Source: Alphaproteobacteria bacterium (GTDB taxonomy: Bacteria; Pseudomonadota; Alphaproteobacteria; Caulobacterales; Aquidulcibacteraceae). From it: a stretch of 39,330 bases of DNA. The stretch spans positions 55,001 through 94,330 of the forward strand of contig JAGWZE010000012.1 of the NCBI GenBank assembly GCA_018969015.1, read 5' to 3'. The translations under genes and the position numbers were made by a program. Numbering within the stretch: position 1 is the stretch's first letter; the number at the start of each line of letters is the position of its first letter. The notes beneath the pieces are model-generated. The model did not search any database, had not been told where the DNA came from, and saw nothing but the letters and a program-made list of their open reading frames with translations. Below, piece by piece: positions 1 to 39,330 of this stretch.

Positions 1-99
1 GCCGCCGGCCTGTTCTTCGTGCTCGCCCTCGGCGCGCTGATCGGCGCGGTGGCGCTCGCGCGCCGGCCGGCGGCGTCACGTCCGGGAGGCGCGTCATGA
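1..99 (+). CDS. C-terminal end of a membrane protein, probably DUF2157/DUF4401 family (partial)
   Basis: An open frame runs from the first base to a TGA at 97-99 and encodes 32 residues. They form one hydrophobic helix (about residues 2-20) followed by an Arg/Pro-rich tail ending GGAS. The stop overlaps the ATG of the next gene (ATGA at 96-99), so the two are translationally coupled. Genes for GDYXXLXY proteins usually follow a large multi-pass DUF2157/DUF4401 membrane protein, and the last helix seen here fits that. The family call rests on this context only, because most of the gene lies outside the window. Confidence 0.6.
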   Translation, partial: AAGLFFVLALGALIGAVALARRPAASRPGGAS

Positions 100-665
100 C
101 CCGTCGCCAGATCGCCCTCGCCGCGCTGGGCGCGGCGATGATCGCCCTGCTCGTGGGGGCCGCCGGCGCCCACCAGGCGCGGATCGCGGCGGCGCGCGAG
201 GCGCTCGTCATCTCCGAGGCCGTCGACCCGCGGGAGCTGCTCGTGGGGCACTATGCGCGGCTTGCCCTGCAGCCCGCGACGGCGGATCCGGACGTCCCGC
301 GGCCGGCTGGCCTCTCTTCCGGCAGCGCCGTCTTCGCGCGTCTCGCCCCGGCGGGCGCCCCCGGCGCCTGGCGCGTCAAGGCGCTGACCGCCACGCCGCA
401 GACCGAGTCGCCGGAGGAATTGTCCGTGGCGGTGACGATCCAGTTCGTCGACGACGACGGCCGCGTGTCGTTCCGCTGGGGGCCGGACCGCATCTATCTC
501 GACCAGACCGAGGCCGAGGCCGTGCAGGAGGCGGCGCGTCGCGCCTTCGACGCCGCGCCCGACGCCCCGGCCCGCGTGAAGGCGATCCTGGCCGTCGAGG
601 CCGACGGGACGACGCTCGTCAAAGGCGTCGAGATCGACGGCAAGCGGGTGGAGACGCGCTGGTAG
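96..665 (+). CDS. GDYXXLXY domain membrane-anchored protein
   Basis: A protein of 189 residues with one N-terminal membrane helix (about residues 5-25) and an extracytoplasmic domain. The name-giving motif is visible but altered: residues 51-58 read GHYARLAL where the family has GDYxxLxY, so Asp is His and the final Tyr is Leu. The rest (a conserved VDDDGRVSFRWG stretch, a basic C-terminus) matches the family in layout and length. It starts inside the stop of the upstream membrane protein gene, the usual partner. The molecular role of this family is not established. Confidence 0.8.
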   Translation: MTRRQIALAALGAAMIALLVGAAGAHQARIAAAREALVISEAVDPRELLVGHYARLALQPATADPDVPRPAGLSSGSAVFARLAPAGAPGAWRVKALTATPQTESPEELSVAVTIQFVDDDGRVSFRWGPDRIYLDQTEAEAVQEAARRAFDAAPDAPARVKAILAVEADGTTLVKGVEIDGKRVETRW

Positions 666-668
666 CGC

Positions 669-1337
669 CTAGGCGTCCCTGGGCTCTGCAGGGGCCGCAG
701 AGCGGCGCGGCGCAAGCAGCGGGAACAGCAACGCTCCGGCGATGAACCCGCCCAGGTGGGCCTCCCAGGCGATCGGAAGCACCCCGCCATAGCGGGCCGC
801 CGCCGCCAGGCCGACATTGATCGCCAGGAACCAGAACGCCGCGCGTCGCACCTCGGGATCGCGGACAGCCGCGCGCCAGTCCGCCCGCATGGCCATCAGA
901 TAGGCCGCGAACAGGCCGCAGATCGCCCCCGAGGCCCCGACGGCCGGGATCATCGCGTGCGGGTTGAACCAGATGTAGGTCGCCGCGCCCCCGATCGCGG
1001 AGCCGAAAAAGAGCGCCAGAAAGCGCACCCCGCCGGGCTCCTGCGCCTCCATCCGGTCGGCCACGAGGTCGGCGGCGGAGAGGAACACGATCAGGTTCAT
1101 CACCAGATGCAGCCAGCCCGCATGCAGGAAGACGTGCAGGACGAGCGGCGCGACGGCCGCCGCCAGCGAGGGATAGGCGTCGATCCCGGGGTCGTAGCGG
1201 CCGGGGATGACCGCGAGCGCCAGGGTCAACCCGGCCTCGTCGGCCGGCGCGAGGAAAAGCCGCGCGACATGCGCAAGCACCAACGCGAGCGCAAGGCCGA
1301 GCACGACTTTGGGCTGTTTGCGCAAGGGTTTCGGCAT
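669..1337 (-). CDS. Rhomboid family intramembrane serine protease
   Basis: A polytopic protein of 222 residues, cleaving substrates within the inner membrane by family analogy. Residues 72-81 carry the HxxxxHxxxN helix-2 motif (H72, H77, N81). The GASG box puts the catalytic serine at S136, and the last helix has the catalytic histidine in AHLGG (H194). Both halves of the Ser-His dyad are therefore present. The ATG at 1337 is chosen because the protein then begins with a basic stretch before its first helix; the frame stays open upstream with unlikely sequence. It is convergent with the GDYXXLXY gene, the stops being 3 bp apart. The substrate is unknown. Confidence 0.9.
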   Translation of the reverse strand: MPKPLRKQPKVVLGLALALVLAHVARLFLAPADEAGLTLALAVIPGRYDPGIDAYPSLAAAVAPLVLHVFLHAGWLHLVMNLIVFLSAADLVADRMEAQEPGGVRFLALFFGSAIGGAATYIWFNPHAMIPAVGASGAICGLFAAYLMAMRADWRAAVRDPEVRRAAFWFLAINVGLAAAARYGGVLPIAWEAHLGGFIAGALLFPLLAPRRSAAPAEPRDA

Positions 1338-1470
1338 GACGTGGGGGCGCCTCCTGCCCGTCATGTGGGGCCTGCCCGGCCGCGCGCCAAACGTCTTGCC
1401 CAAACCCGCGCGATCTCCCAAACCTGGGCCAACGAAAAACCGATCACCAAAGCATCGCGAGGATCCGCCC

Positions 1471-2565
1471 ATGGCCGAACCGACGAGCGCCGCCCAGCCG
1501 AGCGCGCAGGAGACCTTCTCCGGCACCAAGCCCGTGGAGGAGCGCCATCGCATCGACGAGGCCGCCCTGGCGCGCTGGCTCGAGGCGAACGTGGCGGGCT
1601 ATCGCGGCCCCCTCGAGGTGCGCCAGTTCAAGGGCGGCCAGTCCAACCCGACCTACCAGCTCGTCACGCCCGGCCAGAAATACGTCCTGCGCCGCAAGCC
1701 GCCGGGCAAGCTCCTGCCCTCCGCGCACGCGGTCGATCGCGAGTTCAAGGTGATCTCCGCGCTGCACCCGACGGGCTTTCCCGTCGCGCGGCCGTTCGGT
1801 CTGTGCACGGACGAAAGCGTCATCGGCACGATCTTCTACGTGATGGACAATGTCGAAGGCCGCATCCTCTGGGACGGCACGCTGCCCGACTACGATCCGG
1901 CCCAGCGCCGCGCGATCTACCTCGCCCAGACCGACACGCTCGCCGCGCTCCACACGACCGACGTCGCGAAGGTCGGCCTGTCCGACTATGGCAAGCCCGG
2001 CAACTATTTCGCGCGCCAGATCGACCGCTGGACTAAGCAATACCTCGCGTCCGAGACGCAGAAGATCGACACGATGGACAAGCTGATCGACTGGCTGCCC
2101 AAGACCGTGCCAGCCGACGACCAGACCTCCATCGTCCACGGCGACTATCGCCTCGACAACATGATCCTGCATCCCACCGAGCCGCGCGTCATCGCCGTGC
2201 TCGACTGGGAGCTCTCCACGCTCGGCAATCCGCTCGCCGATTTCACCTATTTCCTGATGAACTGGGTGATGCCGTCCGATCAGCGGGGCGGCCTCGCCGG
2301 CGCGGACCTCAAGGCGATGGGCATCCCCTCGATCGCCGAAACCGTCGAGCGCTACTGCGCGCGCACGGGCCGTTCCGGCATTCCGGAGACGGAATGGTAC
2401 TTCGCCTACAACCTCTTCCGGCTCGCCGCGATCTGCCAGGGCATCGCCGGTCGCGTGCGCGACGGCACGGCCGCCTCCCCGCAGGCGGTGATGATGGGCG
2501 AACGCGTGCCGGTGCTGGCCGCAGCGGCCTACGGGTTTGCGCAAAAGGCGGGGTTGGCGGGGTAA
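1471..2565 (+). CDS. Phosphotransferase family protein (aminoglycoside phosphotransferase/ACAD10-11-like kinase)
   Basis: A protein of 364 residues with a protein-kinase-like fold. A nucleotide-binding region is near residues 54-80 (KGGQSNPTY, then VLRRKPPG). The Brenner catalytic loop HGDYRLDN is at 223-230 and the metal-binding DWE at 245-247, followed by TLGNPLADF. This arrangement is typical of the ACAD10/ACAD11-like subgroup, linked in bacteria to acyl-CoA and 4-hydroxy acid metabolism rather than to drug resistance. The ATG at 1471 follows a GAGG about nine bases upstream. The frame is open further upstream, but that extension has no kinase similarity. The substrate is not readable from sequence. 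Confidence 0.88.
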   Translation: MAEPTSAAQPSAQETFSGTKPVEERHRIDEAALARWLEANVAGYRGPLEVRQFKGGQSNPTYQLVTPGQKYVLRRKPPGKLLPSAHAVDREFKVISALHPTGFPVARPFGLCTDESVIGTIFYVMDNVEGRILWDGTLPDYDPAQRRAIYLAQTDTLAALHTTDVAKVGLSDYGKPGNYFARQIDRWTKQYLASETQKIDTMDKLIDWLPKTVPADDQTSIVHGDYRLDNMILHPTEPRVIAVLDWELSTLGNPLADFTYFLMNWVMPSDQRGGLAGADLKAMGIPSIAETVERYCARTGRSGIPETEWYFAYNLFRLAAICQGIAGRVRDGTAASPQAVMMGERVPVLAAAAYGFAQKAGLAG

Positions 2566-2587
2566 GCTTGAACCGAGAAATCGGAGC

Positions 2588-2718
2588 GGTTCACCCCTCA
2601 TCCGTCTCGCGGCCTGCAGCCGCGAGCCACCTTCTCCCACAAGGGGAGAAGGTCGCCGCAGTGGCCCTTCTCCCCTTGTGGGAGAAGGTGGCGGCGAAGC
2701 CGCCGGATGAGGGGTGAA
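2588..2718. repeat. Nested inverted-repeat intergenic element (131 bp)
   Basis: The outer arms 2588-2604 and 2702-2718 are perfect 17-base inverted repeats (GGTTCACCCCTCATCCG and its complement). Inside them, 2627-2652 and 2666-2691 are perfect 26-base inverted repeats separated by 13 bases. The RNA could fold into one long hairpin. The element lies between the kinase gene and the amidohydrolase gene and encodes nothing convincing. Elements built around CTTCTCCCACAAGGGGAGAAGG-like arms are widespread in alphaproteobacterial intergenic DNA. It could act as a mRNA-stabilising or terminating hairpin; that role is inferred. Confidence 0.9.
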
Positions 2719-2832
2719 CCACACACGCCGCGGCGGTGTTCAACCGCCGCCCCACCTCCGCCTCCTGCCGCAACCTTGACTCGCCCCCGCCGGAAGGCTC
2801 CCCTGGCGCCCACATTTCGAGGGGCGATCATC

Positions 2833-4146
2833 ATGGTTCGGATCAAGTTTACGGCGGCGGCGCTCGCCGTCTCCGCGTTCGCATGTGCGGCGCCGGCTTG
2901 GGCGCAGACGCCGGCCGCCGCCTACGACACCTGCATCCAGGCGGGCGCCCTGCTCGCGACGCCGGGCCAGGCGCCGCTCGCGCAGCAGACCGTCCGCATC
3001 ACGGGCAGCCGCATCGTCGACGTCGTCGCCGGATACCAGAGCCAGGGCTGCGCGCGCGTCATCGACCAGCAGGCGCGCACCGTTCTGCCCGGTCTGATCG
3101 ACAGCCACGTCCACATCCTCAGCGAACAAGGCCCCAACCGCCGCTTCGACGCCGTGACGAAGACCTCCGCGGATCGCGCGTTCGACGGCGTGGTCTACGC
3201 CAAGCGCACGCTCGAGGCGGGCTTCACCACCGTCGCCGATCTTGGCGGCGATCCCGAGGCGGTGTTCGCGCTGCGCGACGCGATCGCGGCGGGCAAGGTT
3301 TCGGGCCCGCGCATCGTCGCGGCGGGCCTTGCGATCACGCCGAGCGGCGGCCATGCCGACGTCAACGGCTTCGCGCCGGAAGTGCTCGCCGCTCTGCGCG
3401 CCAACAATCGCTGCAACGGCGCGGACGATTGCCGCCGCGCCGTGCGCGAGGCCGTGCAGGCCGGCGCGGACATCATCAAGATCACCGCGACGGGCGGCGT
3501 GCTCTCCAACACCAACGCCGGCCTCGCCCAGCAACTCACGGACGAAGAACTGAAAGCGATCATGCAGACGGCTCATTCGATGGGCCGCGCCGTCGTCGCG
3601 CACGCGCACGGCAAGGACGGCATCGACGCCGCGCTGCGCGCCGGGGTCGACGGTATCGAGCACGGCACCTACGGCGACGCCGAGAGCTTCAAGCTCTACA
3701 AGCAGAGCGGCGCCTGGTACGTGCCGACGCTGCTCGCCGGCGTGACCGTAAAGGAAGAGGCGGGCAAGCCCGGCACCTGGATGCCGAAGCCCGTGCAGGA
3801 AAAGGCGCTGAAAGTGGCCGACACCGCGATCGGCACGGTGCGCGAGGCCCGCAAGGCCGGCGTGAAAATCGCCTTCGGCACCGACACCGGCGTCTCCCGG
3901 CACGGCGACAACGCGCGCGAATTCGCACTGCTCGTGCAGGCCGGCTTCACGCCCGCCGAGGCGATCAAGGCCGCCACGGTCGACGCCGCCGAGCACCTGC
4001 GCCTGTCCGCCGAAACCGGCCGCATCGCGCCGGGCCTCGCCGCCGACATCATCGCGGTTGACGGCGATCCCACGAAAGACGTCGCCCCGCTGACGGCGGT
4101 GAAGTTCGTCATGGCGCGGGGGACCGTGGCGAAGGACGTGCGCTGA
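2833..4146 (+). CDS. Secreted amidohydrolase family protein (imidazolonepropionase/Xaa-Pro dipeptidase-like)
   Basis: A protein of 437 residues with a Sec signal peptide (about 1-24, ending APAWAQ) and a metal-dependent hydrolase TIM barrel. Visible metal ligands are H92 and H94 (DSHVH), a likely carboxylated lysine K216 (IIKITATGG), H257 (HAHG), H277 (IEHG) and D351 (GTDTG). This set places it with the exported prolidase/imidazolonepropionase-like amidohydrolases, which hydrolyse peptide or other amide bonds in the periplasm. The ATG at 2833 is chosen because it starts the signal peptide and follows a purine-rich GAGGGGCGA. The exact substrate is unknown. Confidence 0.9.
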   Translation: MVRIKFTAAALAVSAFACAAPAWAQTPAAAYDTCIQAGALLATPGQAPLAQQTVRITGSRIVDVVAGYQSQGCARVIDQQARTVLPGLIDSHVHILSEQGPNRRFDAVTKTSADRAFDGVVYAKRTLEAGFTTVADLGGDPEAVFALRDAIAAGKVSGPRIVAAGLAITPSGGHADVNGFAPEVLAALRANNRCNGADDCRRAVREAVQAGADIIKITATGGVLSNTNAGLAQQLTDEELKAIMQTAHSMGRAVVAHAHGKDGIDAALRAGVDGIEHGTYGDAESFKLYKQSGAWYVPTLLAGVTVKEEAGKPGTWMPKPVQEKALKVADTAIGTVREARKAGVKIAFGTDTGVSRHGDNAREFALLVQAGFTPAEAIKAATVDAAEHLRLSAETGRIAPGLAADIIAVDGDPTKDVAPLTAVKFVMARGTVAKDVR

Positions 4147-4183
4147 GCTTGCGCGCGGCCCCGCGCCGCGTCATGCCTGCGGC

Positions 4184-5140
4184 ATGATCACGGTCTATCT
4201 CAGCGGCGAGCAGGGCAAGGTCGTCGCCGCAGCGGACGCCAAGGCGGCGCTCGCCGCCGGCGGCGCGGTGTGGATCGATCTGTTCGAGCCGACGACGGAC
4301 GATGAGCGCGCCGTCGAAGCCGCGCTCGCCATCGACGCCCCCACGCCCCTGGAGCGCGCCGCGCTCGAGGAATCCTCCCGTTTCTACGAGGAGAACGGCG
4401 CGCTGTTCCTCACGGCCACCCTGCTCGGCCGGCGCAGCGAAGGCGCGTTCATCTCCGGCCCGGTGACCTTCATCCTGAAAGGCCGTGTGCTCCTCACCGT
4501 GCGCTCCGTGCAGCCGCGCGCCTTCGAGATCGGCAAGGGGCGCGCCTCCGCACGCATCGAGTCCTCGATGGACGGCGCCGCCGCGCTCACCGCCCTGCTC
4601 GAAGGCGTCGTCGAGCGCATCGCCGACCTTCTGCAGGAGAGCGCGAAGGAGGCCCACGCGCTGTCGTCGCGTGTGTTCACGCCTGGCGGCGCGCCGCAAT
4701 TGTCCGTCGAGTTGCGGACGATCGGCCGGCTGGGCGCGCTCTCGGCCATGGCGCACGACTCGCTCTCGAGCCTGCAGCGCCTCGCCGCCTACGCCGCACA
4801 TGTCTGCGCCCCCTACGGCGTCGATCCCGAGCGCATGGCCGCGCTCGCGCGCGACATCGAACAGCTCGAGCGCGTGTGCGAAGCGCAGCAGGAGCAGCTC
4901 ACCTTCCTGCTCGACGCCACGCTCGGCCTCGTCGGCGCGGCGCAGAACACGGCCCTCACCGCGATCTCCATCGCCACCATCCTGTTCGTGCCCCCAACCC
5001 TGATCGCCTCCATCTTCGGGATGAATTTCGAGGCGATGACGTGGTTCAAGGCCGCCTGGGGGCCGCCGGTGGCGTTTACCTTGATGGCGGTGACATCGTT
5101 CGGCCTCCTCGCGGTCGCGCGCTGGCGGCGCTGGTTCTAG
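4184..5140 (+). CDS. CorA/ZntB family divalent metal transporter
   Basis: A protein of 318 residues. The large cytoplasmic N-terminal region is followed by a long helical stretch with heptad-like content and two C-terminal membrane helices (about 255-278 and 292-312). The signature GMN motif is at residues 279-281 (IFGMNF), between the helices, as in CorA-type channels. The short N-terminal domain opening with MITVYLSGEQGKVV is closer to the ZntB/CorA-like branch than to classical CorA. It is therefore a pentameric Mg2+, Zn2+ or related divalent cation transporter, with the ion unresolved. It starts 37 bp after the amidohydrolase stop, on the same strand. Confidence 0.9.
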   Translation: MITVYLSGEQGKVVAAADAKAALAAGGAVWIDLFEPTTDDERAVEAALAIDAPTPLERAALEESSRFYEENGALFLTATLLGRRSEGAFISGPVTFILKGRVLLTVRSVQPRAFEIGKGRASARIESSMDGAAALTALLEGVVERIADLLQESAKEAHALSSRVFTPGGAPQLSVELRTIGRLGALSAMAHDSLSSLQRLAAYAAHVCAPYGVDPERMAALARDIEQLERVCEAQQEQLTFLLDATLGLVGAAQNTALTAISIATILFVPPTLIASIFGMNFEAMTWFKAAWGPPVAFTLMAVTSFGLLAVARWRRWF

Positions 5141-5192
5141 CCGCGCGCGCGGCGGGTTGACGCGGCGGACGGCGAAGTCCATCTGGCGCGCG

Positions 5193-5717
5193 ATGGCCGC
5201 CCTGGAGTTCACCCGCCGCTACGCGATGGCGCACCGCCTCATCGCCGACCCGCACGGAAAGTGCGCGACGCCCCATGGCCACAACGAATTCGTCACCGTC
5301 CGCCTCGCGCCCGTCCGCCCGCTGACGTTCGGCGACGGCGCGAACATGACCACGCCCTTCGAGGCAGTGAAGACGCGCTGGCACGCCTGGATCGACGGCG
5401 CGGTCGATCACGCCTTCCAGGTCAACGCCGCCGATCCGCTCATCGGCTTCTTCCGGGCCCATGAGCCGCAGCGTCTGGCGCGCCTGCTCGTCACCCCCGG
5501 AGACCCGACGACCGAGGCGCTCGCCGCCCTGTTCTGGCTGAAGCTCGAAGCGTTCCTCGCGGCCGATGCGCTGCCCTACCGCGTCGCCGCCGTGCGCGTG
5601 GAGGAGACGCCCACCAACGCCGTCCTGCTCGACCGGACGGTGTTCGATCCCGCCGCGAGCGGCCTGCCCGACACCGGCTGGTGGCGCCGGGCCGACATGT
5701 CGATCAACGAGTTCTGA
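5193..5717 (+). CDS. 6-carboxytetrahydropterin synthase / 6-pyruvoyl-tetrahydropterin synthase family protein (QueD-like)
   Basis: A protein of 174 residues from the ATG at 5193. Zn ligands and the catalytic cysteine of the T-fold family are present: H14 (AMAHRL), C24 and the HGH pair H28/H30 (KCATPHGHNEF). Further on are the conserved PTTEALA helix and the EETPTN strand that binds the pterin. It is longer than standard QueD (about 120 residues) because of inserted sequence in the middle, so it may be a PTPS-like paralogue rather than the queuosine enzyme. No other queuosine genes are in the window. The frame extends to a TTG at 5157, but that extension lacks family similarity. Confidence 0.85.
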   Translation: MAALEFTRRYAMAHRLIADPHGKCATPHGHNEFVTVRLAPVRPLTFGDGANMTTPFEAVKTRWHAWIDGAVDHAFQVNAADPLIGFFRAHEPQRLARLLVTPGDPTTEALAALFWLKLEAFLAADALPYRVAAVRVEETPTNAVLLDRTVFDPAASGLPDTGWWRRADMSINEF

Positions 5718-5776
5718 GCACCTAGGCGTCGCGGAAGTCCCTCGCTTCGCTCGGTTCGGACAATCACCGGCGCCAA

Positions 5777-5899
5777 AGCCCTCCCCCAGCGGGGGAGGGT
5801 TGGGAGGGGGAGATGTGCGCCGCGCCGCGGTGTTCAGCGCTTACATTGAACGTCGGCGCGCGCTCTACCCACCCCTGCCCCTCCCCGCTGGGGAGGGGA
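5777..5899. repeat. Dispersed intergenic inverted repeat, copy 1
   Basis: The first 38 bases (5777-5814) are identical to 39229-39266. They begin AGCCCTCCCCCAGCGGGGGA and contain their own short hairpin. The right end (about 5856-5899) is an imperfect inverted complement of the left end, with a central CTCCCCGCTGGGGAG hairpin, so the element is a roughly 120 bp dyad with a unique middle. It lies between the convergent QueD-like and GST genes, where a bidirectional terminator would be useful; that role is inferred. Confidence 0.85.
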
Positions 5900-5913
5900 A
5901 CAGTGTGCAGCCC

Positions 5914-6540
5914 TCACGTCCCCAGCGCGTACGGCCCGCCCTTCTCGATGGCGCGCACATAGGCCGGGCGGGCCTGCATCCGCGCGAGATAGGCCGCAAG
6001 CCGCGGGTAGGACGCGAGCCGTCCCGTCGTCGCCGCCGCTTCCAGCACGAAGGTCATCTGCACGTCCGCTGCGCTGAAGCCGGTCTTCACGAACGTGTCG
6101 CGATCCGCCAGCGCGCCTTCCATGTAGGCGAGGTGGTTGTCGATCTCGGAGAAGATGCGCGGATGCAGCGGCGCGCCCGCCGCGCCGAGGCGCGACACGT
6201 ACATCGCCAGCAGCAGCGGCAGCATCGCCGAGCCTTCGGCGAAGTGCATGAAGTGCAGATAATCGAGCGCGTCCTGCCCGCCCGGCGCCGGCTTGAGGCG
6301 CCCGCCGCCGTGGGTGTCGACGAGATACTCGATGATCGCGCCCGACTCCGCGATCGTGAGACCGCCATCGGTGATGACGGGCGATTTGCCGAGCGGATGC
6401 ACCGCCTTCAGCTCCGGCGGCGCAAGGCGCGTGGTCGCGTCGCGCTGATAGTTCTTGATCTCGTAGGGCGCGCCGAGCTCCTCCAGAAGCCAGAGGATGC
6501 GCTGCGAGCGCGAGTTGTTGAGATGGTGGACGACGATCAT
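5914..6540 (-). CDS. Glutathione S-transferase family protein
   Basis: A protein of 208 residues with an N-terminal thioredoxin-fold GST domain (about 1-80) and an all-helical C-terminal domain (about 90-205). The first has LNNSRSQRILWLLEEL on helix 1, the cis-proline motif GKSPVI and the glutathione-binding ESGAIIEYL. The Ser-Arg near residues 10-12 is in the usual place for the glutathione-activating residue of bacterial GSTs. An AGGAG lies eight bases before the ATG at 6540. It is downstream of the SMP-30 gene on the same strand (46 bp gap), so the two are probably cotranscribed. Confidence 0.9.
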   Translation of the reverse strand: MIVVHHLNNSRSQRILWLLEELGAPYEIKNYQRDATTRLAPPELKAVHPLGKSPVITDGGLTIAESGAIIEYLVDTHGGGRLKPAPGGQDALDYLHFMHFAEGSAMLPLLLAMYVSRLGAAGAPLHPRIFSEIDNHLAYMEGALADRDTFVKTGFSAADVQMTFVLEAAATTGRLASYPRLAAYLARMQARPAYVRAIEKGGPYALGT

Positions 6541-6586
6541 GCGGAGCGCTCCTCTGGGCGCGGTTCTGGTCCCGCGCCGGACGACG

Positions 6587-7495
6587 TCACGGGTACGGAT
6601 TGAAGTTGAGCTTGTGGCCCGGCCGCGGCCACCGCACCTTCACGAGCTTCCCGGTGCCCGAGAGCGTGATGTAGGCGTCGCGCATGTCCGGCCCGCCGAA
6701 CGCGATGTTCGTCACGAGAAGATCCGGATACGGCGTATGCTCGAAGGCGCCGTTCGGCTGGATCGCCGTGATCCCGCCATTGATGATGGTGGCCACGCAC
6801 ACGCGCCCGTCCGCCTCGACGGCGAGACTGTCGAACAGCTGATATCCCGGCATCGTCGCCACGCAGCGCCCCGGCTGGCCCGGACCGTTGGGCCCGACGA
6901 CGCCTTCGCCCTCGATGTCGAACGCCCACAACCGGCCCATATAGGTGTCGGCCATGTAGACGGTCTTTTCGTCCGGCGAGAGGCCGACGCCGTTCGGCGA
7001 AATCAGGTGATACGCCGCCTCGACGATCTTCGAGCCGTCCGGCTTGGCGTAGTAGAGGCCGCCATAGTCGCGGTGGCGCGAATAGGACTTGGCGTGGTCG
7101 GTGAACCAGAAGCCGCCGGACTTGTCGAACACGATGTCGTTCGGGCCCGAGAGCCGGTTTCCGTCGATCTTGTCATAGACGCGCTCGAACTTGCCGGTCG
7201 CGACGTCCACGCGCTCGATGCGGCCGGTGGTGTAGTCGGCCGCGGCGCCGCCCGGGATCGTCAGCCCCTGCTGCTCGTGCCAGGTGAAGCCGCCATTGTT
7301 GCAGACATAGATCGCGCCATCCGGCCCGATCGCCGCGCCGTTCGGTCCGCCCCCGAGCTGGGCGACGACTTCGCGCTTGCCGTCCCCCCACACGCGGGTG
7401 AGCGCGCCGGCCTTGATCTCCACGAGGATGACGGAGCCGTCCGGCAACACGATCGGGCCTTCCGGAAAGGCCAAGCCTTCGGCGATCACTTCCAT
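6587..7495 (-). CDS. SMP-30/gluconolactonase/LRE family protein
   Basis: A protein of 302 residues predicted to be a six-bladed beta-propeller. Repeated blades such as GPNGAAIGPDGAIYVCNNGG, SPNGVGLSPDEKTVYMAD and SLAVEADGRVCVA are typical. The conserved Glu of the FPEGP motif, the Asn residues of SGPNDIVFD and NGVGLSPDE, and the nearby Asp residues would bind the divalent cation. Family members hydrolyse sugar lactones or organophosphate-type esters. The ATG at 7495 follows GGGAG. Coupling with the downstream GST gene suggests a catabolic or detoxifying pair, but the substrate is not evident. Confidence 0.9.
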   Translation of the reverse strand: MEVIAEGLAFPEGPIVLPDGSVILVEIKAGALTRVWGDGKREVVAQLGGGPNGAAIGPDGAIYVCNNGGFTWHEQQGLTIPGGAAADYTTGRIERVDVATGKFERVYDKIDGNRLSGPNDIVFDKSGGFWFTDHAKSYSRHRDYGGLYYAKPDGSKIVEAAYHLISPNGVGLSPDEKTVYMADTYMGRLWAFDIEGEGVVGPNGPGQPGRCVATMPGYQLFDSLAVEADGRVCVATIINGGITAIQPNGAFEHTPYPDLLVTNIAFGGPDMRDAYITLSGTGKLVKVRWPRPGHKLNFNPYP

Positions 7496-7583
7496 GGCGG
7501 TCTCCCTGTTTTCTGTCGTTGGCGTTGACCGTAGCGGGCCTGCAGCCGCGGCGAAAGGCGCCGCAACGTCCGCCGCGGCGTCG

Positions 7584-8834
7584 TCAGGCCCTGGCGATCG
7601 CGCGCACCGCGGCGAGCAGGCGGTCGATGTCGTCCTCCGAGGTGAAGACGTTCGGCGTCACCCGCACGCAGGCGCCGCGCGCGACGCCGAACCGCGCCAC
7701 CGTGAAGATCTTGTGCGCGTCGAGCAGACGCCGCGCAATCGCGCGCGCGTCCTCCGCAGACGTCTTGCCGCGCAGCCGGAACGAGGTGAGGCCGCCGCTC
7801 AGCGCCGGGTCCGCCGGCGTCAGGATCTCGAACGCGGGATGGTCCCGCAGCGGCTCGGCCCAGCGGTCGCGCAGCGCGCGCAGCCGCTCGGCCTTGCGCG
7901 CCGCGCCGATCTGTTCGTGGAAATCGAGCGCGTCCGGCAACGTCAAAAACGCCGCAAAATTGGCGGTGCCGGTGTGGACCTTCGAGTCGAGAGAGTCGAC
8001 CGGCCCGGGTTCGCCCATGAAGTTCTCGAGATCGCGGATCCGCGATCTCCGGCAATAGAGGATGCCCACGCCGATCGGCGCGCCGATCCATTTGTGGGCG
8101 TTCAGCCCGACGAAATCCGCGCCCATCTGCGTGAGGGAAAACGGAATCTGCCCCCAGGCGTGCGCGCTGTCGACGATGCAGTCGATCCCCCGCGCCCGCG
8201 CCATCGCGACGATCTCCGCGATCGGCAGCACGAGCCCGGTGCGGTGGCTGAGATGGGTGAGCAGCGCGAGACGCACGTGCGGGTTCGCGTCGAACGCCTG
8301 CGCGTAGGCGTCGATCAGCCCCTGCCGGGTCGCGGGTTCGGGCAGCGCGATGGTCACGGGAACGGCCCCGCGACGCTGGGCGAGCCAGGCCATCGCCGTC
8401 TGCATCGAGTCGTAGTCGAGATCGGCGTACAGGACGCCGTCGCCCGGCTTGAGGTTCGCATAGCCGCCGATCAGCGCCTGCAGCGCCTCCGTCGCGCCCC
8501 GCGTGAAGACGATCTCGTGGGCATCGACGCCCAGCGCCTGCGCGGCGCGCGCCCGGACCGCCGCCAGATCCGCGTCGTAGAACCGACGCGTGTAATAGGA
8601 GCCGTCGCGGTTCACCCGGTCGATGTGGGCCGCATAGGCGGCGCGGACCGGGCGCGCCATGACGCCGAAATTGCCGTTCTCGAGCTGCACGACGCCCGGC
8701 GGCAGATCGTAAAGGCGGGCGACCCCGCGCCAGAAATCGGACATCGCGCGAGACTCCGCCGACGGGGACGCGGCGACCGCCGCCAAGGACACCGCAGCCA
8801 CGGCCGCCACATCGCGCCGGGATGGATTGGTCAC
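7584..8834 (-). CDS. Exported aminotransferase class V-fold PLP enzyme (isopenicillin N epimerase-like)
   Basis: A protein of 416 residues from a GTG at 8834, chosen because GGGGAGG lies about five bases upstream and because it opens with a twin-arginine-type signal (SRRDVAAVAAVSLAAVAA, residues 5-22). The PLP fold is clear: TRGATEALQ (about 111-119) for phosphate binding, the cofactor Asp in VDSAH (D222) and the Schiff-base lysine K248 in NAHKWIGAP. Tat export suits an enzyme that folds with PLP in the cytoplasm. Relatives act as cysteine desulfurase-like or epimerase-like enzymes; the reaction here is unknown. Starting at the internal ATG for MSDFW would remove the signal. Confidence 0.85.
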   Translation of the reverse strand: MTNPSRRDVAAVAAVSLAAVAASPSAESRAMSDFWRGVARLYDLPPGVVQLENGNFGVMARPVRAAYAAHIDRVNRDGSYYTRRFYDADLAAVRARAAQALGVDAHEIVFTRGATEALQALIGGYANLKPGDGVLYADLDYDSMQTAMAWLAQRRGAVPVTIALPEPATRQGLIDAYAQAFDANPHVRLALLTHLSHRTGLVLPIAEIVAMARARGIDCIVDSAHAWGQIPFSLTQMGADFVGLNAHKWIGAPIGVGILYCRRSRIRDLENFMGEPGPVDSLDSKVHTGTANFAAFLTLPDALDFHEQIGAARKAERLRALRDRWAEPLRDHPAFEILTPADPALSGGLTSFRLRGKTSAEDARAIARRLLDAHKIFTVARFGVARGACVRVTPNVFTSEDDIDRLLAAVRAIARA

Positions 8835-8860
8835 GACGCCCTCCCCGGCCGCACGCCCGA

Positions 8861-8920
8861 GCCCTTCGCCCGAAAGCCCTTCGCCCGAAAGCCCTTCGCC
8901 CGAAAGCCCTTCGCCCCCAG
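8861..8920. repeat. Four tandem 15-bp repeats upstream of the aminotransferase-like gene
   Basis: Units of GCCCTTCGCCCGAAA occupy 8861-8875, 8876-8890 and 8891-8905, with a diverged fourth at 8906-8920. The array is 26-86 bases upstream of the GTG start on the minus strand, in its leader or promoter region. Read in frame, it would encode a GEGLS pentapeptide repeat. No spacers are present, so it is a simple short tandem repeat that may vary in copy number. Confidence 0.9.
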
Positions 8921-9078
8921 GCCCTCCGCGAACGCCATCCACGTGTCGAACAAGCTTGCCCGCATCGCGCCCCGGCGTCCAGACGCGGCCCCAGCCATCG
9001 CGCCGCCGCGCCCTCACCCCGCACCGACGCAAAGGCTAGACGCGCAATCGGCCGGCGCGCTACACGCTGGGGCGCAAA

Positions 9079-9153
9079 GCGGGTGTAGTTCAGAGGTAGA
9101 ACGTCAGCTTCCCAAGCTGAATGTCAGGGGTTCGATTCCCCTCACCCGCTCCA
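9079..9153 (+). tRNA. tRNA-Gly(CCC)
   Basis: The acceptor stem GCGGGTG (9079-9085) pairs with CACCCGC (9143-9149), with discriminator T at 9150 and an encoded CCA at 9151-9153. The anticodon stem TCAGC/GCTGA (9104-9108 and 9116-9120) encloses the loop TTCCCAA with anticodon CCC at 9111-9113. The T-loop TTCGATT lies in GGGGTTCGATTCCCC. Without CCA it is 72 nt, normal for tRNA-Gly. The block of accessory genes begins just downstream, so this could be an island insertion site, but I found no second copy of its 3' end. Confidence 0.97.
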
Positions 9154-9253
9154 TAAATTTCCATATTTTCCAGCCGCTTACAGAAATCCCAGCTCGACCG
9201 CATATCGAACGCTGCGGCGTTTGGGGTCGAAAACGCGCGCCCGCCGACGGAGA

Positions 9254-10471
9254 TCAGGTGCGACGCCCCCACCGCGCATCCGCCTCGCGCACCAGATGAT
9301 CGACATCGCGAAGCCATTGCCGATGCACCGCGCCGTTGACGTTGAAGAACAAGCGACCCTGGTGGATCTTGAAGCTCTCCGGGTCTCCTCGAACCTCTGC
9401 GCCCCGCGCCATCGCAAACGCGCACAGGCCGCCATAGCTTGGAAGGTAGCGGTGCGGATCGGCGAGAAACCGATCGCGATGGGCTGCGCTCGCGAACAGA
9501 TACACGCCGCCATCGTGCTCGCCTGCGAACGCGGGAGCGCCCCGCTGCGGCCTTCCCGAGTCGTCGAAAAAGCTGACGAGATCGTATCCCGCAAACGCCG
9601 GCATCGTTGCGCCCATGCGGTCATGATGATGATCGAAATCATGGCGCGGCGCCGCGGGCGTCAATCCGCCGCCGGCGATCCAGGCGCGCGTTTGCATCGC
9701 GCCGCGCTCGATCAGCTCATTCGTTCGGCTGAAGTTGAAGGGCGACACGTCGAGCGGACACAGATGCGGGGTGACGTGGATCTCGACACCGGAGGCCAGG
9801 AGCTGAAGATCGCGCTCCATCTGGTTGGAGATCATCAGGGTCAGTGCGTGCATGCCGCTCGCGACCGCGCCCGACGGCGGCCCTGTCATGGAACAAGCAT
9901 AGCCCGTTTGCAGCACGATGATGCGTGTCGCGCCGAGCTGCGCGGCGGTGAGGATCGGCGTGTTGCCGGCCACGGCGCCATCCATCAAATGCTCATCGCC
10001 GATCCGCACCATCGGAAACGCGATCGGGATCGCCGCGCTGGCGAGAATGGCGTCGGCGATGTCGCCACGCGACAGCGACGTCGCTGCGCCGCTGAGCGAG
10101 GTCGCGACGACGTGCACCGGGATCGACGCATCTTCGAGCTGGCGAAACGGGAGATTCTTTTCGATCAGCCGCCGCAAAGCGTGCGTTCCGAACAAGGCGC
10201 CGCGACCGCGGAGCCAGTTGACGGCGCCGCCGAGCGAGAAGGGAAACACGTCGCCGCGCCGAAGCCGGCGCCAAATGGCGGCAAGCTGTTCGACGCCCTC
10301 TGCATCCGGATAGGCGGCATAGAAGCAGGCGTTCAGGGCGCCAACGGACGCGCCGACGACGAAATCCGGCCGCTCCCCCACTTCCGTCAAGGCCTGCAAC
10401 GCGCCGACCTGGATCGCGCCGAGGCTGCCGCCGCCGGCGAACACGAAGGCTGTGCGATGTGGGTCCGGCAT
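9254..10471 (-). CDS. Patatin-like phospholipase fused to a C-terminal YHS domain
   Basis: A protein of 405 residues in two parts. Residues 1-290 are a patatin-like lipid acyl hydrolase with the oxyanion glycine loop GGGSLGA (13-19), nucleophile S42 in GASVG and the dyad Asp D164 in DGAVAG. From about residue 294 comes a YHS domain: GYDLVSFF, then VYLFASAAHRDRF, then YGGLCAFA with C350 and a closing NVNGAVHRQWLRDV. YHS domains occur in metal-linked and periplasmic proteins. No signal peptide is seen. The gene starts 19 bp after the stop of the Rieske-ThDP gene, so the two are likely cotranscribed. The fusion could also be a joined pair of ancestral genes. Confidence 0.88.
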   Translation of the reverse strand: MPDPHRTAFVFAGGGSLGAIQVGALQALTEVGERPDFVVGASVGALNACFYAAYPDAEGVEQLAAIWRRLRRGDVFPFSLGGAVNWLRGRGALFGTHALRRLIEKNLPFRQLEDASIPVHVVATSLSGAATSLSRGDIADAILASAAIPIAFPMVRIGDEHLMDGAVAGNTPILTAAQLGATRIIVLQTGYACSMTGPPSGAVASGMHALTLMISNQMERDLQLLASGVEIHVTPHLCPLDVSPFNFSRTNELIERGAMQTRAWIAGGGLTPAAPRHDFDHHHDRMGATMPAFAGYDLVSFFDDSGRPQRGAPAFAGEHDGGVYLFASAAHRDRFLADPHRYLPSYGGLCAFAMARGAEVRGDPESFKIHQGRLFFNVNGAVHRQWLRDVDHLVREADARWGRRT

Positions 10472-10490
10472 GTCGCGGCTCGCGTTTCAT

Positions 10491-12473
10491 TCACACGAGA
10501 TCGGGGTCGGTGAAGATTTCGACGAGCGCGGGTCCTTTGTGGCGGATCGCAGTCGCCAGCATCTCGTCGAGTTCAGACGTCGCTCGGACGACGAGGCCAA
10601 GACCGCCACAGGACCGGGCGAATCCGGCGAAGGCCGGATTGATCAATTCCGTCTGCCAAACGGCATAGGAGCCGGCGCGCTGCTCTTTGGAAATCTTGCC
10701 GAGTTGGGCATTGTTCAAGAGCACATGGCAGATATCCATGCCGTACTTCACCGCGGTGGTGAACTCCATGGCGTACTGGCCGAAGCCGCCGTCCCCAGAG
10801 ATCGAGATGACCTTGCGTCCTGAGAAGGCGGCGCAATCTTGCGTCGCCGCCCATGCCCCCATCGCTGCCGGAAATCCGAACCCGATCGATCCGAGATAGC
10901 CCGACATCAGAACCCGTTGCGTGCCCCGTGGCTCGAAATAGCGGCCGAACGAGTAGGTGTTGTTGCCGACATCGACGGGAAAGATCGCATCGTCCGGCGC
11001 GAGGCGCGTAAGAGCCTCGAACACGGCGGCGGCGGCGATCCCCCGCCCTCGGTCCTCGACAGCACGCCGCGCTTTTTCAGCGCGCCAGATCCGCCACCGG
11101 TCGGCAACTTCTCCACGCAGGTCGATCGCCGCAGCAGGCCTGCCGGCCAGCGCTTCGCGCATCGCCCGAGCCGTGACCGCGACGTCGCCCAGCACCGGAA
11201 CGGTGACCGGGTGGCGCTTGGCGATCCGCATCGGATCGCGGTCGATCTGTATGGTCGGCGTACCTTCGTAGATCCCGGTATGGTCGGAGAACGAAGCGCC
11301 GAACACGACGAAGAGATCGGCCTCGTTCATGAACCAGCTCGAAATCGGCGTTCCAGACCGTCCCATCACGCCGGCCGCCAGCGGATGCGCATCCGCAATT
11401 TGGCCTTTCGCCTTGAACGTCGTGGCGATCGGCGCGCCGAGAGACTCGGCCAGACGGATGACCTCGGCCATGCCGCCGAGCGCGCCGAACCCGATGATGA
11501 AAAGAGGACGACGCGCCCGCGCCAACAGGTCAACCGCATCAGCCAGCGCCGTCATCGGCGGCGCCACAGCGCCGTCCGCCAATCGTCCCGCAGGCCCGAG
11601 CGAGACCGCCCCCTCGGCGGCAGGCCGCGCTTGGACATTGTCCGGCAGGATCAGATGGCCGACGCCGCCACGCACGATCGCCGTCTTGATCGCCTGCGCC
11701 ATGAGTTGAGAATGGTTCGAAGACGGATGCGCCGTTTCAGAGAACGCCGCCACGGCTTCGAAGGCCGCTTCGAGATCGATGTCTTGAAAGGCGTGCGCGC
11801 CGATCACCTGATCCTGCACCTGCCCCGTGATCGCAAGCGCCGGCGCGCTGTCGACCTTCGCGTCCCACAATCCGGTCAAGAGGTTCGTTGCGCCGGGCCC
11901 GGCGATGGTGAGCGCCGCCGCGGGCTTGCCCGTGAGCTTTCCGTAGGCTGAGACGGCGAACGCTGCGGCCCCTTCGTGACGGACGCCGAAATACTGGAGC
12001 GCCCCGGCCTCCGCCTGCACCCGCAGAGCGTCCGCGAACCCGAGATTGGAATGGCCTACCATGCCGAAGACGGTGGTGACACCCCAGTTCACCATGGTCT
12101 CGGCCATCACGTCCGAGATCGTGCGGACGCGCGGCGGATCCGGCTCGACGCCGACATAAACGCCGTCCTCCCGAACCTCGACCGGATAAAGCTTCTGCCC
12201 CGTATCCGCGTGGCCGCCGGGCGATTTGCCGGTCAGCGGATCGAAGTCCCATCCGTGCCAAGGGCATCGCAGCCAGCATTTTCCGTCGACGCCGACCTCG
12301 ATCGATCCCTCGCCCAAAGGGCCGCCCTGATGCGGGCAACGATTGTCCATCGCGGCAAACTGGCCGTTGAGCTTGGTGAGAGCGAGCGAAACGCGCCCTG
12401 CCGAGACCGACATCACTCGGCCCTCTGCGAGGTCGGAGCCTTCCGCTACCTTCCGCCAGACGAGCCCGTCCAT
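10491..12473 (-). CDS. Rieske [2Fe-2S] domain fused to a ThDP-dependent enzyme (acetolactate synthase/pyruvate oxidase-like)
   Basis: A protein of 660 residues. Residues 1-110 form a complete Rieske domain with cluster ligands C46/H48 (RCPHQGG) and C70/H73 (CPWHGWD). From about 118 follows a full three-domain ThDP enzyme: PYR domain with the catalytic Glu E167 (VRHEGAA), central domain, and PP domain with the ThDP/Mg motif GDG at 560-562 ending in NN at 587-588. Such enzymes decarboxylate 2-oxo acids or condense the product. The Rieske cluster suggests an electron-transferring, pyruvate-oxidase-like reaction, but that is inference. AGGAGG lies eight bases before the ATG at 12473. It leads the operon with the patatin-YHS gene. 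Confidence 0.92.
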   Translation of the reverse strand: MDGLVWRKVAEGSDLAEGRVMSVSAGRVSLALTKLNGQFAAMDNRCPHQGGPLGEGSIEVGVDGKCWLRCPWHGWDFDPLTGKSPGGHADTGQKLYPVEVREDGVYVGVEPDPPRVRTISDVMAETMVNWGVTTVFGMVGHSNLGFADALRVQAEAGALQYFGVRHEGAAAFAVSAYGKLTGKPAAALTIAGPGATNLLTGLWDAKVDSAPALAITGQVQDQVIGAHAFQDIDLEAAFEAVAAFSETAHPSSNHSQLMAQAIKTAIVRGGVGHLILPDNVQARPAAEGAVSLGPAGRLADGAVAPPMTALADAVDLLARARRPLFIIGFGALGGMAEVIRLAESLGAPIATTFKAKGQIADAHPLAAGVMGRSGTPISSWFMNEADLFVVFGASFSDHTGIYEGTPTIQIDRDPMRIAKRHPVTVPVLGDVAVTARAMREALAGRPAAAIDLRGEVADRWRIWRAEKARRAVEDRGRGIAAAAVFEALTRLAPDDAIFPVDVGNNTYSFGRYFEPRGTQRVLMSGYLGSIGFGFPAAMGAWAATQDCAAFSGRKVISISGDGGFGQYAMEFTTAVKYGMDICHVLLNNAQLGKISKEQRAGSYAVWQTELINPAFAGFARSCGGLGLVVRATSELDEMLATAIRHKGPALVEIFTDPDLV

Positions 12474-12768
12474 CCTCGAAACCTCCTGGCAGCCCGGCCG
12501 CGTCGCCGGATCGCCGCACTGAGAGTTCGCGGAAGGCCCCGGCGCCGTTACAGCCCAACGGGATTTTTTCGCAGCGCGCGTGCGCGACGACAGATGCTCG
12601 CGACGATGGACTGAACGACGCCGAAAAGACCTGCGACCCTTTGACCATCCGTAACGCAAGTCCCGCCTCGAGCGTAGGCCATCGCGCGCGGCAGAGGCTG
12701 GTCTGCGCGGACGGGGGATCGAGCATGAAGGGCGATACGCTTCGCAAGCGGCGCGCATCGCAGATTCC

Positions 12769-14217
12769 ATGATCGCAGGCGTGCTCCACCGCATCCAGCG
12801 TGCCCGCCTCGCCTGCGCCATCGCACTGGCTCTGCTTGGTGTGGTCCTCGCGATGTCCGTGCAGGCGCCGATCGACGCGTCCGCTCGGCCGACCGCGAGG
12901 CCGGAAGTCCTGGGCGCGTTCGACGGCGCGCCGGCCATTGAAACACAATTGGCCTGGGCGCAGCGCCGGCGAAGTCTGCAGCGCGTCTTTCAGGACGAAA
13001 TCTATGGACATCTGCCATCGGCGTCGATCACGGCCGTCCGCCCGCGACGGCCAGAACGCTCCGCCTATCATGGTGCGGCGACCGTCTCGTCCTTCGATGT
13101 CGACGTCGCGGCCGTGTTCGGACATGTTGCTTCGCCAACCCGCACGTTCCGCCTGGACTTGATCGTTCCGGCGTCGGCGACTGCCGCCCGTCCGGCGCCG
13201 ATCGTCCTCATGGAAACCTTCTGTCCCCTCGTCGACGACGGCGCGGCGCCTGCGGTGACCCATGGCGGCCCCCTGGTGACCTGCACATCGAGCCTACAGT
13301 CGCGCTTGGTCCGTTTCCTGTTCGGGTTTCAGATCGCGTCGCCCCCAACCCAAGAGCTTCTCGACCGCGGATACGCGATCGCCATGGCCTTTCCTGGCGA
13401 CGTCGTGCCCGACGATCCGAAAGCCGGCGTCGACGCTCTCAATGCCCTTGCCGGCCCGATGGCTGGCGACCGATCGCGCTGGGGCGCGATCGCGGCCTGG
13501 GCGTGGACCTATAGCCGGATGATCGATGCGGTTCTGCAAGATCCGCGCATCGACCGATCGCGCATCGCCGTGCTCGGACATTCCCGCTACGGCAAAGCCG
13601 CGCTGGTTGCGGCGGCGTTCGACGAGAGGATCGCCGCCGTCGTGTCACGGGCCTCCGGCGCCGGCGGCGCTGCGCTGAGCCGAGAGAAGATCGGTGAGCG
13701 CATTGGGGGCATGATGCGCGCCTACCCGCATTGGTTTGCCCCACGCTTTCGGCACTACGCTGGGCTGGAAGACCGGTTGCCCATCGACCAGCACCAGCTC
13801 CTCGCCCTGATCGCGCCGCGCGCAGTGTTTCTCGCGAATGGTCGAGAAGACGTCTGGTCCGATCCGATCGGAGTGTGGCGCGCGGCCGAGAGCGCCGACG
13901 CCGCGTGGAAGCTTTTGGGGGCGCGCGGGCTCGACCAGGTCAGCCCGCTCGATTTCAACCCGCACGCGGACATCAGCTATCGATTGCGGGAGGGGCCGCA
14001 TTGGGCGCTGCGCGGCGATTGGCCGGATATCCTCGCCTTTCTTGACGCGCACATTGGTTCGGAAGCTGACGACAGCGAGATGGGCCGAATGCCGATGACC
14101 GTCCGCCGTGATCATAGGTGCGCCCGCGAGGGAGGAAGCCTCGGCCGAGCCCATTGCCGAACGCCTTGTATTCCGACGCCGAACACCGATCTGGCACTCA
14201 CATCCAACGTGAAGTAG
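12769..14217 (+). CDS. Secreted alpha/beta hydrolase, CE15 glucuronoyl esterase/acetylxylan esterase-like
   Basis: A protein of 482 residues with a hydrophobic N-terminal segment (about 13-32) that looks like a signal peptide or anchor. The nucleophile elbow is GHSRYGK with S272; CE15 glucuronoyl esterases have GCSRxGK there. NGREDVWSDPIG (358-368) and GPHWALRGDW with H411 match the acid and histidine regions of that family. CE15 enzymes cleave lignin-glucuronoxylan ester links. The last 50 or so residues are low in hydrophobicity and look like read-through sequence. No good ribosome site precedes the ATG at 12769, so the start is uncertain. In the 295 bp between this gene and the divergent Rieske-ThDP gene I saw no clear site. 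Confidence 0.8.
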   Translation: MIAGVLHRIQRARLACAIALALLGVVLAMSVQAPIDASARPTARPEVLGAFDGAPAIETQLAWAQRRRSLQRVFQDEIYGHLPSASITAVRPRRPERSAYHGAATVSSFDVDVAAVFGHVASPTRTFRLDLIVPASATAARPAPIVLMETFCPLVDDGAAPAVTHGGPLVTCTSSLQSRLVRFLFGFQIASPPTQELLDRGYAIAMAFPGDVVPDDPKAGVDALNALAGPMAGDRSRWGAIAAWAWTYSRMIDAVLQDPRIDRSRIAVLGHSRYGKAALVAAAFDERIAAVVSRASGAGGAALSREKIGERIGGMMRAYPHWFAPRFRHYAGLEDRLPIDQHQLLALIAPRAVFLANGREDVWSDPIGVWRAAESADAAWKLLGARGLDQVSPLDFNPHADISYRLREGPHWALRGDWPDILAFLDAHIGSEADDSEMGRMPMTVRRDHRCAREGGSLGRAHCRTPCIPTPNTDLALTSNVK

Positions 14218-14224
14218 CACCGAC

Positions 14225-14626
14225 ATGCCACCAATCGCGTCAGTCAAGGTCGACCATATTGTTCTCCTCGCCCAATCGTTGGAGCGTAGCCTTCCCTTCT
14301 ACGACGCTCTTCTGGAGTGTCTCGGGTTCACGAAGCTTTCGCAGCACTTTTGGCGTAATCAGGACGGATTCATCGTTCAGCTCGACGAAGCGCGCCCCGA
14401 CACGTCCGCCTACGAACGATACGGCGCGGGCGTGAACCACCTCGGCTTGCGTGTTGAAACCGTCGCCGAAGTCCACGCCGTGCAGCACGCGATGCGCGCG
14501 CGCGGCTTTGATGCGCCCGAGACGCAGGACCTCGATGGTGTCCTTGCACTGTTCATGAAGGATCCTGACGGCTTCCGGATCGAAGTGTCCTACTTCCCGC
14601 CATACCTCGATCTGGCGCAGGCATGA
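14225..14626 (+). CDS. VOC (glyoxalase/bleomycin-resistance/dioxygenase) family protein
   Basis: A small protein of 133 residues with the paired beta-alpha-beta-beta-beta layout of the vicinal oxygen chelate fold. Probable metal ligands are H11 (VDHIVLL), H72 (VNHLGL) and E120 (FRIEVSY), the positions used by single-domain glyoxalase I and related dioxygenases. MKDPDGFRIEV is the typical C-terminal strand. It starts 7 bp after the esterase stop and is probably cotranscribed with it. Possible roles include a lyase, isomerase or dioxygenase step; the substrate cannot be read from sequence. Confidence 0.88.
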   Translation: MPPIASVKVDHIVLLAQSLERSLPFYDALLECLGFTKLSQHFWRNQDGFIVQLDEARPDTSAYERYGAGVNHLGLRVETVAEVHAVQHAMRARGFDAPETQDLDGVLALFMKDPDGFRIEVSYFPPYLDLAQA

Positions 14627-14654
14627 ACGCAGATGACGCGCCCTTTCAGCCGCC

Positions 14655-15008
14655 TTACGAAGCGCGCATGTGGCTGGCGTGTCGGCGGCCAAGCATGACG
14701 GCCTCGATCGAGGGCGCGCGCAGACTGAGCCAAAGCAGGTAGATCGACAGGAACATCATGCCGCCGAAGAAAGCCACGACGGCGAGGAGAAGCGAAGGCG
14801 GCGAGAACTGTCCGCGCCACGCGGTCCAGAACGCGGAAAGTATCAAGAAACCCGAGAAGTCGACGTTGAACTGACCGGGCCAGGTGAAGGCGAGAATGTC
14901 GCCAAAGAAGACCGTCAAGAGGTCCCAACCATGCCGATCAATGACGATGGCGGTATAGATCACCAGCGCGATGAGATGAATGACCAGTACCGCACGTAAC
15001 CAAAGCAT
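14655..15008 (-). CDS. Small three-helix membrane protein, downstream of the P450 gene
   Basis: A protein of 117 residues with hydrophobic helices near 3-22, 47-62 and 70-92 and the aromatic-rich linker FTWPGQFNVDF. I do not recognise a named family. The start at 15008 has a perfect GAGGAGG five bases upstream; the frame extends 16 codons further, but that would bury the Shine-Dalgarno sequence. It follows the CYP153-like gene on the same strand (57 bp gap) and may be cotranscribed, so a role in positioning or supplying the hydroxylase is possible but unproven. It is convergent with the VOC gene, 28 bp apart. Confidence 0.8.
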   Translation of the reverse strand: MLWLRAVLVIHLIALVIYTAIVIDRHGWDLLTVFFGDILAFTWPGQFNVDFSGFLILSAFWTAWRGQFSPPSLLLAVVAFFGGMMFLSIYLLWLSLRAPSIEAVMLGRRHASHMRAS

Positions 15009-15065
15009 ACGTTCCTCCTCGATAGCGGGCGCGCCGCCGATGCCTTCAGCGCTCACCTCGGCCCC

Positions 15066-16313
15066 TCAATATCGAGACAACTCGACCATCAATTTGCGAT
15101 ATCCGTGGACGAAGCTCGCCGCGACCCGCTCCGGCTCGGCCAGAACGTTCACGCGCAGACGCCGCTTGCCCATCTCTTCGAGCAAGGTGATGAGCTGGAG
15201 CTCCGCGACCCGCGAGCCCACGCACCGATGAATTCCATGCCCGAACGACAGGTGCTTGCGCGCGTTGTCGCGATCGACAAGGATCGCATCGGCGTTGGGA
15301 AAGACGCTCTCGTCGCGATTGGCTGAAATGTACCAAAGCGCGACCATGTCGTCCTTCTTCATCCGGACGCCCTCGATCTCGATGTCGTCGACGACGGTCC
15401 GGCGCATGTAGGCGAGCGGCGTCTGCCAGCGGATGATTTCCTGCACGGCATTGGGAATGAGCGCCGGGTCCTGCTCCAGTTTTGCGCGTTCATCCGGAAA
15501 CTTTGAAAGCCCATAGGCATAGGCGGACATCGAGTTTCGCGTCGTGTCGTTGCCGCCGATGATGAGCAGGATGATGTTGCCGATGAATTCGACCGGATCC
15601 ATCTGGCTCATGGCCGGCGATCGCATCATGACGGAGATGAGGTCGGAGCCCGGCTTCTCGAGACGCTCGGTCCACAGCGCCGCAAAAGCCGCGCCCATCT
15701 CGTCCATTTCCTGGTTGAAGCGCTCCCATCCACCGTCCGCAACGATCGCATCGATATCACCGCCGCTGTCGGACCAGGACGTCAGTTTGCGGCGCTCCTC
15801 CCAGGGGAAGTCGAAGATCTTGGCGAGCGTGCCCGTCGTCAGTTCGATGGAGACGCGCTCCACCCAGTCAAAGGGCGCTCCAATCGGGAGCGCATCGAGC
15901 ACCGCAGCCGTACGGGCCTGGATTTCCTCTTTCATTTCGGCGACAGGCCTAGGGCCGAACGATGGCATGACCGTCATGCGCTGCGCGGTATGGCGCGGCG
16001 GGTCCATGGCGATGAATTGCGGCATCCGCCGTTCGCCAGGGCGCAACGCGTTGGGCCGCGCGCCCAACGTGATGCCGCCCTTTTCGAAGCTCGAGGAGAA
16101 CGCTTCGGGCTGCAACTCGATCTGCGTGATGTGGCGGTGGGTGGTGACCGACCAATAGGGGCCGAACTTGGAATCGGGCACGTATTGGATGGGGGCCTTC
16201 TCGCGAAGCGTCCGAAAAGGTTCATGCCAGATGTCTTGCGCGTAGAGTTCGGGGCGAGCGACATCGATCGGGGGGATTGGAGACGGCGTGCGCTCCGAGG
16301 CGTCGGACTTCAC
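15066..16313 (-). CDS. Cytochrome P450, CYP153-like (alkane/fatty-acid terminal hydroxylase)
   Basis: A soluble P450 of 415 residues from a GTG at 16313 that follows an AGGGAGAGGG sequence. The oxygen-activating helix I motif is GGNDTTRNSMS (253-263), the ExxR is EIIR (292-295), and the heme loop is FGHGIHRCVG with ligand C364. Several stretches are diagnostic of CYP153: ITLGARP, FIAMDPPRH, FDWVERVSIELTT, and EIIRWQTPLAYMRR. CYP153 enzymes hydroxylate the terminal carbon of alkanes and related chains using a ferredoxin and ferredoxin reductase. Neither partner gene is nearby. The upstream neighbour is a haloalkane dehalogenase remnant. Confidence 0.93.
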   Translation of the reverse strand: MKSDASERTPSPIPPIDVARPELYAQDIWHEPFRTLREKAPIQYVPDSKFGPYWSVTTHRHITQIELQPEAFSSSFEKGGITLGARPNALRPGERRMPQFIAMDPPRHTAQRMTVMPSFGPRPVAEMKEEIQARTAAVLDALPIGAPFDWVERVSIELTTGTLAKIFDFPWEERRKLTSWSDSGGDIDAIVADGGWERFNQEMDEMGAAFAALWTERLEKPGSDLISVMMRSPAMSQMDPVEFIGNIILLIIGGNDTTRNSMSAYAYGLSKFPDERAKLEQDPALIPNAVQEIIRWQTPLAYMRRTVVDDIEIEGVRMKKDDMVALWYISANRDESVFPNADAILVDRDNARKHLSFGHGIHRCVGSRVAELQLITLLEEMGKRRLRVNVLAEPERVAASFVHGYRKLMVELSRY

Positions 16314-16418
16314 TTTTCCCTCTCCCTTTTTACTCTGCCGCAAGCAATCAGGACCGCGGCGGACTCGTCGGTTCAATTACCTCAGACGTAAGGGATAATG
16401 GCAATCGCCCCCGACGCA

Positions 16419-16602
16419 TTACCGCGCGATCTCTTCGACGAAGGCGCAGATCGCGGCCGCGATCTCGAAGGGGCTGTCTTCCTGCACGAAATGCAGCCCC
16501 GACACCGTGACTTCGCGCTGATTGCACCAGCTCCGGCAGAACTCGCGCGCCGGGCCCACGAGGCCGCCTTGGGCCGGCTGACATCCGCGCAATTCCTTCG
16601 GC
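16419..16602 (-). pseudogene. C-terminal remnant of a haloalkane dehalogenase (alpha/beta hydrolase)
   Basis: The minus frame ending at the TAA complement 16419-16421 reads GLVGPAREFCRSW, then NQREVTVSGLHFVQEDSPFE, then IAAAICAFVEEIAR. This matches the end of LinB/DmbA-type haloalkane dehalogenases, including the catalytic-histidine segment HFVQEDSP. Only about 60 codons survive. The upstream frame soon loses similarity and reaches a stop, and the catalytic Asp, the cap domain and any start are absent. The fragment lies about 105 bases before the P450 start on the same strand. The intact + strand operon beginning at 16679 now occupies the place of its 5' part. Confidence 0.75.
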
Positions 16603-16678
16603 GGGCTTGTCCGCGTGTAACCGGGCCCGGCGGGCTATCGTACACCTCGACAGAACGGCGCACCGGGGAGAACACGTC

Positions 16679-16906
16679 ATGGCCCTCGTCCCGCGGGATA
16701 TCCTGGCGCTTGCGCTCCTGGCGTATGCGGCTGCCGGAGTCGGCGTCACGGTCTTCGCCCTCGCTGCCGGCCTGCGTCGGATCGATCCGACGGCCATCGC
16801 CGCGCCCTTGGCCGCCAAGCTGATGTGGACCCCTGGCTTGATTGCGCTCTGGCCGATCGTGGCCGCGCGGATGGCCGGACGTATGGCTCCGGAGGACCGG
16901 ACGTGA
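16679..16906 (+). CDS. Small two-helix membrane protein, first gene of the membrane Rieske operon
   Basis: A protein of 75 residues with two hydrophobic helices (about 8-30 and 48-65) separated by the polar loop AGLRRIDPTAIAAPL. The second helix region reads KLMWTPGLIALWPI. Short proteins with a GRIDP loop and a PG..ALWP helix recur beside ferric-reductase/Rieske-type genes in other bacteria as far as I recall, but I know no assigned function. The ATG at 16679 follows GGGGAG. Its TGA overlaps the GTG of the next gene (GTGA at 16903-16906), which argues for translational coupling. Confidence 0.8.
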   Translation: MALVPRDILALALLAYAAAGVGVTVFALAAGLRRIDPTAIAAPLAAKLMWTPGLIALWPIVAARMAGRMAPEDRT

Positions 16907-17052
16907 CCCGCGGGCAGCGCGCCGCGCACGTGCGCATCTGGATCGCTCTGGCGCTCATCGTCAGCGCGCTGTTCGTCGTCGCCTTGATTGCACGGGAGCG
17001 GGTGCGCGAGGCCGTCGAAACCGCCCGTGCGCACGCCGCGCGCGCGCCATGA
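16903..17052 (+). CDS. Single-helix membrane miniprotein (49 aa) in the Rieske operon
   Basis: A protein of 49 residues with one transmembrane helix (about 13-32, IWIALALIVSALFVVALIA), a short basic N-terminus and an amphipathic Arg/Glu/Ala-rich tail. It starts at a GTG overlapping the previous stop by four bases. GGAGG lies about seven bases upstream inside the preceding gene. It ends with ATGA overlapping the next start. The tight coupling on both sides is the main support that it is expressed. It could be a small structural subunit of the membrane complex; no family is recognised. Confidence 0.7.
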   Translation: MTRGQRAAHVRIWIALALIVSALFVVALIARERVREAVETARAHAARAP

Positions 17053-18098
17053 GCGCGACCTACAAAGCCGTCCAATGGACCCCGGCCAAGATCGGCTATG
17101 ACGCCGTCACGGCCTTCGGCGTGCTGGGCTTCGTCGCATCCTATATCGCCGCCGGAATCTCCGCAGCGCCCGACGCGCATCCCAGTGAAATCCAGTTGGC
17201 CATGCGCGCGCTCGGGGCGGCCGCGTTCGTGTTGTTCACGGTCATTCTGCTGATCGGGCCGGCGGCGCGGATGTCGCGGCGCTTTCTGCCGCTGCTGTAT
17301 AATCGCCGGCATCTTGGGGTCACGTGCTTTGCCGTAGCGGCCACGCACGCCGCGCTGTCGATCGTATGGTATCATGGCTTCGCGCAGATCAATCCGCTCG
17401 TGTCGCTCCTCACCGCAAACCCGCGTTTCGACTCGATCACGGGGTTCCCGTTCGAGTTCCTGGGGATCGGGGCGCTCGCAATCCTTTTCCTGATGGCCGC
17501 GACCAGCCACGATTTCTGGAACGCGCTGCTCGGCCCGCGGCTCTGGAAGGCGCTGCACATGGCCGCGTACCCGGCATACGCCCTGATCGTCGCGCACGGC
17601 CTTCTGGGCGTGACGCAATCCGAGCCGTCCCCTCTCCACGCAGCCGCATTCGGCGCCGGCGCGGCCATCGTCGCGGCAGCGCACCTTGCCGCTGGACTGC
17701 GCGAGCGCGCGCGAGATCGCATCATCGCTGCAACGACGGCTGACGGATGGCTTCACGTCGGCGCCCCGGAGCTCATTCCAGACAAGCGTGCGAGGATCGT
17801 CGACACCGGCGCAGGCGCCCGCATCGCCGTCTTTCGCGAGGGCGCGCGGATTACGGCGATCTCCAATCGATGCCGGCACCAGGGCGGCCCTCTGGGCGAA
17901 GGCCGCATCATCGACGGATGCGTGACGTGCCCCTGGCATGGCTTCCAATACCGCCCGGAAGACGGCGTCTCGCCACCGCCCTATCGCGAGCGGGTCGCCA
18001 CGTATCCGACGAAGATCGTCGGCGGCGAGGTGTTCGTCCATCCGCATCCGGCGCCGCTGGGCGCCGTGACCGCGCCGAGCATCACGGGCCGCTCATGA
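17049..18098 (+). CDS. Ferric reductase-like transmembrane domain fused to a C-terminal Rieske [2Fe-2S] domain
   Basis: A protein of 349 residues. Residues 15-220 form six hydrophobic helices of the ferric-reductase-like (MsrQ/YedZ-related) fold. Histidines H100 (VAATHAA), H109 (WYHG), H170 (ALHMAAY) and H183 (IVAHG) are candidates for heme b ligands. Residues 235-335 are a Rieske domain with ligands C275/H277 (NRCRHQGG) and C294/H297 (TCPWHGF). Electrons could pass between a cytoplasmic [2Fe-2S] cluster and membrane heme, exchanging with quinone or an outside acceptor. The gene overlaps both neighbours by ATGA junctions, at 17049-17052 and 18095-18098. Confidence 0.9.
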   Translation: MSATYKAVQWTPAKIGYDAVTAFGVLGFVASYIAAGISAAPDAHPSEIQLAMRALGAAAFVLFTVILLIGPAARMSRRFLPLLYNRRHLGVTCFAVAATHAALSIVWYHGFAQINPLVSLLTANPRFDSITGFPFEFLGIGALAILFLMAATSHDFWNALLGPRLWKALHMAAYPAYALIVAHGLLGVTQSEPSPLHAAAFGAGAAIVAAAHLAAGLRERARDRIIAATTADGWLHVGAPELIPDKRARIVDTGAGARIAVFREGARITAISNRCRHQGGPLGEGRIIDGCVTCPWHGFQYRPEDGVSPPPYRERVATYPTKIVGGEVFVHPHPAPLGAVTAPSITGRS

Positions 18099-18844
18099 AC
18101 GATGACGACTTCTACGTCGGCTGGCGGCCCAAAGCGCACGCCGCAGACCGGAGATTCCTGCTCGGCGCAGCGATCGGCCTGGGTGTCGCCGCGCTCGGCG
18201 CCGGAGCCGCGCTTGGCGCGCGCGGGCTCGCCCCGGGACCAGGCGAGTGGCGTCAGGACGACCTGCACGTCTATTCCGGGCTGTTGATGCAGGACCCGTA
18301 TCTGCGCCTGCGCTTTCGCGACACGAGCGGAGACGTTCGCGACGCCCTCGTTGTCGGGTATGGCAAGAACGCCCTTCCCGTTACGGCGGCTAGCCCCAGA
18401 GCGGTCACGATCCGCGCCAGCGCAATCGAACGTGGCCGCGCCCTCATGCTCGCCGTGCCAGATCCGGCGAACATTCAAGACGCAACCGGGGCCCGCATGC
18501 CCGCAACGCCGGCGCCCCAGATCGTCGGCGAGACACTGCTCGTCGGCGAACTCGTCGACGCCAAATGCTGGTACGGCGCGATGCGCCCCGGATACGGCAA
18601 GCCACACAAGGGGTGCGCCGCCCTATGCATCCAAGGGCGCCTCCCGATCGCGCTGTGCACGTCGTCTGCCTGCGGCGACGCCGAGGCGGTGGCGCCGCTG
18701 CTCGTCGATGAGAACGGGGCGCCGCACGGCCCGCGCCTCGCCGCCTTCGCCGCAGATCCGATCGCCGTCACGGGCGTTCTTGTCCGATCCGGCGATCTTT
18801 TGTCGGTTCGCGCCGCAATCGGCGATATTCGCCGTCTCGGCTGA
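18095..18844 (+). CDS. Membrane-anchored Cys-rich extracytoplasmic protein, last gene of the Rieske operon
   Basis: A protein of 249 residues with a short cytoplasmic tail, one membrane helix (about 20-44) and a large domain that would face the periplasm. The distinctive part is residues 150-193: C158 (DAKCWYG), then PGYGKPHKGC with C174, C178, C188 and C193 (SSAC). This cluster could bind metal or form disulfides. I know no named domain for it. It shares the ATGA overlap of the operon and is most simply an outer partner or electron acceptor of the heme-Rieske protein. Confidence 0.8.
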   Translation: MNDDDFYVGWRPKAHAADRRFLLGAAIGLGVAALGAGAALGARGLAPGPGEWRQDDLHVYSGLLMQDPYLRLRFRDTSGDVRDALVVGYGKNALPVTAASPRAVTIRASAIERGRALMLAVPDPANIQDATGARMPATPAPQIVGETLLVGELVDAKCWYGAMRPGYGKPHKGCAALCIQGRLPIALCTSSACGDAEAVAPLLVDENGAPHGPRLAAFAADPIAVTGVLVRSGDLLSVRAAIGDIRRLG

Positions 18845-18925
18845 GGTTTCGTCCGAATACCCCGTAACCTGATCGCCCTCTTCCGGCGTAGCTCATCCCG
18901 CAGTGCGGATGCGTGGGAGATGACG

Positions 18926-19933
18926 ATGCATAGGAAGAACTTCACTCGAGCTTTGGCGGCTGCGGTAATCGGCCTCGGATTGGCCGGCGCGTCCGCAGCC
19001 CCTGCGTTTGCGGCGACGACGTTCGCCCCCAGCTTCCGTGATGATGGAAAGGGCGTCGTGACCCTGCCCCTGCGCGCGGGCCTGCGGGCGGGCGAAACCG
19101 TCTATTTCGTGGTGCTCGATGCGTCGACGGCCGCCGCGGCCCAGAAGTACGGCGTCAATCGCTCCGACAAGCTCGCCAACGCGCGCCGATCGGTTGCGGT
19201 CCAGAAGGTCGACGTCGTCAACGGCGTCATCGTGTTTCCCGCGAGCGTCGACTTTTCGCCCGAACGCGTCGTCGTTCCGGGGCCTGACGGCTTCCCCCCG
19301 GCGCAGGTTCAGCCAGGCGCATTCGGCGAGCCGGGCTACAGCCCTCTCATCGAGCTGCCCGACGGCACGATCCTCAACGCGCCGCACGTCGCCAACGCCA
19401 GCGGCCTTGCCGACAAGGTCGTGAACCTGGACGAAGCGCGCGGGTCCGTCACACTGACCGAGACGGACGGCTACGCGAACGGAAAGCGTGTGCTCTACGT
19501 GTCCACCGACGCCTCGGATTTCCTGGCGGCGGCCCTCGAAGGCGCGACCTATGCGCCGCAACTCGCGTTCCTGCCCGGCCTTGGCGACGACTCGACCGCC
19601 TCGCCGCGCACCGCGCTCGGCGCAACGATCAACGGGCAAACGGGGCTCGCAAATCCCAACCGGCAGGGGTTCCGGTCGGCGCTGCTCGACGGCGACTCGC
19701 CGCGCAACGTGCTCGCATGGACGCCCAACCAGGGCCGCTACAGTCCTATGTGGGACGTGCACCTCGCGCAGTGGAGCGACGCCGCGGTCGCGCAGCGCGC
19801 CAATCGCGCCTTGACCGACTTCGACGACTTCGCCAAGGCGGCGGACGCCAAGCTTCTGACCGGGCCGGGTGGCGCCAAGTTCGGTGCGGTCGGCATCGTC
19901 GTGAACTGCCCCATCATCCGGCAGGTTCCGTGA
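18926..19933 (+). CDS. Secreted protein of unknown function
   Basis: A protein of 335 residues with a clear Sec signal peptide (about 1-30, ending PAFAAT). The mature part is beta-rich. Motifs include VVTLPLRAGLRAGETVYFVVLD, QTGLANPNRQGF and QGRYSPMWDVHL; I cannot assign them to a named domain. The ATG at 18926 is preferred over 18920 because GGGAG ends right before the earlier ATG and is six bases before this one. It starts 81 bp after the Rieske operon stop on the same strand, so it may be a separate gene or an added operon member. Confidence 0.8.
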   Translation: MHRKNFTRALAAAVIGLGLAGASAAPAFAATTFAPSFRDDGKGVVTLPLRAGLRAGETVYFVVLDASTAAAAQKYGVNRSDKLANARRSVAVQKVDVVNGVIVFPASVDFSPERVVVPGPDGFPPAQVQPGAFGEPGYSPLIELPDGTILNAPHVANASGLADKVVNLDEARGSVTLTETDGYANGKRVLYVSTDASDFLAAALEGATYAPQLAFLPGLGDDSTASPRTALGATINGQTGLANPNRQGFRSALLDGDSPRNVLAWTPNQGRYSPMWDVHLAQWSDAAVAQRANRALTDFDDFAKAADAKLLTGPGGAKFGAVGIVVNCPIIRQVP

Positions 19934-20258
19934 CGCGATCGGCGCGTCGGGGCGCATGTCCCGACGCGCCGGCGGGGCGGAACCATCGCCCTCTCCGGGC
20001 GCGCCGCTCCAAGCTGACGAGCGCATCAATGAAGGCGTCATCGTCATCGCCCTCTCGCCAGCACCGCAGCGCGCGATCCACGCGATGCAGGACGCCCTGC
20101 GCGAACTGTTCAGGATCGCCGAAGTCACAGTGAAGGCGCGCGCGCGCCGCCGCGTCCGTCAGGACCGCGCGATAGGCGTCACGATCGCCGGCCTGCGCGC
20201 GGGCGACACACCGAGGTCCGGCTGACGACGGGTTTGGGAGAAGGCTGGTCCTTGCCAT
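19914..20258 (-). CDS. Doubtful small ORF with ECF sigma region-2-like start
   Basis: A frame of 114 codons on the minus strand. Its first half (RAQAGDRDAYRAVLTDAAAR, then DPEQFAQGVLHRVDRAL) resembles the start of region 2 in extracytoplasmic-function sigma factors. The helix needed for -10 recognition and all of region 4 are missing, and the second half is Arg-rich and unlike a sigma factor. No ribosome site is evident and it overlaps the end of the secreted-protein gene. It is either a decayed sigma gene or a chance frame. Nothing else is apparent in the 449 bp between 19934 and 20382. Confidence 0.3.
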   Translation of the reverse strand: MARTSLLPNPSSAGPRCVARAQAGDRDAYRAVLTDAAARARLHCDFGDPEQFAQGVLHRVDRALRCWREGDDDDAFIDALVSLERRARRGRWFRPAGASGHAPRRADRVTEPAG

Positions 20259-20382
20259 GGGGCCAGCATGCCGGCTGAGGCATGGACGTCTTGTACGTTT
20301 CCTCAGAAGTTTTGTCGTTTTGCGCGCGTTCTGCGTGACGTCTGGATTTCCGCCCCGTTCCGGGTGAAGATCATGCCTAGCC

Positions 20383-21267
20383 ATGGAACGTCGCGCGCGA
20401 ACACTGACTGACATGACGCCTTATATGGCGGATGTCGCCGAACGCTCGAGCGCGCCTCTCGGTTGGCGCAACCTCACCGTGATTCAAGCCCGCGAGGACA
20501 GCGCCGACGTGTTCTTCAAGGGGTTCTCGCGCCAACTCCTCAATCTGACCCTGACGGGCGCTCCGCGCCACGAGGCGCGGTTTGCGGGCCTGGTCGATGG
20601 CGCGCCCACATCGCCGAACACCATCCTTTCCGTCCCGCGCGGCTGCGACGGGTACTTCGCCTTCGAGGCGCCCGAAGGCGGCGAGCGGACGATCATCGTC
20701 GAGTTCGACGATGAATTGTTCCTCGAGCACTGCCCCGATCTCGCCGATGGCGATTTCCTTGCGGGCGCGCTGACGCCTGCTGCCCATCGACCGGCGCCGC
20801 GGGTAGCCGGGCTGATCGAAATCCTCGCGGGTGAATTGGATCCCCGCACGCGGCGCGGCCACCTCTTCTCCGACGGCGTCACGCGCGCCTTGGCGATCGA
20901 ACTGGCCCAAACCTTCTGGACTCGCCGCCCAGCGCCTCAGAAGGGCGCGCGTTTGTCGACCCGCGACGCCAACAGGATCGCCGCCTTCATCGCCGCGAAC
21001 CTCCACGCCCCGATGCGCGTATCGGACCTCGCGGCGTTGACCTCACTGCAGGGCGGCGTCTTTGCGCGCGCGTTTCGCGCCACGTTCGGTCGCACGCCCT
21101 ACGCCTACGTCCTCGATGCCCGTGTGGACGCAGCCGCCCGTCTGCTGACGACCACGCGCCTGCCGATTGCCGACATCGCAACCGCCGTCGGGTTCGCGGA
21201 TCAGCAGCACCTCACCAAGGCCTTCCGTGCGCGCTTCGCGCGGACACCGGCTTCGCTCCGCTCCTAA
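20383..21267 (+). CDS. AraC family transcriptional regulator
   Basis: A protein of 294 residues. The N-terminal half (about 1-190) is a variable cupin-like sensing region. The C-terminal 100 residues form the double helix-turn-helix: MRVSDLAALTSLQGGVFARAF for the first and LPIADIATAVGFADQQHLTKAF for the second, followed by the usual FRARFARTPASLR end. The first ATG at 20383 is used; a second in-frame ATG at 20413 is an alternative. It is alone on its strand between the secreted protein and the divergently placed TetR gene, so its target is not obvious. Confidence 0.9.
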   Translation: MERRARTLTDMTPYMADVAERSSAPLGWRNLTVIQAREDSADVFFKGFSRQLLNLTLTGAPRHEARFAGLVDGAPTSPNTILSVPRGCDGYFAFEAPEGGERTIIVEFDDELFLEHCPDLADGDFLAGALTPAAHRPAPRVAGLIEILAGELDPRTRRGHLFSDGVTRALAIELAQTFWTRRPAPQKGARLSTRDANRIAAFIAANLHAPMRVSDLAALTSLQGGVFARAFRATFGRTPYAYVLDARVDAAARLLTTTRLPIADIATAVGFADQQHLTKAFRARFARTPASLRS

Positions 21268-21510
21268 AGCCGGCAAGACGACACGCGATAGGACGTCACA
21301 CCCTCCGGAAGCGGGACGCGAACTCATCTCGCACGTCTCAGGCGCCCTCTCTTGGAGCGAGGCCGCGAACCAAGGGGCCAGCCGCATTATCCCAGAAGCG
21401 TATGAATCGCCGAAGTGACTGAAACCGATCTGGGTGCGGATGTTTCACCCACTACGGCCCGTAGGGTTGCCGCACGGCAGAAGGTCGCACGTCCGCGCCC
21501 AGCCGCCCCT

Positions 21511-22110
21511 TCACCGCGCAAGAGCGCGAAACGCCGCGTAGATAACCTCGTCCTTCGTGTCGTCCTTGGCCATCACGCGCTGGAAGGTCAGCCCTTCCAC
21601 GAGTGCGTTGATCACCCGGACGAGAACGGGCGCGGGCATCGGCAAAGCGTCTTTGCCGAACGTCGCCTCGAGCCATACAGCGCCTTCGTCCAATCCCCGT
21701 ACAAGGGCGTCGCAGAACTGGCGACGCAGCGCCTCGTTGCGCAACACGTACGCGCGAAATGTTAGCGCGCCGACAGCGGCAGCCTCGCGTTCTGCGATCG
21801 CTGCGAGTGTCGCTTCCGCCATCGCCTCCATGAGATCGGCAAAACTGTCCCCCGGCGCAAAGCGAGGACGTGGGGGCCCCCATTGGCGCTCCGCGAGCGC
21901 CATGAAGAGATCGTCGCGGTTGCGGAAGTTTCCGTAGATCGATCCCGTCGTGACGCCGGCGTGTTCGGCGATGTCCTGCAGGGTCGTCTGGTCGAAGCCC
22001 TGGCGCCGCGTCAGTTCGAGCGCCGCGTCGAGGAGGCGCGCACGCGTCCGTTCGCGCTTGCCGCCCTTGGCGCGCGGGTTCCGCGAGGGGGCGCTCGATG
22101 CCTGAGCCAT
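21511..22110 (-). CDS. TetR family transcriptional regulator
   Basis: A protein of 199 residues. The N-terminal helix-turn-helix domain spans about 18-65 (RARLLDAALELTRRQGFDQT, then IAEHAGVTTGSIYGNFRNRDDLF), the canonical TetR layout. The C-terminal ligand domain is Ala-rich and variable. It is divergent from the serine hydrolase gene at 22163, with a 52 bp gap carrying an AT-rich imperfect palindrome. It therefore probably represses itself and the hydrolase, with a small molecule related to the hydrolase substrate as a possible inducer. Confidence 0.93.
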   Translation of the reverse strand: MAQASSAPSRNPRAKGGKRERTRARLLDAALELTRRQGFDQTTLQDIAEHAGVTTGSIYGNFRNRDDLFMALAERQWGPPRPRFAPGDSFADLMEAMAEATLAAIAEREAAAVGALTFRAYVLRNEALRRQFCDALVRGLDEGAVWLEATFGKDALPMPAPVLVRVINALVEGLTFQRVMAKDDTKDEVIYAAFRALAR

Positions 22111-22118
22111 CCGTCTAA

Positions 22119-22149
22119 ATATAACGACTGTATTTTATAATCGCAATAT
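22119..22149. promoter_or_regulatory. Probable TetR operator between divergent genes
   Basis: Left arm ATATAACGACTGTAT (22119-22133) and right arm 22135-22149 are related by inversion around 22134, matching at 10 of 15 positions (ATATnnCGAnTnTA). The site is AT-rich inside GC-rich surroundings and fills the 52 bp gap between the TetR start and the serine hydrolase start. It could cover both promoters at once. No second copy was noticed. Confidence 0.6.
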
Positions 22150-22162
22150 GTTTTGATGCGGC

Positions 22163-23386
22163 ATGACCACTTCGTCCGCCGCCCAGACACCGATCGACGC
22201 GCTCGTCGCCCAGCAGCAGTTCGCCGGAGCCGTCGCGCTCGCATGGCGCAACGGCGCGGTCGAAGCGGACGTCGTATCCGGATGGAGGGACATCGCTTCG
22301 TCGGCGCCGATGCGGCGGGATACGCTTTTCCGGATCGCGTCCCTGACGAAGCCCGTGACGTCGGTTGCAGCGCTGATGCTGCTCGAAGAAGGGCGCTTCG
22401 CGCTCCACGATCCGATCACGACAGTCGCGCCCGAGTTCAAAACGATGCGCGTGCTGCGCGCGCCGGATGGCGACCCGACCGACACGCTCCCGGCCGAGCG
22501 GCCCGTCACGTTCGACGATCTGCTCACCCACCGCGCCGGATTCACGTACGGCTCGTTCCATTCAGGTCCGCTGAAGACCGCGTACCGAGACGCGCTCGGT
22601 CCCGACATCGACAGCCCTTATAGCCCTGACGAATGGCTCGCCCGTCTGGCCACCCTGCCGCTGGTCGACCAGCCTGGTCGTGGGTTTCACTATGGCAATT
22701 CGACCGATGTCCTGGGATTTCTCGTCGCGCGCATCGAGGGCGCGCCGCTTCAACACGTCTTGCGCCGCCGCATTTTCGAGCCGCTCGGCATGACGGACAC
22801 CGGCTTCGATCTCGATGACGCCAGACGAAGCCGCGCCGCCACGATGTACGGGTTCGACGACGACGGCCGGCTCGAAGCCCGCGACCGGCATCCGCGCGAC
22901 GAGCCGGCCTTCTTGCCACGCCGTCCCGCCGACATGACGTTCGTGTCCGGCAGCGGTGGCCTTTGGTCTACGGCCGACGATTATCTGAAGTTCGCGCGCC
23001 TGTTCGTCGGCGCCGGCGCTGTCGACGGCGTGCGCCTCCTCAAGCCGGAGACCGTGCGACTCATGACCTCCAACGCTCTCAGCGTCGAACAGATCGAATC
23101 TGCGACGATGATGGGTCTCCCCGCCTTTTCCGGGCAAGGCTTCGGTCTCGGCGTCGCCGTCGTTCTCGATCCGCAGCGCGCCACGGCCACGTTGTGCAAA
23201 GGCGGTGTCGGCACGGTTGGCTGGCCAGGCGCCTATGGCGGGTGGTGGCAGGCCGACCCGACGAACGGATCGGTTCTCGTCTTCCTCGCGCACAATGCGC
23301 TCGACTTCTCCAAGCTCGCGCGCGGTCTTGGGCTTGGGGTTTACAGCGCTATCGCCGCTTTTCATCAGGCGGAGACGCAAGGCTAA
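22163..23386 (+). CDS. Serine hydrolase of the class C beta-lactamase/EstB esterase family
   Basis: A protein of 407 residues with a penicillin-binding-protein-like fold. The active-site SxxK tetrad is SLTK (60-63) and the YxN motif is Y177-G-N179 (FHYGNSTD). The third motif is replaced by a glycine-rich GTVGWPGAYGG segment near the C-terminus, as in EstB-type esterases and 1,4-butanediol-diacrylate-type hydrolases. No signal peptide is seen, which favours a cytoplasmic esterase over a beta-lactamase. It is divergent from, and likely controlled by, the TetR regulator. Confidence 0.9.
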   Translation: MTTSSAAQTPIDALVAQQQFAGAVALAWRNGAVEADVVSGWRDIASSAPMRRDTLFRIASLTKPVTSVAALMLLEEGRFALHDPITTVAPEFKTMRVLRAPDGDPTDTLPAERPVTFDDLLTHRAGFTYGSFHSGPLKTAYRDALGPDIDSPYSPDEWLARLATLPLVDQPGRGFHYGNSTDVLGFLVARIEGAPLQHVLRRRIFEPLGMTDTGFDLDDARRSRAATMYGFDDDGRLEARDRHPRDEPAFLPRRPADMTFVSGSGGLWSTADDYLKFARLFVGAGAVDGVRLLKPETVRLMTSNALSVEQIESATMMGLPAFSGQGFGLGVAVVLDPQRATATLCKGGVGTVGWPGAYGGWWQADPTNGSVLVFLAHNALDFSKLARGLGLGVYSAIAAFHQAETQG

Positions 23387-23628
23387 GCAACGTCGCAGCC
23401 GGAAAAGCCTGGAAACGCGCCGCAAGTGTCGACGAAATCCTAGCGGGGCCCCGACAAAAGTCGGTTTCGGCACTACCTACGACCGCATTGGTGCATGCGC
23501 TCGCCAGATGTACAGATTGCCGCGTATCCGCTGCGATCGGCGAAAAAACCGGATTCGCCGGCTTTCCTATTGATCAGTGTGCGCAAACGCCTGCTCCTGC
23601 CCCAAAGCAGAAGCAGCCGTCCGATCGA

Positions 23629-24513
23629 TCATCGCTCGATGGCGTCGCTGCACCAGTCGACGAACGCACGCGCCCGCGCGCTCGGCAACCGCCCCTCGGG
23701 GAACACCGCCCATAAGTCGATGTCTGGCAGGCTCCAGTCCTGCAGAACCGGCACGACCGCGCCGCTGCCGAGTTCCGGCGCCATCATCCAACGCGAGACG
23801 ATGGCGAGGCCAAGCCCTGCAAGTACGGCCTCGCGCACGCCTTCGGCGGCGCTGACGTTCAAGCGACTGGGGACACGGACGGACGTTTCCGACGTGCCTT
23901 TCCGAAACCGCCACTCGTCGCCGCCGACGGCCTGCGAGTAAACGATGGCATCGTATTGCAGGAGATCGACGGGTCGCTTCGGTGCGCCGCGCGCTTCGAG
24001 ATAGCCGGGACTGGCGACGACGACCCGTGCGGTGGAGGCGAGCCGTCGCGCGCTCAGCGATGAGTCTGGAAGCGCGCCGAGCCGCAGCGCGACGTCGATG
24101 TTCTCGCTCAACAGATCGATGGAACGGTCGTCCATGACGAAATCGAGCGCAAGCTTGGGATAGCGCGCAAAGAACGCCCCGAGCTTCGGCGCGATGTGAA
24201 GGCGCGCGAATGTCACCGGCGCGCACACGCGGAGGCGCCCTTCCAAGCCGCGGCCAAGACCGCGCGCCGCGACTTCGGCCTCGTCGGCTTCGGCCAGGGC
24301 GCGCACGGCGCGTTCGTAATAGGCCTGCCCGGCGTCGGTCGGCTGCAGGCGGCGCGTCGAGCGCACGAGGAGGCGAACGCCGAGCCGCTCTTCGAGCGCG
24401 GCGACCGACTTGGATACCGCCGGCTGTCCAACGCGCAGGAGCCGGGCGGCGGCCGAAAATGACCCCGTCTCCACCACACGCACGAACGTCGCCATGGCCT
24501 GATGACGGTCCAT
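23629..24513 (-). CDS. LysR family transcriptional regulator
   Basis: A protein of 294 residues. The N-terminal winged helix-turn-helix is clear (MATFVRVVETGSFSAAARLL, then QPAVSKSVAALEERLGVRLL), followed by the periplasmic-binding-protein-like effector domain (about 90-290). The ATG at 24513 has GGGGAGG five bases upstream; the much longer open frame before it has no LysR similarity. It is divergent from the operon starting at 24640 and is its likely activator. The RTLLVRST/RLQPTDAG stretch is typical of the CrgA/PecT-like subgroup. Confidence 0.93.
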   Translation of the reverse strand: MDRHQAMATFVRVVETGSFSAAARLLRVGQPAVSKSVAALEERLGVRLLVRSTRRLQPTDAGQAYYERAVRALAEADEAEVAARGLGRGLEGRLRVCAPVTFARLHIAPKLGAFFARYPKLALDFVMDDRSIDLLSENIDVALRLGALPDSSLSARRLASTARVVVASPGYLEARGAPKRPVDLLQYDAIVYSQAVGGDEWRFRKGTSETSVRVPSRLNVSAAEGVREAVLAGLGLAIVSRWMMAPELGSGAVVPVLQDWSLPDIDLWAVFPEGRLPSARARAFVDWCSDAIER

Positions 24514-24529
24514 CACCGCCTCCCCACTC

Positions 24530-24544
24530 ATTCCGCCATGGAAT
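24530..24544. promoter_or_regulatory. LysR-type T-N11-A box
   Basis: ATTCCGCCATGGAAT has perfect 5-base arms (ATTCC/GGAAT) around a 5-base centre and gives the LysR consensus T-N11-A (T at 24531, A at 24543). It lies 17 bases upstream of the LysR start and 96 bases upstream of the divergent operon start, where autorepression and activation sites usually sit. Confidence 0.65.
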
Positions 24545-24552
24545 AAATGATA

Positions 24553-24564
24553 TGGCAATTGCCA
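24553..24564. promoter_or_regulatory. Perfect 12-bp palindrome in the LysR/operon gap
   Basis: TGGCAATTGCCA is a perfect dyad nine bases beyond the T-N11-A box, toward the divergent operon. It could be a second LysR contact site or the site of another regulator. The spacing of about 20 bases between the two dyad centres is close to two helical turns, which would put them on one face of the DNA. Confidence 0.5.
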
Positions 24565-24639
24565 ATCTGCCCCCAGGCCTGGGGAAGATGCACGTTCCCT
24601 CCATCGGCTGTGCAAGGCCGAACCCAGGAGGCCAACATC

Positions 24640-25506
24640 ATGAAACCCGCTCTCTACGCCGCCGCCGCCGCCGTCGCGCTGTCGCTGACCGCTCCCGTTT
24701 CCACCGCCGCGGCGCAAACGCCCCCGACGGCGCAAGCCGCGCAGCCGGCATATTTCACCGCGTATCGTTCGCTCCGCTTCGAACGCGATGCGCAAGGCGT
24801 TCTCGTCGTCACCTTCAACAGCAAGGGCGGCCCGCTGACGTTCACCGCTCAAGACCACACCGAATTCGTCGACGCGTTTTATCGGATCGCACAGGACCGC
24901 GGGAACAAGATCGTTATTCTCACCGGCGCCGGCGGTGACTTCATCCCTGGCATCGACTTCCCGAGCTTCGGCAATGTCGCGGATCCGGACGTTTGGAGCC
25001 AGGTGCACGACGAGGGCGTGCAGATCCTGGAGAACCTCGCCAACATTCGCGTGCCGGTGATCGCCGCGGTCGAAGGCAAGGCGCACGTCCACTCGGAATA
25101 CGCGCTGATGGCGGACGTGATCGTCGCCGGCCAAGGCGCGACGTTCAACGACCTGCCGCACTACGCGGGCGGGATCGTGCCGGGCGACGGCATCTTCACG
25201 ACGTGGGCGTATCGGGCCGGCCCCGGCCGCGCCGAAGCGTTCCTGCTCAATCCGTTCCCGCTGACCGCGCAGAAGGCGGCGGATTGGGGTGTCGTCGCGG
25301 AGGTGACGCCGAACGGCCGCGCGCTCACCCGCGCCAAGGAACTCGCCGCGATCTACCTCAAGGCGCCGGAGGTCACGCGTCGCAATACGCGCGCGCACTT
25401 CATCCAGCCGCTGAAGGAAAAGATCGTGCGCGAAGTTGGATACGGCCTGTCGCTCGAAGGCGCTTCGGCCGCCGATCTCGTCGAGTCGTTCTCGGAAAAG
25501 AAGTGA
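24640..25506 (+). CDS. Exported crotonase-fold beta-diketone hydrolase, 6-oxocamphor hydrolase-like
   Basis: A protein of 288 residues. Residues 1-26 form a Sec signal peptide (basic start, Ala/Leu core, AAAQ). The remainder is a crotonase fold whose closest remembered relative is 6-oxocamphor hydrolase, which cleaves a C-C bond of cyclic beta-diketones by a retro-Claisen reaction. The conserved His and Asp residues align: H73 (QDHTEF), H151 (VHSEYAL), H174 (LPHYAGG) and D183 (PGDG). The 23- and 9-residue spacings between the last three match that enzyme. Crotonases are normally cytoplasmic, so the signal peptide is unusual. It leads a probable operon with peroxiredoxin-like, GST and SDR genes. 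Confidence 0.85.
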   Translation: MKPALYAAAAAVALSLTAPVSTAAAQTPPTAQAAQPAYFTAYRSLRFERDAQGVLVVTFNSKGGPLTFTAQDHTEFVDAFYRIAQDRGNKIVILTGAGGDFIPGIDFPSFGNVADPDVWSQVHDEGVQILENLANIRVPVIAAVEGKAHVHSEYALMADVIVAGQGATFNDLPHYAGGIVPGDGIFTTWAYRAGPGRAEAFLLNPFPLTAQKAADWGVVAEVTPNGRALTRAKELAAIYLKAPEVTRRNTRAHFIQPLKEKIVREVGYGLSLEGASAADLVESFSEKK

Positions 25507-25562
25507 ACCGGACGCCGGCTGCAGCGCCTCTGCAGCCGGCAGCCTTTCGAAGGACACGCACC

Positions 25563-26225
25563 ATGACCCTCGCCGCCGAACTTTCAGCTTTCCGCGAAAG
25601 CTTCATGTCCAAAGCGCCGCCGGACATTCGCGCGGCAATGGAGCGCGCCGACCTCGCGCTCGCCGCATCCGGCCTGACGCAGCGCGCCTTGAAGGCCGGC
25701 GATCGTGCGCCAGACTTCGCGGCGCCAGACGTCTATGGGAATCCCGTGCGATTGTCGGATCTCCTCGCACATGGCCCCGTCGTGCTGAGCTTCTACCGCG
25801 GCGGATGGTGCCCGTACTGCAACCTCGCGCTGCGCGCGTTGCAGGCGGCGCTCCCCGCGTTCAAACGCCTCGGCGCGACACTGGTCGCGGTCTCTCCGCA
25901 AACGCCGGACGAAAGCCTCTCAACGGCTGAAAAGAATGCGCTGGCGTTTCCGGTGCTGAGCGACGTCCGATCGGAAGTCGCGAGGTCGTTCCGGATCGCG
26001 TTTGATCTCGCAGACGAGTTGCGTCCGATCTATGCGCGGTTCGGCCATGCGCTCCCGGACAAGAACGGCGACGCCAGCTGGGTGCTGCCAATCCCCGCCA
26101 CGTACGTCATCGACCGCGACGGCACGATCGCTTTCGCCTTCGTCGATGTCGATTACCGCAATCGTCTGGAGCCGAGCGACATCGTTTCCGCTCTCGAAAC
26201 ACGCGTTCTGCATTCCGCCGCCTGA
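25563..26225 (+). CDS. Peroxiredoxin-like (AhpC/TSA) family protein
   Basis: A protein of 220 residues with a thioredoxin fold. The active site is C83-P-Y-C86 in RGGWCPYCNLAL, a CxxC rather than the TxxC of typical AhpC, as in the peroxiredoxin-like or thioredoxin-like AhpC/TSA subgroup. A helical N-terminal extension (1-45) precedes the domain. It likely reduces peroxides or a disulfide partner. It is the second gene of the operon led by the crotonase (56 bp gap) and lies 19 bp before the GST gene, consistent with a glutathione- or thiol-linked detoxification unit. Confidence 0.9.
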   Translation: MTLAAELSAFRESFMSKAPPDIRAAMERADLALAASGLTQRALKAGDRAPDFAAPDVYGNPVRLSDLLAHGPVVLSFYRGGWCPYCNLALRALQAALPAFKRLGATLVAVSPQTPDESLSTAEKNALAFPVLSDVRSEVARSFRIAFDLADELRPIYARFGHALPDKNGDASWVLPIPATYVIDRDGTIAFAFVDVDYRNRLEPSDIVSALETRVLHSAA

Positions 26226-26244
26226 GCCGCTAGGACATCCCACC

Positions 26245-26877
26245 ATGATCGACGTCTACGCCTTCTCCACACCGAACAGCGTCAAGATCCCGATCGCGCT
26301 CGAAGAGCTCGACCTGCCCTACGCGCTGCACGGCGTGAACATCCGCCAGGGCGAACAGAAAGCGCCGGCGTTCCTGGCGCTCAACGCCAACGCCAAGGTT
26401 CCGGTGATCGTCGATTCCGCCGCCGCGGGCGGGCCGCTGACGCTTACCGAGAGTGCGGCGATCCTCGTCTACCTGGCCGAAAAAACAGGCAAGCTTCTGC
26501 CGGCTTCCGGCGCGGCGCGGGCCCGCGTAATCGAGCAATTGTTCTTCCATGCCTCCGGGCTCGGTCCGGCGTTCGGCAACGCGGGCTATTTCACGAAGTT
26601 CGCACCCGAGCCAGTTCCCTTCGCGATCGAGCGGTTCCAATCCGAAGGCCGCCGCATTCTCGGCCTGCTTGATCAGACGCTGGCACGCCAAGCGTTCGTT
26701 GCCGGTGACGCACTAACGATCGCCGACATCGCCCACTTCGGATGGCTATGGCGGCGTGCGTTCGCGGGCTTCGACTTCGACGCAACGCCGAACCTCGCGC
26801 GCTGGTATGAGCAGCTCGAAGCGCGGCCGGCCTTTCAGCGCGCCATAGCCAAGACGAACGCCTTGGCGCAAGCGTGA
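26245..26877 (+). CDS. Glutathione S-transferase family protein
   Basis: A protein of 210 residues. The N-terminal domain has STPNSVKIPIALEEL with a candidate catalytic Ser near residue 8, the cis-proline KVPVI and TESAAILVYL for glutathione. The C-terminal helical domain contains IADIAHFGWL, the usual N-capping region. ALEELDLPYALHGVNIRQGEQ resembles the Nu/YghU-like and beta-type bacterial GSTs. It lies 19 bp after the peroxiredoxin-like gene and 10 bp before the SDR gene, so it is clearly part of the same operon. Confidence 0.93.
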   Translation: MIDVYAFSTPNSVKIPIALEELDLPYALHGVNIRQGEQKAPAFLALNANAKVPVIVDSAAAGGPLTLTESAAILVYLAEKTGKLLPASGAARARVIEQLFFHASGLGPAFGNAGYFTKFAPEPVPFAIERFQSEGRRILGLLDQTLARQAFVAGDALTIADIAHFGWLWRRAFAGFDFDATPNLARWYEQLEARPAFQRAIAKTNALAQA

Positions 26878-26887
26878 GGAGAAGGAT

Positions 26888-27598
26888 ATGGCTCGCGGCA
26901 TTCTCGTGACCGGCGCGTCCAAGGGCATCGGTCGCGCCACCGCCGACGCCCTGGCCAACGCCGGTTGGTCCGTGATCGGCGTCGCGCGCACGGCGCCTCT
27001 GAGTTTTCCCGGATCGTTCACCCAGCTCGATCTCGCCGATGCCGCCGCCGTTGCGGCCTTCGGCAGAGCACTGGCGGAGCGCGGTGATATCGTCGGCATC
27101 GTCAACAATGTCGGGCTCGCACGAGCCGAGGTGTTCGGCGACGTCGATCCGCTCGACTTCACGACGATCATGGACATCAACGTCAGGCCGGCATTGCAGC
27201 TCACGCAGGCGCTCGTTCCCGCCATGCGTGCCGCGCGCTTTGGTCGGATCATCAACGTCACGAGCCTCGTCGTGCGCGGAATGCCGTTCCGAACCAGCTA
27301 CGCAGCCGCAAAGGCCGCGCTCGAGAGCTTGACGCGAACGATGGCGATTGAGCTCGCACCTGACACCATCACCGCCAACGCCGTCGCGCCCGGCCCGACC
27401 GAAACCGAATTGTTTCGCACCAACAATCCGAAAGGCAGCCCCGGTGAAGCCCGATACCTGAGCAGCGTCCCAATGGGTCGCCTCGCTACGCCGCAAAACG
27501 TCGCCGACGTCATCGCCTTCCTCGCCAGCGACGCCGCGGGGTTTGTGACGGGACAGACGATCGGCGTTGATGGCGGCGCCAGTCTTGGTCGGGTGTGA
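26888..27598 (+). CDS. Short-chain dehydrogenase/reductase (SDR)
   Basis: A classical SDR of 236 residues. The cofactor motif TGASKGIG is at 8-15, NNVG at 73-76, and the catalytic residues are S126 (NVTS), Y138 and K142 (YAAAK). The C-terminus VTGQTIGVDGGASLG is typical. R34 (GVART) after the second strand suggests NADP(H) preference, an inference from position only. AGGAGAAGG precedes the ATG at 26888. As the last gene of the operon it could interconvert a ketone and an alcohol upstream or downstream of the diketone cleavage. Confidence 0.94.
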   Translation: MARGILVTGASKGIGRATADALANAGWSVIGVARTAPLSFPGSFTQLDLADAAAVAAFGRALAERGDIVGIVNNVGLARAEVFGDVDPLDFTTIMDINVRPALQLTQALVPAMRAARFGRIINVTSLVVRGMPFRTSYAAAKAALESLTRTMAIELAPDTITANAVAPGPTETELFRTNNPKGSPGEARYLSSVPMGRLATPQNVADVIAFLASDAAGFVTGQTIGVDGGASLGRV

Positions 27599-27847
27599 GT
27601 TCTCCACTGAAGGAGCTCGCCCAGGAACAGACGGCGGACGCACAATTTGGGCTGCGTGACGTCACCGGTCATGGCGGATCGAACTGCGCTTTCAAGCAGA
27701 AATACTCGAGCCGCCAGGCCGCAGGAGCACTTCGCAAAACCTCCATCAAGCTGTTACCGACCCGTTGCACTCCCCCGTTAGCCCCTCGCCTGCATCCGGG
27801 CGGCGTCCATGCCGACCAAGCCGGGTAGGGATCAAGGGGACTTCATC

Positions 27848-30199
27848 ATGCGTTCGATGCTCAAGTTGGGGACGGCTGCGATCGTCTCGCTGTTCGCTGC
27901 GCCTGCACTCGCCCAGACGGCTCCGCCGCCGGCGGCGACCGAGGCGACTGCCGTTGGAACCGAAGAGATCGTCGTCATCGGCCGCGGTCAGGTGCGCCAG
28001 GCGCAAACACTGCAGGCGGAAGCGTTGCAGGCGCTGCCGGCGGGCACGAGCCCAATCCTCGCGGTGAAGCGTCTGCCGGGTGTAGCGGTCTCGGGAGCCG
28101 ATACGTTCGGCGCCTACGAGTGGGCGGCGCGCATCAACATTCGCGGCTTCGCGCAGAACCAGCTTGGCTTCACGCTCGACGGCGTCCCGCTTGGCGACAT
28201 GAGCTACGCCAACCACAACGGCCTGCACATCTCGCGCGCGTTGATCTCGGAAAACCTGGGCTCCGCGACGCTGACGCAAGGCTCCGGCGCAATCGACGTG
28301 GCGTCCTCGTCGAACCTCGGCGGCGCGCTGCAATTCTCATCGCTCGCGCCACAAGAGACGTTGGGGGGCGTCGCTGCTGTCACCGTCGGCAGCGATGAGC
28401 TGCGCCGATACTTCGGTCGCTTCGAAACCGGCGTTCTGCCGGGCGTCGGCACGCGCGCGTGGCTGTCCTACATGTCGAACGACATGGACAAGTACAAAGG
28501 CGAAGGCCCACAGAAGCAGACGCAGTGGGCGATCAAGGCCGTACAGCCGATCGGCAAGGCCGAACTGACGGGCTACTACAACGACTCGAAGCGTCGCGAG
28601 ACCGACTATCAGGACATGTCGCTCGGCATGATCCAACGTCTCGGCTACGACTGGGACAACTTCGGCAAGAGCAAGTATGGGCTTGCCGTCCAGGTCGCCG
28701 ATATCGCCAACAACCGGGGCGAGACCGGCGCGGCCGTGACGAATCCGGCGGCCGGGACCACCTATCCGGCGCCGATCCAGACCGTTGACGATGCCTATTT
28801 CGACGCTTCTGGTCTGCGCGACGACCAGCTTGGCTACGTGAAGCTCGACGTTCCGGTCACGGACTTCCTCGACATCGCGATCCAGGCCTATGATCACCAG
28901 AACAAGGGCCAGGGCCTGTGGGGCACGCCCTATGTCGCCTCGCCACTTGCGACGACGCCCGGCGCCACCACAAACAACTCACCGATCTCGATCCGGACCA
29001 CGGAGTACGACATCGACAGGACGGGATGGCTCGGCAATGCGACGCTGCGCCTCGGCGCACACACGATCAATGGCGGCTTCTGGACCGAAGACAACGACTT
29101 CACGCAGGCGCGCCGCTTCTATGGCCTGGATCGTGACGCGGCCCGCCGCTCGTTCACCAGCTTCCAGACGAACCCGTTCTTCACGCAATGGGCCTACGCA
29201 TTCGCCACCAAGACCACGCAGTTGTATCTCCAGGACACTTGGCAGGTCACGGACGCGCTGAAGGTCAATGCCGGCTTCAAGAGCCTGAAAGTCGAAAACG
29301 CGATCCGCACGACGACGATCAACAACGCCGCGCCGACGGTCGGGGCCGACTCCAATCTCAATGGTACGATTGAAGCGAAGGACGATTTCCTTCCGCAGAT
29401 CGGCGCGACGTTCAAGCTCTCCGACGACGTCGAACTGTTTGCGTCTTACGCAGAAAACATGGCGGCGTTCCCGTCTGTGGTCGGCAGCGTGTTCGGATCG
29501 CGCAGCCAAGCAATCTTCAACGAGACCAAACGCACCATCAATCCGGAATCGTCCAAATCGTTCGAGGGCGGCGTGCGCCTCAAGGGCGACCGTTACCAAC
29601 TGGGCGCGGCGGCGTATCTCGTGAAGTTCGAGGATCGCCTCCTCGCCGTCTCGCAAGGCCCGGGAATCGTTGGCAACGCCGCGATCCTGTCGAATGTCGG
29701 CGGCGTCGACACCAAGGGCATCGAGCTGGTTGGGTCGTACAAGATCACCGATACGGTCTCGCTGTTCGGATCGTACACTTACAACAAGTCCGAGTATGCA
29801 GACGACGTGCGCAACCGCACGGGCGCGGTGGTCACGGCGACGAGCGGCAAAACGGTCGTCAACACGCCGGAGAGCATCGTGTTCGCCGAAGCCGCGTACG
29901 ACAACGACGTCGTATTCGCGCGCCTCTCGGCCAACTATATCGGTGACCGCTACTTCACCTACACAAACAACGGCGGAAAGGTCGACGGTCGAACGCTGGT
30001 AGACCTCACGCTTGGCTATCGTCTGAAGGGCGCCGCCCTGCTCGACGGTTTCGAGGCGCAGCTGAATGTCGCCAACCTGCTCGACGAAGAGTATGTCGGC
30101 ACGTTGGGAACCAACGGTTTCGTCAATTCCGGCGACAGCCAGACGGTCGTCACCGGCGCGCCGCGTCAGGTGTTCGTGACGCTGCGCAAGACGTTCTGA
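27848..30199 (+). CDS. TonB-dependent outer membrane receptor
   Basis: A protein of 783 residues with a signal peptide (about 1-24, ending PALAQ), a plug domain (about 40-160, with NIRGFAQNQLGFTLDGVPLGD) and a 22-strand barrel ending in the aromatic residue of TLRKTF. EIVVIGRGQ near residue 40 is the common segment before the plug. The ATG at 27848 is preceded by AAGGGG; the longer frame adds only leader sequence. The ligand is unknown. The PhoD gene downstream suggests a phosphorus compound. In the 249 bp upstream (27599-27847) I see no clear promoter. Confidence 0.95.
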   Translation: MRSMLKLGTAAIVSLFAAPALAQTAPPPAATEATAVGTEEIVVIGRGQVRQAQTLQAEALQALPAGTSPILAVKRLPGVAVSGADTFGAYEWAARINIRGFAQNQLGFTLDGVPLGDMSYANHNGLHISRALISENLGSATLTQGSGAIDVASSSNLGGALQFSSLAPQETLGGVAAVTVGSDELRRYFGRFETGVLPGVGTRAWLSYMSNDMDKYKGEGPQKQTQWAIKAVQPIGKAELTGYYNDSKRRETDYQDMSLGMIQRLGYDWDNFGKSKYGLAVQVADIANNRGETGAAVTNPAAGTTYPAPIQTVDDAYFDASGLRDDQLGYVKLDVPVTDFLDIAIQAYDHQNKGQGLWGTPYVASPLATTPGATTNNSPISIRTTEYDIDRTGWLGNATLRLGAHTINGGFWTEDNDFTQARRFYGLDRDAARRSFTSFQTNPFFTQWAYAFATKTTQLYLQDTWQVTDALKVNAGFKSLKVENAIRTTTINNAAPTVGADSNLNGTIEAKDDFLPQIGATFKLSDDVELFASYAENMAAFPSVVGSVFGSRSQAIFNETKRTINPESSKSFEGGVRLKGDRYQLGAAAYLVKFEDRLLAVSQGPGIVGNAAILSNVGGVDTKGIELVGSYKITDTVSLFGSYTYNKSEYADDVRNRTGAVVTATSGKTVVNTPESIVFAEAAYDNDVVFARLSANYIGDRYFTYTNNGGKVDGRTLVDLTLGYRLKGAALLDGFEAQLNVANLLDEEYVGTLGTNGFVNSGDSQTVVTGAPRQVFVTLRKTF

Positions 30200-30226
30200 T
30201 CGCAGGCCGTCTGCGACGAAACGGCC

Positions 30227-30262
30227 CCTCGCCCACGCTTCGCGCGTGGGCGAGGTTGTTTT
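30227..30262 (+). terminator. Rho-independent terminator or attenuator after the TonB receptor gene
   Basis: A perfect 12-bp stem, CCTCGCCCACGC (30227-30238) with its complement at 30244-30255, encloses a 5-base loop and is followed by TTGTTTT. It lies between the receptor stop and the PhoD ribosome site (GAGGAG at 30264). It should therefore reduce, rather than fully separate, PhoD expression if the two share a promoter. Confidence 0.8.
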
Positions 30263-30276
30263 CGAGGAGCCCCGCA

Positions 30277-31938
30277 ATGCCGATGAAGCTCGATCGCCGC
30301 ACCGCCCTCGCCGCCCTCGCCGCCGCCGGGGTCGCACCGGGACTTGCGCAGGCGAAGGCCCCTCCGCCGACACGATTTCGTCACGGCGTCGCGAGCGGCG
30401 ATCCGACAGCCGATAGCGTCGTGTTGTGGACGCGCCTCACCACCACATCGGCGCGCGAGACCGTGCGCTGGGAGATGTCCCGGGACGCCGCGTTCAAGGA
30501 CATCGTCCGCAAGGGCGAGAGCATCGCGGACGGCGCGGCTGATCACACGGTGAAGGCGATCGTCTCCGGGCTCGAGCCAGGGGCGCGTTACCATTACCGC
30601 TTCCACGCCGGCGCAGACGTGTCTCCAACCGGCCGCACGCGCACGCTGCCCCGCGGCCACCTGGGACGTCTGGGCATCGCCTTGGTGTCGTGCTCCAATT
30701 TCCCGTTTGGCTGGTTCAACGCCTATGCGGCGATCGCCAAGGACCCTGCCATCGACATCGTGCTGCACACGGGAGACTACATCTACGAGTATGGCGCTGC
30801 CCAATGGGGCGGCGATGTCGGCAAGGCGATCGGCCGCGTGCACGAGCCAGCTGGCGAGACGCTGTCGCTTGCGGATTATCGCCGCCGTCACGCGCAATAC
30901 AAAAGCGACCCCGGCTCACAGGCGATGCATGCCGCGCACCCCTTCGTCGCCTGCTGGGACGATCACGAGGTGACGAACAACCCTTGGATCGGCGGCGCCC
31001 AGAACCACCAGCCCGATGAGGGTGATTGGGTCGCACGGCGGACCGCTGCGCTCCAGGCCTACTACGAATGGATGCCGATCCGTGATCCAGGCCCGGCGCC
31101 CGGCGCGCGCGAAGCGTTCTGGCGCACCTACGCGTTCGGCGACCTCGCAACGCTCGTGACGATGGAAAGCCGCCATACCGGTCGGGATCGTCAGGTGTCG
31201 TACGCCGAGCATTTCGAGACGATCAAGACAAAGGCCTACCGCGACGCGTTCATGCGCGACGTCATCGGCGATCCGACCCGCCGCATGCTGTCGCCGGCGA
31301 TGGAAGCGCATATCGGCGCGAGCCTCGCCCAATCCGTCGCTGCAGGTCAGCCCTGGCGGCTGCTCGGTTCGGCGAGTCCGATCGCGCGCATGCTCGTGCC
31401 GGATCTCGCGGCGCTGGGCGTCCTGCCCGCGAAGCAGCGGGGCTACGATCCGAAAGCTGCGCCGACGCCGGACCTTCTATGGACGGCGAAATGGAACCTG
31501 CCCTTCTACACCGACACGTGGGACGGTTACCCCGCTGCGCGCGAACGTCTCTACGCCACCTGCGCAACGGCCGGCGCGCGCGATCTCCTCGTCCTCGCCG
31601 GCGACAGCCACAGCTTCTGGATGAACGAACTGTTCGACGCGTCGGGCGCGCGCATGGGCGTGGAGCTCGGAACCGCTGGCGTGACCTCTCCGGGAGATTT
31701 CGTCGAGTCGGGCTGGGACGATGAGACCGCTCGCCGTCTGGACCGCGCTTTCGAGACGCTCGATGAAGTGGTGTGGACGGACAACTTCCACCAGGGCTAC
31801 GTCCGCGTCGAGTTGACGCCCGACGTCGCCCGCGCGACCGCGGTCGCTGTCCGGACGGTGCTGACGCCGGACGCTTCCACCTTCGACCTGCGGACGGCCC
31901 GCATCGTCCGCAAAGACGGGACACTCGTGTACGCGTAG
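30277..31938 (+). CDS. phoD: Alkaline phosphatase D family protein (PhoD), Tat-exported
   Basis: A protein of 553 residues. It starts with a twin-arginine signal (LDRRTALAALAAAGVAPG, residues 5-22), then the PhoD N-terminal beta domain (FRHGVASGDPTADSVVLWTR, 34-53) and the metallophosphatase domain. Metal-site motifs are GDYIYEYG (166-173), CWDDHEVTNN (226-235) and the C-terminal LAGDSHSFWMNEL. PhoD enzymes are Ca/Fe-dependent phosphodi- and monoesterases that fold before Tat export. The ATG at 30277 follows GAGGAG. It lies 77 bp downstream of the TonB receptor, a common pairing for scavenging phosphate esters. Confidence 0.93.
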   Translation: MPMKLDRRTALAALAAAGVAPGLAQAKAPPPTRFRHGVASGDPTADSVVLWTRLTTTSARETVRWEMSRDAAFKDIVRKGESIADGAADHTVKAIVSGLEPGARYHYRFHAGADVSPTGRTRTLPRGHLGRLGIALVSCSNFPFGWFNAYAAIAKDPAIDIVLHTGDYIYEYGAAQWGGDVGKAIGRVHEPAGETLSLADYRRRHAQYKSDPGSQAMHAAHPFVACWDDHEVTNNPWIGGAQNHQPDEGDWVARRTAALQAYYEWMPIRDPGPAPGAREAFWRTYAFGDLATLVTMESRHTGRDRQVSYAEHFETIKTKAYRDAFMRDVIGDPTRRMLSPAMEAHIGASLAQSVAAGQPWRLLGSASPIARMLVPDLAALGVLPAKQRGYDPKAAPTPDLLWTAKWNLPFYTDTWDGYPAARERLYATCATAGARDLLVLAGDSHSFWMNELFDASGARMGVELGTAGVTSPGDFVESGWDDETARRLDRAFETLDEVVWTDNFHQGYVRVELTPDVARATAVAVRTVLTPDASTFDLRTARIVRKDGTLVYA

Positions 31939-32043
31939 CGCACGGTCAGACGGGCCCAGCCGCCCGGTCCGCGCGCCAAAGCCTCTGTGTAGGGTCCTTG
32001 ATCCACACCGTTGCATCCGGCCGACGCGGGCTCTACTCGCCAA

Positions 32044-33732
32044 TCAGACCAAACGAACGACGAGGCACGTCAGATCGTCGGATGGCTCCGCGTCGCCGAC
32101 GAAGGCGTCGACGTCGGCGATGATGCGATTCACGCACCCTTCAGCCGTATCGCCGGCGCGGAGTAGACAGGCAGCCAGCCGGGCATCACCGTATTCCTCA
32201 TCCGCGCTCGTCATCGCCTCCGTCACGCCGTCGCTGACGCAGACGAGCATATCGCCCCGCGCCAGCCTGGTCTCCAGAGTGCGATAAGCCCGCCCGGGAA
32301 AAAGGCCGATCGGCGGTGCGACACCCTCCAGCGGCGTGACGCGCCCGGCGCTGACACGCGACGGCCCCACATGTCCGCAATTGACGTAGCTTACGTCCCC
32401 ATTGCGGAGATCGACGATCCCGCAGAACAACGTCGCGAACATCGATGTGGCGTTGTCCGCGCTTGCATGGTCATTGGCGGCGGCGACGATGTCCTCGACC
32501 CGATCGTGTGTGCGCGCCGCGATGCGCAGGGCGGTGAGAACAACGCTCATGAACAGGCTGGCCGCAACGCCCTTGCCGCACACGTCTCCAATCGCCAGGA
32601 GCAGATGGTCTTCGTCGAGGCGCATGATCTCGTAGAAGTCGCCGCCCACCTCCCGCGCCGGCTTGATGTCTGCAAACACGTCGCAGCGCGGGTCGGAGAA
32701 GGCCGACGGCACGGGAAGCAGCGCCCGCTGGATTGCGGCTGCGGCCGCCATGTCCGAGCGCAGCCGCCGTTCCTGGGCGATGCGATCGGCGAGCCGCGCC
32801 AAGGCCGCCGCGAACGGCGCGAGATCGGGCGGCGGCGCCATCAGCGCCGCGCGCATCTCGGGAGTGAGATCGCCGCGCTCGAGGGCGGCGAAGCCGGTCG
32901 CGTAGAGCCCGAGCGCGCCGTTGACGGCGCGGATTTGGTCGCCGAGGCGCGCGATGACCTGAACCAGAAGCGGCGGGTGCTTGTACCCGGCCGCAAGAAG
33001 CGCGGCGCGCGTCAGGCGCACTGCACGGACTTCGCCGACGGCGCGCACGCTGGCGGTCCGCGGCACGTTCGCCACGGCGCCGATCTCGCCGACCAGCACC
33101 GGCGCCGATAGGGTCGCCAGAACGACGTCTTCGCCCCCCCGTGCCGCAATCACGTCGACCGCGCCACGGGTCACGACGTAAGCGCCCTCCGCAACTTCGC
33201 CCTGGCGCGCCAGGAGCGCTCCCGACGCGAACGTCTCATGCAACGCCGATGCGCCGAGTTCGGCCAGGACTTCGGTCGGCACGCCTGAGAATGCAGGCAC
33301 AGCAGCGAGCACCGCCGTCGGATCGCGCAGCACGATCGACAAGTGATTGACGACGCGTGCCGCGGACGGATCGGCCGGCGCGTAGCGCACCTCGTCCGCA
33401 ATCGCATGCAGAATACGCAACCCCGCCCCGCCGACGGCGCGAGCGCCAGGGGCAGGCGGCGCAACGTGCTCGACATCGAACGGCACACAGATATCTTCGA
33501 TCGTGACGACGATCTCGCCGTTCGAAACGGCGATCTCGAGACCGATCTGTTTGTCGAGCCCGGCAGCGGGCGTCCCATGCATGACGAGGTTGGCGAGCGC
33601 CTCCTCGATGCAGACGTCCATATCGTCGATCAGCCCAGACTTGGCGCCGGCCGCCTCGGCCTGCGTGCGCGCCCAAGCGCAGGCGGACCCGATGGCCGCC
33701 AGTGTGTTCTCGATCGCGCGACGATTTCTCAA
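32044..33732 (-). CDS. Fused RsbW-like ATPase, cyclic-nucleotide-binding and SpoIIE phosphatase protein
   Basis: A protein of 562 residues with three domains. Residues 1-135 are a HATPase_c anti-sigma-kinase-like domain (N-box EEALANLVMHG with N48, G-box GGAGL 101-105). Residues 146-250 are a cNMP/Crp-type sensor (TFASGALLARQGEVAEGAYV). Residues 345-562 are a PP2C-type SpoIIE/RsbU phosphatase (GGDFYEI, GDVCGKG, CVSDGV, SDDLT). It would link a ligand signal to phosphorylation and dephosphorylation of an anti-anti-sigma factor, presumably the STAS protein encoded just upstream. The start is a TTG seven bases after the STAS stop, chosen because it keeps the first ATPase helix. Confidence 0.9.
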   Translation of the reverse strand: MRNRRAIENTLAAIGSACAWARTQAEAAGAKSGLIDDMDVCIEEALANLVMHGTPAAGLDKQIGLEIAVSNGEIVVTIEDICVPFDVEHVAPPAPGARAVGGAGLRILHAIADEVRYAPADPSAARVVNHLSIVLRDPTAVLAAVPAFSGVPTEVLAELGASALHETFASGALLARQGEVAEGAYVVTRGAVDVIAARGGEDVVLATLSAPVLVGEIGAVANVPRTASVRAVGEVRAVRLTRAALLAAGYKHPPLLVQVIARLGDQIRAVNGALGLYATGFAALERGDLTPEMRAALMAPPPDLAPFAAALARLADRIAQERRLRSDMAAAAAIQRALLPVPSAFSDPRCDVFADIKPAREVGGDFYEIMRLDEDHLLLAIGDVCGKGVAASLFMSVVLTALRIAARTHDRVEDIVAAANDHASADNATSMFATLFCGIVDLRNGDVSYVNCGHVGPSRVSAGRVTPLEGVAPPIGLFPGRAYRTLETRLARGDMLVCVSDGVTEAMTSADEEYGDARLAACLLRAGDTAEGCVNRIIADVDAFVGDAEPSDDLTCLVVRLV

Positions 33733-33739
33733 AGACGCG

Positions 33740-34105
33740 TCAGGGCGCCTTCACGGCCGCGACGGCGTCGGCCACCGTCTCGGCGATCGTGAAGACTTCA
33801 CCGGCCCCACTGGCGATCAGCACCTTGTGGACGTTCGATTGCGCGCCGGCGACCGCGAGGCGTCCGCCCTTCCCGGCGATCGTGCGCGCAGCCACCATCA
33901 GCGTCCGCAGGCCCATCGATGCGAGAAAGGTGACGCCGGAGAGATCGATGATCAGAGCGGATTTCGAACCGGCCAGGACGTTGACCTTGAGGTCGACCGC
34001 TTGGGCGCCCTCGATGTCCATCCGTCCCGACAAGGCCGCGCGCGTCACGCCGCCCGGCAATTCCTCAACTGTCAGTTCCATTTGACCACCCGCACTCCGC
34101 GACAT
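33740..34105 (-). CDS. STAS domain anti-sigma factor antagonist
   Basis: A protein of 121 residues of the SpoIIAA/RsbV type. The conserved region IIDLSGVTFLASMGLRTLM contains the phosphorylatable serine S63. It lies immediately before the fused kinase/phosphatase gene (7 bp gap), which supplies both probable modifying activities. An internal ATG at 34081, preceded by GGTGG, would give a protein starting MELTVEEL that fits the family better, so the true start may be there. No sigma factor gene is adjacent. Confidence 0.92.
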   Translation of the reverse strand: MSRSAGGQMELTVEELPGGVTRAALSGRMDIEGAQAVDLKVNVLAGSKSALIIDLSGVTFLASMGLRTLMVAARTIAGKGGRLAVAGAQSNVHKVLIASGAGEVFTIAETVADAVAAVKAP

Positions 34106-34205
34106 GGATTTGAAAGTCCCGATCAGTGGCGGCCTGTCAACGAGGGAAGCATGACAGTTCTATGTCAGCCACCCTCGGCGTAGCGTCCGGGCACAGTTAT
34201 GCGCC

Positions 34206-34646
34206 TCACGACGCCAGCTTTCCCAGAAGATCAGCCAGACGTTCGACCTCCTGTGCGCTCAGTCGGCTCCCCACAGCGCGCTCGATGGCGGCGCCATAGA
34301 CGGGCCACATCCGCCGCAGCAACGCGCGCCCCCCCTCTTCCAGGATCACCACCTGGCCGCGGCCGTCTTCCGCGCAGCGTTCGCGCCGCACGAGCCCGGC
34401 CTGCTCGAGCCGGTCGATCAGGCGCGAGACGTTGTGCTGCGCGATCAGCAATCGGCTCTCGATCTCGACGGGGCGGAGCCCTGCAGCGCCGGCGCGCCGC
34501 AGTTCGAGCAGCACGTCGTACCAGGACAGCGACGGCAGATCGGCGGCTTTGAGCGCCTGCTCGACTTCAGCCATGGCGGCGGTGTGGGCGCGCACCAAGC
34601 GAGCCCAGGCGAGAATCGTCGCGTCGGACGGGAGGGAAGCGGCCAT
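34206..34646 (-). CDS. MarR family transcriptional regulator
   Basis: A winged-helix regulator of 146 residues. The core is LSWYDVLLELRRAGAAGLRPVEI, then RLLIAQHNVSRLIDRLEQAGLVRRERCAEDGRGQVV, which is the typical recognition helix and wing. It is divergent from the DoxX gene, with a 90 bp gap holding three copies of a 12-base dyad. It should repress itself and the doxX-gst operon and be released by a phenolic or oxidising ligand, as is usual for the family. Confidence 0.93.
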   Translation of the reverse strand: MAASLPSDATILAWARLVRAHTAAMAEVEQALKAADLPSLSWYDVLLELRRAGAAGLRPVEIESRLLIAQHNVSRLIDRLEQAGLVRRERCAEDGRGQVVILEEGGRALLRRMWPVYGAAIERAVGSRLSAQEVERLADLLGKLAS

Positions 34647-34666
34647 GGCCCCGGCTTAGCTCATAA

Positions 34667-34725
34667 ATGCAACTGCATCCACCTTGACTTTCATGCAATC
34701 GCATCTTTTATAGATGCATCTGCAT
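34667..34725. promoter_or_regulatory. Three MarR operator-like sites (ATGCAnnnGCAT)
   Basis: ATGCAACTGCAT (34667-34678), ATGCAATCGCAT (34693-34704) and ATGCATCTGCAT (34714-34725) share the dyad ATGCA-n3-GCAT, with starts 26 and 21 bases apart. The first is 20 bases from the MarR start. The second lies between the likely -35 and -10 of the DoxX promoter, and the third just before the DoxX ribosome site GGAG. Together they could shut both genes. Confidence 0.75.
34684..34714 (+). promoter_or_regulatory. Probable DoxX operon promoter
   Basis: TTGACT at 34684-34689 is a good -35. A -10 candidate is TATAGA at 34709-34714 (19 bp spacing) or the overlapping TTTATA at 34707 (17 bp). The segment is AT-rich compared with its surroundings, and the middle MarR-like dyad occupies the spacer. 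Confidence 0.5.
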
Positions 34726-34736
34726 GGAGATGACAG

Positions 34737-35171
34737 ATGAGTGATCGGTTCGGCCCCTATGGCGTGACGCTGTTGCGCGTCAGCTTGGGCCTCATGTTTC
34801 TCGCGCACAGTATCGTGCTGAAATTGATGACGTTCGGGCTCGCAGGCACGGCCCAGTTCTTCGAGGGCGTCGGCCTGCCCGGGTGGCTCGCCTACGCCAC
34901 GTTCGCGGCGGAAGCGCTGGGCGGGCTCGCGCTCGTGGCGGGCGTCCAGGCGCGTTGGGTGGCGCTCGCCCTTGCTCCGATCCTGATCGGCGCGATCGTG
35001 TCGGTGCACGGCGCCAAAGGCTGGGTGTTCACCGCGCCGGGCGGCGGCTGGGAGTATCCGGCGTACCTGTTCGTTCTTTGCATCGCGCAGACGCTGCTCG
35101 GCGACGGCAAGTTCGCGCTCTCGCCGTCCGTCTCGCTCGCCAAGGTGACGCCCCAGGAGGCCCACGCATGA
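34737..35171 (+). CDS. DoxX family membrane protein
   Basis: A four-helix integral membrane protein of 144 residues. YGVTLLRVSLGLMFLAHS opens the first helix, and AEALGGLALVAGVQARWVAL is the usual DoxX signature of helices 2-3. DoxX proteins are linked to thiol/oxidative-stress membrane complexes and to quinone reduction. GGAG lies seven bases before the ATG. Its stop overlaps the ATG of the truncated GST gene (ATGA at 35168-35171), so the original operon was doxX-gst under MarR control, a common arrangement. Confidence 0.92.
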   Translation: MSDRFGPYGVTLLRVSLGLMFLAHSIVLKLMTFGLAGTAQFFEGVGLPGWLAYATFAAEALGGLALVAGVQARWVALALAPILIGAIVSVHGAKGWVFTAPGGGWEYPAYLFVLCIAQTLLGDGKFALSPSVSLAKVTPQEAHA

Positions 35172-35446
35172 CCACGCTCGCAGCGTCCACGACGCCCATC
35201 ACCCTCGTGTCCTTCGCGCTCTGCCCCTATGTGCAACGCGCAGCCATCGTCCTCGCCGAGAAGAACGTGCCCTTCACGCGCATCGACGTCGATCTCGACG
35301 ACAAGCCGGACTGGTTCCGCGCGATTTCGCCTCTCGGCAAAGTCCCGCTCCTCCAGATCGCCGCCCGACAAGCGCGGCGTCCCTGCACTGGGCCTCGCCC
35401 TTGGCGACTGCGGCCTCGATCGTGCGCTGGATTGCAGGTTGGGTGA
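35168..35446 (+). pseudogene. Glutathione S-transferase, N-terminal part only (broken gene)
   Basis: The frame starts with the ATGA overlap after doxX and encodes 92 residues. The first 64 or so are a good GST thioredoxin domain: LVSFALCPYVQRAAIVLAEK with the active-site Cys-Pro, then ISPLGKVPLLQI. After that (about 35360) GST similarity stops abruptly and is replaced by Arg/Pro-rich sequence to a stop at 35446. The glutathione-binding ES motif and the whole helical domain are missing. A matching GST C-terminal half lies on the opposite strand at 35847-36117. Confidence 0.85.
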
Positions 35447-35564
35447 TTGCATCTTCGACCTGGCGCGCACCCTGCAGCCCGAGCACGGCAGGTCCGATCT
35501 CCAACACGATGCGGCGGGCGACCGGATCATCGACTGCGGCGCGCATCCAGCTGCTGAGTTCAAC
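35388..35564 (-). pseudogene. C-terminal fragment of a TetR family regulator
   Basis: The minus frame reads VELSSWMRAAVDDPVARRIV, then LEIGPAVLGLQG, then TIEAAVAKGEAQ. The DPxxRRIVLxxGPAVLG pattern is a hallmark of the C-terminal domain of many TetR/AcrR regulators. There is no start, no DNA-binding domain, and upstream the frame becomes Ser/Ala-rich without similarity. It ends at the junction with the broken GST. It is best read as debris from an insertion or rearrangement. Confidence 0.55.
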
Positions 35565-35846
35565 GGTGGCTGAACTTGCGCTGCTCGCGGTCGAGCGAGG
35601 AGCCGCGGGCGGATCTTTGAAGGCGTTCGAGGTTTATGTCGATGTGGTTGTCGCAGCGCTTCTGCAAGATGGCTGATCGGAGGGCGCCACGGTTGACGCC
35701 CGCCGCAAGCATATTGCGTTGCGCGATGTCCCCGTTGGGGCTTGGGATGAGAACGGGGTGTCCATCGGAAGTATCGCGTTGGCCGCTTACTCGAGGCATG
35801 GCGTTGGGCGCGGACAGGTCTCCGTGAAGAGACCCGCCGCGCCTCG
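35565..35846. other. Unassigned DNA within the rearranged segment
   Basis: The 282 bases between the TetR fragment and the inverted GST fragment hold only short frames with no family I recognise, on either strand. No terminal inverted repeats or transposase motifs were found. It may be remnant coding DNA; nothing more can be said from the sequence. Confidence 0.5.
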
Positions 35847-36117
35847 CCCGTCGTTAAGCTGCCGCTTGATGTCCGGCAGCATGTGCGAGCACGCCGCCTT
35901 TGTTCTTCACGAAGGTCGTGAGAAGCGCGGCGTAGTCCGGCGCGACGGCGCCTCGTACGGACGGCCGCTCGGCCAAGGCAGCGCGCCACGCCTGCACTTT
36001 CGGCAGGCCCACGAACACGCCGAGGTCCGCGAAGCCGTCGAACACGTCGAAATAGCGGAAGATCGGCGCGAACACGGCGTCGACGATGCGGAATTTGGCG
36101 CCGTCGAAGTAAGGGCG
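35847..36117 (-). pseudogene. Inverted C-terminal half of a glutathione S-transferase
   Basis: The minus frame from about 36117 reads RPYFDGAKFRIVDAVFAPIF, then RYFDVFDGF, then PKVQAWRAALAERPSVRGAV and a helical end. This is the GST C-terminal domain, including the VDA N-cap. It lacks any start or thioredoxin domain. Near the end the frame shifts: one reading ends AHAAGHQAAA at the stop 35854-35856, while the neighbouring frame gives the more GST-like HMLPDIKRQLND, which suggests a one-base deletion. It could be the missing half of the gst at 35168, flipped. Confidence 0.75.
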
Positions 36118-36167
36118 CTCGCCAGGGCTGCGAAAACCAATGCGGTGAAACAGAGTGATTTCTTCAT
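36114..36167 (-). pseudogene. Orphan 5' end (signal peptide) of a lost secreted-protein gene
   Basis: An ATG at 36167, preceded directly by AGGTGTGAG, opens MKKSLCFTALVFAALASA, a textbook Sec signal peptide. After about 18 codons the sequence passes into the inverted GST fragment in another frame, and no mature protein follows. The gene has therefore lost everything beyond its signal peptide at the fusion junction near 36114-36117. Confidence 0.7.
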
Positions 36168-36247
36168 CTCACACCTATGTACTCATAGTGGGCGCAAAAC
36201 CATTTCGACCCGAGTTCATTTACCATAATCAAATAAGTGAGCAATTT

Positions 36248-36296
36248 TCTTAGCGCTCACATTAGGTATTAATTGTTTGTTTATTTAGATTGACAA
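36248..36296 (-). promoter_or_regulatory. AT-rich promoter with LacI-type operator-like dyad (minus strand)
   Basis: On the minus strand, TTGTCA (complement of 36291-36296) and TTAATA/TAATAC (complement of about 36266-36272) form a -35/-10 pair with 18-19 bp spacing. Just downstream is TGTGAGCGCTAAGA (complement of 36248-36261). Its centre AGCGCT, with flanking TG and A, resembles operators of LacI-family regulators. It leads to the orphan signal peptide at 36167. The region 36170-36305 is strikingly AT-rich compared with all neighbouring DNA and contains no other gene. Confidence 0.5.
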
Positions 36297-36387
36297 ATCA
36301 TTAACACGCGCACGACTGACGCCCCCTTGCCTGCGGCCACGCCACTCGGCATCGTCTGCGCCCCTTTCGCCGCGGAGCGCCGCGTTC

Positions 36388-36927
36388 GTGTTCTTGTCCC
36401 GATCCGCCATCGAGCGCGCCGTCGCCTCCGGCGCGGTGACGATCGATCCGTTCGATCCGACCCGCTTTACCGGCGCGAGCTACGTGTTCGGCGTAGGCGA
36501 CGAGATGCTCGAGGTGGCGCCACAGGCCGATGGCGCGGGCTTCACCTTCTCCCCCCGCGCCGTGCTGCTCGAGGACGGCGCCTGGAGCCTGCAGCCCGGC
36601 CGCCTGTATCTCGCCGCGACGGACGCGCGCATCGGCTCGAACGCCTACGCGATGCGCCTCGTCGGCCGCCCCGCGCTGGGCCACACCGGGCTGTTCCTGC
36701 AGATCTCTGCCGATCTTGGCCACCAGGGCGCCTGTCACGCCTGGACGCTGGAGATCATCGCCACGCGCCCGACGCGCCTCGCGCCGTTCCAGAAGATCGG
36801 TCAGGTCGCGTTCTGCCGCACGCTCGGCGCGCCCGCCCCCTATGCCGGCGCGTTCGCCGCCACCGATCGCCCCGCGATGTCGCCGCTGCACGCACCGCGC
36901 GACGCGCCCTCCCAGGCCCGCTCATGA
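36388..36927 (+). CDS. dCTP deaminase/dUTPase-fold protein, first of an overlapping pair
   Basis: A protein of 179 residues from a GTG at 36388 with GGAG ten bases upstream. The layout follows dCTP deaminase: SRSAIERAVASGAVTIDPFD at the start, a beta core, WSLQPGRLYLAAT where Dcd has FYLHPGELxL, and a final beta segment IGQVAFCRT. At the nucleotide/phosphate motif where Dcd has RSSLARLGL, it reads RPALGHTGL (94-102), losing both serines and the arginine. The catalytic Glu position is kept (E122 in WTLEIIA). Its TGA overlaps the ATG of the second gene (36924-36927). Activity alone is doubtful; a mixed oligomer with the next protein is possible. Confidence 0.8.
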   Translation: MFLSRSAIERAVASGAVTIDPFDPTRFTGASYVFGVGDEMLEVAPQADGAGFTFSPRAVLLEDGAWSLQPGRLYLAATDARIGSNAYAMRLVGRPALGHTGLFLQISADLGHQGACHAWTLEIIATRPTRLAPFQKIGQVAFCRTLGAPAPYAGAFAATDRPAMSPLHAPRDAPSQARS

Positions 36928-37373
36928 TCCTCACAGGACCGCACATCGCCGCCGCCATTGCCGCCGGCGACATCACCCTCACGCCGTTCGACGGCGCCAC
37001 CAATCCCAACAGCGTCGACATCCGCCTCGGCGCGACATTGCGCGACCATTCCGGATTGGAGATCGACGCCGCCGCGGACGCGCCGCTCCCCCCCGAACAA
37101 CCGCTGCCGGCGGAAGGCGTCTGGCTGCGCCCTGGCGGCCTCTACACGGCCGAGAGCCGCGAGACCTTCGGCTCGTCACGCTACGTGCCGATCGTGCATG
37201 GCAAATCGTCGATCGCGCGCGCGGGCCTGTTCGTCCACGTGAACGGCGACATGGTTGATCTTGGCGTCGTCGCGCCGTTCACGTTCCAGCTCGTGCCGAC
37301 GGCGCCGATCCTCGTGCGCCCCGGCATGGCGATCGCGCAGGTGACGTTCTGGACGGTGAGCGACGCGCTCTAG
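36924..37373 (+). CDS. dCTP deaminase/dUTPase-fold protein, second of an overlapping pair
   Basis: A protein of 149 residues, paralogous to the preceding gene: GPHIAAAIAAGDITLTPFDG, NPNSVDIRLG, WLRPGGLYTAES and the final LVRPGMAIAQVTFW. Here the phosphate-binding motif is intact, KSSIARAGL (94-102), but the catalytic Glu is replaced by Gln (Q122 in FTFQLVP). The two proteins align without shift at these positions (94-102 and 122), so each keeps what the other has lost. It is shorter than Dcd (about 193) because it lacks the C-terminal lid. Its stop is 6 bp from the stop of the convergent canonical dcd gene. Confidence 0.82.
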   Translation: MILTGPHIAAAIAAGDITLTPFDGATNPNSVDIRLGATLRDHSGLEIDAAADAPLPPEQPLPAEGVWLRPGGLYTAESRETFGSSRYVPIVHGKSSIARAGLFVHVNGDMVDLGVVAPFTFQLVPTAPILVRPGMAIAQVTFWTVSDAL

Positions 37374-37379
37374 CCGCGC

Positions 37380-37967
37380 CTATTTGCGTTCGCTGGCGAT
37401 CCGGCTGCCCGTGGCGCCGCTCTGGCCGACATACTTGGCGTCGTCGCGCGCGCCGTAGTGGCGGATCGCCGGCGACGACAACGGCTCGAACGCGATGGCG
37501 CACACCGCCATGCCCGGCCGCAGCCCCAGCGGCAGCCGCCCGCAATTGAAGAACTCCAGCACCAGTTCGCCGCGCCAGCCCGGATCGACGAAGTGCGCCG
37601 TGGTGTGGACCGTGAGCCCCAGCCGCGCGAGGCTCGATCGGCCGTTGATCGTGCCGCAGATGTCGGGCGCGAGCTCTACGTGCTCCATCGTCGCGCCGAG
37701 CACGAGTTCGCCCGGATGCAGGTAGAACACCCCGTCGGCGTCGATCGTGATCTCGTCGGACATGGTGCGGTTGATCGCCGCCGCGATGTCGGCGCGCGAT
37801 GTGCCCAGATCGATATGCGAACCGGTGTGCATCGAGAACACCCGGAACTTCGGCCCGAGCCGCAAATCCACGGACGCGCCGTTGATCGCCGTCTCGGCCG
37901 GCGCGGGATCGATCTTGATGCGGCCGTCGCGCATCGCGGCCAGGATGTCGACGTCCGAGAGTTTCAT
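37380..37967 (-). CDS. dcd: dCTP deaminase
   Basis: A protein of 195 residues that aligns along its whole length with E. coli Dcd (193 residues). It deaminates dCTP to dUTP, the source of dUMP for dTMP synthesis. Key positions fall at the same numbers: S111 and R115 in GRSSLARLGL, and E138 in LVLEFFN. One visible change is AHFVDPG where E. coli has AHRIDPG (R126 is F126). The C-terminal lid with the Lys-Tyr-Gln-Gly motif (DAKYVGQSGA) is complete. It is convergent with the short deaminase-like pair, which it clearly outclasses as the housekeeping enzyme. Confidence 0.96.
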   Translation of the reverse strand: MKLSDVDILAAMRDGRIKIDPAPAETAINGASVDLRLGPKFRVFSMHTGSHIDLGTSRADIAAAINRTMSDEITIDADGVFYLHPGELVLGATMEHVELAPDICGTINGRSSLARLGLTVHTTAHFVDPGWRGELVLEFFNCGRLPLGLRPGMAVCAIAFEPLSSPAIRHYGARDDAKYVGQSGATGSRIASERK

Positions 37968-38105
37968 GCGTTCACCTGCGTTCGAGGCTCGACGGACGAA
38001 GCCGTGCGGCGCCGCCTGCTGCGGCGCGACTCGTTCCGCGTCAGGCTACCGCTTCGCCGCGCGGGGCGCCAAACTGCGCCGGGGACCAGATCGGGGAGCC
38101 GGACC

Positions 38106-39200
38106 ATGCGATTGAAAACCTGGACGTTCGCGGCGCTGGCCGCGGCAGCGGCGATGCTTTCGCCCGCCGGCGCCGATCCGGGCGACCGCATCGACGGCGC
38201 TCCGGTGATCGACAGGCTCGACGCCGCCAGCCTCGCCCGCGGGCAGGTCCACCGCTTCTACTTCCACGCCGGCGACCAGAACACCGGGCAGGCCTGGTAC
38301 GTGCCGGTGATGGTGATGCAGGGCGCCCGGCCCGGCCCGCGTCTGCTGCTCACGGCCGCCATCCATGGCGACGAGCTCAACGGCATCGCCGTGATCCACC
38401 GCCTGTTCGCCGAGATCGATCCGAAAGCGCTCAAGGGCACGATCGTCGCGGTCCCCGGCCTTAACACGCCGGGCCTCATCGCCCACAACCGCAACATGCC
38501 CTACTCCAACGACGGCGGCGGCGGCGTGAACCTCAACCGCATCATGCCGGGCAACCCGGACGCCGACGATCCCGCGCTCTTCTATGCCGGGCGGCTCTGG
38601 AGCGGCCTCTTGGCGAAGGCGGGGGACCGCGCCATCGATCTGCACACGCAATCGCGCGGCACCGTCTATCCGCTCTACGCGTTCGCCGATCCCACCGTGC
38701 CCGCCGCGCGCCGCCTCGCCGATCTCCTGCAGCCGGACATGATCAAGCTCGATCCCGGCCTGAAAGGCACGCTCGAAACCGCCCTCAACGAAACCGGCAC
38801 GCCGGCCGTGACGCTGGAGCTCGGCGCGCCCAAACGCTTCCAGCCGGAGATGATCACGCGCGGCGTCGCCGGCGTGAAGAACGTCATGCGCGACATGGGC
38901 ATGATCGACGGCGCGCCGAAGATCGACGGGCCTGCGCCCTTCGTCGGCAACCAGGCCGTGAGCGTGCGCGCGCGGCGCGGCGGCATCGCCAACGTGATGG
39001 TGGCGATCGGCGACGAGGTGAAAAAAGGCCAGCCCGTCGCAACGATGAGCGATCCCTTCGGCCGCCTCACCGACACCTACGTCGCGCCGGTGGACGGGCG
39101 CGTCGTCTCGATCGGCGACGATCCGCTGCGCGAACCCGGCGGCTTGCTCGTCCGTGTGCTGACGATGTCGTCCGATCCGAACTGCAAGAACGGGTGCTGA
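38106..39200 (+). CDS. Secreted succinylglutamate desuccinylase/aspartoacylase family protein (M14-like)
   Basis: A protein of 364 residues with a signal peptide (about 1-23). The zinc site of the carboxypeptidase-like fold is visible: H87 and E90 (IHGDELNG) and H180 (DLHTQSRGT), with the catalytic Glu E238 (VTLELG). VNLNRIMPGN lies between, as in the aspartoacylase group. The C-terminal 80 residues (RRGGIANVMVAIGDEVKKGQ, later VDGRVVSIGDDPL) form a barrel-sandwich-like domain typical of the family. GGGGAG precedes the ATG. It would cleave an N-acyl amino acid or similar amide in the periplasm; the substrate is unknown. Confidence 0.92.
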   Translation: MRLKTWTFAALAAAAAMLSPAGADPGDRIDGAPVIDRLDAASLARGQVHRFYFHAGDQNTGQAWYVPVMVMQGARPGPRLLLTAAIHGDELNGIAVIHRLFAEIDPKALKGTIVAVPGLNTPGLIAHNRNMPYSNDGGGGVNLNRIMPGNPDADDPALFYAGRLWSGLLAKAGDRAIDLHTQSRGTVYPLYAFADPTVPAARRLADLLQPDMIKLDPGLKGTLETALNETGTPAVTLELGAPKRFQPEMITRGVAGVKNVMRDMGMIDGAPKIDGPAPFVGNQAVSVRARRGGIANVMVAIGDEVKKGQPVATMSDPFGRLTDTYVAPVDGRVVSIGDDPLREPGGLLVRVLTMSSDPNCKNGC

Positions 39201-39228
39201 GATCATTCACGGGTCGGAACGAGGCAAG

Positions 39229-39330
39229 AGCCCTCCCCCAGCGGGGGAGGGTTGGGAGGGGGAGATCAGCGCTGCGACGCAAATTTTTGCAACCGAAGCG
39301 CGCGCTCTCCCCACCCCTGGCCCCTCCCCG
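39229..39330. repeat. Dispersed intergenic inverted repeat, copy 2 (cut by window end)
   Basis: The first 38 bases equal those at 5777-5814. The middle is unrelated to copy 1, and the right part (GCGCGCGCTCTCCCCACCCC onward) again matches copy 1 with small changes before the window stops. Conserved ends with a variable centre suggest a family of hairpin-forming intergenic elements. Confidence 0.85.

Follow-up and report, generated by a model that had tools for sequence, protein, structure and literature searches.

dCTP deaminase (Dcd) and the dUTPases are textbook homotrimers with active sites between their subunits. In Dcd we take Ser111, Arg115, Asp128 and Glu138 (numbering of the E. coli enzyme, PDB entry 1xs1, throughout) to have the roles commonly assigned to them, and the PDB titles of E138 variants agree with this assumption. 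The bifunctional dCTP deaminase-dUTPases (M. tuberculosis 2qlp/4a6a, M. jannaschii 1ogh, B. halodurans 4xjc) probably use one site for both reactions, the Glu for deamination and the Asp for hydrolysis. Alphaproteobacteria also possess a two-domain DCD (PF06559 + PF22569; 2r9q), a fused chain of two Dcd domains, and short single-gene Dcds with the full catalytic set in one chain occur on viral contigs, in Patescibacteria and on Bacillota plasmids (e.g. L043, L066, L072, L114 and L115). Among the matches listed in the literature we searched, there was no description of a heteromeric or paired Dcd.

The locus described here differs from all of these. It lies in a stretch of 39,330 nucleotides of an alphaproteobacterial genome assembly of 69 contigs; this whole stretch, as analysed, is referred to as the window. 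On its forward strand, the initial annotation had described two overlapping Dcd-like ORFs with an ATGA junction, and these were found as claimed: ORF A (36388–36927; 179 aa, GTG start) and ORF B (36924–37373; 149 aa) share the stop/start overlap at 36924–36927. The motif residues that had been reported, RPALGHTGL and Glu122 in A and KSSIARAGL and Gln122 in B, were recovered at the same positions. A thus keeps the Glu equivalent to Glu138 of E. coli Dcd (Glu122, 36751–36753), while its motif II is degenerate (RPALGHTGL, residues 94–102, 36667–36693) and lacks the Ser and Arg, His112 (36721–36723) stands at the position of the motif-III Asp128, and the C-terminal lid is missing. B keeps motif II (KSSIARAGL with its KSSIAR core, residues 94–102, 37203–37229) and the motif-III Asp (Asp112, equivalent to Asp128, 37257–37259), carries Gln122 at the Glu138 position (37287–37289) and is likewise without the lid. 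Three points go beyond the initial annotation: A has lost the motif-III Asp, B has lost the lid, and RPALGHTGL is lineage-specific, as discussed below. Six bases past B, a canonical E. coli-type dcd (37380–37967, reverse strand) converges with the pair. Like Dcd, A and B have the fold, the domain length and the motif positions of this family; unlike Dcd, neither has the full catalytic set, and there are two genes instead of one gene for a homotrimer. This also matters for annotation, as in database records one or both carry the name dCTP deaminase or deoxycytidine deaminase, yet neither has a full catalytic set.

Both A and B have the Dcd fold, so that the assignment to the Dcd/dUTPase fold made from the letters alone is borne out by the Pfam scores and by the structural matches. 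Against PF22769 (DCD), A scores 52.6 bits and B 94.1 bits (cut-off 27), and the neighbouring dcd matches as well. Only dcd passes the equivalog model TIGR02274 (192.2 bits at a cut-off of 92.8), whereas A (31.3 bits) and B (54.7 bits) fail it. No match of A or B to the trimeric dUTPase family PF00692 was found at E 0.1, and neither belongs to the two-domain DCD (PF06559/PF22569): the two are separate genes, and for DCD_N, B reaches 15.9 bits against a cut-off of 21.4 and A has no match. AlphaFold2 models of the single chains, built from 16-row alignments, have a pLDDT of 82.2 (A) and 92.9 (B), and the best PDB matches of both in Foldseek are Dcd or Dcd-dUTPase chains, with the bifunctional enzymes giving the best structural matches. 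In contrast to these enzymes, the pair has the Glu and the Asp on different chains. The motif II residues 95–99 form a short helix in the model of B; the same stretch of A is modelled as non-helical, with less certainty (block means of 68 and 72).

We then counted the key residues in 26 A proteins, 26 B proteins and 51 single-gene relatives. The 26 pair loci include near-copies (L005/L006; L117/L118/L124; L020/L021; L120–L123) and exclude L027 from Embleya; the singles exclude identical rows, rows below 60 bits (L095 and L098) and the viral loci L100–L102. Glu138 is present in every A protein (26/26), none of which has Asp128 (His in 12, Gln in 8 and Asn in 6). The B proteins show the complementary pattern, with Ser111, Arg115 and Asp128 each in 26/26 and Glu138 in none (Gln in 15, Met in 6 and Thr in 5). 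Among the singles, Ser111 and Arg115 are invariant (51/51 each), and Asp128 and Glu138 are each found in 49/51. As the complementary Glu138/Asp128 pattern is present at 26 of 26 pair loci, chance can be excluded as its origin. Loss of the Glu alone, by comparison, is no sign of pairing, because two singles outside the A-B clade, L057 (His) and L094 (Ala), also lack Glu138 while keeping motif II and the Asp; two other singles, L056 and L089, lack Asp128.

Further positions set the A proteins apart. Ser111 is kept in 16 and Arg115 in 17 of the 26, and 16 have an RSSLGRLGL-like motif II; the RPALGHTGL of the window is lineage-specific, because so many of its A relatives keep both residues. The residues W135-T136-L137 before Glu138 are invariant in 26/26 A proteins (Trp135 is also found in 27 of the 51 singles), Gln121 occurs in 24/26 versus His in 43 of the 51 singles, and His133 in 24/26 versus Gly in 32 of the 51. 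The pattern at Trp135, Gln121 and His133 suggests that the pocket of A was remodelled rather than abandoned. At position 131, Phe is found in 40 of the 51 singles, whereas an aromatic residue (Phe, Tyr or Trp) occurs in none of the 26 A and in four of the 26 B proteins. The C-terminal lid (K178, Y179) is present in 18 of the 26 B proteins, the B of the window not being among them.

The pair is rare. Its 26 loci come from Alphaproteobacteria, from actinobacterial and rhizobial plasmids and from Patescibacteria, the coverage of actinobacteria being that of their plasmids. Within a set of 61 genomes (that of the window and 60 relatives) A and B occur in two, and in a phylum-wide sample of 398 genomes, searched with A1 at E 1e-20, the pair was found in the genome of the window only, with a single gene in one other. 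Further pairs were found in a Saccharibacteria genome, a Bradyrhizobium MAG and two near-identical alphaproteobacterial MAGs. In the phylum of the Saccharibacteria genome (Patescibacteria), 9 of 379 sampled genomes have adjacent matches, seed included (70 genomes matched, and loci were taken from the best 30, i.e. L032 and L034–L062); its class holds one more genome with adjacent matches. For the order of the Bradyrhizobium MAG the count is 2 of 397, again with the seed. Among plasmids, 17 records match B, 11 of them in two places (Streptomyces, Embleya, Nocardiopsis, Nonomuraea and Rhizobium). A tblastn search of phages with B gave 36 records, from haloarchaeal viruses and one Saccharomonospora phage, each matched at a single place; identity was 31.6–32.9% among the best 30 of the 36. 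The B of L019 matched four phage records. A first scan of viral contigs gave no match; a scan with alignment A2 gave 37 loci, with one Dcd-like ORF each among those listed and no adjacent pair. A phage origin of the pair was considered and rejected on these searches.

The architecture of the pair is largely constant: A and B lie within 41 bases of each other in 25 of 26 pairs, with a 4-base overlap in 18, and at 23 of the 26 loci they are the only Dcd-like ORFs that reach 60 bits in the stretch read. B lies close to every A read except in L027, and the order of the two genes is reversed (B-A) in L025 and L113. In L027 (9001–9696, an Embleya plasmid), a deletion seems to have fused A in frame to the end of B, lid included. 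L113 (5998–8281, also an Embleya plasmid) has an extra ORF between B and A, and its B carries a long C-terminal extension without a Pfam match.

In a tree of 102 rows and 134 columns, with the motif columns masked and five short or partial singles left out, the A and B proteins and one single (L038) form one clade among the short single Dcds (support 99/98), which are its nearest single-chain relatives in the tree. Within it, 24 of the 26 A rows group together (91/93), and the B rows with the reversed-order loci L025 and L113 are partly resolved. Because A, B and one single form one clade, the simplest history is a duplication followed by complementary loss. Singles with all the catalytic residues, which had been named beforehand as evidence against such a pair, do exist, but only L038 of the 46 in the tree falls inside the A-B clade. 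The close relatives that lack both the A motif II and the B lid are under purifying selection, with dN/dS of 0.026 (A) and 0.062 (B) between L005 and L006, and of 0.146 (A) and 0.122 (B) between L120 and L121. Between the window and L006, which are 53–58% identical over nearly the full length, the values are higher (A 0.29, B 0.51), indicating weaker constraint, and were obtained at high dS. The two losses tend to coincide: where the A motif II is damaged (10 pairs), eight have also lost the B lid, and where it is intact (16 pairs), none has (Fisher p 2.9e-5), although with about three changes per trait on the pair tree a phylogenetic independent-pairs test of this co-loss has no power. The pair of the window is one of the eight; the exceptions, L025 and L113, have lost the A motif II and kept the B lid.

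The relatives of this genome offer a second case of divided motifs. Among the 61 genomes, an E. coli-type dcd is found only in the two that carry the pair, side by side with it. The N domain of the two-domain DCD (PF06559) is matched at 5.5e-30 or better in 56 of the 61; in the two genomes with A, B and dcd the match is weak and runs through dcd itself, and three genomes give no match. The two A-B-dcd genomes are thus without the usual two-domain DCD. We identified this two-domain enzyme in three relatives (L129–L131) and aligned that of L129 (976–2013). Its N domain keeps KSSTGR and the Glu, has Arg at the Asp128 position and lacks the lid. In the C domain motif II is missing; the Asp, the lid and the Glu are retained, the Glu being placed by eye as it is gapped in the alignment. 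Like the pair, the two-domain DCD consists of two Dcd domains with complementary motif loss; unlike the pair it is a fused chain, and the split runs elsewhere (motif II and Glu in the N domain; Asp, Glu and lid in the C domain). The divided motifs of L129 suggest that complementary loss after duplication has occurred more than once in the Dcd fold.

The other neighbours of the pair in the window are a MarR regulator, a DoxX gene, a GST-like fragment and an AstE/AspA-type hydrolase. The GST-like sequences comprise an ORF with an incomplete GST N-terminal domain (34883–35446, forward strand; Pfam, residues 105–160) and an ORF that by eye resembles a GST C-terminal piece and has no Pfam match (35854–36075, reverse strand). 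The G/C content, about 69–73% in A and B, dips to 49% at 36050–36349, just upstream, and a rearrangement may have left its scar in the sequence before the pair. A foreign composition of A and B was considered and rejected, their G/C content being close to that of the surroundings. Repeats flanking the pair were limited to matches that, judged without a control, look like chance in G/C-rich sequence. Elsewhere the surroundings are different. A glycosyltransferase lies within about 6 kb of at least 12 of the 26 pairs, as seen by annotation (L019 and L022–L025), by BLAST to that of L023 (L026 and L111–L113) or by Pfam (L116, L007 (as L126) and L119), and those of L019 (a Streptomyces plasmid) and L116 (Patescibacteria) are related. 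Class I methyltransferases, nucleotidyltransferases, NUDIX proteins, S66 peptidases and a tRNA-synthetase-like protein are further neighbours. None of these genes has a counterpart beside the pair of the window, and the window lacks the glycosyltransferases and methyltransferases of the other pairs.

Taken together, these sequence comparisons make it reasonably probable that A and B together form an obligate hetero-oligomeric enzyme, each gene supplying one kind of subunit. Its origin would be a short dCTP deaminase encoded by one gene, which would have been duplicated in tandem, the two copies then losing complementary residues. Dcd and dUTPase active sites have been described as intersubunit clefts (PMC4827122), and because the sites of this superfamily lie between subunits, two incomplete chains could complement each other; A and B probably work only together. 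An obligate heteromer with shared sites, one of the readings offered by the initial annotation, gains support from the complementary loss at 26/26 loci, from the adjacency of the genes and from purifying selection, and the two-domain DCD of L129 is a precedent for motifs divided in this fold. We propose that A and B would come together in a mixed trimer of the Dcd type, or in a multiple of such a trimer, with the working site between the beta-hairpin that bears Glu138 of A and the phosphate-binding motif II (Ser111, Arg115) of B, because this is the only combination of Glu and motif II that is present in 26/26 pairs. It would not be a canonical Dcd site, as the hairpin of A lacks Asp128. A second site, made up of the Asp128 hairpin of B, motif II of A and the lid of B, may serve hydrolysis or nucleotide binding in most relatives; this combination is complete in 16 of the 26 pairs. 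In the lineage of the window both partners would have lost their share of it, so that a single composite site of the deaminase type remains. If so, the complementary loss on a duplicated pair would provide a natural test of how a homotrimeric enzyme becomes an obligate heteromer.

As to the substrate, a conserved Tyr of the same hairpin helps dUTPases to exclude ribonucleotides (PMC12524310). Given this role, the loss of the aromatic residue at position 131 makes ribonucleotide or modified-nucleotide substrates conceivable. Since position 131 is rarely aromatic and many neighbours are glycosyltransferases or methyltransferases, we would speculate that a ribonucleotide or modified pyrimidine nucleotide is a likelier substrate than dCTP. 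An activity on such a substrate would be an unrecognised pyrimidine-nucleotide activity, often encoded near biosynthetic genes on plasmids. A more elaborate version can be put forward only tentatively and we regard it as rather doubtful: two specialised composite sites, one of the deaminase type (Glu hairpin of A, motif II of B) and one for hydrolysis or sensing (Asp hairpin and lid of B, motif II of A), would function in the biosynthesis of glycosides or nucleosides, with a ribonucleotide or a modified pyrimidine nucleotide as the substrate, the second site having been lost from both partners in the lineage of the window.

Could the pair instead be a non-catalytic nucleotide-binding regulator, i.e. 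a pseudoenzyme, which in the lineage of the window perhaps tunes the neighbouring dcd? The residues missing in the window (Asp128, Ser111 and Arg115 in A; Glu138 and the lid in B) would fit, and so would the E. coli-type dcd that sits beside the pair in the same two of 61 genomes. We nevertheless consider a regulator unlikely, as Glu138 with W135-T136-L137 is invariant in 26/26 A proteins and His133 is kept in 24/26, which would be needless in a dead site, and as 23 of the 26 pair loci offer no further Dcd-like ORF of at least 60 bits in the stretch read. It is less probable still, and in our view improbable, that A and B have no more than an operon in common, each forming a homo-oligomer of its own with a new function unrelated to that of the other. 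Each chain alone does have a good predicted Dcd fold; against this, the constant company of B for every A read, apart from the deletion fusion of L027, would be left unexplained, homotrimers of A would, in 10 of 26 pairs, have the Glu but no intact motif II, and those of B would always lack the Glu.

A role in defence had been proposed for the pair, which would deplete dCTP within an anti-phage or other conflict system. The known defensive dCTP deaminases are zinc-dependent enzymes of the cytidine-deaminase fold, unlike the Dcd fold. Deamination of dCTP as such is a known defensive activity (PMC11084316), and the patchy distribution and plasmid carriage of the pair would suit such a role. The glycosyltransferases of L116 and L126 moreover match PF20706 (GT4-conflict) at 39.7 and 44.9 bits (cut-off 26), which is the one pointer to a conflict role among the neighbours, but general glycosyltransferase families score higher. 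PADLOC, run on A, B and dcd, returned no family at E 0.1. It presumably holds a model of a defensive dCTP deaminase. Five neighbours in the window, run against Pfam, matched no defence family, and at the other loci the genes nearby encode for the most part glycosyltransferases, methyltransferases, nucleotidyltransferases and S66 peptidases, so that the proposal found little support and a defence function seems very unlikely to us. Decay of the window pair, which might be read from the missing motif II of A, the missing lid of B and the dN/dS of 0.51 for B against L006, was rejected as barely credible on the dN/dS among close relatives, given that L005/L006 have the same losses at 0.026 and 0.062 and that window and L006 remain alike over nearly their whole length.

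Two neighbourhoods of other pairs deserve mention on their own. In L117 (4783–5814) and L119 (4821–5819), which represent two lineages, an S66 peptidase adjoins the pair, and genes for a class I methyltransferase and a tRNA-synthetase-like protein are close by; these loci are possibly clusters for a nucleotide-peptide product. In L120 (2411–4008), a gene of the uracil-DNA glycosylase superfamily (Pfam) and an ORF that by eye resembles a nucleoside diphosphate kinase lie near the pair, and relatives of both genes recur in the L120–L123 lineage.
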